Origin: Neorhizobium vignae
GTDB lineage: Bacteria > Pseudomonadota > Alphaproteobacteria > Rhizobiales > Rhizobiaceae
Length of the DNA: 64,000 bases
Assembly: GCF_000732195.1 (NCBI RefSeq)
Contig: NZ_JNNU01000002.1
Location: 1 to 64,000 of the forward strand
Reading direction: 5' to 3'
The position numbers and the translations under genes are program-made. The notes beneath the pieces were generated by a model. The model was not told the origin of the DNA and did no database searches. It saw only the letters and a program-made list of their open reading frames with translations. Positions 1 to 64,000 of this stretch are shown here, one piece after another. Within the stretch, counting starts at the first letter, position 1. Each line of letters begins with the position of its first letter.

Positions 1-108
1 CACGGGGCGATCTGATGATCGCGGGTATGAGCGGGCCGTCCGTAACCGAGGACGACCCGCGATACGAGTTGCACTTATAAAGCAATCAGTGTGATCCAAA
101 TCTTTGAA

Positions 109-116
109 CGGTCTAA
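109..116 (+). repeat. IS sub-terminal inverted repeat, left copy
   Basis: CGGTCTAA, the exact reverse complement of 1421-1428. A short dyad (CCAG/CTGG around 117-130) follows inside the element and may be part of a structured non-coding RNA region. Confidence 0.6.
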
Positions 117-271
117 CCAGCTATAACTGGCTGACCCTAACCTAAGCCGGGAAGCAAGCGGCCATTTCCAGTCACGCACTCGTCGTGCTCATTTTGTCCC
201 GGCCTGTCCTGCTTCGTTACCTGTCACGGCAATCGCTTCTGGCAACTCATATCTATCCGGATTTCATTGGA

Positions 272-1306
272 CTAACTGGCTTGGGCAAGCTCCGAGGCCT
301 TCCTGTAGCATCCGCCTTTCGTGAGCAGCGCCCAAACAACCCTTGCTGTTTTATTCGCCAACGCCACCGCCGCCACCTTGAAAGGGCGTCTCTCAAGTAG
401 TCTAAGTTGCCATGGCGAACCCTTTCCATACCGGCGGACAGCAATCAAGACAGACACAGCTGCGATATAAAGGAGCGAGCGTAACTCTCGGTTTCCCATC
501 TTTGATATCCGCGTCTGTTTGGATTTTCCTCCAGTCGAATTCGACCGCGGTGTTAGCCCCAGCGATGAAGCGAAATGGCGCGCTGATTTAAACGAGTTCG
601 GATCTGGCACGTGCGCTTTGATGGTTGAGGCTATCAAGGTTCCAATCCCAGGAATGCTCGTCAGCCGCTGTACGTCGTCATCCTTTTTAGCTTCTGATGC
701 GATTCGTGCGTCAATGGTCTTGATCCGCGCTGTGAGAAGGTCAATCTCCGAGAATATCTCATCGAGCACAAATCTCGCGCTGGGCGGGATGTTTCTATCC
801 GTCTCAGCTTTGAGAGCCGCTGCCAATTTACCTACGTTGGTGACACCGGTTTCGGCGACTAAACCGAACTCCGCCAGGTGACCGCGTAGTGCGTTTACCG
901 CGTTTGCTTTCTGGCGAACGAAAAGCGATCGTGTGCGCATAAGCATTGCATAGGCCTGCGGTCCCGCGGTTTTGATAGGCACGGCTCTAATACCTGGCTG
1001 CCTCAATGCTGTATTGATCGCCGCTGCGTCTGTGGCATCAGTCTTTCCACGGATGACAAACGGCTTGACCCGCTGGGCCGGCAGTATACGGACCTCGTGT
1101 CCAAGGGAGCTAATCTCCCGAGCCCAATAATGGGAGCTTCCACACGCTTCCATCCCAACCAGGCATGGATCCAGTTTTTCAAAGAAAGCAAGCAGGTCAT
1201 GACGGCGAATCTTCCGAGTGAAGATCGTCGCGCCTTGCGAATCTGTGCCGTGCACTTGAAAGACCTGCTTTGCCAGATCGAGGCCTACAGTTAGATGATA
1301 ATCCAA
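272..1306 (-). CDS. IS110-family DEDD transposase
   Basis: 344-residue transposase, full length for the family. The N-terminal RuvC-like DEDD domain is visible: Asp in GLDLAK (near residue 9), Glu in GMEACG (about 52) and the Asp pair in KTDATDAAA (about 90). The C-terminal Tnp20 domain carries SIPGIGTL, a serine-rich stretch after GLTPR, and the ISKMGNRELR motif. IS110 enzymes catalyse RNA-guided recombination through a DEDD active site and a serine nucleophile. The start is TTG at 1306 behind GAGGATC. No frameshift or missing catalytic motif is seen, so the copy looks intact. Product type is well supported; the IS1111 subgroup is inferred from the sub-terminal repeats. Confidence 0.92.
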   Translation of the reverse strand: MDYHLTVGLDLAKQVFQVHGTDSQGATIFTRKIRRHDLLAFFEKLDPCLVGMEACGSSHYWAREISSLGHEVRILPAQRVKPFVIRGKTDATDAAAINTALRQPGIRAVPIKTAGPQAYAMLMRTRSLFVRQKANAVNALRGHLAEFGLVAETGVTNVGKLAAALKAETDRNIPPSARFVLDEIFSEIDLLTARIKTIDARIASEAKKDDDVQRLTSIPGIGTLIASTIKAHVPDPNSFKSARHFASSLGLTPRSNSTGGKSKQTRISKMGNRELRSLLYIAAVSVLIAVRRYGKGSPWQLRLLERRPFKVAAVALANKTARVVWALLTKGGCYRKASELAQAS

Positions 1307-1420
1307 ATCTTGATCCTCTCATTCGATTGAACGACAGGAGCGACGATACAAAAAACACATAAGAATTTTAAAGAGCAAATATAGCGAGGATACCGCCAGA
1401 CGTTGATGGGGCGGTGGGGT

Positions 1421-1428
1421 TTAGACCG
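1421..1428 (-). repeat. IS sub-terminal inverted repeat, right copy
   Basis: TTAGACCG, the exact reverse complement of 109-116. It lies about 115 bp upstream of the transposase start, marking the promoter-proximal end of the element. Confidence 0.6.
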
Positions 1429-1508
1429 GCGCAAAGTTTCGGCCTAATACAGCCGGCATGAACATAGAGGATCATATGTCTCTTGTCGCTTGTCTACTTC
1501 TATCTGCT

Positions 1509-1784
1509 CTAGCGCAGTTCATCTGGGTTATTCACCGCCTTCTGGTCATGCGCCAGACATTCCCCCTGCGTCCAGACGCCAGCCCCGCAAACCCCTGCCA
1601 CGGTGTTGTCGATCGCTTCCTGGTCGGTGGGTGTGGCGCCACGCGCGCCAATCAGCGACGTCCCGATGATTGCCCTAGCCGTGCGGGACAGCTGGCCCTT
1701 CGAGGCACTGACCTGTTGAGTTGAGGTACACGCCGCCGCGCTCACGGCACATGCGACGGTTAAAGCGAGCCTTGTCAGCTTCAT
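1509..1784 (-). CDS. Predicted outer-membrane spanin lipoprotein (Rz1-like)
   Basis: 91 residues starting with a lipoprotein signal peptide: basic MKLTR, a hydrophobic core, and lipobox SAAAC with Cys19 as the lipidation site. The gene begins inside the preceding minus-strand gene in a different frame and runs past its end. That is the classic layout of an Rz/Rz1 spanin pair, in which an outer-membrane lipoprotein and an inner-membrane protein bridge the periplasm and fuse the membranes at lysis. Unlike lambda Rz1 it is not proline-rich and it has three further cysteines. It directly follows the endolysin gene. The role rests on context, signal type and overlap, not on recognised sequence similarity. 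Confidence 0.6.
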   Translation of the reverse strand: MKLTRLALTVACAVSAAACTSTQQVSASKGQLSRTARAIIGTSLIGARGATPTDQEAIDNTVAGVCGAGVWTQGECLAHDQKAVNNPDELR

Positions 1785-1962
1785 TGCTCAGTTCTCCTAC
1801 GGCTTTGTCGGTTGCTGCCTGCATGGTGGCGCGCTCGACGGCGCGGGCCTCGTCCTTGGCGTCCGGTAGCCACCAGACGGCATTGATGGTGGTGAAGACG
1901 GCGAAGCCGAGCGCCAGTCCGGCGGCCGCACCGATCGCCATGCTGATCTTGTCGGTGATCAT
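1675..1962 (-). CDS. Predicted inner-membrane spanin (Rz-like)
   Basis: 95 residues with one N-terminal membrane segment (about residues 8-32, rich in Ala/Gly/Val) followed by a charged helical region (DEARAVERATMQAATDKA and onward) that would sit in the periplasm. This is the topology of an i-spanin. Two cysteines near the C-terminus (CRERGG, GQC) could form a disulfide. The start overlaps the stop of the endolysin gene, so translation is probably coupled, and the 3' third of the gene is overlapped out of frame by the lipoprotein gene. A less likely alternative is an uncharacterised membrane protein of the lysis cassette. Confidence 0.62.
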   Translation of the reverse strand: MITDKISMAIGAAAGLALGFAVFTTINAVWWLPDAKDEARAVERATMQAATDKAVGELSNEADKARFNRRMCRERGGVYLNSTGQCLEGPAVPHG

Positions 1963-2930
1963 GGTTCTACGGCCGCACGGATCTTGCCGACCGCCGAGAC
2001 GATGGAGTTCTGAAGCAGGAGACCGAGGATCAGCGTGGCCAGGATGAGGATTGCGATCACCGCCACGACTTGCCAGTCCATGCCGGCGAAGGCCGCGAGG
2101 CCAAGGCCACCGAACGAGCCGCCACCACCAAAGAGGCCGAAGATGTTGAACTTGCGCTTTACTTGCGTCTCGACGGCGACCGGCACCACTGGCTTCTCTT
2201 CAGTCACCGGCGACGCGGAAAAGGCCGCCATCTGTACCGACGCCCCCGAAATAGCGAGAAGATCCTTGTGCAAAGCCGCTCGAGTCTTCGGCCCTACGTC
2301 GCCGTCGACGTTGAGGCCGCGCTCAGACTGATAGCGCCGGAGGTCGGCCTCGGTCGGCTGGTAGCCAAGCAGAACGAGCGAGATCCGGCCGTAGTAGTCG
2401 ATGCGGTCGACCAGGCCGTTCTTCCCGCCGTTGATCTTCTTGGTGATGGTCTCGATGTCGTTCCGGTCGGCATAGGCGTTCAGGTTCCGGGTCGACCAAT
2501 ACCAGAGCGGTACCAGGCCTTCCCACGGATCGGTGTTAACCAGATCTGGCTGCGCCACGAAGTCCGGCGGGTTGAAGCCCTTCTCCCGGCACCAGTCGCG
2601 GAAGGCCGCATAGTTCGACTTGCCGGTGATCTGAATGCCGGCGCGGCCGCGGTAGAGGTAGCCGTCACCATCGGCTGCCGGCGTGTTGCCGAGATCGGTG
2701 CGGGTATCATATCGGGCCTGTGCAGCCGTCGGTCCCCAGATTTCCTGATCGAAGCGGAAAGCGCCGCTCTCGTGCATCAGTTGCGCGAGGTAATGCGCGA
2801 CCCGGTGCGGCCGGTTCAGTCCCAGCCCCAGCCCGAACTTGTCGAGAGCGACGAGGACCGAGTTCATATTGCCTTCGTTGACACGCGATTTTGCAGCCGC
2901 GCGGATCTGCGCGGCAGTGATGACGCTCAT
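1959..2930 (-). CDS. Phage endolysin: GH19-type muramidase, peptidoglycan-binding domain, C-terminal membrane anchor
   Basis: 323 residues. Residues 1-190 form a glycoside hydrolase 19-like lysozyme domain with the catalytic-type Glu54 in HESG and the family signature RGRAGIQITGKSNY at 94-107. Residues 193-222 resemble a peptidoglycan-binding repeat (RRYQSERGLNVDGDVGPKTRAAL). A Pro/Val-rich linker and a glycine-rich stretch lead to a strong C-terminal membrane helix at about 287-306. Most endolysins are soluble or have an N-terminal signal-anchor, so a C-terminal anchor is unusual; it may hold the enzyme at the membrane or replace part of holin function. No separate holin gene was recognised nearby on the minus strand. 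The gene comes last but for the spanins in the late operon. Confidence 0.85.
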   Translation of the reverse strand: MSVITAAQIRAAAKSRVNEGNMNSVLVALDKFGLGLGLNRPHRVAHYLAQLMHESGAFRFDQEIWGPTAAQARYDTRTDLGNTPAADGDGYLYRGRAGIQITGKSNYAAFRDWCREKGFNPPDFVAQPDLVNTDPWEGLVPLWYWSTRNLNAYADRNDIETITKKINGGKNGLVDRIDYYGRISLVLLGYQPTEADLRRYQSERGLNVDGDVGPKTRAALHKDLLAISGASVQMAAFSASPVTEEKPVVPVAVETQVKRKFNIFGLFGGGGSFGGLGLAAFAGMDWQVVAVIAILILATLILGLLLQNSIVSAVGKIRAAVEP

Positions 2931-3059
2931 AGGAATTTCCTTTGTGGTGGAGTTTAGAAGGCCGCTAGCGCCGAGAAGCCGCGCAAAAAGGTCTAACTAG
3001 AATTGGGGGGATGACTTATCTCAGGTTGTCTGCAATGTTCCCGCCGCCAAGAGACTGTT

Positions 3060-3100
3060 GAGGGCTCGAACGGGAAAAACGGGCGAGCCCTCTCTTTTTT
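3060..3100 (+). terminator. Rho-independent terminator-like hairpin (plus strand)
   Basis: A perfect 9-bp stem, GAGGGCTCG (3060-3068) with CGAGCCCTC (3084-3092), is followed on the plus strand by TCTTTTTT. It would stop plus-strand transcripts running from the insertion-sequence side into the late operon. No plus-strand gene that it obviously serves was found between 1,430 and 3,060. Confidence 0.6.
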
Positions 3101-3128
3101 CTGAACCTGTTGTTCTGCATCGGGTTGA

Positions 3129-3160
3129 GGGCCTGCATTACGGCGGACCGATGCAGGCCC
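3129..3160. terminator. Hairpin after the tail-fibre operon segment
   Basis: A perfect 10-bp stem, GGGCCTGCAT (3129-3138) with ATGCAGGCCC (3151-3160), lies 20 bp beyond the stop of the minus-strand gene ending at 3180. It lacks a clear U-tract on the minus strand. It may attenuate transcription between the tail-fibre and lysis genes. Confidence 0.4.
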
Positions 3161-3179
3161 TTGCACGGCTTGCCTTAAA

Positions 3180-3491
3180 TCAGTTCGGCCAAACGATAGC
3201 CGTGATGCCGCCGATGAACTCTTCAATGGTCGGAGGTGCGATCTCGCCGGCCTCGACCGCCGCGAGCTGCTGGAACATGTGGATCAAAGCGGCATCCCGC
3301 CAGGCAATGTAGGCTTCCGCCTCCGCTGCCCATTGGGGATTTGTGCTGCCGACGTAGCTGACGATGGTCATGCGGTTGTCGTATTGCCGCTGAGCCGCGA
3401 CAGCGTCGAGATGATGATCGAACGCGAGCTTGTAGTGATCAAGCGTCGGAGCAATGCCAGGTAGGATTGCGGTCCCCCAGGAAGTCAACAT
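3180..3491 (-). CDS. Hypothetical phage protein after the tail fibre
   Basis: 103 residues, no recognised domain, no signal peptide or membrane segment. It is rich in aromatic and acidic residues, with a central VGSTNPQWAAEAEAYIAWRD segment. Its start overlaps the tail-fibre stop codon (TGATG), which implies coupled translation. A small gene directly behind a fibre gene is often a fibre-assembly chaperone or a fibre-associated protein; that role is inferred from position only. Confidence 0.7.
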   Translation of the reverse strand: MLTSWGTAILPGIAPTLDHYKLAFDHHLDAVAAQRQYDNRMTIVSYVGSTNPQWAAEAEAYIAWRDAALIHMFQQLAAVEAGEIAPPTIEEFIGGITAIVWPN

Positions 3492-6301
3492 CAGAAGTTA
3501 CCCCACTGCGCTCCACCCGCAGAGACAATGGTCTTCTTGCCGGTCAGGTTGCGGAAACGGTATTTCATGTTCATGCCGCTCGGTTGAGAAGCGAGGCTGG
3601 CGTCACCCTGATAGAGTTTCTTACCCCCGACATCCGAGATGAGCGCCATCGCTGCGGTTGCCCAGGTAGCGCCGTTGTCTCTGGAGATTTCGCCCACGAA
3701 ATCGGTGTTCGGGATCAGCGTGTCACTGCCAACACCAGTTTCGATCAACACGCGACCCTTTGCCGGAGAGCTCGTCGAAGCTACGGCTACCGATTCCAGA
3801 ACCATATCGTCATAGACCTTGGCAGCCGTTTTCCCTTCAATCCCCCTGAAGGCGATGAAGTTACCGGCGGCAAGTGCGGTGTAGGTCGCCGGTGCGGCGA
3901 CGTCAGCTTCTTGAGCCGTTGCCTTCGAATAACCGGCGATCATCCCCGCTCCAAACTGAGCCTGGTCGAGGATGCCTGACGTAGCAGGGCAATCGAACGA
4001 TATGATCAAATCCCTAGAAATATCGGGCACGAAAGGCACCCAATCAGACCAATGATCAGTCAAAGCAATGGGAGTGAAGCCATTATTCCCGCCAAAGGTG
4101 ACGCGCGTAATCGTAGCGGGGTCCATATCCCACGCATTGCCGGCCGCAGCTTTGTGGCCGATGAATACATTCGCTATCTGCTTTTGAGCACCGCTTAGCG
4201 ATCCTCCCAAACATATGCGAAGGTAATCAGCCGTCTGTCGAAGCATGCTCGCAGAAAGAACCCCCCTGAAGGTGTAAACGGTCGCTATAGCCGCACTGTT
4301 GATGCGGGTTCCGCGAAGGGTGGTAATCGTCGTCTTCAGCTCGCGGGGATACCATTGGAAACCAACAGCATCATAGAGAGCCAATTTTGTCTGGGACGAC
4401 CCATCACCGTAAGCCGCTACAGGTGGCGTGAAATTATCGAAATTTCTCGCGATACCCTTCGAGACACGGAGCTCATCCATATGCCCGTTGAACGGGAGGG
4501 TGCCGTCCAGCGCGGCGCCTATAAAAGGGCCAACCGCATGGACGATATAGCTATTGGCATCCGCATATGTTGCACCTTCCTGAACGCCGTTCAGAAACAG
4601 TTTGGTTGATCCAGCTTGTCTCAAGAGCTTTATATGATGCCACGCGTTCAAGGCGATGACTGTTGTTCCAACAATACGGTTTGCAGCCGAAACATAGTAA
4701 GCAAGAACGTTGGCATTCGTGATGTACAGATATGGCGCAACGGAAGTTGCTGCGGTCCTGAAGTCAAGCAAGGTGTGCTGAACGCCTGAGGCAAGGCGAT
4801 ATATCCAAAAGTCTACTTCAAAGTCGCCTGTACCGAACGCGAAATCACTGGAGCCATCGCCGAGAAGCCGGCAGTTCGCGGTTTGGTCAAACAGGGCCGA
4901 GAACCCGCCAAATCGAGACTGCGCATCGCTGATCTGAAACGATCCTTGAGGCGTCCAGTAGTGACGCGGCGATCCGGAGGCATAGTCTTCATAGGCACTG
5001 TCTCGGACGGTCTTCTTGCCAGCTACAGGTCCATCGAAATGGAGAAGAGAAACGGTGAACGGGTCACGCCCGCCGTTCGGAAGATTGATGCCGGCCGTGT
5101 TGCGATAAGAGTCCGCAAATCCCCCGTTCATCCCCTGTATGCTGCCTGTCAGGTCAGCAAGAGCCAAGGCAAACGCGGCGTCATTCTTGCCGCCTGCGTT
5201 CGCAGCCAAAACCTCGATCGCCGTCTGGAGCGTTGCTGGCGCATCCGGAAGCCCGGCAACCGCATTATCGAACGACACGTCGGCTGCCGTTGTTGCAAGC
5301 CAATCCTTCGCCTCCTCATTCGTCAACGCCTTGAGGACTTTGCCGGTCTCGCCGTCAAAACCAACAAGCGCCCCGTCCTCCGATGCTGCCGGCCCGGTTA
5401 CAAGATCGGCGACCAGCTTGCCTCCATCGTCGATCGCCTTGCCGGTATTGCTGCTGAAGGCGGCGACGCGGCCGACCGTAGCGCCACCCGGCCCTATGAC
5501 GTCACCCGTGCCCGTGCCGTCCATGCCCTTTGCTGCTGCGAGCTGCCAATAGGCGTTGGCAGTCGCCGGGAGAACAGGGGGAGCATTCCCGGTGGTCGCT
5601 TGCAGGGCGATCCAAGAGGAGCCGTTGTTCAACACCATGTCACGCACGGCGTAGGCCGTGGCACCGGAATAGGCGCCACGGAAGTTCACGCCGATTTCGC
5701 CGGCCGGGATCGTGAAGGTGATCTCGTAGGGATCGCCCGGTTCACCGCTACCCGTCACCACCATCCCGGCATTCGAGCTGGGAGCACCGGTAATGACCGG
5801 CTCGAAGCCGATCTCAGGTGCCGGCCCGGCCGGACCAGTGCCGTAGCTGAACGGCCCCGCCCAATCGCCAGAAGTCGCAGAGGCCTTGATGTAGAGATCT
5901 GCTGGATTGACGTCGATCGCCAGGAAGGCAAAGCCTGCCGGCCGCTCATTATAAGTCGCGAGGTCGGCTGTCTCGCCCGCCACGTCATAGCGGTAGAGCG
6001 TTCCCGCCTCCATCGCCACCAGAAGCCGCGACAGGATATTGCTGTTGGTTTCGAGCTGCTCGCTGAATGCGGTAGCGCGAAGCAGCGCATAGGCGTAGGT
6101 GCCGGTCGCGCCGGTCCATTCCAGAGCCGCCGTCGCCGCGGTGTCGCTTTCGATCGACGCCAAGGGCAGCGGGTTACCTTCCGCCTGAACGAAGATCGTG
6201 CCGCCGGCCACCTGTGCAATCGCCCAGGCGGTATCGATGCCGGTCACGGCCTTGCTGCCGTTGGTCAGCTGAACCGACCCGGTGATGTAGTAATCAGCCA
6301 T
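3491..6301 (-). CDS. Tail fibre / receptor-binding protein with LamG-like lectin domain
   Basis: 936 residues, one of the largest prophage proteins. The N-terminal ~170 residues look like a virion-attachment region (GSVQLTNGSKAVTGIDTAW), followed by low-complexity, beta-rich repeats. Residues of about 420-630 form a concanavalin A/LamG-like fold (LLHFDG near the start, FDVDFWIY-like and AWHHIKLLRQ segments, then GHMDELRVSKG), a domain that commonly binds surface polysaccharide in phage fibres. The C-terminal ~250 residues are unassigned. The position after the tail-tip genes fits host recognition. The exact receptor cannot be read from sequence. Confidence 0.8.
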   Translation of the reverse strand: MADYYITGSVQLTNGSKAVTGIDTAWAIAQVAGGTIFVQAEGNPLPLASIESDTAATAALEWTGATGTYAYALLRATAFSEQLETNSNILSRLLVAMEAGTLYRYDVAGETADLATYNERPAGFAFLAIDVNPADLYIKASATSGDWAGPFSYGTGPAGPAPEIGFEPVITGAPSSNAGMVVTGSGEPGDPYEITFTIPAGEIGVNFRGAYSGATAYAVRDMVLNNGSSWIALQATTGNAPPVLPATANAYWQLAAAKGMDGTGTGDVIGPGGATVGRVAAFSSNTGKAIDDGGKLVADLVTGPAASEDGALVGFDGETGKVLKALTNEEAKDWLATTAADVSFDNAVAGLPDAPATLQTAIEVLAANAGGKNDAAFALALADLTGSIQGMNGGFADSYRNTAGINLPNGGRDPFTVSLLHFDGPVAGKKTVRDSAYEDYASGSPRHYWTPQGSFQISDAQSRFGGFSALFDQTANCRLLGDGSSDFAFGTGDFEVDFWIYRLASGVQHTLLDFRTAATSVAPYLYITNANVLAYYVSAANRIVGTTVIALNAWHHIKLLRQAGSTKLFLNGVQEGATYADANSYIVHAVGPFIGAALDGTLPFNGHMDELRVSKGIARNFDNFTPPVAAYGDGSSQTKLALYDAVGFQWYPRELKTTITTLRGTRINSAAIATVYTFRGVLSASMLRQTADYLRICLGGSLSGAQKQIANVFIGHKAAAGNAWDMDPATITRVTFGGNNGFTPIALTDHWSDWVPFVPDISRDLIISFDCPATSGILDQAQFGAGMIAGYSKATAQEADVAAPATYTALAAGNFIAFRGIEGKTAAKVYDDMVLESVAVASTSSPAKGRVLIETGVGSDTLIPNTDFVGEISRDNGATWATAAMALISDVGGKKLYQGDASLASQPSGMNMKYRFRNLTGKKTIVSAGGAQWGNF

Positions 6302-6313
6302 ACGATGGATGCC

Positions 6314-7825
6314 CTATGAGGTCGGGATGCCGAGGATGTAGTAGCGAATGCCGACGATGCGCGAAGTTGAGTAGTCAAACGCCCAGGCGTTGTTGGTGTA
6401 CCGCTCCTGGTACGGGTTGCCCTCGTAGGTCCAGAAGGTCGCTTGGTTACTGCCGAGAATGCAGAAGCTGCTGTTCCCGGCGTTGTAGCGTGTCGAGTTG
6501 TCGTAGCTTTCGACGAGTCGGGCGGACGGAGCCTTCACCCCTACCCCAGCATCGGCGTCCGACATTACCGTCATGTATTTGACGAACGGAAAGAACCCGG
6601 CTCCGTTGAAACCGACCGTGAAGCTCTGACCCGTGTTCACCGCCGGCGGCGTGCGCTGCGACTGCGCGGCGATCGGCTGGTAGCCTTCGGCCAGAATCTG
6701 GATTGCCGGCCAGCGGCTATCGAGGACGATGTCAGCGAAGTTCGGCGGGTCGGCAGCGCCGGGACGGAGGAACTGGACGACGTCCTGCACCCCGTCATGG
6801 AACTGGTGGAACACCTTGTTGTTGCCGGAAGTCGGCGGCAACTGATCGTTCGACAGGACCAGGTATCGAACGCGGCATGGCCCCGACAGATTGTTGATAT
6901 AAAGCTTCGTCCCAGAGAACCAGTATTCGCACCTGGTGTCGGTGAAGTAGCCGCTGACCGGGTAGGAGATGACACCATTCTCATACTGCAGCATGTCGCA
7001 GATCGTGGTGCTATCGACCGGATAGCCGACCTCTATCTCGGTAAGACCGGACGGCAAGGCAATGTCGCCTGCTTTGATCACCGAGAGCGGGCGTCCAGAC
7101 GAGTCGAAGGCCAGCTGGGTCGGGGTTGCCGTCCTTGTGTCGTATCCCGGCTTTGCGACCCGACAGAACTCGTCGGTGATCTCTACGGCACGCAACCCGG
7201 GGACTGAGGGCATGGGGTCGCTGTCGAGCAGGGGCACGTTCGTCGCAGGGAGCCTCCAGACCACCAGTTTGATCTCATAGGACCCGCCATCGAGCGCGCC
7301 GAAGGTGTTTGTGTAGTAACGAATGCCCTTGCCCAACGGCGGGCTGCCGTAAAAGGTCTGGGTGTCATTGAGCCACCAGCCGTTGTTCATCCAGCCGATC
7401 ATGGTGCGATAGCCAGGCTCTCGCCCACCGGGGTCCTCAGCGCCCTGGGTAAAGACCCTGAAGTTCTCAACGTATCGGTCATCGGAGACGCGCTGGTATT
7501 TCAGGTCGTAGACCGGGAGGTCGTAGGGCAGTGCGTCACCGAAATAGGCGTTGCGGATCATGATGTAGCTGAAGCCGGCGACAGATCCCGGCATCTTCTT
7601 CTTGTGGTAGTTTGTGTTGCTGGTCCCCGCTGGCCAATAGGTCGTCGAGTTCGGGGAAAACGGCGTGCTATCGATGCCGGCTATCTTTACGTCATTGGTG
7701 AATTTCGAATTGACGAGGAAGGAGCTTCTGTTGGCGTCTGGCTCAGAGAAGGGATCAATATCGCCTTTGGTGATCTTCACGCAGGGCTCGCCAACGCTGT
7801 CGATCCCAATGAAGGTCTTTGTCAT
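6314..7825 (-). CDS. Hypothetical tail-tip-associated structural protein
   Basis: 503 residues without a domain that I recognise. Composition is aromatic- and Gly/Asn/Thr-rich with many short beta-prone segments, as in virion surface proteins, and there is no signal peptide or membrane helix. It begins by overlapping the stop of the tail-hub gene (4 bp) and ends 13 bp before the tail-fibre start, so it is part of the same operon and probably a tail-tip or fibre-network protein. The function is inferred from position. Confidence 0.7.
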   Translation of the reverse strand: MTKTFIGIDSVGEPCVKITKGDIDPFSEPDANRSSFLVNSKFTNDVKIAGIDSTPFSPNSTTYWPAGTSNTNYHKKKMPGSVAGFSYIMIRNAYFGDALPYDLPVYDLKYQRVSDDRYVENFRVFTQGAEDPGGREPGYRTMIGWMNNGWWLNDTQTFYGSPPLGKGIRYYTNTFGALDGGSYEIKLVVWRLPATNVPLLDSDPMPSVPGLRAVEITDEFCRVAKPGYDTRTATPTQLAFDSSGRPLSVIKAGDIALPSGLTEIEVGYPVDSTTICDMLQYENGVISYPVSGYFTDTRCEYWFSGTKLYINNLSGPCRVRYLVLSNDQLPPTSGNNKVFHQFHDGVQDVVQFLRPGAADPPNFADIVLDSRWPAIQILAEGYQPIAAQSQRTPPAVNTGQSFTVGFNGAGFFPFVKYMTVMSDADAGVGVKAPSARLVESYDNSTRYNAGNSSFCILGSNQATFWTYEGNPYQERYTNNAWAFDYSTSRIVGIRYYILGIPTS

Positions 7826-10227
7826 GAGGATACCGTGATACCGTTTTCGTTGATTATGACGCGCCCGTCGTTGAAGTTTAGCTCCCCGGCGTTCACCAGG
7901 CCGATGTTGGCGATGTTGAGCTTGAGCTCCCCGTCCTCAAACACCATCGGGTAGCTGGCCTCTCCGCCGTCCGTGACGACGAACTGGTCGACATTGAAGG
8001 CGGTCCGGGACTTGATCACGCCCTCGTCGGTATAGAGCTCGATGAAGAAGCCGCTCTCCTTGAACTCATCCTCGATCTCAGCCTTGAGCAGGATGGCATA
8101 ACGGACGGTTACGCCTTCGGGAGCCGCGACGGCCTGGAATGCCACCTTGCCGTTCGCCAGGTTATTCCCGAACTCGGCGATCAGCTCCTCTGTCACGGCC
8201 ACGACGTTCGCGATGTCGGAGGTGATGATCGCGACTTCTTCGGTGAAGCTCGCGCCGAGCTGCTGGAGCTTGCGGCCAATGGTTTGGGAAACGCCGCCGT
8301 TGATCTGAAGGTTCTGTTGCAGGCGAGCGAGCAGCGTCTCGTTGCGATTGAGGCTGGCGTACAGTTCCGAGAACACCGCCATCACATCGTCGCGCAGATT
8401 GCCGAGCCCGACCTCGACATCCGCATTGCCGGCATCTGCGGAGGTTACCGTGATCGGAACGGTCCAGTTGGTTGCGCGGTCGGCGATCAGCCTGTGACGG
8501 AACTCGTATTCCGTCAGGTTCACAATGCCTTCTTGAAGGAACGTCACCGTTGCCTGACGATCGACCTGACGGGAGAACTTGTTCGTCGCCTCGGTCTTGA
8601 TCCACCATTCGAACACCAGCCCGGTGACCGTCACATCCTCAATCGGAGCCCAGGTCATCCGGAAGGCCGGATAGGTACGACCATCGGCGCCGGTGGCTAT
8701 TACCGCTATAACCGCCCAATCCTGAAGGGCGTTGAGATAGACCGGCTCACCGTTCGGGATCGGCACGTTCGGCGGAATGAGGCCGACCGAGGCGTAGATC
8801 TCGCCGGACCGCTCCTGCAGGGACAGGACGACATTGCGCGGGCCGTCACTGGACAACGCCCGGATCGAGCGGCTCTGGACGACGAACACGATTGAGCCGT
8901 AGCGTGCGGAATTCCACTGTACCCAGTCGCCGACGCGGATCGTCTGGAAGCGAGGGCGCAAGACGATGTCCGCGGTCACCTCGTATCGGTTCTCATTGTA
9001 GTAGATCGAGGCAAGCTGGTTCGCCTGGCGCTTCGAGCGCACTGTCGGGAAGTTGAGCTGGACGTCGCGCGTGCGGCGATCGAGCGCCACCTGTGTCGGA
9101 TTGCTCTGCGTGTCATAGCCGGCCGGCGACCACATGTTTGCCGGCTCCGGATAGGTGCCGGAGACGGAGTTGGTCAGGTCTGCCATCGAGCGGCGCTTCT
9201 GGAACCGCACCGGCTCCGTCACGATCAGATCGTCATCGGTGAATGTCTCGACGATCGGCTGCTCAGTTCCGATGATCGGCCAGGAGCCCTCGACGCTGTC
9301 GACGACAATCCCGCCGCAGGACACCATGATGGATTCGATATTGTCGCCGTGGTCGACGTCCGCGTCGAGCAGGACCGAGCAACGGTAACGAGGCTCGCCG
9401 CCGGCGTTCTCGTCGCAGATGTTCGCGGCCACGGCATAGCGGTCGATCGGCAGGTCGATCGCGTCCATGTCCATGCCGAGGAACAGGTCATCGTTCCACG
9501 AAAAGCCGCGCCGGTAATTGTAGTCAAACACGACCGGGTTTTCCGAGAACTGATAGGTCGAGTAATCGCCCCAGCGATGCGCGCCGGACCCGCCGACAGT
9601 GTCGTCCTTGCGGAAATCATACAGGCGGGCGCCGCGGATCTCGAAGAAGAAGTCAGGGAACTGCGAAAGCTTCTCCTGGTCATACGTCAGGCGGGCGATC
9701 AGGTAGCATTGGCCGGAACCAACATGGGCAGCTGTCCAGCGTCCGAACGGGTTGGAGTTGGCGATCAGCCCAGGATCGGCCGCTGTCTGGGTGCCGTCGT
9801 AAAAGGCGAAGCTCATGCGGCCGGCGTAGTCTCCGGTGACAACAGAGTAGTTCTTGCCATTGGTCGTCGAGAGCTGCAGCTGTTGGCCGCCGGCCCAGAT
9901 CTTCGAAAGGCCGTCACAGGGAAAGTCGGAGAAGACGAACACCTGCTCCAGGTACATGTTCGACGCGCCATAGGTGTTCACGTAGCAATCATGACCGGCG
10001 ATCCCGACGAGGCCGCAGGCGACCTTGCGGCTGATGTTCTCGCCATACTCGCGCTCGAACTGCGTGCCGGATGCCTGCTTCTGCGACTTCTTCGCGCGGT
10101 CGGCCTGGATCTTGGCAACAACCAAACTGATGCCGATCCCGATCACCGCCTTGGCGATGGCAAGTCCGATCGTGCCGAGTCCAAGCGCTCCACCGATCGC
10201 GCCGACGATTGCTGAGATGAACGGCAT
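7822..10227 (-). CDS. Tail hub / central tail-tip protein (gpJ or GTA gp15-like)
   Basis: 801 residues. The N-terminus is strongly hydrophobic and Gly/Ile-rich (residues 1-40), as in many tail-tip host-specificity proteins, followed by a hub-like region and, after about residue 500, fibronectin-like beta segments. The C-terminal ~170 residues contain a helical stretch and end in a beta-rich DUF1983-like tail. A motif near the end (DGELKLNIANIG) recurs in the small Tat-signal protein at 15095-15406. It follows the NlpC/P60-like gene directly, as in gene transfer agents and lambda-like tails, which supports a role in tail-tip penetration and adsorption. Confidence 0.78.
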   Translation of the reverse strand: MPFISAIVGAIGGALGLGTIGLAIAKAVIGIGISLVVAKIQADRAKKSQKQASGTQFEREYGENISRKVACGLVGIAGHDCYVNTYGASNMYLEQVFVFSDFPCDGLSKIWAGGQQLQLSTTNGKNYSVVTGDYAGRMSFAFYDGTQTAADPGLIANSNPFGRWTAAHVGSGQCYLIARLTYDQEKLSQFPDFFFEIRGARLYDFRKDDTVGGSGAHRWGDYSTYQFSENPVVFDYNYRRGFSWNDDLFLGMDMDAIDLPIDRYAVAANICDENAGGEPRYRCSVLLDADVDHGDNIESIMVSCGGIVVDSVEGSWPIIGTEQPIVETFTDDDLIVTEPVRFQKRRSMADLTNSVSGTYPEPANMWSPAGYDTQSNPTQVALDRRTRDVQLNFPTVRSKRQANQLASIYYNENRYEVTADIVLRPRFQTIRVGDWVQWNSARYGSIVFVVQSRSIRALSSDGPRNVVLSLQERSGEIYASVGLIPPNVPIPNGEPVYLNALQDWAVIAVIATGADGRTYPAFRMTWAPIEDVTVTGLVFEWWIKTEATNKFSRQVDRQATVTFLQEGIVNLTEYEFRHRLIADRATNWTVPITVTSADAGNADVEVGLGNLRDDVMAVFSELYASLNRNETLLARLQQNLQINGGVSQTIGRKLQQLGASFTEEVAIITSDIANVVAVTEELIAEFGNNLANGKVAFQAVAAPEGVTVRYAILLKAEIEDEFKESGFFIELYTDEGVIKSRTAFNVDQFVVTDGGEASYPMVFEDGELKLNIANIGLVNAGELNFNDGRVIINENGITVSS

Positions 10228-10689
10228 TTATCGGACCTTGTAAGCGCGCTTGACGGACAGCACGGACATGATTTCGAGATCCGATCCGGTTGTGACCTCG
10301 ACGCGCTTGCGGCCGATCCTGTCCACGTGGCCGTAGATCGTCTTCACCGCAAAGCCGGTCGAGACGAACACGCCGCAGGAGATCGCGCCGTCCCGCTCGA
10401 TCACGCCGACGTCGCCGCGCTGGGCCATCATCGCAGGGATCGGCTCGCCTAGCTCGGCTGCAAGAGCCTCCTCCACCGTTTCCTTGAAGCCGGCCTTGCG
10501 GAACACCTTGTAGCCTTCCGCCTCGCTCCGGTACTTCTGGAGGTGCGGCAGGATACGGTTGCCCGTGACGGCCTCGATCGCGTCCATGGTCATCATCCAG
10601 CAGTCGGACACGCCCCATTGACCGGGCAACGCCAGATGCTTCGCCACAACCGCGTTGAGGCGCTTTTCCCAATCCGAAACTCTCGTCAT
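10228..10689 (-). CDS. NlpC/P60-like tail-tip peptidase (DUF6950-type)
   Basis: 153 residues from the ATG at 10689, which has GGAAG seven bases upstream; an in-frame ATG at 10728 lacks one. The motif GVSDCWMM near residue 28 matches the Cys nucleophile region of NlpC/P60-like peptidases, and GDVGVIERDG downstream resembles the family's second core strand. In tailed phages and gene transfer agents this enzyme sits between the hub genes and the large tail-tip protein and cuts cell-wall peptides during DNA entry. The gene order here is the same. The catalytic His was not confidently placed. Confidence 0.65.
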   Translation of the reverse strand: MTRVSDWEKRLNAVVAKHLALPGQWGVSDCWMMTMDAIEAVTGNRILPHLQKYRSEAEGYKVFRKAGFKETVEEALAAELGEPIPAMMAQRGDVGVIERDGAISCGVFVSTGFAVKTIYGHVDRIGRKRVEVTTGSDLEIMSVLSVKRAYKVR

Positions 10690-10746
10690 AGGTGTACTTC
10701 CGTCGATAAACGTGATGGATTGCCGCAAACCACAAGGAGACCGGCT

Positions 10747-11010
10747 ATGGCGACACGTGAAGAAGCAGTAGGCGCGGCGCTTGCGGCGCAGGCTTTGGCG
10801 TTCGTATCAATCGAAATGCTGATCAGACTAGGACACGGCGACTTGATCGATACGTTGAAGGCCAGCGCACTTGAGACGCTGGACGCCTCGGTAACTGAAG
10901 GAACGGGGCTAGACCGGGAAAAGACGCTGGAGCATGCGCGCCTTATTTTGATGGGCCTGACGGCGACGGCGAAGGCCAATAGCGCTCTAGGTGCCGCGTT
11001 ACGTCAATGA
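10747..11010 (+). CDS. Small prophage moron protein, paralogue of 14881-15153
   Basis: 87 residues, soluble and helical, on the strand opposite to the surrounding tail operon. AAGGAGA precedes the ATG at 10747 with good spacing. It is clearly homologous to the 90-residue protein at 14881: both start MAT(R/K)EE, share LI.LGH.D in the middle and DR(E/D)KTLEHA near the end. Its 3' end overlaps, tail to tail, a minus-strand small gene (10943-11113). The antisense placement, private ribosome site and duplication mark it as a moron. Function unknown. Confidence 0.78.
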   Translation: MATREEAVGAALAAQALAFVSIEMLIRLGHGDLIDTLKASALETLDASVTEGTGLDREKTLEHARLILMGLTATAKANSALGAALRQ

Positions 11011-11113
11011 CGTGGCGGACCTTGCGGTCCACGATCTCGAACCGGTGGCCGATTGGGTCGGCGATCTTGTTAAGCTGATCAAGTTTCGCTGCAGTCTCTT
11101 TGTCATGGGTCAT
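10943..11113 (-). CDS. Small tail-operon protein, 56 residues
   Basis: A short minus-strand gene between the hub-type gene ending at 11122 and the peptidase gene. The start is ATG at 11113 with GAGG upstream, 8 bp after the preceding stop. The sequence is highly charged (MTHDKETAAKLDQLNKIADP at the start, HRFEIVDRKVRHV in the middle) and ends in a Ser/Pro tail. It keeps the operon's coding spacing, which argues that it is real. It overlaps the plus-strand moron by 68 bp at the 3' ends. No family recognised. Confidence 0.6.
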   Translation of the reverse strand: MTHDKETAAKLDQLNKIADPIGHRFEIVDRKVRHVIDVTRHLERYWPSPSPSGPSK

Positions 11114-11121
11114 GGCTTACC

Positions 11122-11706
11122 TCAGGTTCTCGCGGCCACTCGGCCCCAGAAGATATCGACACGGCCGCGCTTGGCCGCATGCTGGAAGAACTTGTCGTCA
11201 GGCGCCCGCCGGGCCTGGTCGGTCATGGTGCGGTACCGGCCATTCTTGCGGGAATAGTCGAGTTGTCGCCCTTCGCACCGGGCGACGAGGATGTAACCCC
11301 GCTCCGGATCGACCTGGTGCTCAACGACATCAAGGTAACCGCGCGCGACGACCTCCACCTGGAGGAGAGCGCCTGTGTCGGGATGGAAGTGGGCATCCAT
11401 CACGGTCACCGGCCGGTCGCGATAGTCCTCGCTCTCGATCTGCGTCAGGACGTCCGGCGTCAGCCCATCATCCGGGCTCTCAGCAAGCGTCAGTGTGAAG
11501 CCGCCGTCAGCGCTCGTGCCCGTGCCGCCACCAATGTCCGACACTTCGATCAGGCCGAACGGCTTGTAGTCGACACCTGAATAGTTGAACGGCTCGGCGC
11601 GGCTGATGAAACCGTAGATGCCGGAGGCGAACTGAAACCTCAGCATCTGCCTGGTGGATATCCGCCCCTGATCGTACAGGTCTTTAGTTTCAGTCGAGAG
11701 CGTCAT
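11122..11706 (-). CDS. Distal tail / baseplate-hub-like protein (GTA gp13 position)
   Basis: 194 residues resembling the DUF2163-type hub proteins of gene transfer agents: an N-terminal MLRFQFASGIYGFI segment, a central region with LTQIESEDYRDRPVTVMDAHF, and a C-terminal basic, Cys-containing segment (LVARCEGRQLDYSRKNGR). It overlaps the stop of the upstream Dit-like gene by 4 bp. The order tape measure, distal tail, hub, peptidase, large tip protein matches GTA genes 11 to 15. The family assignment is moderate; the structural role is well supported by position. Confidence 0.68.
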   Translation of the reverse strand: MTLSTETKDLYDQGRISTRQMLRFQFASGIYGFISRAEPFNYSGVDYKPFGLIEVSDIGGGTGTSADGGFTLTLAESPDDGLTPDVLTQIESEDYRDRPVTVMDAHFHPDTGALLQVEVVARGYLDVVEHQVDPERGYILVARCEGRQLDYSRKNGRYRTMTDQARRAPDDKFFQHAAKRGRVDIFWGRVAART

Positions 11707-12320
11707 TGTGCTTCCACCAGACGGAAAGAGACGTTGTAGAACAGACCGTCCCTCGGAGCCTCAAAGCTCCCCGGAACCGGGCGCATGACCAGAGCCGGGT
11801 TGGCAAATCGAACAACAGTGCCGGCTTGGGAAACCGTCGCAAAAGGCGGCGGCTCGATTGTGATCGTCCGGGTCGTGCCTGCGCCTGCCACTTCGGTTAC
11901 GCGGCCGATGTGGTAGCGCGTGAGGCGCTCAAGCCCAATCCGATCGCCGATAGCAAGCGACAGCCCCGCATCCACGCCGGACACCGAGAGCACGTTGCCG
12001 CCAGTGACCGACACGAGATTGCCGGCATCATCCGCGGGGGCGTGGTTGTTGATATGGTTCTTCGGATACCGTGCGAACGGGAGCCGGAAGAGAACGCGTT
12101 GCAACCCCTCCCGGAGAGAAAGCCACCATGCCTCGAACTCGGCATATTGATCGTATCGGAGTGGCTTGGTCGTGAGGGCCACGTCCCATGCCGGGTCGTT
12201 CATCTGCGTGTAGTTGATGAGGCGCGCTCCAGAAGGAGACGCTTTCACCGGGTCGCGCAAAATCATGTCGGCCCGGACATAGCCAACATCCGGGATTTCA
12301 CGAGGGTACGTGATTGCCAT
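11703..12320 (-). CDS. Distal tail protein-like (GTA gp12 / Dit position)
   Basis: 205 residues, beta-rich, no signal or membrane segment. The start MAITYPREIPDVGY, an early Trp-containing region (EFEAWWLSLREGLQRVLFRLPF) and a C-terminal VSFRLVEAQ are typical of proteins that form the ring between tail tube and tail tip. It directly follows the tape-measure gene and shares a base with its stop codon. It probably nucleates tail-tip assembly. The call is by position and general fold features. Confidence 0.65.
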   Translation of the reverse strand: MAITYPREIPDVGYVRADMILRDPVKASPSGARLINYTQMNDPAWDVALTTKPLRYDQYAEFEAWWLSLREGLQRVLFRLPFARYPKNHINNHAPADDAGNLVSVTGGNVLSVSGVDAGLSLAIGDRIGLERLTRYHIGRVTEVAGAGTTRTITIEPPPFATVSQAGTVVRFANPALVMRPVPGSFEAPRDGLFYNVSFRLVEAQ

Positions 12321-14404
12321 CAGATCACGCGCCTCTTCTGCGCATCCTTCACCGTCTGAACAACGCGGGTGGGCAGGTCGGCCTTGAGAGCGGCAAGCTC
12401 TCGCTGGACCCTGGCAAGCCCCTCAGGATCAGCGCCGGTGGCGTCGATGGAGATGGAGACCGGAGCAGATACAACACTGCTGCTACCCTGCCCCGCAGCG
12501 CCGTTCTGATTGGCAGCCCTCGTTATCCGATGGTTCGGGATGACCTCCTCACCGCCCTTGAACCGCACCAGTTCCGGACCCTTTTCACCGACCCAGGCCA
12601 TACCTGGACGAGCAGCAGGTGTTCCAGCGGCGTAAAGGCCGATACCGTGCTTGGAAGGGAACGCCCCTGCCCCACCGCCACCGAACAGGCTACCAAGGAA
12701 ACCGAAGATGCCCCCACCGCCTCCGCCAGAGCCTGCGCTGTTCACTTGGAACAAGGCGTTCAATACGTCATCCAACAGCTTATCAGTTATCCGGTCCAGC
12801 ACACCGAGCGCGGCATCTCCGAAGGACTTCCACATGCTTTCGCCGTCACGGAGGCCGGCGCGGAAGTCGTCGATGAACCCGCGCGTGGTGTCCTTCGCGA
12901 ACTCCATCTGCTCACGGATCTTCTCGGTACCGTATTCAAGGGAGGCCATTTGATCGGCAAGATTGGAAATCTCCAACCTCTGGGAGCCGGTCAGCGTGAT
13001 CCCCCGCGCCTGAGCTTGGTTCAGCAGATCCTGTTCATACCGAAGCTTCAGCGCGGCCTGCTCGGTCAGGCCCAGCGCATCGCGCTCAGCCTGGAGCGAA
13101 GCGATCCGACGTTTGGCCCCATCTATGACATCTTCATATTTCTCGGCTTCGGACTTCGGACCCTTCTTCTTTTTCTTGTCTACCGTATCCATCCATTTGG
13201 CGAGGTCCTTAAGCGCAGCGGCACCCTTGCCAGCTGCCGTCGATATTCCGTCGCCAATCTCGCCGATATAGTCGCGGTTCAAAGCTGCTTCGACGGCTTT
13301 GTTTCTCGCTCCAATCGCGCCATCCATATTGCCAAACCCAGCGTCCCACGGCTTTATGGCGTCTCCCGTGTCGCCGAGCGGCGATATTTGAGCGCCCGCG
13401 GGAAGCACCTTATTCAAGGTTTTGATGAGGCTATCAACGCCGGCGGCAGTTTGCTTGATCATCTCGTTAACGCCTTTGATAACGGCGTTAACTGCCCCCT
13501 CAATCGCCTTCCCGATAATATTCCCCAGGTTACTCCACACAAACTTGATGTCTTCAAAGGCGGCGACGAATGAGCCGATCACCAGGTTCGCGCCTCGTTT
13601 CGCGACGGTGACAACGTCGAAGCCGAGTATCCTCGCCAGTTCATCCCTAAAGATGACCACCGCAGCAACGGCCGCTCCGATACCTGCGATGAAGAGAACG
13701 GCCGGGTTCGCGAGCAGGAAAGCAGCCGCCACGCCGCCCAATTGCACGACCAGCCGGCCAAGCCACGCGATGAGGGAAATAACACCTCCGATGATGGTGG
13801 GCGCGTAGATCAAGGCGATGGCTGCCGCCGCTGCGACGGCATAAGGGGCGATCTCGTCGAGGACGTCAGCCAAGGCGCGTAACGCGCTGCTAGCCAGCTT
13901 GGACCAGTTGACGAGCTGAAGCCCAGCCGCTGCGGCGGCGACGAGCCCGATGGTTACGAGGGAAAGAGGCGACAGAAGCGCCAGGAACGCCTGCGCAAGC
14001 CCGGCTACCGGCCGCTCCATCGCACTGAGCACCCCGACGAGTTGGGTGCCCTGCTGGAGGGCGATCTGAAGCGGGTTCATCGACATAGCAGCTGTAACCG
14101 CAATGTCTTGGAACTGGGCGGCGATGTTGCCAACGTTCGCCCGGCCACCGGCGCCGCGGTTCTGGTTCGCCGCCTTGTTCATCAGTTCGATCTGCTTTGA
14201 AGCATTGGCAGCTGCGGCCCCTTGCTGGGCGTAGGCTTGAGCAGCCGAGGAAGCCGCGCCGGTCGCCCCCCGGTTAGCGCCCGCAAGCCCTTCCGTAGAT
14301 GCTTCGGCTCGTGCAGCAGCGCCGGCGAGCTTCGTCAGTTCGCCCGTGGCGCGATCGGCGCCCTGAGTGGTGACCTGTACGCCAAGCTGAGCAACATCTG
14401 CCAT
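12320..14404 (-). CDS. Tail tape-measure protein
   Basis: 694 residues from the ATG at 14404, which has AAGGACA upstream; the longer frame reading in from 14572 lacks a ribosome site. The protein is Ala-rich and helical with a coiled-coil N-terminus (residues 10-130), several hydrophobic segments between about 150 and 330 that may insert in the host membrane, a second charged coiled coil (about 470-590), and a Gly-rich segment near 640. This is standard for tape measures, which set siphovirus tail length at roughly 0.15 nm per residue, so a tail near 100 nm is expected. It follows the tail-chaperone genes, as usual. Confidence 0.88.
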   Translation of the reverse strand: MADVAQLGVQVTTQGADRATGELTKLAGAAARAEASTEGLAGANRGATGAASSAAQAYAQQGAAAANASKQIELMNKAANQNRGAGGRANVGNIAAQFQDIAVTAAMSMNPLQIALQQGTQLVGVLSAMERPVAGLAQAFLALLSPLSLVTIGLVAAAAAGLQLVNWSKLASSALRALADVLDEIAPYAVAAAAAIALIYAPTIIGGVISLIAWLGRLVVQLGGVAAAFLLANPAVLFIAGIGAAVAAVVIFRDELARILGFDVVTVAKRGANLVIGSFVAAFEDIKFVWSNLGNIIGKAIEGAVNAVIKGVNEMIKQTAAGVDSLIKTLNKVLPAGAQISPLGDTGDAIKPWDAGFGNMDGAIGARNKAVEAALNRDYIGEIGDGISTAAGKGAAALKDLAKWMDTVDKKKKKGPKSEAEKYEDVIDGAKRRIASLQAERDALGLTEQAALKLRYEQDLLNQAQARGITLTGSQRLEISNLADQMASLEYGTEKIREQMEFAKDTTRGFIDDFRAGLRDGESMWKSFGDAALGVLDRITDKLLDDVLNALFQVNSAGSGGGGGGIFGFLGSLFGGGGAGAFPSKHGIGLYAAGTPAARPGMAWVGEKGPELVRFKGGEEVIPNHRITRAANQNGAAGQGSSSVVSAPVSISIDATGADPEGLARVQRELAALKADLPTRVVQTVKDAQKRRVI

Positions 14405-14461
14405 TGGTTGTCCTTTTCGATGAACGAGCGTTATCGTCGCATCCCCACGAAGGAGGATTCG

Positions 14462-14767
14462 ATGCGAGCTATTCTGATATTGATGCTGACTGCCGGAGCC
14501 GCTGTTGCAGACCAAAAGACTGAAGCACTGCAACGAGCTGGCTTCATGATCGTCACCGCGTACAACTGCCAAGGCTATGAGCTGTCAGCACTGCCCTATG
14601 AAGCAGCAATTCCAAAGGCGCGAGCACAACTAGTCGCCTCCGGCTACAGCGACCGCGAAGCGGACCAGGCGATGGAAAGGTTCAAGTCTGTTGAAAACGC
14701 GAAACCAAACGCTGATGGGAAAGTCACCAAGCAGCTATGCGAAATGCTGCTCGACCGCCTGAAATGA
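14462..14767 (+). CDS. Secreted small prophage protein (moron)
   Basis: 101 residues on the plus strand within the leftward late operon. The ATG at 14462 follows AAGGAGG. An N-terminal signal peptide (MRAILILMLTAGAAVA, cut after Ala16 or nearby) indicates a periplasmic product of about 85 residues with two cysteines (CQGYE and QLCEML) that could pair. The first bases of the gene lie 58 bp from the divergent tape-measure start. Small exported proteins on the antisense strand of a prophage are typical lysogenic-conversion genes. No family recognised. Confidence 0.7.
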   Translation: MRAILILMLTAGAAVADQKTEALQRAGFMIVTAYNCQGYELSALPYEAAIPKARAQLVASGYSDREADQAMERFKSVENAKPNADGKVTKQLCEMLLDRLK

Positions 14768-14768
14768 A

Positions 14769-14790
14769 AAGGCCCGCCGAAGCGGGCCAA
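14769..14790 (-). terminator. Terminator-like hairpin on the minus strand
   Basis: Stem GGCCCGC (14771-14777) with GCGGGCC (14782-14788). Read on the minus strand it is followed by TTTTC. It lies 360 bp upstream of the tape-measure start and just beyond the plus-strand moron stop, so it could reduce late transcription between the chaperone and tape-measure genes or close the moron transcript. Confidence 0.5.
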
Positions 14791-14880
14791 GTTATCCACA
14801 TCAACTCACAGACTCGCTAGCTCGACTCCCGGTTGCTGCCGTGCTCTCTTCTCGCTGCCAAGCCAATAGAAGGAATGCAC

Positions 14881-15153
14881 ATGGCAACCAAAGAAGAAGT
14901 TGTAGCGTCTGGCCTTGTCGGCAATAACGTGGCGTTAGCCGCTATACAGAAGCTGATCGAATTGGGCCACGCGGACGTACTGGCCGAAGTTGAAAAGGAA
15001 GCGCTGGGCTCTATCGAGAGCTCCATCGCGACATCCGAAGCTATTGATCGTGATAAGACGCTGGAACACGCGAAAGACATGGTTCCTAAGCTGTTTACCG
15101 TGGCGCGAGCAGGTTCCTCGTTTCGCTCGATACTACAAAATAGTCAGCGTTGA
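14881..15153 (+). CDS. Small prophage moron protein, paralogue of 10747-11010
   Basis: 90 residues, helical, no signal peptide. The ATG at 14881 follows AGAAGGA. Shares MAT(K/R)EE, LI.LGH.D and DR(D/E)KTLEHA with the protein at 10747, so the two arose by duplication or repeated acquisition. Both lie antisense to tail genes and both overlap a minus-strand gene at their 3' ends (here by 59 bp with 15095-15406). Function unknown. Confidence 0.78.
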   Translation: MATKEEVVASGLVGNNVALAAIQKLIELGHADVLAEVEKEALGSIESSIATSEAIDRDKTLEHAKDMVPKLFTVARAGSSFRSILQNSQR

Positions 15154-15406
15154 CGAGAAACTTCCCTTCGGGAGTGACCTTGTAAATCCAGTCGTCACGC
15201 CGCTTTTCAAAGTCTTCGACGCTCTCTTTGCGCGGGTCGTACAGCCGATCCGCGTCAAGCATGCCTATATTGGCAACGGACAACGACAACTGCCCGTTAT
15301 CGACCGCCAATGGAGAAGTGACCGGCGCCGCGGCCATAGCCTTACTTGCGATTACCGGTGCAATAGGTGCGGCCAGAAGAGCCGCGAGAAAAGATCGTCT
15401 GTTCAT
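15095..15406 (-). CDS. Tat-signal small protein within the tail operon
   Basis: 103 residues from the second ATG (15406), which has AAGGAG at good distance; the ATG two codons earlier touches the ribosome site. The N-terminus NRRSFLAALLAAPIAPVIA is a twin-arginine export signal. The mature part contains NGQLSLSVANIGMLDADRL, which closely resembles the C-terminal segment DGELKLNIANIGLVNAGEL of the tail hub at 7822-10227, followed by a charged C-terminus. An exported protein sharing a motif with the tail tip is unexpected; it might bind or block a partner of the tail tip in the periplasm. That role is inference. Confidence 0.65.
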   Translation of the reverse strand: MNRRSFLAALLAAPIAPVIASKAMAAAPVTSPLAVDNGQLSLSVANIGMLDADRLYDPRKESVEDFEKRRDDWIYKVTPEGKFLVNADYFVVSSETRNLLAPR

Positions 15407-15419
15407 TTCCATCTCCTTA

Positions 15420-15447
15420 ATAAAAGAGGCCCCCTTTCGGGAGCCTC
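15420..15447 (-). terminator. Rho-independent terminator after the tail-chaperone genes
   Basis: Hairpin with stem GAGGC/GCCTC (15426-15430 with 15443-15447) extended by CCC/GGG across one bulge; on the minus strand the U-run TTTTA follows. It lies 7 bp beyond the stop of the chaperone fusion frame and immediately before the ribosome site of the Tat-signal gene, suggesting that the latter has separate expression or depends on read-through. Confidence 0.6.
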
Positions 15448-15453
15448 TGTTGC

Positions 15454-16187
15454 CTATTTTTCTGTTTCCCGCTCCCTGATCGCCTCAGCCTCCCGGTCGA
15501 TCTCGGAGACATAACGGCTATCCATAGACCGCAGGATCGCCACATCCTCCCGCCGGAGGACGTTTCCGGTAAGTTGCAGCCAAGCCAGTATTTCGGAGGA
15601 TGAGGCAGGGTTGGCGCCGTTGAAGCCGCTCGCCTGCCCTGCCCGTATATCCCAGAACCACTCCCACAGCATGGCGCCTTCATCGGGAATGTCAGGCTCC
15701 GGGCTTTCGACCTCGAACGCATCGTTTCTCTCCCGACGCGTTTCGCCGTCCTTGTCCCTGACGCAGTCATACCGGGCGACGACTGCTACGGCTTCGCAGA
15801 GCCTTTCCCCAAGCTCTTCGTAAAATTTGCCCGATCCTCGGATGCTGCCGCTACCTGGTCATAGATCCAGCCCGCTTCAGAGACGACCTCGCGGGCCATC
15901 TCGAACGAGAGGACCGGCTTTGAGCCCTTCCAATCGTGGTCGCCCCAATCCCAGGAGGCAATAGCGGCTGCCGCGCGATCGAGATATTCGGCCTCGACTT
16001 TGGACGACGTCAGCTTCTTCTTCCGGCTGGCAAGGAACTTGTCTGAATGCTCCCGCACGACCCGCTTGACCGCGTCGCTTTCGGACGATCGGATCATGAA
16101 GCGGATGCCGATCAGTTCGTCGGTATCCGGCCCGGTGAGCTTAAGCTCATGGAGATCCTCGGAATTGACGAGTTTCGAAATGTCCAT
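15454..16187 (-). CDS. Tail assembly chaperone, frameshift fusion product (gpG-T-like)
   Basis: Ribosomes that slip -1 at 15822-15828 would join the first 122 residues of the chaperone at 15786-16187 to a second frame ending at 15454, giving about 244 residues. The second frame is open and clearly coding well before its first ATG (residues such as LCEAVAVVARYDC and WEWFWDIRAG). In lambda and most long-tailed phages the longer product, made at a few percent, recruits tail tube protein to the tape measure. The arrangement between the tail tube and tape-measure genes is exactly where it is expected. Confidence 0.82.
15786..16187 (-). CDS. Tail assembly chaperone, zero-frame product (gpG-like)
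   Basis: 133 residues, acidic and helical, starting MDISKLVNSEDLHEL. It sits between the tail tube gene and the tape measure gene. The last 11 residues are read only when no frameshift takes place. Proteins of this type act as tape-measure chaperones and are not in the mature virion. A longer fusion product is predicted from the same start. Confidence 0.82.
   Translation of the reverse strand: MDISKLVNSEDLHELKLTGPDTDELIGIRFMIRSSESDAVKRVVREHSDKFLASRKKKLTSSKVEAEYLDRAAAAIASWDWGDHDWKGSKPVLSFEMAREVVSEAGWIYDQVAAASEDRANFTKSLGKGSAKP
15822..15828 (-). promoter_or_regulatory. Programmed -1 ribosomal frameshift site (A AAT TTT)
   Basis: On the minus strand the heptamer A AAT TTT lies in the zero frame as X XXY YYZ, the canonical slippery form. 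Slippage moves reading into the -1 frame, which stays open for 122 more codons to a stop at 15454. Placement 36 bases before the zero-frame stop is typical for phage G/GT genes. Confidence 0.8.
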
Positions 16188-16198
16188 GTTCAGTCCTC

Positions 16199-16687
16199 TC
16201 AGGGGATTTCGGCCGGACCGACGACGATCGGCAGCTGGTTCAGGCCAAGGGTGAAGCGCTCGAGCTCGAAGTCATCGGACCCGCCGCCGGGATACAGCGG
16301 CCCGGAGACGACACCGCGGCTGTAGATGATCGTGTTGGTATGATCGGCATCGGGCTTGTCATTCCGCTCGATCTTGATCGCCATGTTGTTCTGATTGAGC
16401 GGGTCACCGAACGTGCGAAGGATCACCTGGCCGGCGTCGTCAAAGACAGATGCGACCTCGATAACAGGGTCGCCGGCGTTGGCCGTGCCCTTTTGCTTCT
16501 GCGTGACCGCCTCGTCCAGCGTGTTGTAGCTGTTCATGGTGGAGTTCGCGCCGAAGTCACCGACGTTACCCACCTTCCCGACTTGAACCCAAGTGAGCGC
16601 AGCGAATGTGCTTGCGATGAGGTCATCATTTTGGGCGGTGGCGCAAACGAACACCTTCGTGCCCTTCTTAGTTGCCTTGTTTGCCAT
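16199..16687 (-). CDS. Major tail tube protein
   Basis: 162 residues, beta-rich, beginning MANKATKKGTKVFVC and containing WVQVGKVGNVGDFG, a pattern of siphovirus tail-tube subunits, with an Asp-rich variable centre and a C-terminal VVGPAEIP. It stands between the tail terminator and the tail chaperone genes, the usual order. It would polymerise as stacked rings around the tape measure. Confidence 0.82.
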   Translation of the reverse strand: MANKATKKGTKVFVCATAQNDDLIASTFAALTWVQVGKVGNVGDFGANSTMNSYNTLDEAVTQKQKGTANAGDPVIEVASVFDDAGQVILRTFGDPLNQNNMAIKIERNDKPDADHTNTIIYSRGVVSGPLYPGGGSDDFELERFTLGLNQLPIVVGPAEIP

Positions 16688-16688
16688 T

Positions 16689-17114
16689 TCAGGTCTCCGG
16701 TTCGAAGGCGATGTAGGGGATGGAGACCGGGATGTTCATCCGGTCCTCGTCCTTGATCGGGCGGGATGCCCAGGGCTCGCTGCTGATCGTGATTTTCACG
16801 CCAGAGGCGAATATCGTCTGGTTCTTGAAGCGGCTGATGACCTGGTCTGCGACTTCCTGGGCATCGATGATGGCGGAGCCCAGCGGCCACATGACGCTCA
16901 CCTGTGCCAAGCCGACCTTCTCCTGCGGGTCGTCGCCCATCGTCACCTGACGGGTTCGGTTCGGCATAAAGTCGAACTTCAGGTACTTGGCCGGCTTGGT
17001 CTGCCCCGTCGGCGGGAAAGTGATTCCTGGCGTTGAGATCGGCAGAGCCGCAGGTAAGCCCTCCAGCCGCGTGAGCAGCGCAGCAAAGATTATTGCGTCT
17101 GTACCCGTCGCCAT
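16689..17114 (-). CDS. Tail terminator protein (gpU-like)
   Basis: 141 residues with an N-terminal helix (AIIFAALLTRLEGLP), a central beta region, and LAQVSVMWPLGSAIIDAQEVADQVISRF, typical of DUF4128/gpU-like tail terminators that cap the tail and join it to the head. It directly precedes the tail-tube gene with one base between stop and start. Assignment rests on position and general pattern. Confidence 0.72.
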   Translation of the reverse strand: MATGTDAIIFAALLTRLEGLPAALPISTPGITFPPTGQTKPAKYLKFDFMPNRTRQVTMGDDPQEKVGLAQVSVMWPLGSAIIDAQEVADQVISRFKNQTIFASGVKITISSEPWASRPIKDEDRMNIPVSIPYIAFEPET

Positions 17115-17127
17115 GTACCGATACCCT

Positions 17128-17346
17128 ATGTCAGAAAAGCCGCCCCTATCGGACCGCGATGTTCATGAAGCGTTGCATAACGCGTGGCTGATGCTGGCCA
17201 ACGAGGAAGGCGCGACCGAGTACGGCAACAACACCCTGAAGGCGGCCCGCCTGTCCCTGTTTACCTTCCAGATGACCATGATGATGAAGATGGAAGGGTC
17301 TACAGAAGACCAAATGCCTTCCCCACCTTCTCCGCATTCCGGTTGA
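17128..17346 (+). CDS. Possible small plus-strand moron
   Basis: 72 residues from the ATG at 17128 (MSEKPPLSDRDVHEALHNAW). It fills a 185-bp gap in the minus-strand coding and overlaps the 3' end of the minus-strand gene at 17300-17749 by 47 bp, the same tail-to-tail pattern as the other plus-strand small genes in this operon. The first 55 residues look like ordinary protein; the last dozen are Pro/Ser-rich. No good ribosome site is seen, so the call is tentative. Confidence 0.45.
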   Translation: MSEKPPLSDRDVHEALHNAWLMLANEEGATEYGNNTLKAARLSLFTFQMTMMMKMEGSTEDQMPSPPSPHSG

Positions 17347-17749
17347 CGTGGACGCTCCAGTTCTGGACCGCTCCACGGACGAAGCCAGCCGGCGCGCGTC
17401 CATTCGCGCCATACTCCTGATGCCCCGCGTAGGCAGCCGTGTATCCAAAATAGAGGTCATCCTCTAAGGATGATCCCGCGATGATTGCCTCGATCGTGCC
17501 GAAGTCGAAGCTGTAGGTTCGGCCATCGACCGGCTGCGCGCCCGGGTTGATTCGTGGCATTGTCGCCGTGGATGCCATGAGCGAAGCCCACAGGAAGCCG
17601 GTATCGAAAGGCAGTCGGCCGCCTTCGCTGTCCAGCGTCTGCATTTCCTTCACGACGTCGGCGGCGCTTTGGTTCCTGACCGCTTCGACGGCCTCCGGCA
17701 CTTTGTCCGCCCAGCCTGCCACGGCCGCAGAGAACGAGAGCGTTGCCAT
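17300..17749 (-). CDS. Head-tail joining / minor tail protein (HK97 gp10-like)
   Basis: 149 residues with features of the HK97 gp10 family: an N-terminal helix (WADKVPEAVEAVRNQSAADVVKEM), the segment LPFDTGFLWASLMAS, and a C-terminal AAYAGHQEYGANGRAPAGFVRGAV. The HQEYG.....P..F motif is characteristic. These proteins join the neck to the tail. It starts by overlapping the stop of the MuF-like gene by one base. Confidence 0.8.
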   Translation of the reverse strand: MATLSFSAAVAGWADKVPEAVEAVRNQSAADVVKEMQTLDSEGGRLPFDTGFLWASLMASTATMPRINPGAQPVDGRTYSFDFGTIEAIIAGSSLEDDLYFGYTAAYAGHQEYGANGRAPAGFVRGAVQNWSVHVNRNAEKVGKAFGLL

Positions 17750-18798
17750 CAGGCGGCCCTCGCCCTGTAGCGGCGAAGCCCGGCCGCGATGTAGTCGATG
17801 TCATATTCCATTCGGCATTTGCATCCAATGCGATGACGGGCCGGCGCCTTCGGATCGTGCGGGTACATCAGCGCCGTACCGTCCGGCGCGATGAACGGCA
17901 TGTCGATCGGGACGCCCGCCTCACGGGATTGCGCGGCGAGCTTCAGGTGTTGAAGCCGAGGATGCTCGGATCCGGAATGCTTCCACTTCTTGGTGACTTC
18001 CGCCGCTGTTATCTTCCCGGCATCGATCTGCTGGCGGACGGCATTATCGCGCACCGAAAACAGTGCCGTCCTGGTTTCCTCAAGTCCGATCATCTCGCCC
18101 CGCAGCTGCAGGTTCTTGTCCGACAGTCGGCCGATGATCTTGCCGACCATGGCGGCATCAACCGCCCTGCCCTCACGGATCGCCTTGGCGACGGTCCGGT
18201 CAAAGCGCCTGTCCCGCGTCTTTAGGTCGAGATAGGAGCGCATTCCGTCGACATCGCCCGACAGAAGGTTCTCGCGGGCGCGGCCGATGAATTCCACCTG
18301 GCGTGACGTTAGCCCAATTGTGCCCCCCTCGCGCCGGCCTGTGACCCGGTTGACCCGGCCGATCACGTCGAGCGCCGTGGAGGTCGGGTTCCTTCCCTGC
18401 GACAGGCCTGCCTCGAAAGCAGTCCTCAACGCCAGCCTCTGGTCTTGGGTGATGTTCGTCACCAGTGTCGAAGACTGCTCTCTGATCAGCCACTCTGCTT
18501 CCAGGTTGCGAACGCCGAACTGAAACAGCACCCTCGTCCCGTCCGGCGCCACCAGCGACGGCAGGCTCTGGACCATATTGATACCGCCCGCGTTGAACGC
18601 TTCGCGGAGTGACATCTCCAAGGCTGCGAAGGCTTCTGGCTCGAACTGCACAGCAGCCACCGCGCCCGCAATATCACCGCGCTCGAGCCGCTCCACGATC
18701 GTATTAAGCACGACGGACGACCGGATGGCTTCAATTGCTTCCCTGAACGCGGCTGCGACTTTCGGCTCATACTGAGCGAGCAGTTCCTCGTAGGTCAC
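17749..18798 (-). CDS. MuF-like minor capsid / head morphogenesis protein
   Basis: 349 residues. The N-terminal two-thirds is helical; the C-terminal ~120 residues contain the phage Mu F / SPP1 gp7-type domain with WKHSGSEHPRLQHLKL, GVPIDMPFIAPDG and the terminal HRIGCKCRMEYD, whose His/Cys residues are typical of this domain and probably bind metal. In many phages this gene follows the portal directly; here it lies among the neck genes, 2.5 kb after the capsid gene. It is thought to act in head assembly or to be ejected with DNA. Confidence 0.82.
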   Translation of the reverse strand: MTYEELLAQYEPKVAAAFREAIEAIRSSVVLNTIVERLERGDIAGAVAAVQFEPEAFAALEMSLREAFNAGGINMVQSLPSLVAPDGTRVLFQFGVRNLEAEWLIREQSSTLVTNITQDQRLALRTAFEAGLSQGRNPTSTALDVIGRVNRVTGRREGGTIGLTSRQVEFIGRARENLLSGDVDGMRSYLDLKTRDRRFDRTVAKAIREGRAVDAAMVGKIIGRLSDKNLQLRGEMIGLEETRTALFSVRDNAVRQQIDAGKITAAEVTKKWKHSGSEHPRLQHLKLAAQSREAGVPIDMPFIAPDGTALMYPHDPKAPARHRIGCKCRMEYDIDYIAAGLRRYRARAA

Positions 18799-19157
18799 GT
18801 CAGACGCCCTTGGACGATGAAGACGACATTCGTGATGCCGTCGTAGTTGTTCGGGTCCCCGGCGATGACGTGGTAGGTCACGTCGCCGGCGGAGACGATA
18901 TCCCCAGGGGCCGGCACGATCGCGAGGCCGACGGACGAGATGTAGACCTGCCGGTCCGCCGTCGTGATGTTCGTGCCATCGATGTACCGCTGGTCATAGG
19001 TCATCGGCACGAGCTTGGCCGGGTGCGCGGTTTTCGTGCCGTCGCCACCCTCGACGGGGTCGGGAGGCGTGATGCGCGTGACGGTGCCCGGTTGGCCGTA
19101 TTTCTCAATCAGCCGGTTCGCGGTGGCCTGCAGGCGGGCATAGATCGGGTTAGGCAT
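18795..19157 (-). CDS. Neck / head-closure protein
   Basis: 120 residues from the ATG at 19157 behind GAGGTG. Begins MPNPIYARLQATANRLIEKYG and contains a beta-rich half with a VYISSVGLAIVPAPGDIVSAGDVTYHVI stretch, matching head-closure/stopper proteins of siphoviruses (HK97 gp7 or SPP1 gp16 type). It overlaps the MuF-like gene start by 4 bp. The assignment is by pattern and place in the neck cluster. Confidence 0.68.
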   Translation of the reverse strand: MPNPIYARLQATANRLIEKYGQPGTVTRITPPDPVEGGDGTKTAHPAKLVPMTYDQRYIDGTNITTADRQVYISSVGLAIVPAPGDIVSAGDVTYHVIAGDPNNYDGITNVVFIVQGRLT

Positions 19158-19222
19158 TCGCACCTCGCGAGGAACAATGACAGCTAGCTTCTGTTGTGAC
19201 CAGCAAACCACAGGAGATTGCG

Positions 19223-19363
19223 ATGACAGAGAAGAAGCCAGACAAGACGAGTGACGATGCGCGCACTGGCAAAGACGCGGACAAGAACCGTGAGGAACTT
19301 GTGAAGACGGCCGAAAAGGGCATGAAGGACGCCACTGGTGATTTGCCCAAGGGCGACGTCTAA
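19223..19363 (+). CDS. Highly charged 46-residue moron peptide
   Basis: ATG at 19223 follows CAGGAG. The product is 46 residues, about half Lys, Asp, Glu or Arg, with no hydrophobic core (MTEKKPDKTSDDARTGKDAD at the start), so it is probably disordered. It occupies the gap between two minus-strand neck genes on the opposite strand. Similar small charged peptides are common in rhizobial genomes; function unknown. Confidence 0.62.
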   Translation: MTEKKPDKTSDDARTGKDADKNREELVKTAEKGMKDATGDLPKGDV

Positions 19364-19428
19364 CTACCAAGGTCCCGGGCAGGCACGGCATCAGAAACGG
19401 CCACAGAAGCCCCTCAATAACCAGCAAG

Positions 19429-19938
19429 TCAGTAGCGGACCAGGGCAGCTACTGATGTGTTGCCCGGGGGGGCGACAAGGACGTTGTGTAAGATGCCGTC
19501 GATAAGTGCGTAGGTCGGCTTAGGAGTGATTGTAGAAGCGGCCTGGTATTCCGTCTCTTCTTCGATCGATCCTACCTTCACGCGTTCCGCCTTAATTTGA
19601 AGTCTGCCATCGAAGTCTGGCGCCAGTGAATCCGGCTTTGCCAGCTCGCGCAGCGCAGCTTCATATGCAGCTTCTTCGATCTCGGGCGGGACTTCATCGG
19701 CGGCGATCTCGTCGCCTGCCGCATCGACGGCATCAGTGCGTGGCCACTCCCGCAACTGGGTGCGACCGCCAATTTTCTTGCCGCTGAACCGCGAACGGTA
19801 CGTGTTGTCGATCCAGACGGAAGCCCGGAGCAGGGCCGCCTGCCGATCTTCGTCTCCGCCGGTCGCAGCCCAAGTTGTGTTCGCTCGTGCTTGGTGGTAG
19901 GCGAGCGCCCCTGCCAGCGTCCCATAGTGGTCAGGCAT
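19429..19938 (-). CDS. Head-tail adaptor protein (DnaT-like connector family)
   Basis: 169 residues from the ATG at 19938, which has AGAGGTGA upstream. It begins MPDHYGTLAGALAYHQARAN and contains LLRASVWIDNTYRSRFSG and KLGGRTQLREWPRTDA-like (here KIGGRTQLREWPRTDA), a hallmark of the phage head-tail connector family often called DnaT-like. A helical EEAAYEAALRELAK segment follows. It would form a ring below the portal. Confidence 0.78.
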   Translation of the reverse strand: MPDHYGTLAGALAYHQARANTTWAATGGDEDRQAALLRASVWIDNTYRSRFSGKKIGGRTQLREWPRTDAVDAAGDEIAADEVPPEIEEAAYEAALRELAKPDSLAPDFDGRLQIKAERVKVGSIEEETEYQAASTITPKPTYALIDGILHNVLVAPPGNTSVAALVRY

Positions 19939-20141
19939 CAGTTCACCTCTGCTGGTTGGAACGCCAGAAGATCGACCGTTAGCCACTGATCATCCGCCAG
20001 CTTAACGACAGCGGAGATGGCGGTCGCTACGTCGTCAGTCTCGTTGCCTTCGGCATCGAACAAGTTGGTTATGTGCCCCACCCGGCCGTCAGCAGCGAGA
20101 GCTACCCGGCCGGAGCAGTTGATGGCCTCGATCTCGGTCAT
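19938..20141 (-). CDS. Small hypothetical head-operon protein
   Basis: 67 residues, acidic, beginning MTEIEAINCSGRVALAADGRV and with a short beta-type VVKLADDQWLTVDLL segment. Its stop overlaps the start of the connector gene (ATGA), suggesting translational coupling. Comparable small proteins with a basic-then-acidic pattern occur before the connector gene in rhizobial siphophages; no function is known to me. Confidence 0.6.
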   Translation of the reverse strand: MTEIEAINCSGRVALAADGRVGHITNLFDAEGNETDDVATAISAVVKLADDQWLTVDLLAFQPAEVN

Positions 20142-20288
20142 GCGATCGTCTGAACGCTAGCCACCTCAGTGGCGTGTAAAGGGGAGGCGCAACCGCCGTT
20201 AATGATCCCGGAAGAATCCGCGTGGACTTACATCAAGTACAGTGCAAGAAGGATCAGCACGTAACTCACACCCTCCTGAGGTCAGAAC

Positions 20289-20633
20289 ATGAAGATCAAT
20301 CGCATTCGCTTTCTTTTTGCAGCTGCCGCTTGCAGTATCGCTTGGAGTGGTTTGATGACCACTGCCGTCCAAGCGGAAGAGTTCTCTTTCACAGCCACCA
20401 ACGGCACAAAATCTGCTGTTACCAAAGTACTTGTCTCTCAGGACAAGAAGGACTGGGGATACTTCGACATTGGCAGCGGCATCAAGCCAGGTACCACAGT
20501 AGATCTGGTATGGGACAAAAGCACAAATAGCGAAAGCTGCACTCAATGGGTCAAGGCAAACTTTGCCGATGGTAGCGAGTCTGAACCTGCCAAGTTCGAT
20601 TTCTGCGAAGATCGACTTGAGATCGAGTTCTAA
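20289..20633 (+). CDS. Secreted periplasmic moron protein
   Basis: 114 residues with a clear Sec signal peptide (basic MKINRIR, hydrophobic core, cut near AVQA-EE at about residue 29). The mature ~85 residues are beta-type with two cysteines (ESCTQW and FDFCED) that can form a disulfide, and a TNGTKSAVTKVLVSQDKKDW pattern seen in small periplasmic proteins of proteobacteria. It lies antisense within the head operon with a strong hairpin just behind. CCTGAGG precedes the ATG. Probably a lysogenic-conversion gene. Confidence 0.75.
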   Translation: MKINRIRFLFAAAACSIAWSGLMTTAVQAEEFSFTATNGTKSAVTKVLVSQDKKDWGYFDIGSGIKPGTTVDLVWDKSTNSESCTQWVKANFADGSESEPAKFDFCEDRLEIEF

Positions 20634-20655
20634 ATTTACATAGGCCATGGTGACC

Positions 20656-20680
20656 GGTGACCGCCTCAAGGGCGGTCACC
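20656..20680. terminator. Strong hairpin behind the secreted moron
   Basis: Perfect 10-bp stem GGTGACCGCC (20656-20665) with GGCGGTCACC (20671-20680), five-base loop, 22 bp after the stop of the plus-strand moron and 37 bp after the end of the minus-strand gene at 20717. No U-tract on either strand. Its position between convergent ends suggests a bidirectional transcription barrier. Confidence 0.5.
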
Positions 20681-20716
20681 ATGCGCTTGTAAATCAGCGT
20701 CACGGGAGCTTTTGCC

Positions 20717-21307
20717 TCAGCCCCGACGCTTCAACTCTGCCTCGATTGCAGCATTAGCTTCCTCGCCATTGCTGATCGGTTTGTCGCTGAGCTTTGACGC
20801 GAGGGAGCGTCGCTCCTGCCAGGTGAGATCGCGCCAGCCGTCGGGGATTGTCACGTCACCGCTGGCATCGGATGCACTAGCACCCCCGATCTCACCGCCC
20901 ACGATCTGGTCAGCAACAAGCTTCTGCGCACCGGGGGTAATGGCCTCGCCCGCCTGCTCGATCGTCTGCGCCGGCTTCCCGGTTGAGACATCGGTATTGC
21001 TGGCCTTGATGCCTATGCCGCCGACGGCTGCGACTTCCGCGTTCGCTGCGAAGTTGCCTTCGCTATCAGCGAGAAGCTGTGCAGTGCCTTCCGGATCGGG
21101 CTTGGCAGGTTCGATTTCAGCCAAGGCGACCGAGGATCGGCGAGCCGCCTTTTCAGCCTGCTCCGCCATCTTGTCGAAAGCGGATGCCAAACGATCCATG
21201 GCTGTACCACCTGCCCGATTGGCACGTGACCGGAGGATCTGTGCGCGGCTTTCATCGCGGCGAGCGATCGCCTCCGCCAGAAGCGGATCATTTTCATGAT
21301 CAGTCAT
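20717..21307 (-). CDS. Hypothetical head-operon protein
   Basis: 196 residues: a helical charged N-terminal third (residues 1-65, Arg/Glu-rich), a Gly/Ala/Asp-rich middle, and a C-terminal DGWRDLTWQERRSLASKLS....I.NGEEANAAIEAELKRRG segment that resembles small helical binding modules in phage head proteins. It lies directly downstream of the major capsid gene (51 bp). It may be a decoration or assembly factor; no family recognised. Confidence 0.6.
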   Translation of the reverse strand: MTDHENDPLLAEAIARRDESRAQILRSRANRAGGTAMDRLASAFDKMAEQAEKAARRSSVALAEIEPAKPDPEGTAQLLADSEGNFAANAEVAAVGGIGIKASNTDVSTGKPAQTIEQAGEAITPGAQKLVADQIVGGEIGGASASDASGDVTIPDGWRDLTWQERRSLASKLSDKPISNGEEANAAIEAELKRRG

Positions 21308-21358
21308 GATACTTCTCCAGATTGAGGATGAGATGGAGAGGGGCCGAAACCCCTACCC

Positions 21359-22363
21359 TCAGCCGTTCGTAACCACGGCCACCATGCGGACGAGCTTCGG
21401 GTCGTAGACCCGCGTCCAGTTGGTACCGGTGGCGAGTTCGGCGTCGGTAACACCGGAAGCCGAAGCGGGCGTACCGCTGAAAGAAACGCCGCGGGGGTGC
21501 ATTACCCAGTGGCGGCGGTACCATACCGTCTCCACGCCCTCGCCGTTGCCGGCAGAGGGAGCGCTGTCCAACTCCACGGGCTTCTTCGGGCCGCCCTCGC
21601 CGGTGGCTTCGGCATAACCGATTGCGCCATTGCCGAAGAGGTAGGACGTGTACTTGAAGCCCGAGGTGGTGCCGGCTTCACGCGGGCACTGATCGGACAC
21701 GTAGACGACCTTGTCGTCCCACATGTCGAAGTCGAGGCCCGTTGCCGGATCCTTGAACTTCTCGATCGCGCGGGCAGCGCGGAGATTGTAGAACACCCGC
21801 GAGTGCATGAGCACTGCCGAAAGGGTCGTGCCATACTCGCCGAGCAGAGCATAGGCATTCGCTGCCACCTCTGCGTCGAGATTGACAGGCGTGGTCGCGC
21901 CGTCTTCGGAAGCTACGTTCAGCACATTACCCGCCATGCCCGAAGAGGCAAAGACGCCCTTCATCTGCTGACCCATGATGCGCTGTTCTTCCCGCACCCA
22001 GTATTCAGCAATGAGCTGAGCCACCGCGTCTAGCGGATCCTCCGCCAGCATGGAGGCGACGAGGTTTGCCGACTGCCAGCCGTTGTTTCGGCGGATTTTC
22101 CGGGCCATATCCTGGCCCTGCGTCAGCTTGTTTGGCGTGGCATTCTGTGCCGGATCGTCCGTCGAGACGTTCGAGTTGCCGGTCAGGTCATTCCAGAAGG
22201 GCATCTGGACGAGATCGCCAGGACCATTGGCGAAGCGCTGAAGCTCGCCATCGGTGGAAACGATCGGGGAATTGCGAATACGCGAAAGCTGCGCAATGCG
22301 CTGGATCGTCGTGGGGAGGAAGAGCGGGCCATAGATGACGTCGCTCAGGCGGGTCGTTGCCAT
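21359..22363 (-). CDS. Major capsid protein
   Basis: 334 residues of a phage coat-protein family with HK97-like fold: N-terminal LSDVIYGPLFLPTTIQRIAQLSRI..SPIV, a central EYWVREEQRIMGQQMKGVFASS segment, VLMHSRVFYNLRAARAIEKF, and a C-terminal beta domain ending VRMVAVVTNG. AGGAGCC precedes the ATG at 22363. It follows a scaffold-like gene and precedes the neck genes, as expected. No maturation protease gene was seen, which agrees with a separate scaffold. Confidence 0.85.
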   Translation of the reverse strand: MATTRLSDVIYGPLFLPTTIQRIAQLSRIRNSPIVSTDGELQRFANGPGDLVQMPFWNDLTGNSNVSTDDPAQNATPNKLTQGQDMARKIRRNNGWQSANLVASMLAEDPLDAVAQLIAEYWVREEQRIMGQQMKGVFASSGMAGNVLNVASEDGATTPVNLDAEVAANAYALLGEYGTTLSAVLMHSRVFYNLRAARAIEKFKDPATGLDFDMWDDKVVYVSDQCPREAGTTSGFKYTSYLFGNGAIGYAEATGEGGPKKPVELDSAPSAGNGEGVETVWYRRHWVMHPRGVSFSGTPASASGVTDAELATGTNWTRVYDPKLVRMVAVVTNG

Positions 22364-22460
22364 TGCAAGGCTCCTGTCGTTTGGAGGGTGTGGGGTGCTT
22401 TAGGTTCGGCCACCCCACTGGGCATGGCCTTGCGATTGTTGGCGCCACTGGCGCCGGGCA

Positions 22461-23243
22461 TTACCAGTACGGCTTTACGCCGACCGCCTCTGCCATCTGT
22501 CTGGCTTTGGCGTCGTTCTGGACGATCAGCTCCTGCTGCTTCGTCCGGTTGGGAGTCTTCGGGTCGAACGGATTATCGGTAAAGCGCTTGCCGTCACCGC
22601 CTTTGGCGTCGCCGCCGGTGGCTTTGGCGACGAAAGGCTTGCCCTCGTCCAGGCTTGCCCAAGTTCGGACGTAGTCGGTCAGCGGCGTGCGGTCGTTCAC
22701 GCCGTCATCGGCAAAGACTTGGATCGCCTCATCGTCTTCAACGAGCTTGATCTGGCCCTTCTCCTTCAGGAGCGCCTTGGCTGCCGGAAGGTAGGTCTTG
22801 TCGATTCCCGCCTCCAGAAGCGCTTTCGTCAGGCCGTCGTCGACCATCACACGGCGGAGGGTCGTGTCCAGCTTGTTGGCGCGCGCCTCCAGCTTTTCGC
22901 GATCCTTTGCGAATTTGGCCTCCAGCTGCGTCTTCTGGGCCGCGAGCCGCTCCTCGACCTTCGGAGGCTCCTTGCCTTCTGCCTGGGTGCGGAGAGTTTC
23001 GTAGGCATCGGAGTCGAAGTCTTCCGGCAGGCCTTCCAGCCGGCTTTCGGCGGCCGTGAGCTTGTCACTGAGTGCGCGCTTTTCACCGCGGACGCGATCG
23101 AGCGCGGCCTTGAGCGCAGCGGCGCCGGGATGGCTTTCGATACCTTCTACAACGAGAATAAACTTGCCGTCCTTCTCCTCGTAGAGCGAGCGATACTGCT
23201 CCTCAACACTGTCGAGGCTGTCGATAATTGCTTTAAGGGCCAC
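22461..23243 (-). CDS. Capsid scaffolding protein-like
   Basis: 260 residues starting at GTG 23243, seven bases after AAGGAG; a longer frame from 23282 has no ribosome site. The protein is charged and helical, with a coiled-coil region of about residues 55-135 (RGEKRALSDKLTAAESRLEGL, EERLAAQKTQLEAKFAKDREKLE) and a C-terminal FTDNPFDPKT....QQELI segment. Length, composition and position just upstream of the major capsid gene fit phage scaffolds that guide procapsid assembly and leave before packaging. Confidence 0.75.
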   Translation of the reverse strand: MALKAIIDSLDSVEEQYRSLYEEKDGKFILVVEGIESHPGAAALKAALDRVRGEKRALSDKLTAAESRLEGLPEDFDSDAYETLRTQAEGKEPPKVEERLAAQKTQLEAKFAKDREKLEARANKLDTTLRRVMVDDGLTKALLEAGIDKTYLPAAKALLKEKGQIKLVEDDEAIQVFADDGVNDRTPLTDYVRTWASLDEGKPFVAKATGGDAKGGDGKRFTDNPFDPKTPNRTKQQELIVQNDAKARQMAEAVGVKPYW

Positions 23244-23283
23244 TGGCCTTCTCCTTGGTGAAGCCCGGTTACTACCGGACATG

Positions 23284-23304
23284 AAAAAGCCGCCTTAAGG
23301 CGGC
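23284..23304 (-). terminator. Terminator between portal and scaffold genes
   Basis: Stem GCCGCC (23289-23294) with GGCGGC (23299-23304), TTAA loop, followed on the minus strand by TTTTT. It lies 40 bp upstream of the scaffold GTG start, so structural genes below it would need read-through, antitermination or another promoter. Confidence 0.62.
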
Positions 23305-23341
23305 GGTAGGTATGCAAAATTTTGGCGATAGCGGAGGCGAG

Positions 23342-23545
23342 ATGCCCAATGATCTCTTTTCACTCATCATCACCTGCGCGATCGCGCTCGTGGTGCTCTG
23401 GCTCGTGTTCTTCGTTTTCCGAAAGCTAATCGGCGTGGTGTTGCTGGTCGCGCTGGCAGTAGGCGTGTGGATTGTTTGGAGCGATCCGGCGGTCCTCCAG
23501 CAATGGGCGGACGCCGTGATGGACTTCGTCTACCGCTATCTCTGA
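23342..23545 (+). CDS. Small membrane moron protein
   Basis: 67 residues from the ATG at 23342 with GGAGGCGAG directly upstream. It has two closely spaced hydrophobic segments (about residues 5-24 and 28-47, e.g. LIGVVLLVALAVGVWIVW) and an amphipathic C-terminus. It is antisense to and overlaps the 3' end of the portal gene by 10 bp. It could be a superinfection-exclusion membrane protein or a pinholin-like protein; holins are otherwise not seen, but its plus-strand isolated position argues against late lysis expression. Confidence 0.68.
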   Translation: MPNDLFSLIITCAIALVVLWLVFFVFRKLIGVVLLVALAVGVWIVWSDPAVLQQWADAVMDFVYRYL

Positions 23546-24918
23546 GGCAGGCCGAGCGCCGCGTTGCGCTCTTCCTCACTTCCGAACCGCTCCTCCTCGA
23601 TAAGCTTCATCTCCGCCTCGTGGTCCCTCTCGGCGCTGGCGATTTCGCCTCGCTGCAGATTCTCGTAGAGCGTCTCGTATGCGATGGCACCGTTCTGCCA
23701 CAGCGATACAAGAGATGCCGCCTGCTCCGGAGTTAGCGTTGCGTCCACGAACGACAGGTTCGGCTTGACGGTTACGGTGTCCGGACCTTGCCCGGTCATG
23801 ACGGCGACGTGTCGCAAGGCCTTCTCCAAGCCTTGCGCACTGGCAAGCGCGATGGAGGTAAGGGTTGCCGTCTCCGCCGCAAAGCGGATCCGCAACGCAT
23901 CGCCGCTCTCTGCTGTCTTATTCTCTGAGCTGTTGAATAACCGTGCCCCAGACTGGGCTGCGTTCTGGCGCTCGTCCTGGATGGCAACACGGTGAGCCGC
24001 GATGCCAGTGCCCGCCGGACCCACGTACTTTACATCGGGCGTTCCCTGCTGATCGCCCTGCTTAATGGAAATGACTGCGCCGGCGCCAACGGCGGAAGGC
24101 GCATCGCCATTGATGACGACAAGCGTCTCCTGCCCCGTCATGAACAGCTGCCAGCGATAATCAGCTGAGAGCTGATAGAGCGCGACCGCCGACCGGGCGA
24201 CGCCGAGCAGTGGCGGCAATTCCGGCGCCAGCGATAGGTCACGAGCTCCCATCACGACAAACGGGATTTCGGCTAGCTTCGCATTGCCCCTGCCCGATGG
24301 AGTCACCTCGCCACCGGCGTTCATAGCCGCGCCGGTGTAAGTCTGGACGGTGTAGCTCCGTTCCTTCATTTCCAGCACACGAAAGCGCTGTTCCCGCTCC
24401 CAGCGAAATCCCTCTCGCCTCAGGCCGCTTTCGTCGAGGACGAACATCGACCGGTCATCGGCCCAGTTGATCAGTGCTTCGGCCGTGTATCCCGCAAGCC
24501 AGGGCAGATCCGAACCCTCCGTGGCAGCGTCAGCCAGCAAGGCATAGCGTCCGGTAGTCAGCAACTCCGCGGTTATACGACGGTGAAGCGCCTCAAGCGG
24601 CAGTCCGTCCTTCGTGGCCTTCTCCCATAGCGGCTGCATCGCAGCCGGCATTTCGATCTGCGCCTCAGTCCTGTGGATCACGCCGACCATGCCGTGAATT
24701 GTCGGATGAACGATCTCCGGGAATTGTGCCCGCTTCTGGTAAGCGTCGTATAGAGCCCGGCCGCCGTCGGCTTGGGCAGAGAAGCCCGAAGGTTGCGGCA
24801 GATAGGCCGTCCCAGCGCCTTTGACTTCCTTCTCTCCGCCCGTCGTGTCGCGCATCAGCGACCATTCATCGGCGCGTTCAAGGTAAGCTGGGTGCTTCGT
24901 CTCGATGGCGTCCGTCAT
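23536..24918 (-). CDS. Portal protein (DUF4055-type)
   Basis: 460 residues from the ATG at 24918 (GAGG upstream). Features of portal proteins of the DUF4055 type: an N-terminal helical region (HPAYLERADEWSLMRDTTGG), a central beta core with YTAEALINWADDR and LRREGFRWEREQ, and a C-terminal helical crown with SGDALRIRFAAETATLTSIA and LERALRH-like helices. It follows the large terminase gene. It forms the dodecameric DNA entry ring of the capsid. Confidence 0.84.
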   Translation of the reverse strand: MTDAIETKHPAYLERADEWSLMRDTTGGEKEVKGAGTAYLPQPSGFSAQADGGRALYDAYQKRAQFPEIVHPTIHGMVGVIHRTEAQIEMPAAMQPLWEKATKDGLPLEALHRRITAELLTTGRYALLADAATEGSDLPWLAGYTAEALINWADDRSMFVLDESGLRREGFRWEREQRFRVLEMKERSYTVQTYTGAAMNAGGEVTPSGRGNAKLAEIPFVVMGARDLSLAPELPPLLGVARSAVALYQLSADYRWQLFMTGQETLVVINGDAPSAVGAGAVISIKQGDQQGTPDVKYVGPAGTGIAAHRVAIQDERQNAAQSGARLFNSSENKTAESGDALRIRFAAETATLTSIALASAQGLEKALRHVAVMTGQGPDTVTVKPNLSFVDATLTPEQAASLVSLWQNGAIAYETLYENLQRGEIASAERDHEAEMKLIEEERFGSEEERNAALGLPQR

Positions 24919-24963
24919 CAGGTTCGAAACCTCGCATAAGCCGGAACAATCCCGGACTGTGGC

Positions 24964-25182
24964 TTGTTGGCCTCCCGTACACAGGAGGTGGCGACGACAG
25001 GCGAAAACAATCGAAGTGACAACATCCAGGCTCCTCGTCCGGGCGACGAGACCGAGCCCGGTTCCAAGCAATCCGCTGAAGGCATCTGCCCGAAGTGCGG
25101 TGGCTCTGGCGAAGCCGACGGCACGACCTGCTCCGATTGCGAAGGCCGAGGCACCATCACCGTGATCGTGGGAGACGCCTGA
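24964..25182 (+). CDS. Small zinc-finger moron (DnaJ-type CxxCxGxG pair)
   Basis: Up to 72 residues on the plus strand between portal and terminase. The C-terminal part reads CPKCGGSG....TTCSDCEGRG, two CxxCxGxG motifs as in the zinc-binding region of DnaJ, so one zinc site is expected. The start is uncertain: TTG at 24964 is the first possibility, while GTG at 24988 sits directly on an AGGAGG sequence. The N-terminal part is polar and probably disordered. Function unknown; possibly a small RNA- or protein-binding regulator. Confidence 0.6.
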   Translation: MLASRTQEVATTGENNRSDNIQAPRPGDETEPGSKQSAEGICPKCGGSGEADGTTCSDCEGRGTITVIVGDA

Positions 25183-25191
25183 GCGCCGCGC

Positions 25192-26760
25192 CTAATAAAG
25201 CCCCTTAACCGTAGCGGATGTTGTCTGCGACTGTCGATTGCCGACGAGGCGGCCGAAGGCTCCTGACGTTGCGTCAACCTGGTCCTTGAAGGCGCCGCCC
25301 GGGAATAGGCAGAGCTCATCCAGATAAGCATCGTTCCATTCACCCTGCACGAGGCAGACGTTGCCGGCTTCGCACTGAGAAGAAAACGGCTCGGCTCGCG
25401 TGGCCTTGTCGCCGGTTTCCGGATCAGCCTTCACTACCCAGCCGGCAAGCATCGAAACGAAGTCCTTGACCTGAACTTTGCCGGCTTGACCCGGATCCTG
25501 TGGCAGGCTGATTACGACGTCAGTGCCGTCGGTCTCGGCAGTTGTCTTGATGAGCCGGCGGACGGCATTGCCTTCGTCTTGTGTGGTGACCACGTGACCG
25601 ACCACATAAGATCCGTCTGGTGCCTTACCGAGCTTCACACCAGCCGTCTTCGCAGCGGTCGTTTTCTTTGTCGCTGCCAAGTCCCAGTGGCGCACCCATC
25701 GCGTCCCAGGCGGCGCCTGCCGGACGATCTTGCCCTCGAACCAATGACGCTTGAACAGCCCACCCTCGCGAGCCGTCGGGCGCTGCTGGTACTGGCCGGC
25801 ATAACCATAGGACCCTTTGACGACCTTCAGTGCCTCAACCGCCTCCCGGCTGAAGCGCTCCGGCAGTAGCAGTTCGCCATCCGCGGTGCGGGGATCGACG
25901 AAGCCAATCCTGGTGGGCTCTCCCGGATCAATCATACGCCCGCTGCTTTTGTAGGGGCTCGGGTCGTATTCCATCGGCAGGCAGAGGTGCACATAGGGCA
26001 ATCGGAGCTTCAGGATGGTTCCTGCGACGTCGTTCTCGTGTAGACGCTGCATGATGACCACGATCGCTGACCGCTCAAGGTCGTTCAGACGGTCCGAGAT
26101 TGACTCCCGAAAGATACGAACAGTGTTAGCCCGCTCCACGTCGCTTTCTGCAGTCTCCGTCGAATGCGGATCATCGATAATGACGCGATCGCCGCGGCCA
26201 CCGGTCATCGACGCGAACGGCCGGCCCTCACGACCTCCGGACCTGGTGTTCTCGAACTTCCCCTTTGCGTTCTGGTCGGATGCAAGCTGCACCTCAGGCC
26301 ACAGCGAGCGATACCATTCACTCTCGACCAGTCTTCGCATTTTGGTGTTGTCGCGCATCACGTTATCCTGGGAATAGGACGACGTAAGATAACGCATGTG
26401 GGCCAGACCCGCCGGTCCCCATTCCCATGCTGGCCAAAATACTGAGTGAAGCAGAGACTTCATCAGTCCTGGCGGGCAGTTGGTGAGGAGCCTTGTGATC
26501 TCCCCTCTACTAACCGCTTCGAGATGATCCGCCATTGCCTGAAGCGGCCAACCCCAAACAAGATGGGCTTTCGGCTCGAGAACGTGCCATGCTTCGGCCG
26601 CGAAACCAGCCAGGGTCTGGCAGCGCGCCCTTATGCGCTCCGCATCCTTGGCGATCCTCTGCCGTTCAGCTTCAGCGGCTCTCCTCGTCCTCTCCGCTCT
26701 GATCGCCTTCATCATCTCCGCTGCCGGTGGCAAGCGGGCCAAAGAGGGATTCAAGTGCAT
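25192..26760 (-). CDS. Terminase large subunit
   Basis: 522 residues. The ATPase half has an atypical Walker A (NCPPGLMKS, about 94-102), a helicase-like region, Walker B VIIDD at 193-197 followed by the coupling stretch PHSTETAES, and QRLHENDV (motif III region). The nuclease half has HWDLAAT near 355 with the first metal-binding Asp and DQVDATSGAF near the C-terminus with further acidic residues. It packages DNA with the small subunit. The start overlaps the terS 3' end by 89 bp, with GGAAGA upstream of the chosen ATG; an internal ATG pair at residues 16-17 is an alternative. Confidence 0.93.
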   Translation of the reverse strand: MHLNPSLARLPPAAEMMKAIRAERTRRAAEAERQRIAKDAERIRARCQTLAGFAAEAWHVLEPKAHLVWGWPLQAMADHLEAVSRGEITRLLTNCPPGLMKSLLHSVFWPAWEWGPAGLAHMRYLTSSYSQDNVMRDNTKMRRLVESEWYRSLWPEVQLASDQNAKGKFENTRSGGREGRPFASMTGGRGDRVIIDDPHSTETAESDVERANTVRIFRESISDRLNDLERSAIVVIMQRLHENDVAGTILKLRLPYVHLCLPMEYDPSPYKSSGRMIDPGEPTRIGFVDPRTADGELLLPERFSREAVEALKVVKGSYGYAGQYQQRPTAREGGLFKRHWFEGKIVRQAPPGTRWVRHWDLAATKKTTAAKTAGVKLGKAPDGSYVVGHVVTTQDEGNAVRRLIKTTAETDGTDVVISLPQDPGQAGKVQVKDFVSMLAGWVVKADPETGDKATRAEPFSSQCEAGNVCLVQGEWNDAYLDELCLFPGGAFKDQVDATSGAFGRLVGNRQSQTTSATVKGLY

Positions 26761-27043
26761 TGAGCTGTTCTTCCGTCATTCGGGCGAGGTCGACGGTCTG
26801 GATGGGTCCACCGCCGCGGCCGGTGTGCTGCAGGGAAGCGAGCTTTGGATGCACATACGGCGCCGCTGCTTTCGCCATTTCATCCCGCCTCTCATCACTC
26901 GCCTCGGGGTTTCGCATAACCTTGAGCATGTAATCGAGAGGCGTAATGCCTGTCGCAGCGACCCGCCTCTGACGCTCCTGCGTGGCCTTGTTCGGCGCTC
27001 CCAACTTGCGGCCGGCTCCATCTCGTTTGCCGCCTCTCGACAT
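26672..27043 (-). CDS. Terminase small subunit-like protein
   Basis: 123 residues from the ATG at 27043 with AGGAAA upstream. The basic N-terminus (MSRGGKRDGAGRKLGAPNKA) is the Gly/Arg/Lys-rich lead of many phage terminase small subunits, and is followed by a helical region (ITPLDYMLKVMRNPEASDERRDEMAKAAAPYVHPKLAS), which is diagnostic, and an acidic C-terminus. It lies at the promoter end of the late operon, directly before the large subunit, and diverges from the TIR-protein gene 47 bp away. Confidence 0.8.
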   Translation of the reverse strand: MSRGGKRDGAGRKLGAPNKATQERQRRVAATGITPLDYMLKVMRNPEASDERRDEMAKAAAPYVHPKLASLQHTGRGGGPIQTVDLARMTEEQLNALESLFGPLATGSGDDEGDQSGEDEESR

Positions 27044-27090
27044 GTTTGATTTCCTGATGCAGTTTTGATTGTTTTTCAAAGGAGGACATT

Positions 27091-27945
27091 TTGGCCCGCC
27101 GCCCTACGCTCCCAGAACCACAACCTTCCAGAATGACGCCAGATGATTTGGCTAAGGGTGTACGGCGCCTGCAAAAGAGACTCGACCAAGTTCTCTTATT
27201 TGATCCAGAAACCCTTGATCAGGCCGATCCCTATTCAACCGTCCGTCCGCTAGAGGCCGAAATCGAAACCGCGCTGAGTGAAACGTTCGGACACGGCACC
27301 ATTGAGTACAATCGCTTTGCAGCGGCCAAACGCTTCGACTGGCCCATCGTGATGGGCGGCGGGATCAGACATTCTGAAAAGGTGGCTCACGTCAAAAAGG
27401 ATAAGCAGAGATCCATCCAGCTCCTGCAAGCTGCCATCGATTTACTTCAGGAGCGGATCGCGGACACAGGCGAGGCCGGCCGCGCCAATGATGCACCAGT
27501 TGCCCGGGCAAAGCAGTCCTCCAGAATATTTATCGTACACGGCCACGACAACGAGCCGAAAGAAGCCACAGCTCGCTTCATCAGCGCGATTGGCTTCGAG
27601 CCGGTTATCCTGCATGAGCAAGCCAACAGAGGCAGAACTATCATCCAGAAGTTCCGGGAGGAGGCCTCAGACGTTGGTTTTGCCATTGTTCTGATGACAC
27701 CTGACGATGCCATGCCCGATGGGATGACCCGCGCCCGCCAGAACGTAATTCTCGAATTGGGCTTCTTCCTTGGCGCCCTCGGCCCGGATCGGGTGGCCGC
27801 CATGGTGAAGGGCCAAGTGGAACGCCCGAGCGACTTCGACGGGGTCGTTTACATTCCCTTCGACCCAGGATGGAAAGTGGCGGTATCAAAAGAGTTGGAA
27901 GCAGCCGGCTATCCGGTCGACTGGAATATCGTCATGCGCCAGTAG
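27091..27945 (+). CDS. PCTIR/CAP12-type TIR nucleotide-binding protein (probable defence NADase)
   Basis: 284 residues from TTG at 27091, six bases after AAGGAGG. Residues 145-275 match the CAP12/PCTIR TIR domain (the predicted nucleotide-binding TIR-like family): RIFIVHGHD at the first strand, GFEPVILHEQANRGRTIIQKF, FAIVLMTPDDAM, RARQNVILELGFF with Glu222 in the position of the catalytic NADase Glu, and VERPSDFDGVVYIPFD. Residues 1-120 form a helical sensor-like domain typical of stand-alone members. TIR enzymes of this group cleave NAD or signal in abortive infection. Here it is a free-standing prophage gene opposite the terminase operon, with no Thoeris or CBASS partner nearby. NADase activity and trigger are inference. 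Confidence 0.88.
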   Translation: MARRPTLPEPQPSRMTPDDLAKGVRRLQKRLDQVLLFDPETLDQADPYSTVRPLEAEIETALSETFGHGTIEYNRFAAAKRFDWPIVMGGGIRHSEKVAHVKKDKQRSIQLLQAAIDLLQERIADTGEAGRANDAPVARAKQSSRIFIVHGHDNEPKEATARFISAIGFEPVILHEQANRGRTIIQKFREEASDVGFAIVLMTPDDAMPDGMTRARQNVILELGFFLGALGPDRVAAMVKGQVERPSDFDGVVYIPFDPGWKVAVSKELEAAGYPVDWNIVMRQ

Positions 27946-27957
27946 ACGTCCGGCAAA

Positions 27958-27973
27958 CCGGGCCTTAGCCCGG
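27958..27973. terminator. Weak hairpin behind the TIR gene
   Basis: Perfect 6-bp GC stem, CCGGGC (27958-27963) with GCCCGG (27968-27973), 12 bp after the TIR-gene stop. It has no U-run. It may mark the end of the moron transcript. Confidence 0.35.
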
Positions 27974-28200
27974 CTCACCTTATCGGGTGTGCGGGGTCAG
28001 CAGCGCATTCGTCCGGGGTCTGCATGGCGATAGGTCGGAGAGTTGACGACACTTTGATCTCAGGACCGCGAGCCCGGCTTTCATTTGCCCTACTTAGGCT
28101 CCAGGGGTGTTTATCCTACTTTAACCATACTTGCTAATGAACGCCCCAATTTCGAGCAGGAGCGATACATTCGTTAACCGCACCCGCAAGGAGGACGTCC

Positions 28201-28443
28201 ATGAGCTTCGTCCTAGAGAAGCAGCAGCAAAACGTATTGAAAGCACTACATGCGTATCAGGCAGAGATAGCCGAGATCGAGGGGCAACTTCGATTACGCG
28301 CTATGGCGAACGATGTGAGTGACCGCGAACTGGCTTTGCTCCGACGCCTGAAGGCCGAGAAGTCCGAAATACTTTATCGCTACGAGAACCTGAGACACGC
28401 GTTCAAGGCTATCCTTGGGGAAAGTTCAATCGCGGCAGAATGA
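28201..28443 (+). CDS. Small coiled-coil prophage protein
   Basis: 80 residues, entirely helical and charged, with heptad-like spacing (LEKQQQNVLKALHAYQAEIAE and LLRRLKAEKSEILYRYENLRHAF). AAGGAGG lies at good distance from the ATG at 28201. It is transcribed away from the TIR gene in the same direction, with 255 bp of non-coding DNA between the two. Similar small helical proteins occur widely in rhizobia; role unknown. Confidence 0.68.
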   Translation: MSFVLEKQQQNVLKALHAYQAEIAEIEGQLRLRAMANDVSDRELALLRRLKAEKSEILYRYENLRHAFKAILGESSIAAE

Positions 28444-28904
28444 GAAACCCCGCCATTGCTGACGTGGCTGACGAGACGGCTTCCACGTCCCTCCGGGTAT
28501 ATTGCTCCCGGTGCTTTTGGACGCCGGGGAGACCGAAGCCTCACGCGCAACGCGCTCGATTATCGCCCTAGTCGGCCCCTTGCGGGCGTCTGGCTACAAG
28601 GACTTCTCCAGACCCGTTACCCAACCACGGCTATTTTCGGCGGCCGTCGCCTACAGCAGGAAGGAACGATCGAGCTTTCCCGATCTTCACGAACGACTGT
28701 CCGGCTTCCCGATTAGGGCAGCATTCTCGCTGCGACCGGCGGCTGGCATTGGTTGCGGAGACATGCGTCGAATGTACTTCGACTTCTATGAGACCGGCTA
28801 ACGATCGGTTCACCAGCAAACACGCTAAACTCCCCGGCCGTTCTTGCCATATGTTAATTGTGACAAACATTCGCATCAGAACGATACGCCGAGGGAATCC
28901 CAAA
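28444..28904. other. Accessory gap without a convincing gene
   Basis: About 460 bp between two small plus-strand genes. Plus-strand open frames exist but have poor composition and no ribosome sites. A short peptide-coding tail at 28763-28801 (MRRMYFDFYETG then stop) resembles the N-terminus of the rhizobial DUF6894 family, whose members start with a YYFD-type motif, so this may be a gene remnant. I see no RNA gene. Confidence 0.4.
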
Positions 28905-29141
28905 ATGCCCGACCGAATTCCAGGAACCACACCCGCGCCTGCAACTGTGCACTGCTGGTCAGAGAACGTCCCCAGCCAGACCTTTTCCTCTCTCGAAAAC
29001 GCACTCGCCTACTGCAAACAAAATATCGGCGAACTCCCGGCTATCGAAGTGTTCGTTCACTGTGGGGAGATCCCCGAGCCCATTATCAGCGGCGACGAGT
29101 TGGCGCGGCTCGTTAGGAATAAGCGACGATCCCTGAGTTAA
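28905..29141 (+). CDS. Small hypothetical prophage protein
   Basis: 78 residues from the ATG at 28905 with GAGGGAA upstream. A compact globular protein with WSENVPSQTFSSLENALAYCKQN, a stretch that suggests a two-strand/one-helix fold, and a C-terminal ELARLVRNKRR. No signal or membrane segment. It is the last plus-strand gene before the leftward early operon ends, so the two transcripts converge at about 29,150. No family recognised. Confidence 0.6.
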   Translation: MPDRIPGTTPAPATVHCWSENVPSQTFSSLENALAYCKQNIGELPAIEVFVHCGEIPEPIISGDELARLVRNKRRSLS

Positions 29142-29177
29142 TTGCGGTTCAAGTGCCACCAGTATCCAGCGGCCAGT

Positions 29178-29810
29178 TCATGCCGCGCGTTTGGCCTCTT
29201 CCTCGCGGCGCTTGGCCTCTCGCTGCTTGCGAGCCTCGTTACGCTTGATCGCCCAGGAGAAATCCGTGAACTCGCTGTCGAAGTAGCAGGCCATCGGCTT
29301 CGCGTCTGGTTCCCTTGAAGCCGTCTTCTCTTCGATCGGCGCGTCGGCTGCGATGTTATCTGAAACATGCCAAAAAACAGGGGGTAGTGGCAACACAGCA
29401 TTTTCGCCGTTTTGCATATGCTGGCTATGCTTGCTCACTACATGAGCTATTTCTTTTGGAGGACGGCTCGCGACTTCAGGCTGCGTCCTGACGATCTTGG
29501 CACGCCGCGCGGCGGCCGCCATTTTGATCTGACGTTGTTGATGGGCTTGCCGCAATTGGGCCTGATACGGCGTCACCGTGGGGATTTCGACTGACATGAT
29601 GCATCCAGCATTTAACGTCTCTCGAGAGTGCTTTGCTCGATCGAGGAGATGATGATTGCTTTTGTTGAAGGCATGCGCGACGGTTGAGCCGCGAGGGCTC
29701 CTGCGCTTCTTCAGTGATGTCGCGATCCAGCCGCTTGGGACGATGACGGTCCCGTAATCGCTGGCCTGAAGATGATTACTCTGCCTGCCTATTTCAAGAA
29801 CAGCGATCAT
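29178..29810 (-). CDS. Hypothetical protein, end of leftward early operon
   Basis: 210 residues. The N-terminal ~50 residues (VIVPSGWIATSLKKRRSPRGS) and the basic C-terminal helix (KRNEARKQREAKRREEEAKRA) are strongly charged; the middle is Ala/Gln-rich. The start overlaps the upstream stop, so translational coupling is likely; an internal ATG at about residue 72 (MSVEIPTVTPYQAQ) is a possible shorter start. No family recognised. Possibly nucleic-acid binding from its basic character; that is only an inference. Confidence 0.58.
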   Translation of the reverse strand: MIAVLEIGRQSNHLQASDYGTVIVPSGWIATSLKKRRSPRGSTVAHAFNKSNHHLLDRAKHSRETLNAGCIMSVEIPTVTPYQAQLRQAHQQRQIKMAAAARRAKIVRTQPEVASRPPKEIAHVVSKHSQHMQNGENAVLPLPPVFWHVSDNIAADAPIEEKTASREPDAKPMACYFDSEFTDFSWAIKRNEARKQREAKRREEEAKRAA

Positions 29811-30109
29811 GCTTCCGCCCTCACTCGCTCGACCTCGACCGACTTATCGCCCCGGAAAAGTTTCTCTGCCGCAGCGCGCTTGACGTCGCGGATGCCACCG
29901 CCTGCGATCTCGCCAGAGCACACGAGGTGGCCGTTGAAATAGGCGAGAACATGCTGCAGGGCGGCCTTGGTGGCTCCTAGCTCGTCCTCGAAGATGATCG
30001 GCGCGCCGCCCTCACCGAGGATCGGCTTAGACTTTGCGTCGCGGGCAAAGCGGGTCATGGCCCACCAGCCGCCGCCTCGTGGTGTGGCAAATCCGGCGAA
30101 CTCGTTCAT
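29807..30109 (-). CDS. Hypothetical early prophage protein
   Basis: 100 residues, mixed alpha/beta, starting MNEFAGFATPRGGGWWAM with a conserved-looking EDELGATKAALQHVLAYFNGH helix. Starts and stops overlap those of its neighbours by 4 bp on each side, placing it firmly in the early operon. No motif identifies a function. Confidence 0.62.
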   Translation of the reverse strand: MNEFAGFATPRGGGWWAMTRFARDAKSKPILGEGGAPIIFEDELGATKAALQHVLAYFNGHLVCSGEIAGGGIRDVKRAAAEKLFRGDKSVEVERVRAEA

Positions 30110-30759
30110 TCTGCTGCCTCCAATGCTTCAGCACCTTGTGCCGATCGGGCCATGGAAATTAAAAGGTCCCTGAAAGGGTCCGGAGTGCCAATCCGCGGAG
30201 AACTGTCAGTGCCGCCACCGCGGGCGCCCACTTCTCCGAGGCGCTTTGCTCTCTGCAGCCCCATGCGCTCGACCACGACCGGGTCAAGGTTTGCTTCCCG
30301 GTAGCCCCATTTCAGCGACGGGAGGTCTTTGACGCCGTAAACCACAATCAGGGTCGGCTTGCGTGCATAGTGGCCATACTGCCCTTGCTCGACGCAGCAG
30401 GTCCAACCGCCATGATAATCGGCCATGATCCAGCCTCCGGCCCGGTCCGGCGTGTTCAGGTCGAAATGTGGCCATGCCAGAGAACCCCATGGATGCTCGA
30501 TCACGCCGCCATAAGTGCGCGCGGCGTGCAGCGCCGCCTCGAAGCAGCCACCATCGTCACCGAGCTTCTTGCGCTCGCCGGTGAGCTTCACGGTCAGTGG
30601 CTGACCGAACCACATCTTTCCCCAGCGCTGGCAAGGTGGATGGGCTACGACGGGCCACGGGCCGGGATACAGACGGGCGTCACGCTCCTCGTCCCATGGG
30701 TCGACACCGTCGAGGCCGTAGTAGGATCCGTTCTTCTGGACATAGAGCGCGGCAATCAC
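30106..30759 (-). CDS. PPCQ-motif protein, possibly derived from cytosine-C5 methyltransferases
   Basis: 217 residues. VVAHPPCQRWG near residue 38 resembles motif IV of C5 cytosine methyltransferases, where PPCQ carries the catalytic Cys. Further weak matches are GGVIEHPWGS (motif VI position), QGQYGHYARKPTLIVVYG (motif VIII-like) and RIGTPDPFRDLLISMA (motif X-like). A glycine-rich SAM-binding motif I is not visible: the N-terminus instead reads ALYVQKNGSYYGLDGVDPWDE. It may be a degenerate methyltransferase or another nucleotide-modifying enzyme. It lies in the same operon as the DpdA-like gene. Confidence 0.6.
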   Translation of the reverse strand: MIAALYVQKNGSYYGLDGVDPWDEERDARLYPGPWPVVAHPPCQRWGKMWFGQPLTVKLTGERKKLGDDGGCFEAALHAARTYGGVIEHPWGSLAWPHFDLNTPDRAGGWIMADYHGGWTCCVEQGQYGHYARKPTLIVVYGVKDLPSLKWGYREANLDPVVVERMGLQRAKRLGEVGARGGGTDSSPRIGTPDPFRDLLISMARSAQGAEALEAAE

Positions 30760-30986
30760 CAGTCGCCTCCATCGTTTGGTATATCGATGGTTGCGAGACA
30801 GTAGTCGGGATCGGCGCCGCTGCCCCGGCTGTTATCGTATAGGGCTCGCTCCCCGTCCTGACGGTTGCGCATCACACAAAGGCTGCCTGACGCCGAGAAC
30901 AACCACAGCGATTTAGGCCAACGGCGGGCCAACCGCTGCAAGGTAGCGATCACCCCTCGCTCTTCTTCGGTTGGTTCGATCTCCAT
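30756..30986 (-). CDS. Small hypothetical early protein
   Basis: 76 residues, starting at the ATG that overlaps the helicase stop (TGATG). EEERGVIATLQRLARRWPKSLWLFSASGSLCVMR looks like a helix followed by a beta hairpin, and the C-terminus is acidic. It is translationally linked to both neighbours. No function recognised. Confidence 0.65.
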   Translation of the reverse strand: MEIEPTEEERGVIATLQRLARRWPKSLWLFSASGSLCVMRNRQDGERALYDNSRGSGADPDYCLATIDIPNDGGDW

Positions 30987-32440
30987 CAAAACATCTCCTC
31001 CTGCTGGCGCTTCGGCTTCTGCGAGACGTAGCGGGTGTATTCAGCCTCGAATTTCACCGTCTCGACGATCGAGGGGTCGCCGAAGCGAACCTTGATCGAG
31101 GCGATCTCGGCGATGCCCTCGATTTCGGATCCGAACACGGTGTTGATCACCTTCCAGTCCTGGGTGGTGGCGGCGACCCTCTCCATCTCCTTCTTGTATT
31201 TCTCAGGCCGATAGAGGGTCATGATGGCGTCGTAGTCGGCCTTTGCCCCCTCGCCTCCGTAAAGGTCCTTGGCGATCGGCCGCGGGTTCTGCCGGCGGCC
31301 GCTCTCGCCGTTTCTCTGGTTGAGAATGAGCACCGAGGCACCGATCTCATCGGCAAGCGCCTTGAGCTCGACCGTGACCTCGCCCGAAATCCTGTCAGCC
31401 GAGAGCTTGTCGTTCTTCGGCTTCACCTTCCCGATGTGGTCGATGACGATGAAGGGCGTCTTGCCATTGGCGCGCTTCTTGATGAACCGGCGGGCATAGG
31501 CGACGAGCTTGTCCACTCCTTCCCGCTGGCACCGGATGATGTCGAATGGCTTGCTGTTGATCTCGGTGGCGAACAGAACGCACTTGTCGCGCTCGTAGTC
31601 GGTCATGAGGCGCGACGGCTCCCGCTGCTGGCGGACGCTGATCTCGTGAACCTGGGCGATCATCTGACGCACGCATTGGGCGGCGGACTGGTCATAGGAG
31701 AGGAACAGCGTCGGGTGTCCGTGGCTCACCGCGTGATAGATGAGCTGCATCGTGAGGCTGGACTTGCCCTCGCCTGACGAGGAGAGCAGTCCGTAGAGGT
31801 TGCCGGCCTCGAACACGGGCTCCGACAGCACCTTGGCAATCTCCGGCAGACCGATCGGCACGCCGAGGACGCCGTCGCGCTTGGCAGATGCCTCGAACAT
31901 GGAGAGGTAGGAGGCGCCCGGCGATGCGATGGAGGTCGTTTCGCGGAAGCGCGCCTTCAACTCCTTGAGGCGCTGCTCCATGTGCTCGATCTCATCGGCA
32001 AGCGTGAGAAGGGTGTGGCCCTCGGCGGCAATCTCTCCAGCGATCTGGGCTTCACGGGCAAGCTGCCGACCGAGCGATACGCTCTTAATTACCTCAATGG
32101 CGCCGGCGATGTTTCGGCGAACCATAGGATCGGCGCCGAGCATCATGAGGTTCGAGAGATAAGTCGCGGGCGTGACATCGCCGAACCGGTTCGAGCTGAC
32201 CAGCTTGGGCATGAAGGGCTTGAGCGAGACGGCATTGACGTGCTGTCCGCCCTCATAGAGCTCCAGCGCCTCACGGAACGCGATCTGGTGAACGCCCTCG
32301 GCGAAATCGTCAGGCTCAAGCCCGCACTCGATCAGCAGCGAGTTATCGTTGAAGATGCAAGCCAGCAGGAGTTCGGTTGCCTGAAAGGCATCGTCCTCGG
32401 TGATTCGGTCGAATGCGTCGCGGTTGCTTAGTGCATTCAT
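30986..32440 (-). CDS. Replicative DNA helicase, DnaB-like
   Basis: 484 residues from the ATG at 32440 with GGGGTGG upstream. An N-terminal helical DnaB-type domain (LLLACIFNDNSLL.ECGLEPDDFA) is followed by a RecA-like helicase core: Walker A in LLSSSGEGKSSL at about residue 225, an LSYDQSA segment, FIVIDHIG as Walker B near 340, and a loop LILNQRNGESGRR with the arginine-rich tail typical of DnaB motif 4. No separate loader is obvious. It is the replication helicase of the early operon. Confidence 0.87.
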   Translation of the reverse strand: MNALSNRDAFDRITEDDAFQATELLLACIFNDNSLLIECGLEPDDFAEGVHQIAFREALELYEGGQHVNAVSLKPFMPKLVSSNRFGDVTPATYLSNLMMLGADPMVRRNIAGAIEVIKSVSLGRQLAREAQIAGEIAAEGHTLLTLADEIEHMEQRLKELKARFRETTSIASPGASYLSMFEASAKRDGVLGVPIGLPEIAKVLSEPVFEAGNLYGLLSSSGEGKSSLTMQLIYHAVSHGHPTLFLSYDQSAAQCVRQMIAQVHEISVRQQREPSRLMTDYERDKCVLFATEINSKPFDIIRCQREGVDKLVAYARRFIKKRANGKTPFIVIDHIGKVKPKNDKLSADRISGEVTVELKALADEIGASVLILNQRNGESGRRQNPRPIAKDLYGGEGAKADYDAIMTLYRPEKYKKEMERVAATTQDWKVINTVFGSEIEGIAEIASIKVRFGDPSIVETVKFEAEYTRYVSQKPKRQQEEMF

Positions 32441-32517
32441 CACGCCACCCCACATTCAACCGGAACGAGTCCTAAAGTGATTCGTTGAGTCGGGTGATTC
32501 GCGTGAGGTACTGCGTT

Positions 32518-32772
32518 ATGACTACCCGCAGAGAAACGGCCTTCAGCCCCGTGAAATTCAGGCTGAGAGGCAGCGGCCGATACCGCGTTGTGAGAGACGC
32601 GCACGAGGCAATCAAGATCCTGGCAACCGAATGGCCGATCGAAAGCAGCCCTGCGATGTCCCGGGCTACTCTTGCCTGCCTCAAATCGTTCAACGAGGAT
32701 AACGATCCGGACGATGTTCGCCGGGCCTTCATTGCCGCCGCGAGAGAAGCCCATATCGACGTTGCCGCATGA
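32518..32772 (+). CDS. DUF982 family protein
   Basis: 84 residues on the plus strand opposite the leftward early operon, ATG at 32518 with GAGGT upstream. The family pattern is present: DAHEAIKILATEWPIESSP, a helix with LACLKSF, and DVRRAFIAAAREAHI. DUF982 proteins are small, largely restricted to rhizobia and relatives, and of unknown function. A second member follows 15 bp behind. Their antisense position marks them as a moron cassette. Confidence 0.78.
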   Translation: MTTRRETAFSPVKFRLRGSGRYRVVRDAHEAIKILATEWPIESSPAMSRATLACLKSFNEDNDPDDVRRAFIAAAREAHIDVAA

Positions 32773-32787
32773 AGCTGTGGGGTTTTG

Positions 32788-33036
32788 ATGTTCGATGTTG
32801 ATTGGGACGTTCCAGTCTCGGTTGAGCTGCACGGACCGGGAGACCATGACCTGATTTTCTGTACGAGGGACGCAGCCGACTGCCTGCTCCACGACTGGCC
32901 AACGGAAGATGGTGAGAATTTCCATGAGGCGCTCCGGATGTTCATGCTCGTCCTCGATGGGAGAGCCGAGCCCGAAGAAGCCCGAATGGCTTTCGTCGCT
33001 GCTGCAAATGAAGCTGGGTTGCTGGTGATTGAGTAG
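32788..33036 (+). CDS. DUF982 family protein
   Basis: 82 residues from the ATG at 32788 (TGGGG upstream; a TTG directly before is also possible). It shares the DUF982 layout with its upstream neighbour: a beta start, DAADCLLHDWPTEDGENFHEALRMF, and EEARMAFVAAANEAGL. The two are tandem paralogues, about one-third identical by eye, and seem to form a two-gene transcript ending against the minus-strand resolvase gene. Confidence 0.76.
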   Translation: MFDVDWDVPVSVELHGPGDHDLIFCTRDAADCLLHDWPTEDGENFHEALRMFMLVLDGRAEPEEARMAFVAAANEAGLLVIE

Positions 33037-33038
33037 GG

Positions 33039-33683
33039 TCATGCCGCGGCTCCCACGCCCACCTGCGCCTGCCGCTGCTTTGCCTGATGCGCGCCGGTGC
33101 GCAGATCCATGAACTTGCGCTGCATCCATTCGATCTGAGGGACGTCGCACTTGTGCCAGCAGGTGCAGACGCCGACCGCTTCGGCCGCGTCCTTCTGCTC
33201 TTCCTTGTTGCCCGGTAGCTTGATGCTCTCGCGATCACAGGCCTCGATCGCCATCTTCTTCCAGTCGCTACCCTGGGCGGGCTTTACGCCCTTGCCGTAA
33301 TAGACCGGGCGCCAGGACGTGGCGGCGATGGTGCCGTATGGGACGCGCATCATCATGCAGATGCCGATGATTGCGCCAGCGATGCCCGTGAGCTGCAGCG
33401 CGGCGGGATTGATCGTCATCACGTTACGCTCCTCGCCCGTCAGGTCCGGCTTGCCCTTCTTTGTGAACTGGCGGACGCCGTGCTCCGGCCGTTCGATCGC
33501 GACGAAGTCGGGCTTGTGATCCTTCAGGAGGCGGTAGAAGAGGTTCGCGGCGATCGCGTATTTCTCCTCCCACTCGTATTCCTTCACGGTGAAGGTGCCG
33601 CATTGGATGGATGAGCGGTGGCGCTCGCTGTCGCGGACAGCCCAGCCGGATCGGGTTGCAAGGTCGAGGCCCATGATGATCAT
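33039..33683 (-). CDS. RuvC-like Holliday-junction resolvase / endonuclease
   Basis: 214 residues with RNase H-fold landmarks of the RuvC family: MGLDLATRSGWAV at the N-terminus with the first Asp, FVAIERPEHG with Glu near residue 64, and KDAAEAVGV with Asp near 165. A region with C/H residues follows (VCTCWHKCD), and the C-terminus is Gln/Arg-rich. Phage RuvC-like enzymes cut branched DNA before packaging. The start overlaps the upstream stop (ATGA). Confidence 0.8.
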   Translation of the reverse strand: MIIMGLDLATRSGWAVRDSERHRSSIQCGTFTVKEYEWEEKYAIAANLFYRLLKDHKPDFVAIERPEHGVRQFTKKGKPDLTGEERNVMTINPAALQLTGIAGAIIGICMMMRVPYGTIAATSWRPVYYGKGVKPAQGSDWKKMAIEACDRESIKLPGNKEEQKDAAEAVGVCTCWHKCDVPQIEWMQRKFMDLRTGAHQAKQRQAQVGVGAAA

Positions 33684-34033
33684 TGCCGCGCCTCCGTTGG
33701 GATGAGGCGATAGAAAGAGCCGTTCTCATCCGACAAGCCACGACTGCGCTCGCAAACGATCGACCAGCCGACCGGCGTGAGACGTTTCCTGAGGGAGTAG
33801 AGCGTGACACGGAAGTTGTTCGCCGGATCGTCTGGCTTACGGCGCGGCCATACCGCGGAAACGATATCATCCCGCGTCATATGCTTGCCGATAGGACTGG
33901 AGAGCGCTGTGAGAATAGCTTTGCTTACCGGCGACGTCTGGGCGTCGATGACGGCCTCTATAGGAGCCGCCTCTCCGATAAAGCCACCGCATGTCGGGCA
34001 GCAGAATGATTGAATGCGAGGTGCTACGTTCAT
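33680..34033 (-). CDS. Zinc-ribbon winged-helix regulator
   Basis: 117 residues. An N-terminal CCPTCGG gives a half zinc ribbon, followed by an OmpR/PhoB C-terminal-like winged helix: PVSKAILTALSSPIGKHMTRDDIVSAVWPRRKPDDPANNFRVTLYSLRKRL, with the recognition-helix pattern typical of this fold. It is likely a DNA-binding regulator of the phage, perhaps of late genes. The role is inferred; the fold is reasonably clear. Confidence 0.68.
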   Translation of the reverse strand: MNVAPRIQSFCCPTCGGFIGEAAPIEAVIDAQTSPVSKAILTALSSPIGKHMTRDDIVSAVWPRRKPDDPANNFRVTLYSLRKRLTPVGWSIVCERSRGLSDENGSFYRLIPTEARQ

Positions 34034-34110
34034 TGCTTCACCGGGAGAGAGAGTGACGCATTCGCGCGTCTAGTTGGGCGGCCGGGAGGAGGATGGCCGC
34101 CTGGAGGAAC

Positions 34111-34671
34111 TCAGTGGGCGGTGTCGCCGGCGTCTTCGAAGGGATCGCCATCGCTCGCGACTTCCTCTTTCGAACTTGCCGCCTCGATGCGCGCCATGAT
34201 GTCGGGGATCTCGGTCTCGTATTCGGTCTTGCCGGCGTCGTAGGAGGCCAACCAGAGTTTGTCGTCTGAGCTCCCGGCGTCGTAGCCGGACCGGCGATCG
34301 AGGTTCAGCAGGCCGGCCTTGTAGCCCTTGGCCTGGATTAGCTGCTCTTTGTCGACCCTATCGACCTGGGCAAGCAGATCACCGCCGCTGGTGGATGGGA
34401 TAAGGCCGAGCCATTCCAGGTTTTCGCGATCCGACTTCAAGCGATCGACCGGCTTCTGGTCGTCTTCACCGAAATGGGCCTTGAGGTAATGGTCGAACTT
34501 CTGACCGGAGAAGGTCGGATCGGCAGCCTTGGCGACCTTACGGTTTGCCGTCTTCTCGGCAGCTGCTTCCCGCCGCTTCGTTTCCGCCGCCAGTTCCTTG
34601 CGGAAATGGTAGGCGAACAGCTTCTGCCGTTCGGCGTCCGTGAGCTTCGTGTTACTGCCGGCCTCAGCCAT
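34111..34671 (-). CDS. Hypothetical early prophage protein
   Basis: 186 residues from the ATG at 34671 (AGAGG upstream; a GTG at 34680 overlapping the upstream stop is an alternative). The N-terminal half is highly charged and helical (FAYHFRKELAAETKRREAAAEK), the middle has FDHYLKAHFGEDDQKPVDRL, the end is acidic. The pattern recurs in rhizobial phages, but I do not know a function. The charged helices could bind DNA. Confidence 0.6.
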   Translation of the reverse strand: MAEAGSNTKLTDAERQKLFAYHFRKELAAETKRREAAAEKTANRKVAKAADPTFSGQKFDHYLKAHFGEDDQKPVDRLKSDRENLEWLGLIPSTSGGDLLAQVDRVDKEQLIQAKGYKAGLLNLDRRSGYDAGSSDDKLWLASYDAGKTEYETEIPDIMARIEAASSKEEVASDGDPFEDAGDTAH

Positions 34672-34676
34672 TGCCT

Positions 34677-35126
34677 TCACCTCTGGTTTGCTGGTTTGGG
34701 ATAGGTTTTGACCCTTGCTTTCGCAGCTCGCGCTTCAGCTTCCAGAGCCTCCAGCTTTGCTGCAATGTCCGCCACAGGAGCATGTCCGTGGGCCTCCTCT
34801 ACTGCCTTGACCTCGTTTTGGAGCTGGTGGATGAGGCGGAGATTGAAGTCGAGGAAAGCACCGCGGACCCGGCGATATGACCGGAGACCGAAGTCCTTGA
34901 ACTCGCCCTTCATGAGCCGCTTGAAGCTTCGGGGAGACATGCCGCACCACCCTGAAACCTCATCGAGTGCCTGAGTTTCATCACCCCAGCCCTCGCACCT
35001 GCGCCTGAACATTTTCTCAGCGAAAAGCTGAGCTTCTTCCGGGCTGAATGCGTCTACTGCTGACATTGTCGCTTTCGCCTTTGAGTTATTGGTTGCCGCC
35101 AAATGGTGAGTTTCTGACCACTTCAT
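34677..35126 (-). CDS. Hypothetical early prophage protein with helical, basic core
   Basis: 149 residues. The ATG at 35126 has AGGAG eight bases upstream, better than the internal ATG at 35066. A central helix-turn-helix-like region, SGWCGMSPRSFKRLMKGEFK, is followed by a coiled coil (NLRLIHQLQNEVKAVEEAHG, KLEALEAEARAAKARVK). This suggests a dimeric DNA-binding protein, but no named family was recognised. Confidence 0.58.
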   Translation of the reverse strand: MKWSETHHLAATNNSKAKATMSAVDAFSPEEAQLFAEKMFRRRCEGWGDETQALDEVSGWCGMSPRSFKRLMKGEFKDFGLRSYRRVRGAFLDFNLRLIHQLQNEVKAVEEAHGHAPVADIAAKLEALEAEARAAKARVKTYPKPANQR

Positions 35127-35271
35127 GGTTCGCGCTCCTGATAGCTTTGCCCCTGTCGGAAGCGCGGAGGATCATGAAGGAGTTGAGATCAAAGCCCGCC
35201 CGAAGACGGAGACTGAACGATGGAGAGAGCGGCGCGACGTGCTTGCAGGCTGGCGCGCCACCCTCCGAAAT

Positions 35272-35415
35272 TCACAGGAAAGGGTTTCCCCACTCCTCAG
35301 GATTGAAATTGATGTGCTCGGCCTCGACATGAGCCCCGGCGATGTTGAAGAAGACCGCCGTGAAGATGCAGAGAATGCAGAAGATGACGAAAAGCGTGAC
35401 GAAAGACGCGATCAT
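35272..35415 (-). CDS. Small membrane protein, 47 residues
   Basis: A short gene whose ATG at 35415 overlaps the stop of the upstream regulator (ATGA), giving strong evidence that it is translated. The product has one N-terminal membrane helix (residues 3-24, IASFVTLFVIFCILCIFTAVFF) and a polar C-terminus ending EEWGNPFL. It may interfere with host membrane functions during infection; no family recognised. Confidence 0.65.
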   Translation of the reverse strand: MIASFVTLFVIFCILCIFTAVFFNIAGAHVEAEHINFNPEEWGNPFL

Positions 35416-35687
35416 GCTGAGCCTCCCACAATCGAGATGGCGCGCGTCTTCCCCCGGATGCGGCGGATTGCCCCGCGCTCGTCGAGTTCGTTGATGAGGT
35501 GGTGGATCGCGGTCTTGGACGCGAGGCCCAGGAAATCCTTCATCTCGTTGAAGGTCGGGGCCACACCGTCGTTTTCAGCGAGGTAGCCCTTGATGAAGAC
35601 GAGAAGCTTACGCTGCCGCCCGGTGAGACCGAGTGCGGCCGGCGCTTCCGGCTCGAATGAGTGAGTACAGCACGGGCAGGTTATCAT
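35412..35687 (-). CDS. Winged-helix regulator with Cys pair (LexA N-terminal-like)
   Basis: 91 residues from the ATG at 35687 behind GAAGGG. An N-terminal CPCC motif could bind metal. Residues 20-90 look like a LexA-type winged helix: LTGRQRKLLVFIKGYLAENDGVAPTFNEMKDFLGLASKTAIHHLINELDERGAI. There is no S24 protease domain. It is likely a DNA-binding regulator of the early operon. Overlaps its neighbours by 4 bp on both sides. Confidence 0.74.
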   Translation of the reverse strand: MITCPCCTHSFEPEAPAALGLTGRQRKLLVFIKGYLAENDGVAPTFNEMKDFLGLASKTAIHHLINELDERGAIRRIRGKTRAISIVGGSA

Positions 35688-36013
35688 GATGCCCTTCCCT
35701 TCCGCCGGCGGATCTCCGCTTCGGCGGCTTCGCGGTTGGGAGCGGAGACCGCGCCGACGTCGGGATCGACGATAATGCAGGTGCCGTCCTGGGTATGGAT
35801 GATGGAGCGAAATGGTGACGGCCAGTCCTGACCGCAGCAGAGGCAAAGCCCAGAGTTTTTGCTCACGGCGCGAGCCATCGATATATCGAAGTCGCGAGCG
35901 CGCTCTATCCGAGACAGCGTGGCCGGCGACGTTCCGACCCGCTTTCCCACATCGCGGATGCCGGCACCCTCGGCAGTGCGGAGCTCCAGCAGTTGAATCC
36001 CAGGCACTGTCAT
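35684..36013 (-). CDS. XRE-family helix-turn-helix protein
   Basis: 109 residues from the ATG at 36013. The N-terminal 50 residues form an XRE helix-turn-helix (LLELRTAEGAGIRDVGKRVGTSPATLSRIERARD). A CLCCGQDW motif follows, then a basic C-terminal region. It starts inside the stop of the upstream gene. A regulator of phage or host promoters is likely; the target is unknown. Confidence 0.72.
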   Translation of the reverse strand: MTVPGIQLLELRTAEGAGIRDVGKRVGTSPATLSRIERARDFDISMARAVSKNSGLCLCCGQDWPSPFRSIIHTQDGTCIIVDPDVGAVSAPNREAAEAEIRRRKGRAS

Positions 36014-36264
36014 GCTCCACCTCCGCAGTCGTCGACGATCTGAAGGTTGATCTCGGTATGCCGGTGAACGATGACCGAGTTCCCCGGATGCTCCGGAACG
36101 ATGTACAGCTGCCAGGCCAGCGGCGGCTTGCCGCGCGTTGCGAAGCCGGCCCACTGCTCGCGTTTCTTGTCCCAGGTGGTCGGACCGACCACGGCGCCGC
36201 ACTCAGACGCGAGCCAGAGCTTGCGGTCGCGCGGGGCGCTGGTGATGTCGTGGTTCCAGCTCAT
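36010..36264 (-). CDS. Small DUF551-like hypothetical protein
   Basis: 84 residues from the ATG at 36264, which has GGAGATG upstream and overlaps the DpdA-like stop codon. Its start SWNHDITSAPRDRKLWLASECG resembles the WI.....P..G..VL pattern of small phage DUF551-type proteins, and it ends in an acidic VDDCGGG. Function unknown. Confidence 0.62.
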   Translation of the reverse strand: MSWNHDITSAPRDRKLWLASECGAVVGPTTWDKKREQWAGFATRGKPPLAWQLYIVPEHPGNSVIVHRHTEINLQIVDDCGGGA

Positions 36265-37025
36265 GCGAACATCTCCATCTGCCACGGCTGGAAAGAAGAC
36301 GAAGCCGCATGATTGACGACTTCAGCGAACCGAGCCGCTTCCTGCCAATCGTTGGCGCTCCTGCCCTGCTTCCGAGCTGCGAAGCTCCACGCCATACTGT
36401 CGGCGCTGTAGAGGTATTCCCGAACGCCGGGATGCAGCAGGCTCGTCTTCTTGACGCCGAAGCCATGCAGCCGAAGTTCAGGGCGAACCGAACGGATTGC
36501 CTGCAGCACTGCCATGATCGCGTGTGGGTCGCCCTGACGCTTGCAGACGGAGCCGACACCGACCCACATCCCGAACTTGAGCCGGTCGCCGTACTGGACA
36601 ACATGGGTGACGTAGTCGGTCGGCGCGAAGCCCTGGAGCACGGGCATGACCGGCACCGGGAGTTCGCAGCCGAGCAGCGCGTCGTAGCGCTCGACCGTCA
36701 GCCGCTGGTGATCGGACATCGTGAGGCCGGTCTTTTCCAGCATCCACGGTTCGCACATGTAGTCTTGAGCAACGGCAGCAGAGATGTTGACCACGCCAGA
36801 GTCGTGCAGGCGCTGGACCTCGGCGGCGTATTCTTCGACCGTGTGACGATACCGGCCGTGCTGAGCGAGTTCGGTGAAGGCGCCGCTATCGACAAGGACG
36901 TCGCCACAATCGACCGCCTTCCTGCGTCCGCGCAGCCGGTTGATGCTGATGCAGGCCAGATCGAAGTGCTGGGCGTCTGCAGGCTGGTGAAGTCCAACAT
37001 AGAATTTTACGGCTGCGGCGGTCAT
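36261..37025 (-). CDS. DpdA/TGT-like DNA deazapurine transglycosylase
   Basis: 254 residues with the core of the tRNA-guanine transglycosylase superfamily: VDSGAF with Asp46 (general acid/base position of TGT), MPVLQG with Gln131, the GVGSV.KR loop at 155-163 (GGLAVGE position), LHGFGVKK at 186-193, and DSMAW with Asp209 at the nucleophile position. The Cys-rich zinc site of bacterial TGT is not evident. In phages this short form is known as DpdA, which swaps guanine in DNA for a 7-deazaguanine and so protects against host restriction. No queCDE/folE genes lie in the window, so any precursor would come from the host queuosine pathway. It is the second gene of the operon and overlaps cro by 4 bp. 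Confidence 0.85.
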   Translation of the reverse strand: MTAAAVKFYVGLHQPADAQHFDLACISINRLRGRRKAVDCGDVLVDSGAFTELAQHGRYRHTVEEYAAEVQRLHDSGVVNISAAVAQDYMCEPWMLEKTGLTMSDHQRLTVERYDALLGCELPVPVMPVLQGFAPTDYVTHVVQYGDRLKFGMWVGVGSVCKRQGDPHAIMAVLQAIRSVRPELRLHGFGVKKTSLLHPGVREYLYSADSMAWSFAARKQGRSANDWQEAARFAEVVNHAASSSFQPWQMEMFA

Positions 37026-37225
37026 TCGGCGGCCTCAACCAGAACAAAATCGTTTGGCTGCACGAGACCGCCGGTGAACTCGGCGATCTTCCTCATCTGG
37101 TCGGGGCGCGGTACGCGCTCGCCGTACATCCACTTCCGAACGCCGGACGTGGACATGCCATCCATCACAGCAGCGAACTGCTCTGGGCTTAGATTTTGTT
37201 CGGTGAGGTACTGTGCGAGTTTCAT
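37022..37225 (-). CDS. Cro-like helix-turn-helix repressor
   Basis: 67 residues, a single XRE/Cro domain: LSPEQFAAVMDGMSTSGVRKWMYGERVPRPDQMRKIAEF. It is the first gene of the leftward early operon, divergent from the S24 repressor gene, the position of cro. Its ATG lies six bases after a -10-like box, so the transcript is probably leaderless. It should compete with the repressor at the operators at 37235-37319. Confidence 0.82.
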   Translation of the reverse strand: MKLAQYLTEQNLSPEQFAAVMDGMSTSGVRKWMYGERVPRPDQMRKIAEFTGGLVQPNDFVLVEAAE

Positions 37226-37231
37226 AGCCTT

Positions 37232-37260
37232 AACTTACCCAAAGTGGGTAACATTTGCAA
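37232..37260 (-). promoter_or_regulatory. Predicted early promoter of the cro operon
   Basis: On the minus strand TTGCAA (37260 to 37255), a 17-bp spacer, then TAAGTT (37237 to 37232), followed by six bases and the cro ATG. Most of the operator at 37235-37251 is the spacer, so bound repressor would cover both boxes. The start site would fall at or next to the ATG, predicting a leaderless mRNA. Confidence 0.6.
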
Positions 37261-37319
37261 CCCCAAAATGGGGCGAGACAGCAAATGGCTGAATTTGCAA
37301 TGTTACCCGTTATGGGAAA
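37235..37319. promoter_or_regulatory. Immunity operator cluster, repressor/cro region (three sites)
   Basis: Three related palindromes. Site 1, 37235-37251: TTACCCAAAGTGGGTAA, perfect 6-bp half-sites. Site 2, 37261-37273: CCCCAAAATGGGG. Site 3, 37303-37319: TTACCCGTTATGGGAAA, imperfect right half. The centres are 24 and 44 bp apart. The shared form is (T)NCCC-N5-GGGN(A). Site 1 lies in the cro promoter; site 3 covers a possible start codon of the repressor gene, suggesting autoregulation. The same motif recurs three times at 39123-39186. Confidence 0.8.
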
Positions 37320-37941
37320 CAAGCTTAAATCATTGCGCGAAGAGCGAAATTGGACACACGAGAAGGCAGCTGAGGAGATGGGCGTCTCGCGCAGCCAGTT
37401 CATCAAGCTCGAACGCGGCGAGCGCCGCATGACGATGGATTATATAAACCTGGCAGCGAAGGCTTTCGGGATACGGCCGGCCGACGTCATCGATGATACG
37501 GAGGAATTTACCGTCCCGCTTATGGGCTACATCGGAGCAGGGGCTGAGATCATGCCGGATTTTGAGCAGGTCCCGCCCGAGGGTCTGGACCAGATTCAGG
37601 TTCCTTTCCCGTTGCCTGATGAGATGATCGCGCTCGAGGTGCGGGGGGACTCCATGTTGCCGGTCTACAAGGATGGCCACGTCATCGTCGTCTACCGCGA
37701 CCAAAAGAAGCCCATCACTTCCTTCTACGGCGAGGACGCCGCGGTCCGAACAACTGACGGCCGCCGTTTCCTCAAAACGATCGTAAAGGGCTCGCCCGTC
37801 ACACTTATGTCCTTCAACGCCGCGCCAATCGAAAACGTGGGGCTTGAGTGGATAGGCGAAATTTTCGCGGTCCTTCCTCGTTCGCAGCTCAGAAAGACAA
37901 GCCGCGCCGGCGGGCTCCAGGGGAGTTTGAAGCTGGGATGA
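37312..37941 (+). CDS. Prophage repressor, XRE + S24 peptidase (CI-like)
   Basis: 209 residues from the ATG at 37312; the ATG at 37285 would add nine residues. Residues 1-60 are a helix-turn-helix domain (LKSLREERNWTHEKAAEEMGVSRSQFIKLERG). The C-terminal half is a LexA/CI-type S24 protease domain with GDSMLP (Ser nucleophile) and RFLKTIVKGS (Lys), and a GAGAE sequence near residue 75 that could be the self-cleavage site. It should keep the prophage silent and be inactivated by RecA-DNA. Divergent from cro; no good Shine-Dalgarno is seen at either start, so a leaderless mRNA is possible. Confidence 0.87.
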   Translation: MGNKLKSLREERNWTHEKAAEEMGVSRSQFIKLERGERRMTMDYINLAAKAFGIRPADVIDDTEEFTVPLMGYIGAGAEIMPDFEQVPPEGLDQIQVPFPLPDEMIALEVRGDSMLPVYKDGHVIVVYRDQKKPITSFYGEDAAVRTTDGRRFLKTIVKGSPVTLMSFNAAPIENVGLEWIGEIFAVLPRSQLRKTSRAGGLQGSLKLG

Positions 37942-38027
37942 GGATCATCACGCTACTGATGATTTTGGCATTCCATGGCTGCAATATCGTCGGTGCTCGA
38001 TATGACCAAGCGACCGGCCAGCGATAG
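37938..38027 (+). CDS. 29-residue predicted lipoprotein in the repressor operon
   Basis: ATG at 37938 overlaps the repressor stop (ATGA). The product MRIITLLMILAFHGCNIVGA and nine more residues is a minimal lipoprotein: short signal, lipobox LAFHGC with Cys15, and a 14-residue mature part. Small lipoproteins are used by phages for superinfection exclusion (for example Cor- or Llp-type proteins). It is too short for routine gene calling but is supported by the overlap and the lipobox. Expected to be made in the lysogen with the repressor. Confidence 0.6.
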   Translation: MRIITLLMILAFHGCNIVGARYDQATGQR

Positions 38028-38042
38028 CGGAGGGGTACCACA

Positions 38043-38351
38043 TTGGGCGAAATCGAGAGAACAGATCCTCCTCCGATGGACAAGAACGAGAGTATAACCC
38101 ACGAGGAATTCACAAGGTTCCTAGTTGAGAAAGCGCCCGAGAAGCCGTGCCCCGAATGTGGCGTTAACGATTGGGGCACAAGTCAGATTAGTGGGGACCA
38201 GCGCGCCAACCCGGATCTTCAAGTGGCAATAATCGCAGGCGCCTGGACGGACAAGGTTATGCCCGTCCATACACTCAACTGCAGGAATTGCGGATACATC
38301 AAGATGTTCTCCGCCCGATTAGTGAATGACTGGGTGGCGAAAAATGGCTAG
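38043..38351 (+). CDS. Zinc-ribbon protein in the repressor operon
   Basis: 102 residues from TTG at 38043, after GGAGGGG; an ATG 33 bases further in is an alternative. Two Cys pairs, CPECG near residue 39 and CRNCG near 85, would form one zinc ribbon. The N-terminal 35 residues are acidic. The stop overlaps the start of the next gene, and the TTG lies 15 bp after the lipoprotein stop, so an operon is likely. Function unknown; perhaps a lysogenic-conversion or regulator protein. Confidence 0.68.
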   Translation: MGEIERTDPPPMDKNESITHEEFTRFLVEKAPEKPCPECGVNDWGTSQISGDQRANPDLQVAIIAGAWTDKVMPVHTLNCRNCGYIKMFSARLVNDWVAKNG

Positions 38352-38685
38352 GGTGGGAGAGGCTTTCTTCGCGACCAGCAATGATAACCGCCAGTCGGCT
38401 GGTGGGGGCGCCCCTCCAGGAGGAGATGTTTTGGAAGCACGAGTGTCGGCGCTTGAAAAGAAGTTCGACAAAATCGAATCGAAGCTGGATTCGATCGGCA
38501 ATGACCTCGCCTTCATAAAGGGCAAGATTGACGGCCTCCCATCGGCGGCGGCGATGGGCGAGATAAAAGGGCGCGTTGATGGTCTACCTACTCTGGGGAA
38601 GATTGCGACCTTGTTTGCGTTGGCAGCCAGCGGGATCGCTATCCTGAACAACTGGTCTGCAATCAAAACCGCCTTATTCGGTTGA
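38344..38685 (+). CDS. Membrane-anchored coiled-coil protein in the repressor operon
   Basis: 113 residues from the ATG at 38344. A polar Gly/Pro-rich start is followed by a coiled coil (LEARVSALEKKFDKIESKLDSIGNDLAFIKGKID) and a C-terminal membrane helix (about 88-105, LGKIATLFALAASGIAIL). This looks like a hemolysin-XhlA or superinfection-exclusion type layout. As the last gene of the repressor operon it is likely expressed in the lysogen, where it could block DNA entry of related phages. Role is inference. Confidence 0.66.
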   Translation: MARVGEAFFATSNDNRQSAGGGAPPGGDVLEARVSALEKKFDKIESKLDSIGNDLAFIKGKIDGLPSAAAMGEIKGRVDGLPTLGKIATLFALAASGIAILNNWSAIKTALFG

Positions 38686-38740
38686 TCTTCACCCTTCCAA
38701 TTACTCCCCTCAGAGCAAGAACAAGAGAAAGAGATAGACT

Positions 38741-38769
38741 CTTTCCGTATTTCAGCCTTTCCGTATTTC
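38741..38769. repeat. Two 13-bp direct repeats
   Basis: CTTTCCGTATTTC occurs exactly at 38741-38753 and 38757-38769, period 16 bp. They lie in the 122-bp space between the convergent ends of the repressor operon and the HTH gene at 38808, immediately before two palindromes. Together they look like an iteron-type array: replication-origin or operator sites. Confidence 0.7.
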
Positions 38770-38770
38770 G

Positions 38771-38812
38771 TATGACAGGGGTGTCATAGGTGGGTATGAC
38801 AGCAGTGTCATA
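38771..38812. promoter_or_regulatory. Tandem perfect palindromes TATGACA-N4-TGTCATA
   Basis: Two 18-bp palindromes, 38771-38788 and 38795-38812, each TATGACA, four bases, TGTCATA; their centres are 24 bp apart, about two helical turns. The second one contains the stop codon of the minus-strand HTH gene. No U-tract follows on either strand, so protein-binding sites are more likely than a terminator. The binder could be the HTH protein itself. Confidence 0.6.
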
Positions 38813-39104
38813 GGTCAAGGCTGTAGACGCTCGATCGTCCAGGCTGCCGCCGCACCCTCACCCACTCCTCGGTTTCCAGTTCCTTAAGCGCTCTCGCAAC
38901 GTGCCGAGGCGAAATACCCAACGCCTTCCCGATAGATTTCATAGCGGGATAGCAGAATGGCCGCTTCGCGCTCAGGCGCAGCGCCAGGTGTATCCCTACG
39001 AGTTTTCCATTTCGGCTGACGAATTCATTCCCAACGAGCACGCGCATCCAAGCGTCCCGACGCCGGAGCCACTTGCCCGTTTCCAACTTCACTTGCTGAT
39101 CCAT
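38808..39104 (-). CDS. Helix-turn-helix protein under repressor control (HTH_36-like)
   Basis: 98 residues from the ATG at 39104. Residues 1-45 (METGKWL-like start KLETGKWLRRRDAWMRVLVGN) lead to a winged helix-turn-helix (YPAMKSIGKALGISPRHVARALKELETEEWVRVRRQ) of the type found in replication initiators and MarR-like regulators. It is the only gene of a leftward unit starting at the second operator cluster; TATTGC lies six bases before the ATG, so the mRNA is probably leaderless. It may be a replication initiator acting at the nearby repeats, or a regulator. Confidence 0.66.
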   Translation of the reverse strand: MDQQVKLETGKWLRRRDAWMRVLVGNEFVSRNGKLVGIHLALRLSAKRPFCYPAMKSIGKALGISPRHVARALKELETEEWVRVRRQPGRSSVYSLDL

Positions 39105-39110
39105 ATGGCA

Positions 39111-39139
39111 GCAATAGACCTGCCCCATTTTGGGGTCAA
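39111..39139 (-). promoter_or_regulatory. Predicted repressor-controlled promoter, leftward
   Basis: On the minus strand TTGACC (39139 to 39134), 17-bp spacer, TATTGC (39116 to 39111), then six bases and the ATG of the HTH gene. The operator at 39123-39135 lies in the spacer, the same geometry as the cro promoter. Confidence 0.58.
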
Positions 39140-39186
39140 TCTAATATTCCCCATTTTGGGGTTGTAATCTTCCCCATTATGGGTAA
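39123..39186. promoter_or_regulatory. Immunity operator cluster, second region (three sites)
   Basis: Site 1, 39123-39135: CCCCATTTTGGGG. Site 2, 39149-39161: CCCCATTTTGGGG, identical. Site 3, 39170-39186: TTCCCCATTATGGGTAA. Centres are 26 and 23 bp apart. They match the sites at 37235-37319 in half-site and 5-bp spacing. This cluster controls divergent units: the leftward HTH gene and the rightward recombination/integration operon. Two triple clusters around the repressor gene recall the OL/OR system of lambda. Confidence 0.8.
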
Positions 39187-39189
39187 TAT
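39162..39189 (+). promoter_or_regulatory. Predicted repressor-controlled promoter, rightward
   Basis: TTGTAA (39162-39167), 16-bp spacer, TAATAT (39184-39189). Operator site 3 fills the spacer. The transcript would start near 39,196 and carry a leader of about 100 bases before the first gene at 39295. Confidence 0.5.
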
Positions 39190-39294
39190 CCTCCTCATCA
39201 GCCGACGGAATGATCTGGCCTAGCCACGAAGAAACCGAAGGCGCCAGCGGGCTCAGTACCGAGTGCCCGCGAAGTTTCAGGATGGGGATCCGCA

Positions 39295-39477
39295 ATGGCA
39301 TTCGTAACCCGCTACCGCATCGAAGACCTTCAGGGCCGCACGCTCGCCAACGACTTCACCGATGAAGCCGAAGCGGTCGAGCTGGCGAACGAACTTGACG
39401 CCGATGTTGTCGAGTACCGCCGGCCCGGCTTCGACCTTCCCCGCCTGTCCCAACAACACCTGATGGCAGCGGAGTGA
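39295..39477 (+). CDS. Small early protein, first gene of the rightward operon
   Basis: 60 residues, ATG at 39295 with GGGGATCC upstream. An alpha/beta protein beginning MAFVTRYRIEDLQGRTLANDF followed by an acidic helix (EAEAVELANELDADVVEY). The next gene starts 5 bp after its stop. No family recognised; first genes of such operons are often inhibitors of host functions. Confidence 0.62.
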   Translation: MAFVTRYRIEDLQGRTLANDFTDEAEAVELANELDADVVEYRRPGFDLPRLSQQHLMAAE

Positions 39478-39482
39478 CGGCC

Positions 39483-39695
39483 ATGCAGAATATCAAGTTC
39501 ATCAGCATTTCGGGCCATGCGACCGAGATCGCGAACCACGCCCACACCGCCTACTGGCGCGGTGAGAGCCAAGGCAAGGACGCGGCCGACTACCACCGCC
39601 GCGAGATTGAAAGCTCGCTCCGGCAGATGGCAGCCATCCTCGGCTTCCGCGTCGAACCACTCGAAACAGTCACCCATAAGGAAGCTGCAGCATGA
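39483..39695 (+). CDS. Small early protein
   Basis: 70 residues from the ATG at 39483 with GGAG eight bases upstream; a GTG at 39474 overlapping the upstream stop is possible. Helical, with EIANHAHTAYWRGESQGKDAADYHRREIESSLRQMAAILG. Its stop overlaps the next start (ATGA). Function unknown. Confidence 0.62.
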   Translation: MQNIKFISISGHATEIANHAHTAYWRGESQGKDAADYHRREIESSLRQMAAILGFRVEPLETVTHKEAAA

Positions 39696-40711
39696 CTGAG
39701 CAGTCCATCGGCGCGCTTGCGCTCAAGATCGTTGACCCTTGGAAGTGGTGGCAGACCGCCCTCAAGGACCCGTCCAAGATCGGCAGCAAGGATCTGCCCG
39801 TCCACGACAGCGACCCGCAGCAGGGCTATTTCCGCGTCCGGTACGGCAAAGACAAGCCGTTCGAGCCGGTCGCGATCTGGAACGAAGACGGCGTCTGGCT
39901 CGCCTACCGCTCCGGCCGCGAGGTGAAAGCCGAGGACATCTGGACCTCGTGCTGCCGACACCCGATCAGCCATGCGGCCTACGAAGCCGCGATCGACGGC
40001 AAGGGCTGGCCCGACGATGACGCCACGGTCGCGGCCCAGGTGAAGCCGCCGGAGCCCGGCATCGGCGACAACTCCGGCCCGGTAGACGAAGCCGAGACGA
40101 TCAAGGACCAAATCGAAGCCGCGCTCAAGGGCATGACGGCATACGACAAGATCACCGACGACGAAACCGCCGCCAAGGCGCTGTCGCTTCGAAACCGGCT
40201 GAACGAGCTTTCGGGGCAGGCGGACAAAATTCGCGTCAAGCAGAAGGAACCGCATCTCGAAGCCGGCAAGGCTGTGGATGCGAAATGGCAGCCGCTGGTG
40301 AAGTCGGCCAAGGCCGGAGCTGACAAGGTTCGCGATGCGATCGGCTCTTGGGAAACCGAGAAGTACCAGCGCCAGCAGGCAGCTCTTCGCAAGGCGGAGG
40401 AAGAACGCCGCGCCGCCGAGGAAGCCGCTCGGCAGGCAGCGCCCAACGCCGAGGTGATCGAAGCGCCGCCCCCGGTCGCCGCGCCGGTCGAGGTTGCCCC
40501 GGCTCCAATCCGAGCCGCCTACGGCAAGGCAGCCAGCGTCTCCATGAAGACCGTCGTCAAGGACGTCACCGACTGGAAGGCGCTCGCGATCTACATGTCC
40601 GAGCACCCCGTCATGCAGGACACACTTCGCACCCTCGCCCAGCGCGCGCTCGACGCCGGCCGCACGAACGTTCCTGGAATCACCACCGAACAGAAGGCTG
40701 CAGTACGATGA
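39692..40711 (+). CDS. Hypothetical early protein with central coiled coil
   Basis: 339 residues in three parts: residues 1-110 globular with two Trp-rich motifs (DPWKWWQTAL, IWNEDGVWLAYRSGR); residues 140-260 a long charged coiled coil (RNRLNELSGQADKIRVKQKEPHLEAGKAVDAKWQ and an Arg/Glu/Ala stretch); a C-terminal globular domain (VKDVTDWKALAIYMSEHP). It directly precedes the Bet/RecT gene cluster, so a recombination or nuclease-inhibitor role similar to Gam can be suggested from position. No diagnostic motif. Confidence 0.65.
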   Translation: MTEQSIGALALKIVDPWKWWQTALKDPSKIGSKDLPVHDSDPQQGYFRVRYGKDKPFEPVAIWNEDGVWLAYRSGREVKAEDIWTSCCRHPISHAAYEAAIDGKGWPDDDATVAAQVKPPEPGIGDNSGPVDEAETIKDQIEAALKGMTAYDKITDDETAAKALSLRNRLNELSGQADKIRVKQKEPHLEAGKAVDAKWQPLVKSAKAGADKVRDAIGSWETEKYQRQQAALRKAEEERRAAEEAARQAAPNAEVIEAPPPVAAPVEVAPAPIRAAYGKAASVSMKTVVKDVTDWKALAIYMSEHPVMQDTLRTLAQRALDAGRTNVPGITTEQKAAVR

Positions 40712-40986
40712 CCGATTTACTCACCCCCGCCCTCGCCGTCGCCGCGGTCAAGTTCAAGTGGCAGAAGGGCGAAGACACCCGTACCTATGACTATTTCGTC
40801 CCGCACGGCCTGGACCTCGCCGCCGGCGACAAGGTCATGGTTGAGACCAAGCGCGGCGAGACCGAGGTCGAGGTCGTCGAGATCAAGGCCGAATCCGAGA
40901 TGGCTTCGAAGCTGATCCTACGCCGCGCCGATCCGGCTCCGGCCGAGACCGCGCCTGCCGCTCCCAAATCGGAATGGGACTTCTGA
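40708..40986 (+). CDS. Small early protein of the recombination operon
   Basis: 92 residues, ATG at 40708 overlapping the upstream stop. A beta-barrel-like pattern, AVKFKWQKGEDTRTYDYFVPHGLDLAAGDKVMVETKRGETEVEVVEI, then a Pro/Ala-rich tail ending SEWDF. The acidic C-terminal tail is reminiscent of single-strand binding proteins, but this is weak evidence. No family recognised. Confidence 0.6.
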   Translation: MTDLLTPALAVAAVKFKWQKGEDTRTYDYFVPHGLDLAAGDKVMVETKRGETEVEVVEIKAESEMASKLILRRADPAPAETAPAAPKSEWDF

Positions 40987-41189
40987 TGAGCAAGCGGAAG
41001 TGGGAACCGGGCCGGAAACTGACGCCGCTGGAGGCCATGGCCGAAATCGCCGCCGGCCGTCCCGTCTACTTCCGCCACAAGTGGACGCACAACGGTTGGG
41101 CCCGAGGGTGGCAGATCGCCATGCTGATCGGATGCGCGAACGCTGGCGTCATCTTCGAAGCAAAACCAATTCAGGAAAACGTGCAATGA
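40986..41189 (+). CDS. Small early protein
   Basis: 67 residues, ATG at 40986 overlapping the upstream stop (TGATG). MSKRKWEPGRKLTPLEAMAE then GRPVYFRHKWTHNGWARGWQ: a small basic protein like those that precede recombinase genes in many proteobacterial phages. Coupled to the Bet gene, whose ATG overlaps its stop. Function unknown. Confidence 0.65.
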   Translation: MSKRKWEPGRKLTPLEAMAEIAAGRPVYFRHKWTHNGWARGWQIAMLIGCANAGVIFEAKPIQENVQ

Positions 41190-42049
41190 ACGCGATCGCC
41201 AGAACAGACGCGCCGAAGCCGCTCCTCGTCGAGATGGCGGACAAATACGGCCTCCAGCCAACCGAATTCTCCGCGACAGTGCGCAGCACCTGCGGGATGG
41301 CGAAAGCCACACCAGAGGAATTCGCGGCCTTCATCATGGTCGCGAAGGAGTACGACCTGAACCCGCTGCTGAAGGAAATCTATGCCTTCCCGGCCAAGGG
41401 CGGCGGCATCGTGCCGATCGTCTCGATCGACGGGTGGGTTAACCTCGTCAACTCTCACCCGGCATGTGACGGTTTTGAGTTCGATTTCGAGCACGCCGAA
41501 GACGGAACGCTGATCTCCTGCACATGCCGGATGTACCGCAAGGATCGCGGACGGCCAGTCACCGTCACGGAATATCTCCTGGAGTGCATCAGGACCACCG
41601 ACCCATGGAAGATGAAGCACCGGATGCTGCGCCATAAGGCGATGATCCAGGCAGCGCGCTACGCGTTCGGATTCTCCGGCATCTACGACGAGGATGAGGG
41701 TTCCCGATTTGCGGACATGAAGGACGTCTCGCCTCAGGCGCCGAAGCCGCCGGCACCGCCGAAGCCGCCCGCGCCTCCCGTTCCAGAAGAGCCCATCGTC
41801 GACGCCGACGGCGTGGTGATCGAGCACGACCAGCAGGAAGGCGACCAGACCGCCGCCTCGTCCGAGGAAGTCGATGCCACCGTGTTCTTCGAGGCACTCG
41901 AGGCAGAGATGGCCCAAGCTGCGACCGCCGAGGACGTCGAGGAAGTCTGGACCGCCCGCGACCCGCTCGCTGTGTTCGAGGGAGACGATATCAACCAGGG
42001 CATCGCCAAGGCGATCAAAAACCGCCGCCTGAAGGAAATCGGAGCCTGA
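41186..42049 (+). CDS. bet: Phage recombination protein Bet (RecT/Red-beta family)
   Basis: 287 residues. The conserved core is plain: TPEEFAAFIMVAKEYDLNPLLKEIYAFPAKGGGIVPIVSIDGWVNLVN, then FEFDF...DGTLISCTCRMYRKDR, EYLLECIR..DPWKMKHRMLRHKAMIQAARYAFGFSGIYDEDE. The C-terminal 100 residues are Pro/Ala- and acid-rich and probably interact with SSB or a nuclease. It anneals single strands for phage recombination. A partner exonuclease was not recognised in the window. Confidence 0.92.
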   Translation: MNAIARTDAPKPLLVEMADKYGLQPTEFSATVRSTCGMAKATPEEFAAFIMVAKEYDLNPLLKEIYAFPAKGGGIVPIVSIDGWVNLVNSHPACDGFEFDFEHAEDGTLISCTCRMYRKDRGRPVTVTEYLLECIRTTDPWKMKHRMLRHKAMIQAARYAFGFSGIYDEDEGSRFADMKDVSPQAPKPPAPPKPPAPPVPEEPIVDADGVVIEHDQQEGDQTAASSEEVDATVFFEALEAEMAQAATAEDVEEVWTARDPLAVFEGDDINQGIAKAIKNRRLKEIGA

Positions 42050-42050
42050 T

Positions 42051-42623
42051 ATGACCAAGGGCGACTTCCCTGCACTCCGCATGACCATCGAGGGCGGCCG
42101 GCTTGTACCGGCTGGCCAATTCGACGCCGAGCGGCTCAATAGCTACCGGCGCGGCACAGTCGTGTTTGTCCGCTTCACCGAGGAGAAGGACCGCGTCCTC
42201 GTCCGCAAATGGTGGGCGATCCTGGGCCTGGTCGTGAAGCAGTGCGAAACGCCGTGGAAGACGAAGGAGGAAGCCAGCGAGGCGATCAAGCTCTCGCTCG
42301 GTATCGTCAACCTGTCGAAGACGGTCGGCGGCCAGTTCATGCAGTATCCGAAGTCGCTCACCGAGCTAGAGGACCCGGAGATGGCCGAGGCGCTCGAAAA
42401 CATGACCGAGCTCTTGAGCCGCATGACGGGCGTGGACGTCGCCACCCTCAAGAAGGAAACGGCCCACATCGGCGCCGAGCCTGACCTCGATCAATCCCAT
42501 TCCGGCGACTTCCCCGCGCCGGATACCGCCGACGACCCCCGCCACCGCGTCGTCGGCCGCAGCAGACGAGAACAGCGCTCCCCCTCCCGCTGGCTCGTCT
42601 GCTGCCACCCTTTCCGACGCTGA
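42051..42623 (+). CDS. DUF1367/NinB-like protein, possibly 5' part of a frameshifted gene
   Basis: 190 residues as read. Residues 10-130 fit DUF1367-like phage proteins (GGRLVPAGQFDAERLNSYRRG, then RKWWAILGLVVKQC). From about residue 162 on the frame looks non-coding (RHRVVGRSRREQRSPSRW), whereas the +1 frame from the same point gives a Pro/Ala/Ser linker that runs into the frame at 42646-42885. A five-C run at 42536-42540 is the likely shift point. The real product may therefore be a fusion of about 277 residues ending at 42885. See the finding on this site. Confidence 0.7.
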   Translation: MTKGDFPALRMTIEGGRLVPAGQFDAERLNSYRRGTVVFVRFTEEKDRVLVRKWWAILGLVVKQCETPWKTKEEASEAIKLSLGIVNLSKTVGGQFMQYPKSLTELEDPEMAEALENMTELLSRMTGVDVATLKKETAHIGAEPDLDQSHSGDFPAPDTADDPRHRVVGRSRREQRSPSRWLVCCHPFRR

Positions 42624-42645
42624 ATGGCTGCGGGTCGCCGCGAAA

Positions 42646-42885
42646 ATGCTCTGGGCGGCAACTCACGTCACCGGCGACACGGACGCCGATCTGCAGCTCC
42701 TCAACAACCAGCGGCTCGCGGTGAGCGATCTGTACCCCGCCGGGACGCCGCAGCCCACCAAGGACAAGGCAGGATCCATCTATCGCCAGTGCAAGGCGCG
42801 CGTGACGCAGGAGATCGACCGGGAGACGCTGCGCAAGTTCGTCGCTGGCGTCGCCGGCATGGAAGAGAAGGACCTGGAGGCATGA
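42646..42885 (+). CDS. C-terminal frame of the DUF1367-like gene, or separate small protein
   Basis: 79 residues from the ATG at 42646, but the same frame is open from just after a TGA near 42,423 and reads like protein from about 42,540 onward, without any upstream ATG/GTG/TTG. There is no ribosome site at 42646. The sequence (LWAATHVTGDTDADLQLLNN, KDKAGSIYRQCKARVTQEID) is coherent. It is more likely the C-terminal half of the preceding gene reached by a frameshift than a separate gene. Its stop overlaps the start of the next gene. Confidence 0.55.
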   Translation: MLWAATHVTGDTDADLQLLNNQRLAVSDLYPAGTPQPTKDKAGSIYRQCKARVTQEIDRETLRKFVAGVAGMEEKDLEA

Positions 42886-43091
42886 ACACGGTCGCCCACA
42901 CCATCATCATGCGCGCCGCCACCACCGGCCGTCCGATCGCAACGCTGGACGCAGACGCTGAGACCTACCTGATAAACAACGGATATGCCGCCTACAGCCG
43001 GAAGCCCCTCATGGTCCTGACGAAGAAGGCGGAGGAATACGCACAGCGGGAGATCGCCTGGAACGCCCAGAAGCAGCGGAGGGCTAGATGA
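42882..43091 (+). CDS. Small early protein
   Basis: 69 residues, ATG at 42882 with GGAGG upstream, overlapping the preceding stop. MNTVAHTIIMRAATTGRPIATLDADAETYLINNGYAAYSRKPLMVL and a basic tail. It overlaps the HNH gene start by 4 bp. Function unknown. Confidence 0.6.
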   Translation: MNTVAHTIIMRAATTGRPIATLDADAETYLINNGYAAYSRKPLMVLTKKAEEYAQREIAWNAQKQRRAR

Positions 43092-43486
43092 GCCGGTCGA
43101 CCGACGAATGGATCGCTAAACACGATGACCAGAAGGTGCCGGATCGGGTCAAGGTCCGCGTCTTCGAGCGCGAGGGCGGCATCTGCCACCTGACGGGCGC
43201 CAAGATCGACCCCGTCCGCGATGAGTGGGACCTTGACCACAAGATGGCGCTCATCCTCGGCGGCCAGCATCGCGAGAGCAACCTATTCCCAGCCCTTCGC
43301 GGTCCTCACCGGAAAAAGACCGCCGTCGAGATGGGCGTCAAATCGAAGATCGCCCGCGTGAAGAAGAAGCACATGGGCCTCAGAAAAACAGAGGGCCGCG
43401 GTTTTTCGCAGCGCCTGCGTCAGCGCATGGACGGCACAGTCTACGACAAACAGACAGGCGAGATTATCAGGGAGGGACGGCGGTGA
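43088..43486 (+). CDS. HNH endonuclease
   Basis: 132 residues with the HNH fold: VRVFEREGGICHLTGAKIDP, then the core WDLDHKMALILGGQHRESNLFPALRGPHRKKTA, where DH, N and H give the metal-binding triad. The C-terminal half is basic. HNH proteins are often close to terminases and needed for packaging; this one lies instead in the early rightward operon, 16 kb from the terminase, so a recombination or restriction-like role is as likely. Confidence 0.84.
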   Translation: MSRSTDEWIAKHDDQKVPDRVKVRVFEREGGICHLTGAKIDPVRDEWDLDHKMALILGGQHRESNLFPALRGPHRKKTAVEMGVKSKIARVKKKHMGLRKTEGRGFSQRLRQRMDGTVYDKQTGEIIREGRR

Positions 43487-43941
43487 CCGCTGAAAGCGTA
43501 AAATTGGCTATGGCCGAATGCTCGGCGGGGATGGAACGCTACGACGTCTCGCCCAGGGCGCGCCGGAAGATCGAAGCCGCCCTCACCGCCGCCGGGCAGT
43601 CATTTTACCTCCAAGGCGGATCTGCCGACGATTTGCGCGAGGTCCACCTCGGCCAAAATAAGAAATTTGAGCCCGGCATAATGGAAAAGGGTCCGCAACG
43701 CGGACCCTTCCTGACAGAAGCAGACAGAGGACCAGTCGCCTGCTTCGTCCGGTCAACAGCACGCAAGTGGAATAGTTCCGTCAGATCCCGGATTTGTCTA
43801 ACTCGGTCTAGCAAGGAACGCTTCGGAATAGTGGCTGAAGCCGATGCCGGCTTAAACCGCACAGGTTTTGTGGATCAACGCGCAATCCGCCTCGCGTCTC
43901 AAATCCGAAAATTCCAATCACTTTTTGAAGGTGCGGCATGA
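43483..43941 (+). CDS. Hypothetical protein of uncertain extent
   Basis: 152 residues from GTG at 43483, overlapping the HNH stop. The first ~58 residues look coding (ESVKLAMAECSAGMERYDVSPRARRKIEAALTAAG). Around 43688-43706 the frame runs through a perfect hairpin, GGGTCCGC with GCGGACCC, which looks more like a terminator than coding DNA, and downstream composition is poor. The frame nonetheless ends by overlapping the next start (ATGA). The gene may be real only in its 5' part. Confidence 0.42.
   Translation: MTAESVKLAMAECSAGMERYDVSPRARRKIEAALTAAGQSFYLQGGSADDLREVHLGQNKKFEPGIMEKGPQRGPFLTEADRGPVACFVRSTARKWNSSVRSRICLTRSSKERFGIVAEADAGLNRTGFVDQRAIRLASQIRKFQSLFEGAA
43688..43706. terminator. Perfect hairpin in the int-proximal region
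   Basis: GGGTCCGC (43688-43695) pairs perfectly with GCGGACCC (43699-43706), AAC loop. On the minus strand TTTT follows; on the plus strand TTCC. It may end the early rightward transcript ahead of xis/int, or fold within coding mRNA. Confidence 0.45.
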
Positions 43942-44330
43942 CGACCGACAAAAAACCGGCCCCCGAGATGATTCAGTCTTCATCGTTTGGCATCGAAGAT
44001 CGTGATCGGAACGCCCAGAGCACTGCGGCTGAGACAATCACTACACAAATTATGAAAAGCAGTATGTATGTACCCAAAATTGATCCCCCTAACGAAGATC
44101 AACTAGAAGGAGGCACGAAAGTTCCTCCACCATTGAAACGGAGGTGCAGATCAGCGACTGAAGATTACTGCTCCATCCGCGATCGCAATTCCCGCGCCAT
44201 CTTCGATCCTGGCCAGACCAAAGGCCTCCGAGGCTCTAAGCAGACGGTGACAGACTGGCAGACGGACGCAGTCATGCGCGTGCTCGGATTCGCTTGCAGA
44301 CCTGTGGATAACAGGGAAAGCGGGGATTGA
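43938..44330 (+). CDS. Hypothetical protein upstream of excisionase
   Basis: 130 residues, polar and low in hydrophobics (MTTDKKPAPEMIQSSSFGIE at the start), without a recognised domain. The composition is atypical, with an AT-richer stretch at 44,030-44,110 unlike the neighbours. The start overlaps the preceding frame's stop and the stop TGA overlaps the next ATG by one base. It may be partly or wholly non-coding. Confidence 0.4.
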   Translation: MTTDKKPAPEMIQSSSFGIEDRDRNAQSTAAETITTQIMKSSMYVPKIDPPNEDQLEGGTKVPPPLKRRCRSATEDYCSIRDRNSRAIFDPGQTKGLRGSKQTVTDWQTDAVMRVLGFACRPVDNRESGD

Positions 44331-44581
44331 TGGCGAAGCTATCTGACGCACTTGCATATCCTCCTCGGGGCATGTCCCGGGAGGAAGCTGCTCGCTATGT
44401 CGGCGTCGGCACCACAAAGTTCGACGAGATGGTTGCTGACAAGCGGATGCCGAAGCCGCGCAAGATCGACGGTCGGGTCGTATGGGACCGCATAGCCCTC
44501 GATGCGGCGTTTTCGGATCTCCCGTCCGACGGCGGCAACATGATCGACGAGATATTGTCACGGCGCGGGCTTCATGCCTAA
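44330..44581 (+). CDS. Excisionase-like helix-turn-helix protein
   Basis: 83 residues from the ATG at 44330 with AAGCGGGG upstream. A MerR/AlpA-type winged helix: LAYPPRGMSREEAARYVGVGTTKFDEMVADKRMPKPRKIDGRVVWDRIALDAAF. Such proteins serve as recombination directionality factors when next to integrases. It ends 2 bp before the integrase ATG. Its low copy control would decide between integration and excision. Confidence 0.82.
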   Translation: MAKLSDALAYPPRGMSREEAARYVGVGTTKFDEMVADKRMPKPRKIDGRVVWDRIALDAAFSDLPSDGGNMIDEILSRRGLHA

Positions 44582-44583
44582 CA

Positions 44584-45678
44584 ATGCCTATGGAAGAAGA
44601 AAAACGCCCCTACCTGTCGCATTTCCAGGACCGCCACGGGAAGACCCGTTGGCGGTATCGTCGTGGAAAGGTGACCATCTCTCTCAAGGGAAGCCCGGGC
44701 GAAGCTGAATTCGAAGAGGCGTATCAAGCCGCGATCGAGGGACGGAAGCCGCGGACAGCGGAAGTCTCGAAGATGCCGGGTGCCGCCGCGCCAGGCACAT
44801 TCCGCGCCGCTTGGACCAAGGTGAAGCGAAGCCCTGAGTGGATCGCCCACGATCCAGCGACGAAAGCGAAGAACGTGAGGTTGGCTGAGGAATTCCTCGA
44901 ACTCCCCATCGTTGAGGGCCACCCTGAGCTATGGGGCGATGTGCCGATCAAGGACCTCAAGCGCCGTCACGTCAAGGACATCCTCTCGCATTTCAGCGCC
45001 ACGCCTCACAAGGCGAAGCACCTTCTGGTAACCATCCGGAAGATGATCCTGGTCGCGCTCGACGAGGAATGGATTGAAACGGATCCGACGTGGAAGCTCA
45101 GTTACCGGCCCGAATACAAAGGCTGGAGAGCCTGGACCGATTCGGAACGTGCAATGTTCGAGGCCCGGTGGCCGATCGGATCAACCCCGCGAACGGCCTA
45201 CGCCTTGGCGCTGTGGCTGGGGAACCGTCGGTCTGACGTCGCTCGCCTGAAATGGGAATGGTTCGATTTCCGCAAGGGAAACGTCACACTGGTGACGAAG
45301 AAGGGCGACAAGACGCTCGTCCTGCCCATAACCCCAATGCTTCGCGAGACGCTAGCACCGCTGTCCCGCGACACGGAAACCGTCCTCTTGACCCAATACG
45401 GTCAACCGTTTTCGGAAAAGTCACTCACAGGGAGAATGGCCGACTGGACCCACAGCGCCGATCTGCCCAAGGGCTGCACCATGCACGGACTGAGGAAAAG
45501 CCTGGGGAAAATGCTGGCCGAAACCGGTGCGACCACCCGTCAGCTTATGGAAACGCTCGGCCATGACGATATTGAGCATGCCGAACTTTACAGCAGAGCA
45601 GCCGAGCAAGAGCGGCTCGCGCGTGACGCAATGACGAAAGTCACCAAGCGATATCAGACGAAAAAACCGAAGGGCTAA
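44584..45678 (+). CDS. int: Phage tyrosine integrase
   Basis: 364 residues. The N-terminal part has an arm-binding-like basic region (HFQDRHGKTRWRYRRGK), residues about 70-165 the core-binding SAM-like domain, and 180-345 the catalytic domain with the complete set: Arg215 in GNRRSD, Lys239/240, His301 and Arg304 in HGLR, His327 in GHDD, and Tyr336 in ELYSR. It lies 60 bp from the 3' end of the tRNA-Ile gene, which is the attachment site. No frameshift, so it should be active. Confidence 0.93.
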   Translation: MPMEEEKRPYLSHFQDRHGKTRWRYRRGKVTISLKGSPGEAEFEEAYQAAIEGRKPRTAEVSKMPGAAAPGTFRAAWTKVKRSPEWIAHDPATKAKNVRLAEEFLELPIVEGHPELWGDVPIKDLKRRHVKDILSHFSATPHKAKHLLVTIRKMILVALDEEWIETDPTWKLSYRPEYKGWRAWTDSERAMFEARWPIGSTPRTAYALALWLGNRRSDVARLKWEWFDFRKGNVTLVTKKGDKTLVLPITPMLRETLAPLSRDTETVLLTQYGQPFSEKSLTGRMADWTHSADLPKGCTMHGLRKSLGKMLAETGATTRQLMETLGHDDIEHAELYSRAAEQERLARDAMTKVTKRYQTKKPKG

Positions 45679-45737
45679 CCGGGTGTCTAACCACCTTGGA
45701 TAACCACCTAAATAACTACTTGAAAACAAAGAAAAAT

Positions 45738-45770
45738 TGGTGGGCCCGGAGGGACTCGAACCCCCAACCA
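45738..45770. other. Prophage right attachment region (attR) in the tRNA 3' end
   Basis: The tRNA gene's 3' end faces the integrase gene across 60 bp, the usual layout when a tyrosine integrase targets a tRNA. The crossover core should be in the T-arm/acceptor stretch, about 45738-45770. No second copy of this stretch was found at 1-1508 or elsewhere, so attL is outside the window or lost. Confidence 0.65.
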
Positions 45771-45813
45771 AGCGGTTATGAGCCGCCGGCTCTAACCATT
45801 GAGCTACAGGCCC
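45738..45813 (-). tRNA. tRNA-Ile2 (anticodon CAU, lysidine-modified)
   Basis: 76-base cloverleaf on the minus strand with acceptor GGGCCTG/CGGGCCC, D-arm AGCTC..GAGC, anticodon loop CTCATAA, T-arm with GGTTCGAGTCC and encoded CCA. The anticodon is CAU. It is not initiator or elongator Met: the arm sequences (CGGCTCATAACCGC..GGTTGG) match the minor isoleucine tRNA, in which TilS converts C34 to lysidine to read AUA. Integration left the gene whole. Confidence 0.88.
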
Positions 45814-46053
45814 GCCGATCCGGCAGAAGTGGGGCGCAATGGTCCGCCGTCACCTCGAGGTCCGCTCTAACGCAATTCACGAGATGCTACAAGCCGTTGC
45901 CGCAATAGCTTCACAATCAACCGGCAGGTAGGCTCGTCTGGCGCGAACAGGCCGAGCCGATTCCCGTCTCGGCGCGTTCGCGCGGCAGACGGAACATGAC
46001 GGGCGGTTCCGGGAACAGCATTCCCCCGCCCTGACAGATCGGAGAGAACATCC

Positions 46054-46803
46054 ATGCGCGTTGCGCTTTCGTCGTCACGTCTCGTCCTTGCAGCCGCATT
46101 TGCCGGTGCGGTCGCCGCCTCTTCCGCGGGCCAGGTTTTGGCCCAGGATATCCGCCCCCGCGAGCCGGTCATCAATGTGCTCGGCGAGGGCCAGGCTTCC
46201 GTTGTGCCCGACATGGCCGTCCTGACGCTCTCGGTGGTTCGCAACGGCCAGACCGCGCAAGCGGCACTTTCGGCGAGCAGCGCCGCCATGAAGGACGTGC
46301 TTTCGGCCCTGAAGAGCGATGGCATCGCCGATCGCGACATGCAGACCAGCAATTTCTCGATCTATCCGCAATATCGCCATGCCGAACCGAAGGGTGGCGC
46401 CATCGAGCCGCCGCAGGTGATCGGCTATGAGGTGTCCAACACGCTCACCCTCAAGGTCCGCGATCTTCAGAAACTCGGCGGTATCATCGACCGTTCGGTG
46501 AAGCTCGGCGTCAACCAGGGCGGCCAGATAGCCTTCACCAACGACAAGCCCGACGACGTGATGACCGAGGCGCGCAAGAAGGCGGTCGCCGAGGCGCTCG
46601 CCAAGGCAAGGACGCTGACGGAAGCGGCCGGCGTCAAGCTCGGCCGGATCCTGGAAATCAGCGAGAACTCCATGCGCCCCGCACCGCAGCCGATGATGCG
46701 CATGGCGATGGCCAAGGACATGGCCGCCGAAGCGGTTCCGGTGGCCGGCGGCGAAAACACCTATACGGTGACCGTCAACGTCACCTTTGCTCTGGAGCAA
46801 TAA
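46054..46803 (+). CDS. SIMPL-domain (DUF541) periplasmic protein
   Basis: 249 residues with a signal peptide (residues 1-31, ending VLAQ) and one SIMPL domain: INVLGEGQASVVPDMAVLTLSV, the central YEVSNTLTLKVRDLQKLGGIIDRSVKLG and the C-terminal ALAKARTLTEAAGVKLGRILEISE. These proteins occur in the periplasm of many bacteria; an oxidative-stress role has been reported for the E. coli member YggE. GGAGAG precedes the ATG. First host gene to the right of the tRNA. Confidence 0.88.
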   Translation: MRVALSSSRLVLAAAFAGAVAASSAGQVLAQDIRPREPVINVLGEGQASVVPDMAVLTLSVVRNGQTAQAALSASSAAMKDVLSALKSDGIADRDMQTSNFSIYPQYRHAEPKGGAIEPPQVIGYEVSNTLTLKVRDLQKLGGIIDRSVKLGVNQGGQIAFTNDKPDDVMTEARKKAVAEALAKARTLTEAAGVKLGRILEISENSMRPAPQPMMRMAMAKDMAAEAVPVAGGENTYTVTVNVTFALEQ

Positions 46804-46872
46804 TTACGGGTCGCCGAACAGAGCCGGACGCCCTCCCCAAGGGCGCCCGGCCCTCCCTCGCGCGCAAATGGG

Positions 46873-46918
46873 CAAAAAATAAAACGCCCCCACCAGATCG
46901 TCGGACCTGGTGGGGGCG
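46873..46918 (-). terminator. Strong Rho-independent terminator
   Basis: Perfect 12-bp stem, CGCCCCCACCAG (46885-46896) with CTGGTGGGGGCG (46907-46918). On the minus strand the U-rich TTTTATTTTTT follows. It lies between convergent genes and serves the minus-strand gene at 46972, and probably also blocks the plus-strand one. Confidence 0.85.
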
Positions 46919-46971
46919 CTTGTCCTCCGTCAACGGGCGATGGAGACGGAAGGGTTCTTTAGGGATGAAGC

Positions 46972-47328
46972 CTAGCGGCGAATGACCGGGCAGCCACGCT
47001 CGTTGGCGAAGACGACCCGGTCCGGGCCGCGGCGGCCGAAACCGGCAACGATGACGACCCGGCGGCCGGCATCCACGACGCGGGCACGGCGCAGGCCCAT
47101 CCGGCTTGCCTTTTCTTCTGCCAGCCAGGGAGCGCAGCCGCGGGGCCTGCGATCCGGACGCCAGTCACGATCACCGCCGCGATCCGGACGCCAATCGCGG
47201 TCACGGTCGCGATACTGCACCTGGATGGCGAATTCCGGGCCGGCGGCAGCAGCCGTCGGGGCTGTTGCGGAAAGGCCGGTGAGCGCGATGAGGGCGGCCA
47301 CACCGGCTTTGATGATCATGCTGGTCAT
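46972..47328 (-). CDS. Secreted Arg/Asp-rich small protein
   Basis: 118 residues from the ATG at 47328 with GGAG upstream. Signal peptide (MTSMIIKAGVAALIALTGLSATAPTAAAA). The mature protein has a repetitive charged stretch with two copies of RDWRPDR, then a compact domain with CAPWLAEEKASRMGLRRARVVDAGRRVVIVAGF...RGCPVIRR, two Cys likely paired. Related exported RD-rich proteins are common in Rhizobiaceae; function unknown. Confidence 0.78.
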   Translation of the reverse strand: MTSMIIKAGVAALIALTGLSATAPTAAAAGPEFAIQVQYRDRDRDWRPDRGGDRDWRPDRRPRGCAPWLAEEKASRMGLRRARVVDAGRRVVIVAGFGRRGPDRVVFANERGCPVIRR

Positions 47329-47482
47329 AGAATGTTCTCCGAAATCCGGGCCAGGTTCTGCGGCCCCAAAGGTTGTTGCTCTCGCCTTTCCGAGCGATTG
47401 GCGCGACCCTAGCCCAAGGGGTCTGAACAACATCCTAACCGGTCATTCAGCCGGTATTCATCTGCCGCTCGGAGCCGAAAGG

Positions 47483-47905
47483 TCACGGCGAAAGATGCAG
47501 CACGACCTGGCGGACATGCGGCTGGTCGCGATGTTCGAAGAGGTAGATGCCCTGCCATGTGCCGAGCACCAACCGTCCGTCCCGGACGGGAATGCCGAGC
47601 GAAACGGCCGTCAGCGCCGCCTTGATGTGTGCCGGCATGTCGTCGGGGCCTTCGGTAGTATGGGTAACCCAGCGCATGTCGGGATCGGTGGTCGGCGGCA
47701 CCAGCCGGGAGAAAAAGGTCTTCAGATCGCGGCGGACATCCGGATCGGCATTTTCCTGGATGATCAGGGAGCAGGACGTATGGCGCACGAACACGGTGAG
47801 CAGCCCCTCGCCCACTGGCGTGCGGCGCAAAAAACCTTGCGCCGCGTCGGTGAATTCGTAGAGCCCCTGGCCGCTTGTGGAGATCGAAATCACGGTCTGG
47901 GGCAT
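47483..47905 (-). CDS. YjbQ family protein (secondary thiamine-phosphate synthase-like)
   Basis: 140 residues from the ATG at 47905 with AAGGA upstream. The family pattern is complete: GLLTVFVRHTSCSLIIQENADPDVRRDL, HTTEGPDDMPAHIKAAL and GRLVLGTWQGIYLFEHRD, whose His residues bind metal. E. coli YjbQ has weak thiamine-phosphate synthase activity; physiological role is open. Single gene. Confidence 0.88.
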   Translation of the reverse strand: MPQTVISISTSGQGLYEFTDAAQGFLRRTPVGEGLLTVFVRHTSCSLIIQENADPDVRRDLKTFFSRLVPPTTDPDMRWVTHTTEGPDDMPAHIKAALTAVSLGIPVRDGRLVLGTWQGIYLFEHRDQPHVRQVVLHLSP

Positions 47906-47986
47906 GAGGGGGTCCTTTATCGGCGAAAGCACCGGCAACAAAAATAGAAGCACCGGCAGGGAGACGGCACTCCTATCACCCGCCGG

Positions 47987-48340
47987 CTACAATGTCAGGA
48001 AGGGCTCGAAGCCGCCGAAGATCATCCGTTTTCCGTCGAAGACCTGCGTCCATTCGTCTCCGGAAAACCGCTCGTCCTTCATCACCCTGGCATTGATTTC
48101 GTCCCGGCGGGCCCGGCTTTCATAGGTGATCCAGGAGAAGATGACGATCTCGTCCTCCTTGGCCTGCACGGCCCGCGGGAAGGAGGTGAGCTCTCCGTAG
48201 GGCACGTCGTCGGCTAGGCATTCCACATAGGACAACGCGCCGTTTTCCATCCAAACGGCACCGGCAAGGCGCGCCATGTCCTTGTAGCGCTCGAGATTGG
48301 CCTTCGGCACGGCAAGAATAAACCCGTCGACATAGGGCAT
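47987..48340 (-). CDS. DUF1428 family protein
   Basis: 117 residues from the ATG at 48340 with AAGGAGG. Starts MPYVDGFILAVPKANLERYKDMA and has YVECLADDVPYGELTSFPRAVQAKEDEIVIFSWI, the DUF1428 signature (dimeric alpha-beta barrel fold, YbaA type). Function unknown. Stands between YjbQ and DUF427 genes on the same strand. Confidence 0.9.
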   Translation of the reverse strand: MPYVDGFILAVPKANLERYKDMARLAGAVWMENGALSYVECLADDVPYGELTSFPRAVQAKEDEIVIFSWITYESRARRDEINARVMKDERFSGDEWTQVFDGKRMIFGGFEPFLTL

Positions 48341-48488
48341 GATGTTCCTCCTTGTTGCGTCAACACCCCAAGGACGTGGGAGGGAACGCAAACCCGACAA
48401 GTGCGCCCGCTTTTTCTTCATCCTCCAGGGCTTCTTCCCGCAAAACTCCGAGGGGCGGCAAGCGTACGCTCGGCCGCCCGGGCTCCCG

Positions 48489-48887
48489 TCAGAACTGGCC
48501 TGCTTCAGGCGTGCCAAACTCCTCGATGGAATCGACTCGGTCGGGATAGAAGGCGACATGCTCCCTGATCCCGGAAACGGCTTCGTAAGGGTTTTCGTAG
48601 GACCAGACGGCATTCTTCGAACGCTCGCCACCGGCCGGAATGCTGAAATAGGAGGCTTCGCCCTTATACGGGCAATAGCTCTGGTGGTCGGTCCGCTCAA
48701 GGAGCGACATATCTACATCCTTGCGCGGGATATAATGGACCGGCGGATAGGAGGACTCGCGCAAGGTGAGCGAATTGATGCTGTCGGCGATCACCTTGCC
48801 GCCGAGCTTCACCACCACCCGCGCCGGATTGTGCGCAACGGTAATCGGGTGATCCGGCCCTGGAATTTTCTGTGCCCTGACATTCAT
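48489..48887 (-). CDS. DUF427 family protein
   Basis: 132 residues from the ATG at 48887 with AAAGGAC. Contains the family core HNPARVVVKLGGKVIADSIN, LRESSYPPVHYIPRKDVDMSLL, SYCPYKGEASYFSI, and ENPYEAVSGIREHVAFYPDRVD. DUF427 proteins are small beta-rich enzymes of unknown activity, frequent in alphaproteobacteria and actinobacteria. Confidence 0.9.
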   Translation of the reverse strand: MNVRAQKIPGPDHPITVAHNPARVVVKLGGKVIADSINSLTLRESSYPPVHYIPRKDVDMSLLERTDHQSYCPYKGEASYFSIPAGGERSKNAVWSYENPYEAVSGIREHVAFYPDRVDSIEEFGTPEAGQF

Positions 48888-49002
48888 GGTTCGTCCTTTC
48901 GGGTTCGACGCATGCTCCCGATATAGGGCGCCCCGAAACGCCACCAAGCGGCCGAAGCGGAATGCTCCGGCCATCGACGGCGAACAATCGCCGCGTCACC
49001 CG

Positions 49003-50043
<1,041 letters not shown>

Positions 50044-50145
50044 TGGAGGTCCCCATCGCAAAGTGGGTGAAACATAGTCGCAGCAATCTATCGGTCAACC
50101 AAGGGTGATCCCCTACCTAAGTCACATTTGCGGATCGGCCGATAG

Positions 50146-51294
50146 TCATTCCGGAAAACCGCGCTTCCGCCACTCGCTCCTGGGCACCGGAGCACCGACC
50201 TCAAAGGCGAAGGAGATTACCTTGGTGGCGTCCTCGTTCACCTCGCAGCGGAAACTGAGTTCATACCATTGTGCCTTCGCCCGAAACTCACTGCGCTTGA
50301 CCTCCAGAACCGATCCGCTCGATAGCCGATAGGGACGCACCAGGTCCGCCGGAAAAGGCGGAGACGCATGCCACAGCTGAAAGCTTAATTCCGTGGCGCA
50401 GAGCTGGCCGGCGCGCACGCCTCGTGGAATGCGGCCTATCGTCGTCGTGGCAATCGGATCGTCCGTAGCGCTCTGCGAAAACAGCGTCTTCGCCTCGGTC
50501 AGCTCGACCGGCTTGCCGGGGGTCGGCGTCTTGGAAGGGTCGCTCTTGGGCGAAGCGGTCGGCGGCGCAGTCACGATTTCGGTCTTGGTCGCATCAGGCG
50601 AGGTCCCAGTGACCGGGCCGTTCTGCAATCCGTTGGCTGCCGCAACGCCGACCTCCGGCAGCTGGATATCGTCCGGCACCGGATTGGCCGGTGGCGCCTC
50701 CACGACGGTTGGGGCCTCTTTCACCTGCTTTACCGGCTCGACGGCCTCCGCATCCGCCTTACTCTCGGCAGGCGGGTTGGTCGTTTCCTTCGATGCATTG
50801 CCGGTTTCGGATTTCTTCGGCCCGGCATCCTTCTCGCCGAATTCGAAGACAGGGCGCAGAACCGGCAACGGCTGCTTCTTGGCCTCCTCGGCGGAAGGCG
50901 GCGGTTCGGTGGGTTTCTGCTCAGGCGCCGGCGGAGGTGGCTCCTGCTTTTTGGCTTCCGCCTGCTTCGGTGGCTCAGGCGGTGGGGACGGCTCCGCCTT
51001 CTTGGCCTCTTCCTGTTTTGCAGGTTCCGGAGGTTTCTTTTCCTCCGGTTTCGCCTCTTCGGCCGGCTTCTTTTCCTCGGCCTTCTTCTCTTCGGCCTTC
51101 TGCTCTTCCGGCTTCTTCTCAGGTTCTTCCGGTGGAGGCACGATCTCGACCTGGACGCTTTCCTCCTTCTCCGGCTCGGACTGATCGACCGGCAGGTGGA
51201 AGAACAGGGCCGCCGCGAAAACGACGTGCACCAGGATGGAGGCAGGAATGCCCCATCCTATGTCGCCGCGCGGCTTTCCAGATAAATCCGTCAT
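50146..51294 (-). CDS. DUF930 domain protein with TonB-like Pro/Glu/Lys-rich linker
   Basis: 382 residues: one N-terminal membrane helix (about 17-36, IPASILVHVVFAAALFF), a long Pro/Glu/Lys-rich segment (residues 45-150) typical of TonB-type periplasm-spanning proteins, and a C-terminal DUF930 domain (GVRAGQLCATELSFQLW...YRLSSGSVLEVKRSEFRAKAQWYELSFRCEVNEDATKVISFAFEVG). DUF930 proteins are found in rhizobia and are of unknown function. Inner-membrane anchored, acting in the periplasm. Confidence 0.85.
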   Translation of the reverse strand: MTDLSGKPRGDIGWGIPASILVHVVFAAALFFHLPVDQSEPEKEESVQVEIVPPPEEPEKKPEEQKAEEKKAEEKKPAEEAKPEEKKPPEPAKQEEAKKAEPSPPPEPPKQAEAKKQEPPPPAPEQKPTEPPPSAEEAKKQPLPVLRPVFEFGEKDAGPKKSETGNASKETTNPPAESKADAEAVEPVKQVKEAPTVVEAPPANPVPDDIQLPEVGVAAANGLQNGPVTGTSPDATKTEIVTAPPTASPKSDPSKTPTPGKPVELTEAKTLFSQSATDDPIATTTIGRIPRGVRAGQLCATELSFQLWHASPPFPADLVRPYRLSSGSVLEVKRSEFRAKAQWYELSFRCEVNEDATKVISFAFEVGAPVPRSEWRKRGFPE

Positions 51295-51430
51295 GGCAGC
51301 GGATGTAAGATGGAAAGCCGGCCGGATCGAGTCCCCGAGTGATCAAAACAACGCAAAATCCAGCTTTCCGGAAGCGAGTTGCGCTGCCGCCCCTCTTCCA
51401 AGGGATTCTGTCCATTGCAAACAAACCGAC

Positions 51431-51441
51431 CATACGGTATG
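51431..51441. promoter_or_regulatory. Possible TetR operator
   Basis: CATACGGTATG, a near-perfect palindrome, nine bases upstream of the TetR-family ATG and within a stretch ACCGACCATACGGTATGTTT, where TetR-type regulators often have their autoregulatory site. Confidence 0.5.
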
Positions 51442-51449
51442 TTTATCTG

Positions 51450-52013
51450 ATGTCGAAAGCTCACAAGCGAGAAAAACAACCCGAACAGGTGCGGCGATCC
51501 CTTCTGGACCACGCGGCACGATGCGCCGTGGATGAAGGTCTCGGCAGCCTGACCCTGCAGGCGGTCGCCGACGCGGCATCGGTCACCAAGGGCGGGTTGC
51601 TGCATCATTTCCCGAGCAAGCAGGCGCTGATCGAAGCCGTCTTCGAAGACCTGCTCGGCAAGCTCGATATGGAGATCGACCGGCTGATGAGCGAGGATGC
51701 AATCGACCGGGGCCGGTTCACGCGCGCCTATGTCGACGCCTTTTTCCAGGTGACCCGCGATGGGGCCGAAAGCCCTTGGGCGGCACTGTCGATTTCCTGC
51801 ATGACCGATGCACGGCTCAGGCAGCTCTGGTCGGAATGGATGCGCGACCGGCTCGAACGCCATGCGCAGACCGACAGTCACCCGGCCTTCAAGCTCGCGC
51901 GCTACGCGGCGGATGGCATCTGGCTCGCCAATCTCATGGAAGCGGACGGTTTACCGGCAAAGGAACTCGCCGAACTCCGCGACCACCTGCAAAACCTCAC
52001 GATACAAGAGTAA
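51450..52013 (+). CDS. TetR-family transcriptional regulator
   Basis: 187 residues from the ATG at 51450. The N-terminal helix-turn-helix domain is typical (RRSLLDHAARCAVDEGLGSLTLQAVADAASVTKGGLLHHFPSKQALIEAVF). The C-terminal region belongs to the TetR_C group found with SMR exporters. It is cotranscribed with the exporter gene 6 bp downstream, so it probably represses its own operon and responds to a toxic cation. Confidence 0.9.
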   Translation: MSKAHKREKQPEQVRRSLLDHAARCAVDEGLGSLTLQAVADAASVTKGGLLHHFPSKQALIEAVFEDLLGKLDMEIDRLMSEDAIDRGRFTRAYVDAFFQVTRDGAESPWAALSISCMTDARLRQLWSEWMRDRLERHAQTDSHPAFKLARYAADGIWLANLMEADGLPAKELAELRDHLQNLTIQE

Positions 52014-52018
52014 CGAAA

Positions 52019-52363
52019 ATGAACCCCGCCCTCCTCACCTACGGCTCGCTCGCCGGTGCAATCGTGCTCGAAGTCATCGGCACGACCTTCCTGCAGCAGA
52101 GCCAGCAGTTTACCCGGGCCCTGCCGACCATCCTGATGGGGCTTTGCTACGCGACCGCCTTCTATCTCCTGTCGATCGCCTTGCGCACCCTGCCGGTCGG
52201 CATCGCCTACGCGATCTGGAGCGGCCTCGGCATCGTGCTGATCTCGGCCGTCGGCACCATCCTGTTCCGCCAGACCCTCGATACCGCCGCCATCATCGGC
52301 CTCGGCCTGATCATCTCCGGCGTCGTGGTGGTCAACGTGTTTTCGAGCTCGGTCGGGCATTGA
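52019..52363 (+). CDS. Small multidrug resistance (SMR/EmrE-type) exporter
   Basis: 114 residues with four membrane helices. The essential Glu is in helix 1 (AGAIVLEVIGTTFLQQS, Glu16), helix 3 has the GIAYAIWSGLGIVLI signature, and helix 4 the GLGLIISGVVVVNVF segment. It exports cationic compounds or guanidinium against protons as a dual-topology dimer. Follows a TetR gene 5 bp upstream. Confidence 0.92.
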   Translation: MNPALLTYGSLAGAIVLEVIGTTFLQQSQQFTRALPTILMGLCYATAFYLLSIALRTLPVGIAYAIWSGLGIVLISAVGTILFRQTLDTAAIIGLGLIISGVVVVNVFSSSVGH

Positions 52364-52568
52364 AAAAATGAATGCCAGGTTTAGGTGAGTGTCCGATATT
52401 GCTAGGCGATCTGCTTTTCGCTATGGAAACGGTCGCTGGATCTGAACTCAGCCGTAAGCGTCTAACGTGAAGCAACGCATCCCAACCCCGGATCGTCGGT
52501 AGTGGCGATTTTGATCGGATGCATGTGCTCGATATCGATCGACGATCCTCTTCAGGAAAGTATTCTCC

Positions 52569-52808
52569 ATGAAGCTTACGCGCCTCCCCGCACGCTATGC
52601 GGCCCTTCTCATGCCGTTCGTTCTGTCCATCCTGATGACTTTTGTCGTATCAGGTGTCGCGACACTCAAGAATCTCGGCCTTGCTCCCGAATTCCTGCCG
52701 AACTGGATGTCGGCCTGGCTGGTCTCCTGGATCATCGCATTCCCGACGCTGCTGGGAGCTCTGCCAGTGACGCGGCGGATCGTTCAGTCCATGATCCGGC
52801 CTGCCTGA
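52569..52808 (+). CDS. DUF2798 membrane protein
   Basis: 79 residues with two membrane helices (about 9-32 and 46-66) and the family motifs RYAALLMPFVLSILMTFVVSGVATLKNLGL and WLVSWIIAFPTLLGALPVTRRIV. AGGAAAG lies upstream of the ATG. Function unknown; monocistronic with a terminator behind. Confidence 0.85.
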   Translation: MKLTRLPARYAALLMPFVLSILMTFVVSGVATLKNLGLAPEFLPNWMSAWLVSWIIAFPTLLGALPVTRRIVQSMIRPA

Positions 52809-52821
52809 TCACCAAAAGCAG

Positions 52822-52853
52822 AAAACCCGGCCTGCTTTCGCGGGCCGGGTTTT
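52822..52853. terminator. Bidirectional terminator between DUF2798 gene and rpoD
   Basis: Perfect 11-bp stem AAAACCCGGCC (52822-52832) with GGCCGGGTTTT (52843-52853). A-run on the left and T-run on the right make it work on both strands; it ends both the DUF2798 gene and rpoD, which converge. Confidence 0.88.
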
Positions 52854-52876
52854 GCATTTTCCATATCTGAAATCGC

Positions 52877-54940
<2,064 letters not shown>

Positions 54941-55355
54941 GTATTTCGTCGCTTTCCCTGAACGCTACTTTCGCCGCGCTTCGTGGCCACCGGCTGAAGA
55001 CGGGGTTGACCGCCTTAGTCGCGAATCACTGTCCAACACGTAACGGAATGACCTTTAATTCCCGATTACCATTCGGCGGCCGTTTTTGACTCAGGACCGT
55101 CCTACAAGAGGATCACCGGTCATGTTCGGTGCTATTGACCCACTCCGCCTATTTTGCCTTGAAATGGTGATTCCCACAAATTAACGCCCCGTCAAGCATT
55201 TCCATAGGTCATACCCAGGAAAAGTCGAAAATATGCCCTTTGAGGGGCTCCAATAGGGGTACGCTCACCAGATTTAACCGATATGTAGGCGGTAGGCCCT
55301 GAAAGACAAGGTTTGCGTAGACATAAAGGCTTATGCTTTTCGTCCGGCATATTCC
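54941..55355. other. Intergenic region upstream of rpoD
   Basis: 415 bp without a credible open frame. It lies upstream of rpoD on the minus strand and should hold its promoters, but I cannot place them with confidence. It is AT-richer than the flanks at 55,150-55,260. No RNA structure recognised. Confidence 0.5.
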
Positions 55356-55703
55356 CTAGCGGGAAGCACCGTCATACTGGGTTACCGTCAGCGTGGCAAT
55401 GTCGATTTCCGGCACGCATCTCAGATTGATCGCGGCCATCTCCGCGCCGTTCGGCATCGTCGCCTCGCTGAACGGTGCGACACCGCAACTCGCGCAGAAG
55501 TAGTGCGTAATCACATACTTGTTGAACTGGTAGGAGGAAAGGTTCTCCCGCGGAGTCGCGAGCTGGAACTGGCCGCGCGGGACGAAAGCCAGCAGCACGC
55601 CCTTCCGCCGGCAGAAGGAACAGTTGCATTCTATCGCGGTGCCAAACTCGCCCTCCGCCTCGAAGGCTATGTTGCCGCAATGACAACTTCCCGAAATCTG
55701 CAT
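55356..55703 (-). CDS. GFA (CENP-V) family protein
   Basis: 115 residues from the ATG at 55703 with GGGGAG upstream. Zinc-ligand motifs of the glutathione-dependent formaldehyde-activating fold: GSCHCGNI at the start, CNCSFCRRKG, and YFCASCGVAPF. A small carbon-sulfur lyase-like family; substrate unknown. Lies between dnaG and rpoD on the same strand. Confidence 0.92.
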   Translation of the reverse strand: MQISGSCHCGNIAFEAEGEFGTAIECNCSFCRRKGVLLAFVPRGQFQLATPRENLSSYQFNKYVITHYFCASCGVAPFSEATMPNGAEMAAINLRCVPEIDIATLTVTQYDGASR

Positions 55704-55789
55704 CAAGCTCCCCACTCAGCCGACTCAACGCCGATACAATAGGGCCGCGCCATCATTCGGCAAGGGCGGGTTTCCAAGCCGGCTGTCCC

Positions 55790-57793
55790 TCAGCCGTGGC
55801 TGACGGCGGCCCCCTTCACCCGACCGGAAAGTACCCCGAACCCGTCGATAATGGCTTCCTGGTTTTCCATCCGGAGGATTTCGAGCTGAACTTCGGAAAG
55901 CGCGCGCAGCAGCGGCTCGATCTCACCCGCATCGCCCGCTTCGGTCGTTTCGGCGATTTCCCGCTCCAGTTCGATCTTCTGGAGCCTGAGCGCCTTGGTG
56001 CGCTTGTGCAGCGACAGCGCCTGCCGATAGCCTTCGCGCGCATCTTCCAGCGCGGCGATCTCGGTCGCAGTCCAGAGCCGCGCGTTGCGCACCTGCTGGT
56101 CCAGGGACTTCAGCATCACGTCGAAACCTTCGCCCGCAAGCCGTTGCATCAGGTATTCGCGCGAAAGATTGGCGCCTGACGTCGCGGCCGCCGGCAGCAT
56201 GGCCGACCAGAAACGCTGCAGGTCGCGATTCTCGAAATCGATCGCGGCGATCTCGTCATATTCCTCCAGCAGAAGCTGGGGGTGGTTGACGATGGTGAGC
56301 GCCAGCACGCTTTCCCGAAGCGCCGGCAGGTCGCGGTAACCACGCACGAGGCCAGACCGCGCGAGCCGGTCCGAAACCCCGGCAGCCCGTCCTGCGGCAC
56401 GCGGTCCCTGCGGCGGACCGCCCTGGCCTGGCCTGCCCCCGCCTGAACCGCGCTGAAAATTCTGGCGCCGGTCGCCTCCGCCGCGCGGGGCCGGCGCGAA
56501 GAAGCTGTTCAGCCGGTCTCGGATATCCTGCTGGTAGTGGCGGCGCACATTTTCGTCGGCGATAACGGAAACGATCTGCTTCAGCCGCGCTTCCAGTTCG
56601 GCGCGTTTTTCCGGCGTATCGAAACTTGCCGACGACGCCTCGCGCTGCCAGATCATCTCCACCAGCGGCTTTGCATCGTTGAGCACCTTGTCGAACGGCG
56701 CGCGACCCTCATGACGGACGAGATCGTCCGGATCCTTGCCATCGGGAAGCAGGGCGAACCGCACCGACCTTCCGGGCTTCAGGAACGGCAGCGCGAGATC
56801 TGCCGCACGGCTTGCGGCCCTGAGGCCCGCGCCGTCGCCGTCAAAGCAGAGCACCGGCTGCGGCGTCATCCGCCAGAGCAGCTCGAGCTGGTTTTCGGTA
56901 AGCGCGGTCCCAAGCGGTGCAACGGCATTCTCGACACCCGCCTGATGCAGCGCAATGACGTCCATGTAACCTTCGACCGCAATGATCGTACCCTCGCCCT
57001 GCCCCGGCTTTCCGACACCTTGGGCCCGCCTGGCACGCGAAAAATTGTAGAGCACCTGCCCTTTGTGGAAGAGCTCGGTCTCGTTGGAGTTGAGATATTT
57101 GGCCGGCGCGTCCGGCGCCATGGCGCGGCCGCCAAACGCGATCACCTTTTCCCGCGACGACAGGATTGGAAACATGATGCGATCGCGAAAACGGTCGTAG
57201 GAGACCGCGATCCCCTCCCCGTGCACGACGAGGCCGCAGGCCTCGATCTGGTCCTTGGGCACGCCTTTGCCGGCGAGATGTTCCTTCAGCGCATTGCGGC
57301 TTTCCGGCGCGTAACCGAGACGGAAGGTCTCGATCGTGCGGCCGGTCAGCCCGCGGTCGCGCAGGTAAGCGCGCGCCTTGGCACCCACGGCGCTCTGGAG
57401 CTGGTCCTGGAAGAACTGCGTCGCCAGTTCCATGACGTCGAGCAGCGTCGTGCGTTCCTTCTCGCGCTTCTCGGCCTGCGGGTCCGGCTGCGGCATGGCG
57501 ATGCCGGCCATGTCTGCGACCGTCTGCACCGCTTCGGGAAAACTCTGCCCTTCGAGATCGGTCAGGAACCGGAAATGGTCGCCCGAAACACCGCAGCCGA
57601 AGCAGTGGTAGCGGCCCTTGCGGTCCTCGCAATGGAAGCTCGGGCTCTTCTCGCCATGGAAGGGGCAGCAGGCCCAGTAGTCGCCACGCGACACGTTGGT
57701 CTTCTTGCGATCCCACGTCACTCGACGGCCGACGACGGCCGATATCGGCACGCGGTCGCGGATCTCGTCGAGAAAACTGTTGGAAAAGCGCAT
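55790..57793 (-). CDS. dnaG: DNA primase DnaG
   Basis: 667 residues. N-terminal CHC2 zinc domain (CCPFHGEKSPSFHCEDRKGRYHCFGCG, within residues 40-70), catalytic core with TOPRIM motifs (VEGYMDVIALHQAG and the CFDGDGAGLRAASRA acidic motif), and a C-terminal helicase-binding domain preceded by an Arg/Gly-rich linker (around 445-470). Synthesises RNA primers for replication. Upstream of rpoD, a conserved order in bacteria. Confidence 0.97.
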   Translation of the reverse strand: MRFSNSFLDEIRDRVPISAVVGRRVTWDRKKTNVSRGDYWACCPFHGEKSPSFHCEDRKGRYHCFGCGVSGDHFRFLTDLEGQSFPEAVQTVADMAGIAMPQPDPQAEKREKERTTLLDVMELATQFFQDQLQSAVGAKARAYLRDRGLTGRTIETFRLGYAPESRNALKEHLAGKGVPKDQIEACGLVVHGEGIAVSYDRFRDRIMFPILSSREKVIAFGGRAMAPDAPAKYLNSNETELFHKGQVLYNFSRARRAQGVGKPGQGEGTIIAVEGYMDVIALHQAGVENAVAPLGTALTENQLELLWRMTPQPVLCFDGDGAGLRAASRAADLALPFLKPGRSVRFALLPDGKDPDDLVRHEGRAPFDKVLNDAKPLVEMIWQREASSASFDTPEKRAELEARLKQIVSVIADENVRRHYQQDIRDRLNSFFAPAPRGGGDRRQNFQRGSGGGRPGQGGPPQGPRAAGRAAGVSDRLARSGLVRGYRDLPALRESVLALTIVNHPQLLLEEYDEIAAIDFENRDLQRFWSAMLPAAATSGANLSREYLMQRLAGEGFDVMLKSLDQQVRNARLWTATEIAALEDAREGYRQALSLHKRTKALRLQKIELEREIAETTEAGDAGEIEPLLRALSEVQLEILRMENQEAIIDGFGVLSGRVKGAAVSHG

Positions 57794-57913
57794 TTCTACC
57801 TCTTGGGGCCAGCTTCCATATAAGCGCAGACCTTCAGGAACGCCACCGCCAAGGGAAATGCTTCCCGCTATTCACAGGCCTGACTAATTTCGGCCCGCGA
57901 TATCAGAAGAGCA

Positions 57914-57949
57914 AAAAGGCGGGAATCCGATCATCGGGTTCCCGCCTTT
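57914..57949 (-). terminator. Terminator behind yqeY
   Basis: Stem AAGGCGGGAA with TTCCCGCCTT (cores at 57916-57925 and 57939-57948), 12-base loop partly self-paired; on the minus strand TTTTT follows. It ends the yqeY transcript before dnaG. Confidence 0.85.
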
Positions 57950-57978
57950 CGCTTATGCGCCGCCTCACAAAAGGCAGC

Positions 57979-58431
57979 TTATTTCAAAAGCTCTTTCACC
58001 ACGCCGGAAGCCTTGGCGAAATCCATCTGGCCCGGATGCTTTTCCTTTAGCACCGCCATGACCTTGCCCATGTCGCGCAGGCCCTGCGCGCCGGACTCGG
58101 CGATCGCCGCCTTGATCAGGTCCTGCACCTTCTCATCCGAGAGCTGCTCGGGCATGAACCCCTTGATGACGTCTATTTCCTCGCGCTCCTGCTTCGCAAG
58201 TTCGGTGCGCCCGGCATCCTGGTAGATCTTCGCCGATTCCTCGCGCTGCTTCACCATCTTCTGCAGGATCTGCAGGATGTCGTCATCGCTGACCGGGTCC
58301 TTGCCGAGACCGCGATTGGCAATATCTCGATCCTTGATCGCAGTCTGGATCAGCCGGACGGTCGAAAGCCGGCGGGCGTCCTTGGCCTTCATGGATTCCT
58401 TCAGCGCATCGGAAAGCTTGTCGCGCAACAT
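57979..58431 (-). CDS. yqeY: GatB/YqeY domain protein
   Basis: 150 residues from the ATG at 58431, which has AAGGAG. Family motifs are clear: LRDKLSDALKESMKAKDARRLSTVRLIQTAIKDRDI, REESAKIYQDAGRTELAKQE, EEIDVIKGFMPEQLS, and GMGKVMAVLK-like (DMGKVMAVLKEKHPGQMD). The domain resembles the tRNA-binding tail of GatB; the role of stand-alone YqeY is not settled. Divergent from carA. Confidence 0.93.
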   Translation of the reverse strand: MLRDKLSDALKESMKAKDARRLSTVRLIQTAIKDRDIANRGLGKDPVSDDDILQILQKMVKQREESAKIYQDAGRTELAKQEREEIDVIKGFMPEQLSDEKVQDLIKAAIAESGAQGLRDMGKVMAVLKEKHPGQMDFAKASGVVKELLK

Positions 58432-58751
58432 CGTTTTTTCTCCTTGGGAAAAGCTCTGGCGCAGGCAGGGTGAATTGTGGCTTTTCCTTGGCATTCACAC
58501 CGTTGTCATAGACGACGGTTCGGGGTCGATCAAATCAAATCACCCAAACCGTTGAATTCCAAGGTCTATAATCTCCATGGAATTCTTGGGCTGCGAGATT
58601 GACCACCTCGCCCGCTTTGTCTATTTTCCGGCACCTGCACGAGATTTAGAGGTTTGGGCTTGCGCCGGGATTTCCGCGCGCCCGTCTCTCACGACCATAA
58701 ATGGCCCCCACAGCCTGTCTCTTCAAGGGACGGGACCGGTGAGGCAGAAGG
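58432..58751. other. Divergent yqeY-carA promoter region
   Basis: 320 bp without a credible gene. It holds TATAAT at 58567-58572 flanked by an exact inverted repeat, GAATTCCA (58554-58561) and TGGAATTC (58578-58585), which may be an operator over a carA promoter. No -35 box at proper distance is clear. Confidence 0.5.
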
Positions 58752-59963
58752 ATGGATATGACCGCGACCGCTCCCTGGACCACCAAGAAACCCACCGCAT
58801 TGCTCGTTCTGGCCGACGGCACCGTGATCGAAGGAACCGGGATCGGCGCCACCGGCAAGGTGCCGGCCGAAGTGGTGTTCAACACCGCGCTGACCGGCTA
58901 CCAGGAAATCCTGACCGACCCCTCCTATCTCGGCCAGATCGTCACCTTCACTTTCCCGCATATCGGCAATATCGGCACCAACGAGGAAGACGTCGAGGAC
59001 CTGACGCCGGCAGCCCGCCGCGGCGCGGTCGGCACGATCTTCAAGGCCGACATCACCGAACCCTCCAACTACCGCGCCGCCAAGGATCTCGACGGCTGGC
59101 TGAAGGCCCGCGGCATCATCGGCCTCTCCGGCATCGACACGCGCGCGCTGACCGCCTGGATCCGCCAGAACGGCGCCCCGAACGCCGTCATCGCCCATGA
59201 CCCGAACGGCGTCTTCGACATCGAGGCGCTGAAGGCCGAAGCCCGCGCCTGGAGCGGCCTCGAAGGCCTCGACCTCGCAAAGGAGGCAACCTCCGGCCAG
59301 TCCTCGCAATGGGACCAGAAGCCCTGGGTCTGGAACGAGGGCTACGGCGAACTGAAGCCCGAGGATGCGAAATATCACATCGTCTGCATCGACTACGGCG
59401 TCAAGCGCAACATCCTGCGCCTCTTTGCCGGCCTCGACTGCAAGGTGACCGTCGTGCCCGCCCAGACCTCGGCCGAAGACATCCTGGCGCTGAAGCCGGA
59501 CGGTATCTTCCTGTCGAACGGCCCGGGCGACCCGGCCGCCACCGGCGAATATGCCGTGCCGGTCATCAGGAACGTCATCAAGACCGACATCCCGACCTTC
59601 GGCATCTGCCTCGGCCACCAGATGCTCGGTCTCGCTCTCGGCGCAAAAACCGAGAAGATGCACCAGGGCCATCACGGCGCCAACCATCCGGTCAAGGACC
59701 ACACCACCGGCAAGGTGGAGATCGTCTCGATGAACCACGGCTTCGCGGTCGATTCGAAGTCTCTGCCGCAAGGGGTTGAGGAGACTCACATTTCGCTCTT
59801 CGACGGCAGCAATTGCGGCCTGCGCGTCACCGGCAAGCAGGTCTTCTCCGTCCAGCATCACCCGGAAGCCTCGCCAGGCCCGCAGGACAGCCACTATCTC
59901 TTCCGCCGTTTCATCAACATGGTGCGAGAGAAGAAGGGCGAGCCTGCCCTTGCGGAACGCTAA
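58752..59963 (+). CDS. carA: Carbamoyl-phosphate synthase small subunit
   Basis: 403 residues. N-terminal domain with LVLADGTVIEGTGIGATG and FNTALTGYQEILTDPSYLGQIVTFT; C-terminal class I glutamine amidotransferase with the nucleophile Cys in FGICLGHQ (about residue 286), the SNGPGDP oxyanion region and HHPEASPGP with catalytic His and Glu. Provides ammonia to CarB for arginine and pyrimidine synthesis. AGGCAGAAGG is upstream of the ATG. carB is not in the window. Confidence 0.98.
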   Translation: MDMTATAPWTTKKPTALLVLADGTVIEGTGIGATGKVPAEVVFNTALTGYQEILTDPSYLGQIVTFTFPHIGNIGTNEEDVEDLTPAARRGAVGTIFKADITEPSNYRAAKDLDGWLKARGIIGLSGIDTRALTAWIRQNGAPNAVIAHDPNGVFDIEALKAEARAWSGLEGLDLAKEATSGQSSQWDQKPWVWNEGYGELKPEDAKYHIVCIDYGVKRNILRLFAGLDCKVTVVPAQTSAEDILALKPDGIFLSNGPGDPAATGEYAVPVIRNVIKTDIPTFGICLGHQMLGLALGAKTEKMHQGHHGANHPVKDHTTGKVEIVSMNHGFAVDSKSLPQGVEETHISLFDGSNCGLRVTGKQVFSVQHHPEASPGPQDSHYLFRRFINMVREKKGEPALAER

Positions 59964-59996
59964 TTTCCGGCGCTCTAAAAAATCCGCAGACGCCTA

Positions 59997-60027
59997 TTGA
60001 CCTCAACATTGGTTGAGGTCCCATAAA
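59997..60027 (+). promoter_or_regulatory. SoxR-type promoter of the ABM gene
   Basis: -35 TTGACC (59997-60002) and -10 CATAAA (60022-60027) are 19 bp apart, the stretched spacer of MerR-family promoters. Between them lies the 18-bp dyad CCTCAACATTGGTTGAGG (60001-60018), identical in both 6-bp half-sites to the SoxR box, and with the same offsets to -35 and -10 as in the E. coli soxS promoter. It should be activated by oxidised SoxR in response to redox-cycling compounds. Confidence 0.82.
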
Positions 60028-60029
60028 CG

Positions 60030-60058
60030 CCCCTGTTCAGAAACGAACAGGGGTTTTT
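60030..60058 (+). terminator. carA terminator that also sequesters the ABM gene ribosome site
   Basis: Perfect 9-bp stem CCCCTGTTC (60030-60038) with GAACAGGGG (60045-60053) and TTTTT. It follows the carA stop by 67 bp. The AGGGG in the 3' arm is the only Shine-Dalgarno for the ATG at 60062, so the folded hairpin hides it. Confidence 0.85.
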
Positions 60059-60061
60059 CAT

Positions 60062-60412
60062 ATGAGCGAAATACGCAACGGACGCGTGGTCCGCGTCAAC
60101 AGGTTCTCGGTGCCGGAAGAGGCACGCCCGCAATTCATGGCGCTTCTCGAGCGCACCCACCGGGTGATGCGCGAGCAGCCGGGCTTTGTCGACGACATGA
60201 TATTGGAACAGCAGGCGGCCGCCGGCCTTCTCAGCCTGATCACCATCATCCAGTTCGAGGGCGAACACGTTCTCCAGCCGATCATCGCCGCCGTCGCAAG
60301 GTCGGACAGGGAAGCGGGCATCGACCGTCAGGCCCTCAGCCGCGAACTCGGCGTCGAGGCGAATGTCGGCTTCTATGCGCCGGTCACGTTCCGCGAACTT
60401 CTGCCCGCCTGA
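60062..60412 (+). CDS. ABM-domain protein (antibiotic biosynthesis monooxygenase family)
   Basis: 116 residues, a dimeric ferredoxin-like ABM fold: VVRVNRFSVPEEARPQFMALLERTHRVMREQPGFVDDMILEQ and SLITIIQFEGEHVLQPIIAAV. Small ABM proteins oxidise quinols or similar aromatics without cofactor, or degrade haem. Control by a SoxR box suggests a role in clearing redox-active quinone- or phenazine-like compounds. The ribosome site lies within the preceding terminator hairpin. Confidence 0.86.
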   Translation: MSEIRNGRVVRVNRFSVPEEARPQFMALLERTHRVMREQPGFVDDMILEQQAAAGLLSLITIIQFEGEHVLQPIIAAVARSDREAGIDRQALSRELGVEANVGFYAPVTFRELLPA

Positions 60413-60439
60413 GCGTCGCCACGCCGGACGAGCAGGCCC

Positions 60440-61837
60440 TCAGCGGGCCGCCATCGTCCGGCGGTTCACCAGCAGCCAGAACCGGCCGCAAAGCAGAGCG
60501 GCCGCCGCCGCAAGCCCCGTCACGAAGCCGAACCAGACCCCCTCGCCGCGAAAACCGAGCGGGAAGGCGAACACCCAGGCGCAGGAAAAGCCGATCGGCC
60601 AATAGGCGATCAGTGCCAGCACCATCGGCACCCTGGTGTCTTTCAGGCCACGCAACAGGCTGGCACCGACCACCTGCAACCCGTCGACCAGCTGGAAAGC
60701 CCCGGCGATCACGATCAGCGGCACCGCCAATTCCAGCACGGTCGCGGCATCCTCCTTGCGTATATCCAGGAAGAGATTGCCGAAGAAGCGCGGGATCGTC
60801 GCATAGAGCACGCTGCCGATCGTCGTGAAGAGCACGCTGACCACCAGCACAGCGATGGCGGCACGCTTGACGCCGAGCAAATCGCCGCGGCCGTTGGCGA
60901 GCCCGACGCGCACCGTCGCCACCTGCGACAGGCCGAGCGGGATCATGAAGGCGATCGCCGCGAGCTGCAGCGCGATGCCGTGGGCAGCGAGTTCCAACTT
61001 GCCTATGACGCCCATCAGCAGGGAAGCGGCCGAAAACAGGCTGGTCTCCGCCAGAATGGTGAAGCTGATCGGCAGGCCGAGGACGACGATCTCGCGCACC
61101 ATGCTCCAGTCCGGCCGCCAGAAACGCACGAAGATCTCGTAGGCACGCATCTTCGGCTGGCTTTCCACATAAAGGAGGGCGGCCACGAAACCGAACAGGT
61201 TGGCAGCGACGGAAGCGATCGCAGCCCCGTGCAGCCCCATGTTCGGCGCGCCGAAATGGCCGAAGATCAGCAGATAGGCGAGACCGGCATTGATGAAGAA
61301 CATCGCGATCGTGACGTAGAGCACGATGCCGCCTTTCTCGAGCCCGGTGACGAAGCTTCGAAGCGCCATCAGGCCGAGTGCCGGGAAAATGCCCCATTGG
61401 GCGATGCGCAGGTAGCTCTGCGCGTTCGCCGCGACATCCGGCTGCTGCCCGAGCGCCAGAAGGATGGGTTCGGAAAACCAGAGCAGCGGCGCCGTCAGCA
61501 CCCCGAAGGCAAGCGCGATCCACAAGCCCATGCGCACCGAACGGCGCACCGAGCGGGTATCGCCATGCCCGAGCGCCTGTGCCACCATCGGCACCACGGC
61601 GCTGGTAAAGCCGGTACCGAAGATGAAGACCAGGAAAAACATCTGGGTGGCGAGCACCACGGAGGCGAGCTCGGTCGTCCCGAGCCAGCCGACCAGGATG
61701 ACGTCGGTCGTATTGATCGCCATCTGCGCAAGCTGGGCGCCGACCAGCGGCACACCGAGCGCAAAGGTCGCGCGCATATGCGCGGACCAGGAATTGTCCG
61801 TCACCGCCACGGCCATGGTGGGGGAAAGGCTCGACAT
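60440..61837 (-). CDS. MATE-family multidrug exporter (NorM-like)
   Basis: 465 residues with twelve predicted membrane helices in two repeats: N-lobe LVGAQLAQMAINTTDVILVGWLGTTELAS, then LRIAQWGIFPALGLMALRSFVTGLEKG, C-lobe LGLPISFTILAETSLFSAASLLMGVIGKLELAAH and LVIVAGAFQLVDGLQVVGASLLRGLKDT-like motifs. Exports cationic drugs in exchange for Na or H ions. Monocistronic. Confidence 0.92.
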   Translation of the reverse strand: MSSLSPTMAVAVTDNSWSAHMRATFALGVPLVGAQLAQMAINTTDVILVGWLGTTELASVVLATQMFFLVFIFGTGFTSAVVPMVAQALGHGDTRSVRRSVRMGLWIALAFGVLTAPLLWFSEPILLALGQQPDVAANAQSYLRIAQWGIFPALGLMALRSFVTGLEKGGIVLYVTIAMFFINAGLAYLLIFGHFGAPNMGLHGAAIASVAANLFGFVAALLYVESQPKMRAYEIFVRFWRPDWSMVREIVVLGLPISFTILAETSLFSAASLLMGVIGKLELAAHGIALQLAAIAFMIPLGLSQVATVRVGLANGRGDLLGVKRAAIAVLVVSVLFTTIGSVLYATIPRFFGNLFLDIRKEDAATVLELAVPLIVIAGAFQLVDGLQVVGASLLRGLKDTRVPMVLALIAYWPIGFSCAWVFAFPLGFRGEGVWFGFVTGLAAAAALLCGRFWLLVNRRTMAAR

Positions 61838-61965
61838 GACACTCCTCCGCAGACGAAAAAAGCCGCTTCCAGAAACTGGCGAGCGGCGGATGATGCAGCC
61901 TATAGAGGAGCATCATCCGTGCGGCAACACTTACAGGTGATTCAGCAGAATTTTTGGACGTCGGT

Positions 61966-63225
61966 TCAAGAAATCTGATGAGTGAATTCGTTCTCGGCCG
62001 GAACGACGGGCGTTTTTCGTGAAATCCGGCTCAAAAACACCACAGTCGCACCAGCCAGAAAGATCGCCGCCATCATGTAGGGCGCACCCGCAAACTCCAC
62101 TTTCGCATGCCCGCCCGTAAACGCGCTGAACAGCTGCGTGAAGATCAACGGACCGATGATCGTCGTCAGGCTCGTGAGGCTCGTCATCGCGCCCTGCAGC
62201 TCGCCTTGAGCGGATGGCGGTACCTTGGCCGAAGCGATGCTTCGGAGCGCCGGATCGGCGACGTTCTCGATCGTGGTCACAAGGATGATGGCATAGACCA
62301 TCCACCCCTCCCAGGCGAAGGCATAGCCGGTGAGGCCAAGGCAGGAGAAGCAAAGCCCGAGCACCGCCGTCCTCCATTCGCCGAGCACCGGCACCAGTTT
62401 CGGCAGGATGAAACCCATGACGACAGCCGCGCAGATGCCGAAGAGGCCCAGCGACAGGCCGATCTGCCCCTCGCTCCAGCCGTAGCGATAGGCCGACACG
62501 AAGGACCAGACCGACGGATAGACCGCATGCGCCAACCAGTAGAGGAACATCACCAGCATGACCCAGCCGATCCCCGGATAGTGGCGCATCTGACGCAGCG
62601 CGCCGAACGGACTGGCGCGTTTCAGCTCGAACTTGCGGCGGTTCGCCCTGTCGAGCGTTTCCGGCAGCAGAAACCAGGACGCGACGAAATTGGCGAGCGA
62701 CAGAAGCCCGGCTCCGAGGAAAGGCACGCGCGGACCGAGTTCACCGAGCAGGCCGCCGATCACCGGCCCGACCGTGAAACCGACGCCGAAGGCGATCCCG
62801 ATAAGCCCGAAATTCTTGGCGCGGTTTTCGTCACTACTGATGTCGGCGATATAGGCGGAGCAAGTGGCGAAACTGCCGCCGGAAATACCGGCAAGCACAC
62901 GGCCGACGAACAGCATCCAGAAACTGGTGGCAGCCGCGCAGATCAGGTTGTCGAGCGCGAAAGTCAGCACCGAGGCGAGCAGGATCGGCCGGCGGCCGTA
63001 ACGGTCCGAGAGGTTGCCGAGCAGCGGTGCGAACAGAAACTGCATGCCGGAATAGATCAGCAGCAGCCAGCCGCCATCGACAGCCGCCGCACTCATGTCG
63101 TCGCCGGTCAGTTCGCGCAGGAAGGTCGGCAGCACCGGCATGATGATCGCGATCCCGATGATGTCGAGGAACAGGATCATGAAGACGAGGAAAAGGCCGC
63201 GGCGAACGAATTTCGGGTCGAGCAT
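61966..63225 (-). CDS. MFS exporter, TetA/TCR type
   Basis: 419 residues from the ATG at 63225. Twelve helices. The signature GNLSDRYGRRPILL after helix 2 and the antiporter motif C-like GPVIGGLLGELGPRVPF in helix 5 place it in the DHA1 drug:H antiporter group, close to tetracycline exporters (FLDIIGIAIIMPVLPTFLREL start). Substrate cannot be told; housekeeping TetA-like genes of rhizobia need not give resistance. A regulator is not adjacent. Confidence 0.9.
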   Translation of the reverse strand: MLDPKFVRRGLFLVFMILFLDIIGIAIIMPVLPTFLRELTGDDMSAAAVDGGWLLLIYSGMQFLFAPLLGNLSDRYGRRPILLASVLTFALDNLICAAATSFWMLFVGRVLAGISGGSFATCSAYIADISSDENRAKNFGLIGIAFGVGFTVGPVIGGLLGELGPRVPFLGAGLLSLANFVASWFLLPETLDRANRRKFELKRASPFGALRQMRHYPGIGWVMLVMFLYWLAHAVYPSVWSFVSAYRYGWSEGQIGLSLGLFGICAAVVMGFILPKLVPVLGEWRTAVLGLCFSCLGLTGYAFAWEGWMVYAIILVTTIENVADPALRSIASAKVPPSAQGELQGAMTSLTSLTTIIGPLIFTQLFSAFTGGHAKVEFAGAPYMMAAIFLAGATVVFLSRISRKTPVVPAENEFTHQIS

Positions 63226-63496
63226 TAAAAATGTCTCTCTAGCAATGGTGTTTTCTGGAAAGACGATCAACTCGCCGGGTTGCCTACATAGCGGCAAACG
63301 AAAACGGAAACAATCCGTGAACATTTCAAAGTTTTTGATGAACGGTACAACCTTCACGCATCGTTCGGCCGGCTCGGCGATCTCGATGTCGGGCGCACCC
63401 GCCGACAGGATGTTTCCCGTCCGGAAGGTCTCGACAGTCCAAACCGGAGCCCATAGAGATTGGAGGTGACCTCCCTCTCTCCGGCAGACCTCCCTC

Positions 63497-63976
63497 ATGA
63501 TCGAACTTTTCTGGCGCGGCATCCTGATCGGCCTTGGGGCAACCATCCTGATGGATCTCTGGGCAATCGTCCTCAGTAAGGTCTTTGGCCAGCCAAAACC
63601 CAACTGGGCGCCAGCCGGGCGCTGGTTCTGGCACCTGCGCCGCGGGAAGGTCTTTCACGACAGCATCGCCGCCGCCGACCCTTACGAACATGAACTCGCC
63701 CTCGGCTGGGCCGGCCATTATGCCGTCGGCCTTCTCTACGGCGTGATCCTTGCCCTCATCATGGGACCGGGTTGGTTTGCCGCGCCGACCTTCATTCCCG
63801 CCTGGATCCTCGGCATCGTCACCATCGGCGCCGGCTGGTTCCTGATGCAGCCCGGCATGGGACTCGGCTGGGCCGCCTCGAAGACGCCGAAGCCCCGCAA
63901 GGTCCGCGTCCTCAATTTTGCCGCCCACACCGTTTTCGCGCTCGGGCTTTACGGCACCGCCCTGCTGATCCGCTAA
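63497..63976 (+). CDS. DUF2938 membrane protein
   Basis: 159 residues, four membrane helices, with family motifs GATILMDLWAIVLSKVFGQPKPNWAPAGRWFWHL, LGWAGHYAVGLLYGVILALI, and FLMQPGMGLGWAASKTPKP. Conserved in proteobacteria; function unknown. AGACCTCCCTC lies before the ATG. Ends just before the window edge. Confidence 0.88.
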   Translation: MIELFWRGILIGLGATILMDLWAIVLSKVFGQPKPNWAPAGRWFWHLRRGKVFHDSIAAADPYEHELALGWAGHYAVGLLYGVILALIMGPGWFAAPTFIPAWILGIVTIGAGWFLMQPGMGLGWAASKTPKPRKVRVLNFAAHTVFALGLYGTALLIR

Positions 63977-64000
63977 CCTTCCAGATCCCGCTTCATCCGG

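Follow-up and report, generated by a model that had tools for sequence, protein, structure and literature searches.

The closest described systems are phages which encode DpdA but no precursor genes. Hutinet 2019 (PMC6884629) reports, in the portions of the text available, 76 such phages and suggests host preQ0 or uptake as the source of the base. The two DpdA-only phages assayed there, as far as those portions go, are Orion and Salmonella phage 7-11. Orion DNA from M. smegmatis, a host without the pathway, contained none of five 7-deazaguanines, and in 7-11 dADG amounted to ~0.02% of G. In phage CAjan, deleting the DpdA gene abolished dPreQ0 in the phage DNA. The same portions of the paper leave undecided whether the singleton DpdAs of phages have acquired other functions. 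A DNA transglycosylase using preQ0 is likewise described for bacterial dpd islands (dpdA-K) in the accessible part of PMC11888242, which places YhhQ near ~9% of these islands.

We analysed a stretch of 64,000 nt from Neorhizobium vignae (contig NZ_JNNU01000002.1, positions 1 to 64,000), referred to as the window. It contains a prophage with a compact dpdA gene. Unlike in the dpd islands this dpdA is a single prophage gene, and its own genome holds no second DpdA match. CAjan itself carries FolE, QueD, QueC, QueE and a putative preQ0 transporter, whereas none of these was found in the window. The existence of DpdA-only phages and their proposed use of host precursors were published in 2019, and the window gene adds no new kind of system. 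Going beyond that work, compact DpdA genes repeatedly abut a gene of the YhhQ/VUT family (preQ0 importer).

The window gene encodes a compact DpdA-family protein of a temperate phage, which probably replaces some guanines of the phage DNA with a 7-deazaguanine of the host and would thereby shield it from restriction.

The dpdA gene and its prophage context

The dpdA ORF occupies 36261..37025 on the minus strand and encodes 254 aa. The initial annotation had placed it at exactly these coordinates with no strand given, and all core residues it had named are present: D46 in DSGAF, Q131, GVGSV (156-160), HGFGVK (187-192) and D209 in DSMAW. A 327-aa frame overlaps on the plus strand; that the dpdA frame might be an artefact of it was ruled out, as the family matches fall on the minus-strand frame. 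The surrounding features are:

37270..37941, plus strand: CI-like repressor, divergent from cro (phrog_4 transcriptional repressor, 86.2 bits)
37022..37225, minus strand: Cro-like repressor, 67 aa (PHROG transcription regulator matches, best E 3.5e-7), 4-nt ATGA overlap with dpdA
36261..37025, minus strand: dpdA, compact DpdA-family protein, 254 aa (Pfam PF23859, 138.5 bits; phrog_1279, 263.6 bits), only DpdA match in its own genome
36010..36264, minus strand: 84-aa ORF directly after dpdA, ATGA overlap, without PHROG or Pfam match
35684..36013, minus strand: helix-turn-helix protein, 109 aa (Pfam HTH_31, 29.9 bits)
33039..33683, minus strand (that of dpdA): RuvC-like resolvase candidate (phrog_159, E 1.3e-11; without Pfam match)
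30986..32455, minus strand (that of dpdA): DnaB-like replicative helicase, downstream of dpdA (phrog_19, 146.7 bits)
44482..45678, plus strand: tyrosine integrase at the right prophage end (Pfam Phage_integrase, 66.8 bits)
45738..45813, minus strand: tRNA-Met adjoining the integrase (ARAGORN)

The start codon of dpdA sits in the ATGA that also holds the stop of the cro-like gene, and its stop in the ATGA shared with the 84-aa ORF. The overlap with cro, the divergent CI-like repressor and the DnaB-like helicase downstream place dpdA second in the early operon, in agreement with the earlier proposal. Among the relatives, sequence similarity detects a CI-like repressor divergently upstream of dpdA in no more than 4 of 112 eligible groups; hence a conserved cro-dpdA arrangement is not claimed for them.

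Towards the left lie genes for portal, scaffold, head, tape measure, tail fibre and endolysin. Since the contig starts at window base 1 and a transposase is close by (272-1306; phrog_2199, 290.6 bits), the contig may not include the left end of the prophage. On the right, the tRNA-Met is likely the attachment site; its region has a single weak second occurrence in the own genome, which does not define the second attachment half. Apart from this, the record of Rhizobium phage RHph_TM3_3_3 (MN988468.1) carries a 15-base attL feature inside dpdA (6162-6176 of locus L008). Another observation concerns window 3491-6301 (minus strand), which encodes a protein of 936 aa; its start is tail-fibre-like, and at about residues 442-679 it matches baseplate-wedge and virion structural families.

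A viral contig from IMG/VR, 45,676 bases long, has an identical dpdA gene. The stretch of this contig that was compared is identical to the window at an offset of 2, so that the contig should equal window 3-45,678. Two other viral contigs contain copies of 94-95% identity. A DNA comparison of 20 kb returned just one phage record, covering 3% of the query.

Family assignment and conserved positions

The match to Pfam PF23859 (DpdA), a family with a curated cut-off of 27 bits, reaches 138.5 bits, and the best PHROG is phrog_1279 with 263.6 bits, followed at distance by phrog_887 with 24.8 bits; the family match is therefore more than chance. At E up to 1 the protein matched no other Pfam family, TGT included, and none of the TGT models in NCBIfam. 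Every one of the 92 sequences in a broad alignment matches phrog_1279. This alignment comprises the window protein and 91 of 102 loci, from which odd-length, motif-less and similar loci had been removed beforehand. Nine positions are identical in 92/92 sequences: D46, S47, D88, Q131, G132, H187, G190, K192 and D209. In terms of the TGT superfamily, we take D46, D88, Q131 and D209 to be the catalytic aspartates and the positions contacting the substrate. H187 pairs with H187 of CAjan DpdA and may be the same as the histidine at position 196 which, in the available portions of PMC6884629, is conserved in DpdA and absent from DpdA2.

Relatives in phages differ considerably in distance. Gp25 of Sinorhizobium phage phiLM21 belongs to the same compact family and is 76.7% identical to the window protein (tblastn); gp43 of mycobacteriophage Validus and gp20 of UncleHowie, also compact, reach ~42% (tblastn). 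For B1 phages no other preQ0 genes are reported in the accessible part of PMC9584339. Mycobacterial hosts are without the queuosine pathway according to the available text of PMC6884629, while the host of the window carries pathway genes. CAjan DpdA, in contrast, is a phrog_887 protein of ~25% identity. Its motifs DSGAF, LHxFG and DSxxW (aspartate kept) are collinear with those of the window protein, and BLASTP gave 30.4 bits with 49/200 identical positions (E 4e-5 in a two-sequence search). The DpdA of phage 7-11 (phrog_887, 234 aa) resembles the window case in that the phage is without precursor genes, as far as the available text of PMC6884629 goes, but the two proteins align without significance (BLASTP 18.5 bits, E 0.28; profile 4.2 bits).

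The DpdA motifs show the same order as in bacterial and archaeal TGTs, the host TGT included, at similar spacing. A profile comparison with 16 bacterial TGTs, however, aligned only 19 columns around DSGAF. The suggested alignment to DpdA and TGT thus held for CAjan DpdA, where it is weak but collinear, and for bacterial TGT was confined to DSGAF. Searches of the PDB by phmmer and hmmsearch yielded no relatives, merely chance matches to viral proteases at E ~0.5. A TGT-like fold of the window DpdA is predicted from its family membership.

The own genome has one DpdA match, 36261..37025, and a TGT search of it returned only a single gene (C24:66909-67970). CxCxxC is the zinc motif of TGT, and the initial annotation had contrasted the missing Cys-rich zinc site with bacterial TGT. 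This contrast had to be abandoned: the host's true TGT retains one of the three CxCxxC cysteines, and so the missing site does not discriminate the window protein from it. Three other alphaproteobacterial TGTs (L204, L205, L210) have one cysteine at this site as well; in Sphingomonas and Polyangiaceae TGTs the motif is kept.

Supply of the base and VUT genes beside dpdA

Five genes of the queuosine pathway exceed their cut-offs in the host, namely QueC (170.2 bits, NCBIfam cut-off 150.3), a QueD-type PTPS protein (69.7 bits, cut-off 22.4), QueF-II (147.9 bits, NCBIfam cut-off 86.9), QueA (478.8 bits, NCBIfam cut-off 324) and TGT (474.4 bits, NCBIfam cut-off 306.75). The window was searched by tblastn with ten proteins from the host, CAjan and relatives (two QueC, QueF, FolE, QueD, QueE, two VUT and two PAPS-type), and no match was obtained at E 0.01. 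FolE, QueD, QueE, QueC and QueF were also not found in the flanks (mostly up to 6 kb) of 165 dpdA loci, window included, and in a control these queries recovered their own source genes. Both claims made earlier, a host with queuosine-pathway genes and a window in which no queuosine-synthesis gene is detected, are hence upheld. The window DpdA ranks with the DpdA-only phages in that no preQ0 or archaeosine genes were detected in the window, although the prophage may continue past the left contig edge. As neither a precursor nor an importer gene was found in the window, the phage would depend on its host for the base.

We therein follow the initial annotation, which had proposed a DNA modifier working on host precursors; the DpdA family with its conserved catalytic positions, the early operon, the host genes and the window without a detected precursor gene are in its favour, the zinc argument is not. 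Encoded next to Cro where the early operon begins, DpdA would be made along with it and, through the base exchange known from the TGT/DpdA family, would probably exchange some guanines of the phage DNA for a 7-deazaguanine. The latter would be drawn from the host queuosine pathway, most likely as preQ0, possibly as preQ1, and the DNA of progeny phages would then be shielded from restriction enzymes. We infer DNA as the target, as well as the base, the extent of replacement and the protection.

An Embleya plasmid has a VUT-family gene, annotated as queuosine salvage, followed after 20 nt by compact dpdA; two DNA cytosine methyltransferases are nearby. We searched the 165 dpdA loci with this VUT protein and the putative preQ0 transporter of CAjan. 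Nine VUT genes were found in 8 of 128 locus groups, each ≤240 nt from dpdA:

NC_029046.1, L007:8774-9301: phiLM21 gp26 (VUT), directly after dpdA with 1-nt overlap (Vut_1, 53.3 bits; counted from two collections)
Microvirga massiliensis: VUT gene beside dpdA, 4-nt overlap
Rhodobacteraceae MAG: VUT gene beside dpdA, 4-nt overlap
Two other viral contigs: VUT genes beside dpdA
Dehalococcoidia MAG: VUT gene beside dpdA
Two Streptomyces: VUT genes beside dpdA

Eight of nine VUT proteins compared with Vut_1 exceed its cut-off and the ninth reaches 27.0 versus 27.2; in all nine the match lies chiefly in the second half of the model. In its record phiLM21 gp26 is annotated as a hypothetical protein despite its Vut_1 match. 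While phiLM21 carries VUT directly after dpdA, the window phage is without it (no match with the two VUT queries by tblastn).

The reverse search with two VUT alignments yielded at least 103 viral contigs with VUT, one list comprising the best 80 of 176. Among the matches listed, compact DpdA occurs in the flanks of 14/103 contigs, corresponding to 14/74 sequence groups, and is always adjacent; the query VUT genes had been chosen as dpdA neighbours, which favours DpdA-adjacent hits. Three of these 14 listed contigs were already counted in the locus groups and 11 are new, with a possible dpdA start overlapping the VUT stop by 4 nt in seven of the latter. The 89 other VUT contigs among the matches listed have no compact DpdA in their flanks, so phage VUT occurs without DpdA, too. 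Transporters beside DpdA are named for full-pathway phages in the accessible part of PMC7472734, and CAjan with its putative preQ0 transporter beside DpdA is such a phage. Phage YhhQ was uncorrelated with any phage group in the available portions of Hutinet 2019 (PMC6884629). A literature search for DpdA together with 'VUT family' found no report; an earlier mention is possible. Through the adjacent VUT genes compact DpdA is linked to the import of a precursor, and a two-gene cassette would allow a test of whether singleton phage DpdAs have diverged.

Plasmids, actinobacterial elements and alternative readings

A genome scan found 113 encoded relatives, of which 80 were kept, and a plasmid collection contained 101 records with a match. 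Geminisphaera colitermitum TAV2 contributes three loci (L062, L077, L078), two with equal match length and identity. Among 33 actinobacterial loci (by record title), in 14 dpdA is preceded by an FtsK-like gene and followed by an integrase on the same strand (L085, L093, L094, L102, L103, L106, L108, L109, L110, L113, L114, L116, L119, L120); one representative each of FtsK and integrase was confirmed by Pfam and the rest extended by profiles. This layout resembles that of AICEs. Literature searches found no report linking DpdA to actinobacterial integrative and conjugative elements and, among the papers listed, none on this subject for queuine in actinobacterial integrative elements.

Host genes were surveyed in 50 genomes from 50 of the 80 kept loci; the loci left out are all but one non-actinobacterial by title, and some lie in the same genomes. 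QueC was counted as full-length at ≥150 bits, which leaves out shorter matches such as those in G037 (125 bits), G038 (84), G042 (50) and G028 (44). By this measure 9 of 32 actinobacterial genomes with compact DpdA have QueC, five of them with partial Vut_1 matches of 34-55 bits, the range of element-borne VUT genes. Four further genomes possess TGT, all with YhhQ over 150 bits. The remaining 19 have neither full-length QueC nor TGT and no Vut_1 match over the cut-off. QueC at ≥150 bits is found in 11 of the 18 non-actinobacterial genomes and TGT in all 18 (once in two pieces).

With queuosine-pathway genes in its host, the window prophage offers a natural positive case. The reverse applies to the actinobacterial elements, where any modification of their DNA would require another uptake route or another base. 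Compact DpdA on plasmids and AICE-like loci, together with the VUT pairing, makes the question of singleton DpdA testable. Compact DpdA might even serve as a camouflage enzyme of mobile elements generally (temperate phages, plasmids and AICE-like elements, the latter probably transferring dsDNA), working on a scavenged base, in some cases as a translationally coupled VUT-DpdA pair, and placing a new DNA base in hosts without known genes for synthesis or uptake. We regard this wide extension as doubtful.

Compact DpdA could alternatively swap guanine in DNA for a base outside the known 7-deazaguanines, one that is available without the queuosine pathway. This would suit the 19 actinobacterial genomes above, and QueT is present in just 1 of the 50 genomes, yet 26 actinobacterial alignment rows show no change at the catalytic positions. 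We presume Orion to be a B1 phage. Its DpdA would accordingly belong to the compact family, as judged from B1-type phages, and Orion DNA, free of the five 7-deazaguanines (PMC6884629, in the portions available), points the same way as these genomes. However, compact dpdA repeatedly adjoins the preQ0-importer family, some of the surveyed genomes are MAGs, and other transporters or environmental preQ0 could supply the hosts; further preQ1/preQ0 transporter families are described in the accessible part of PMC11130926. We thus consider another base unlikely.

It is quite improbable that DpdA contributes little, with low or no modification, and persists because it is now and then useful in some hosts. 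The traces of dADG in phage 7-11 and the result for Orion quoted above would agree with this, as would the window lacking the importer gene of some relatives. On the other hand the frame is intact, no catalytic position is lost, its start and its stop both overlap the neighbouring genes, and copies of 94-95% identity exist in two other viral contigs next to the 92/92 conservation.

Insertion of a host 7-deazaguanine into phage DNA remains our preferred reading, also with regard to the neighbours of dpdA. Methyltransferases occur near dpdA in 33 of 128 locus groups. Profile matches were obtained on 34 locus sides within 1 kb and on 6, 10, 2 and 3 per further kb, the profile seeds coming from clusters found around dpdA. 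A seed-free motif test gave a weaker trend with 19/338 ORFs within 1 kb versus 25/889 farther away; the C5 motif gave 6/338 versus 4/889, and a reversed control motif also falls with distance (7/338 versus 9/889; all raw counts). The window has no methyltransferase match near dpdA, which counts against this reading, as do the missing VUT gene, the TGT profile alignment confined to DSGAF, the PDB searches without a relative, the results for Orion and 7-11 and the 19 actinobacterial genomes. An action on RNA, for instance on host or phage tRNA as by TGT with altered translation during infection, is highly improbable: the TGT-like catalytic layout and the many relatives annotated by similarity as queuine tRNA-ribosyltransferase would fit, but the protein matches DpdA and no TGT model in Pfam (E up to 1) or NCBIfam, aligns to CAjan DpdA, which is proven to act on DNA, and has relatives often located near DNA methyltransferases.

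Profile counts for the PAPS-reductase family (PP-loop) show merely mild clustering near dpdA. Such genes lie directly beside dpdA on a Shinella plasmid (L237:4796-5929), on a Streptomyces plasmid (L235:6876-7934) and in a Hyphomicrobiales MAG (L048:4799-5932).
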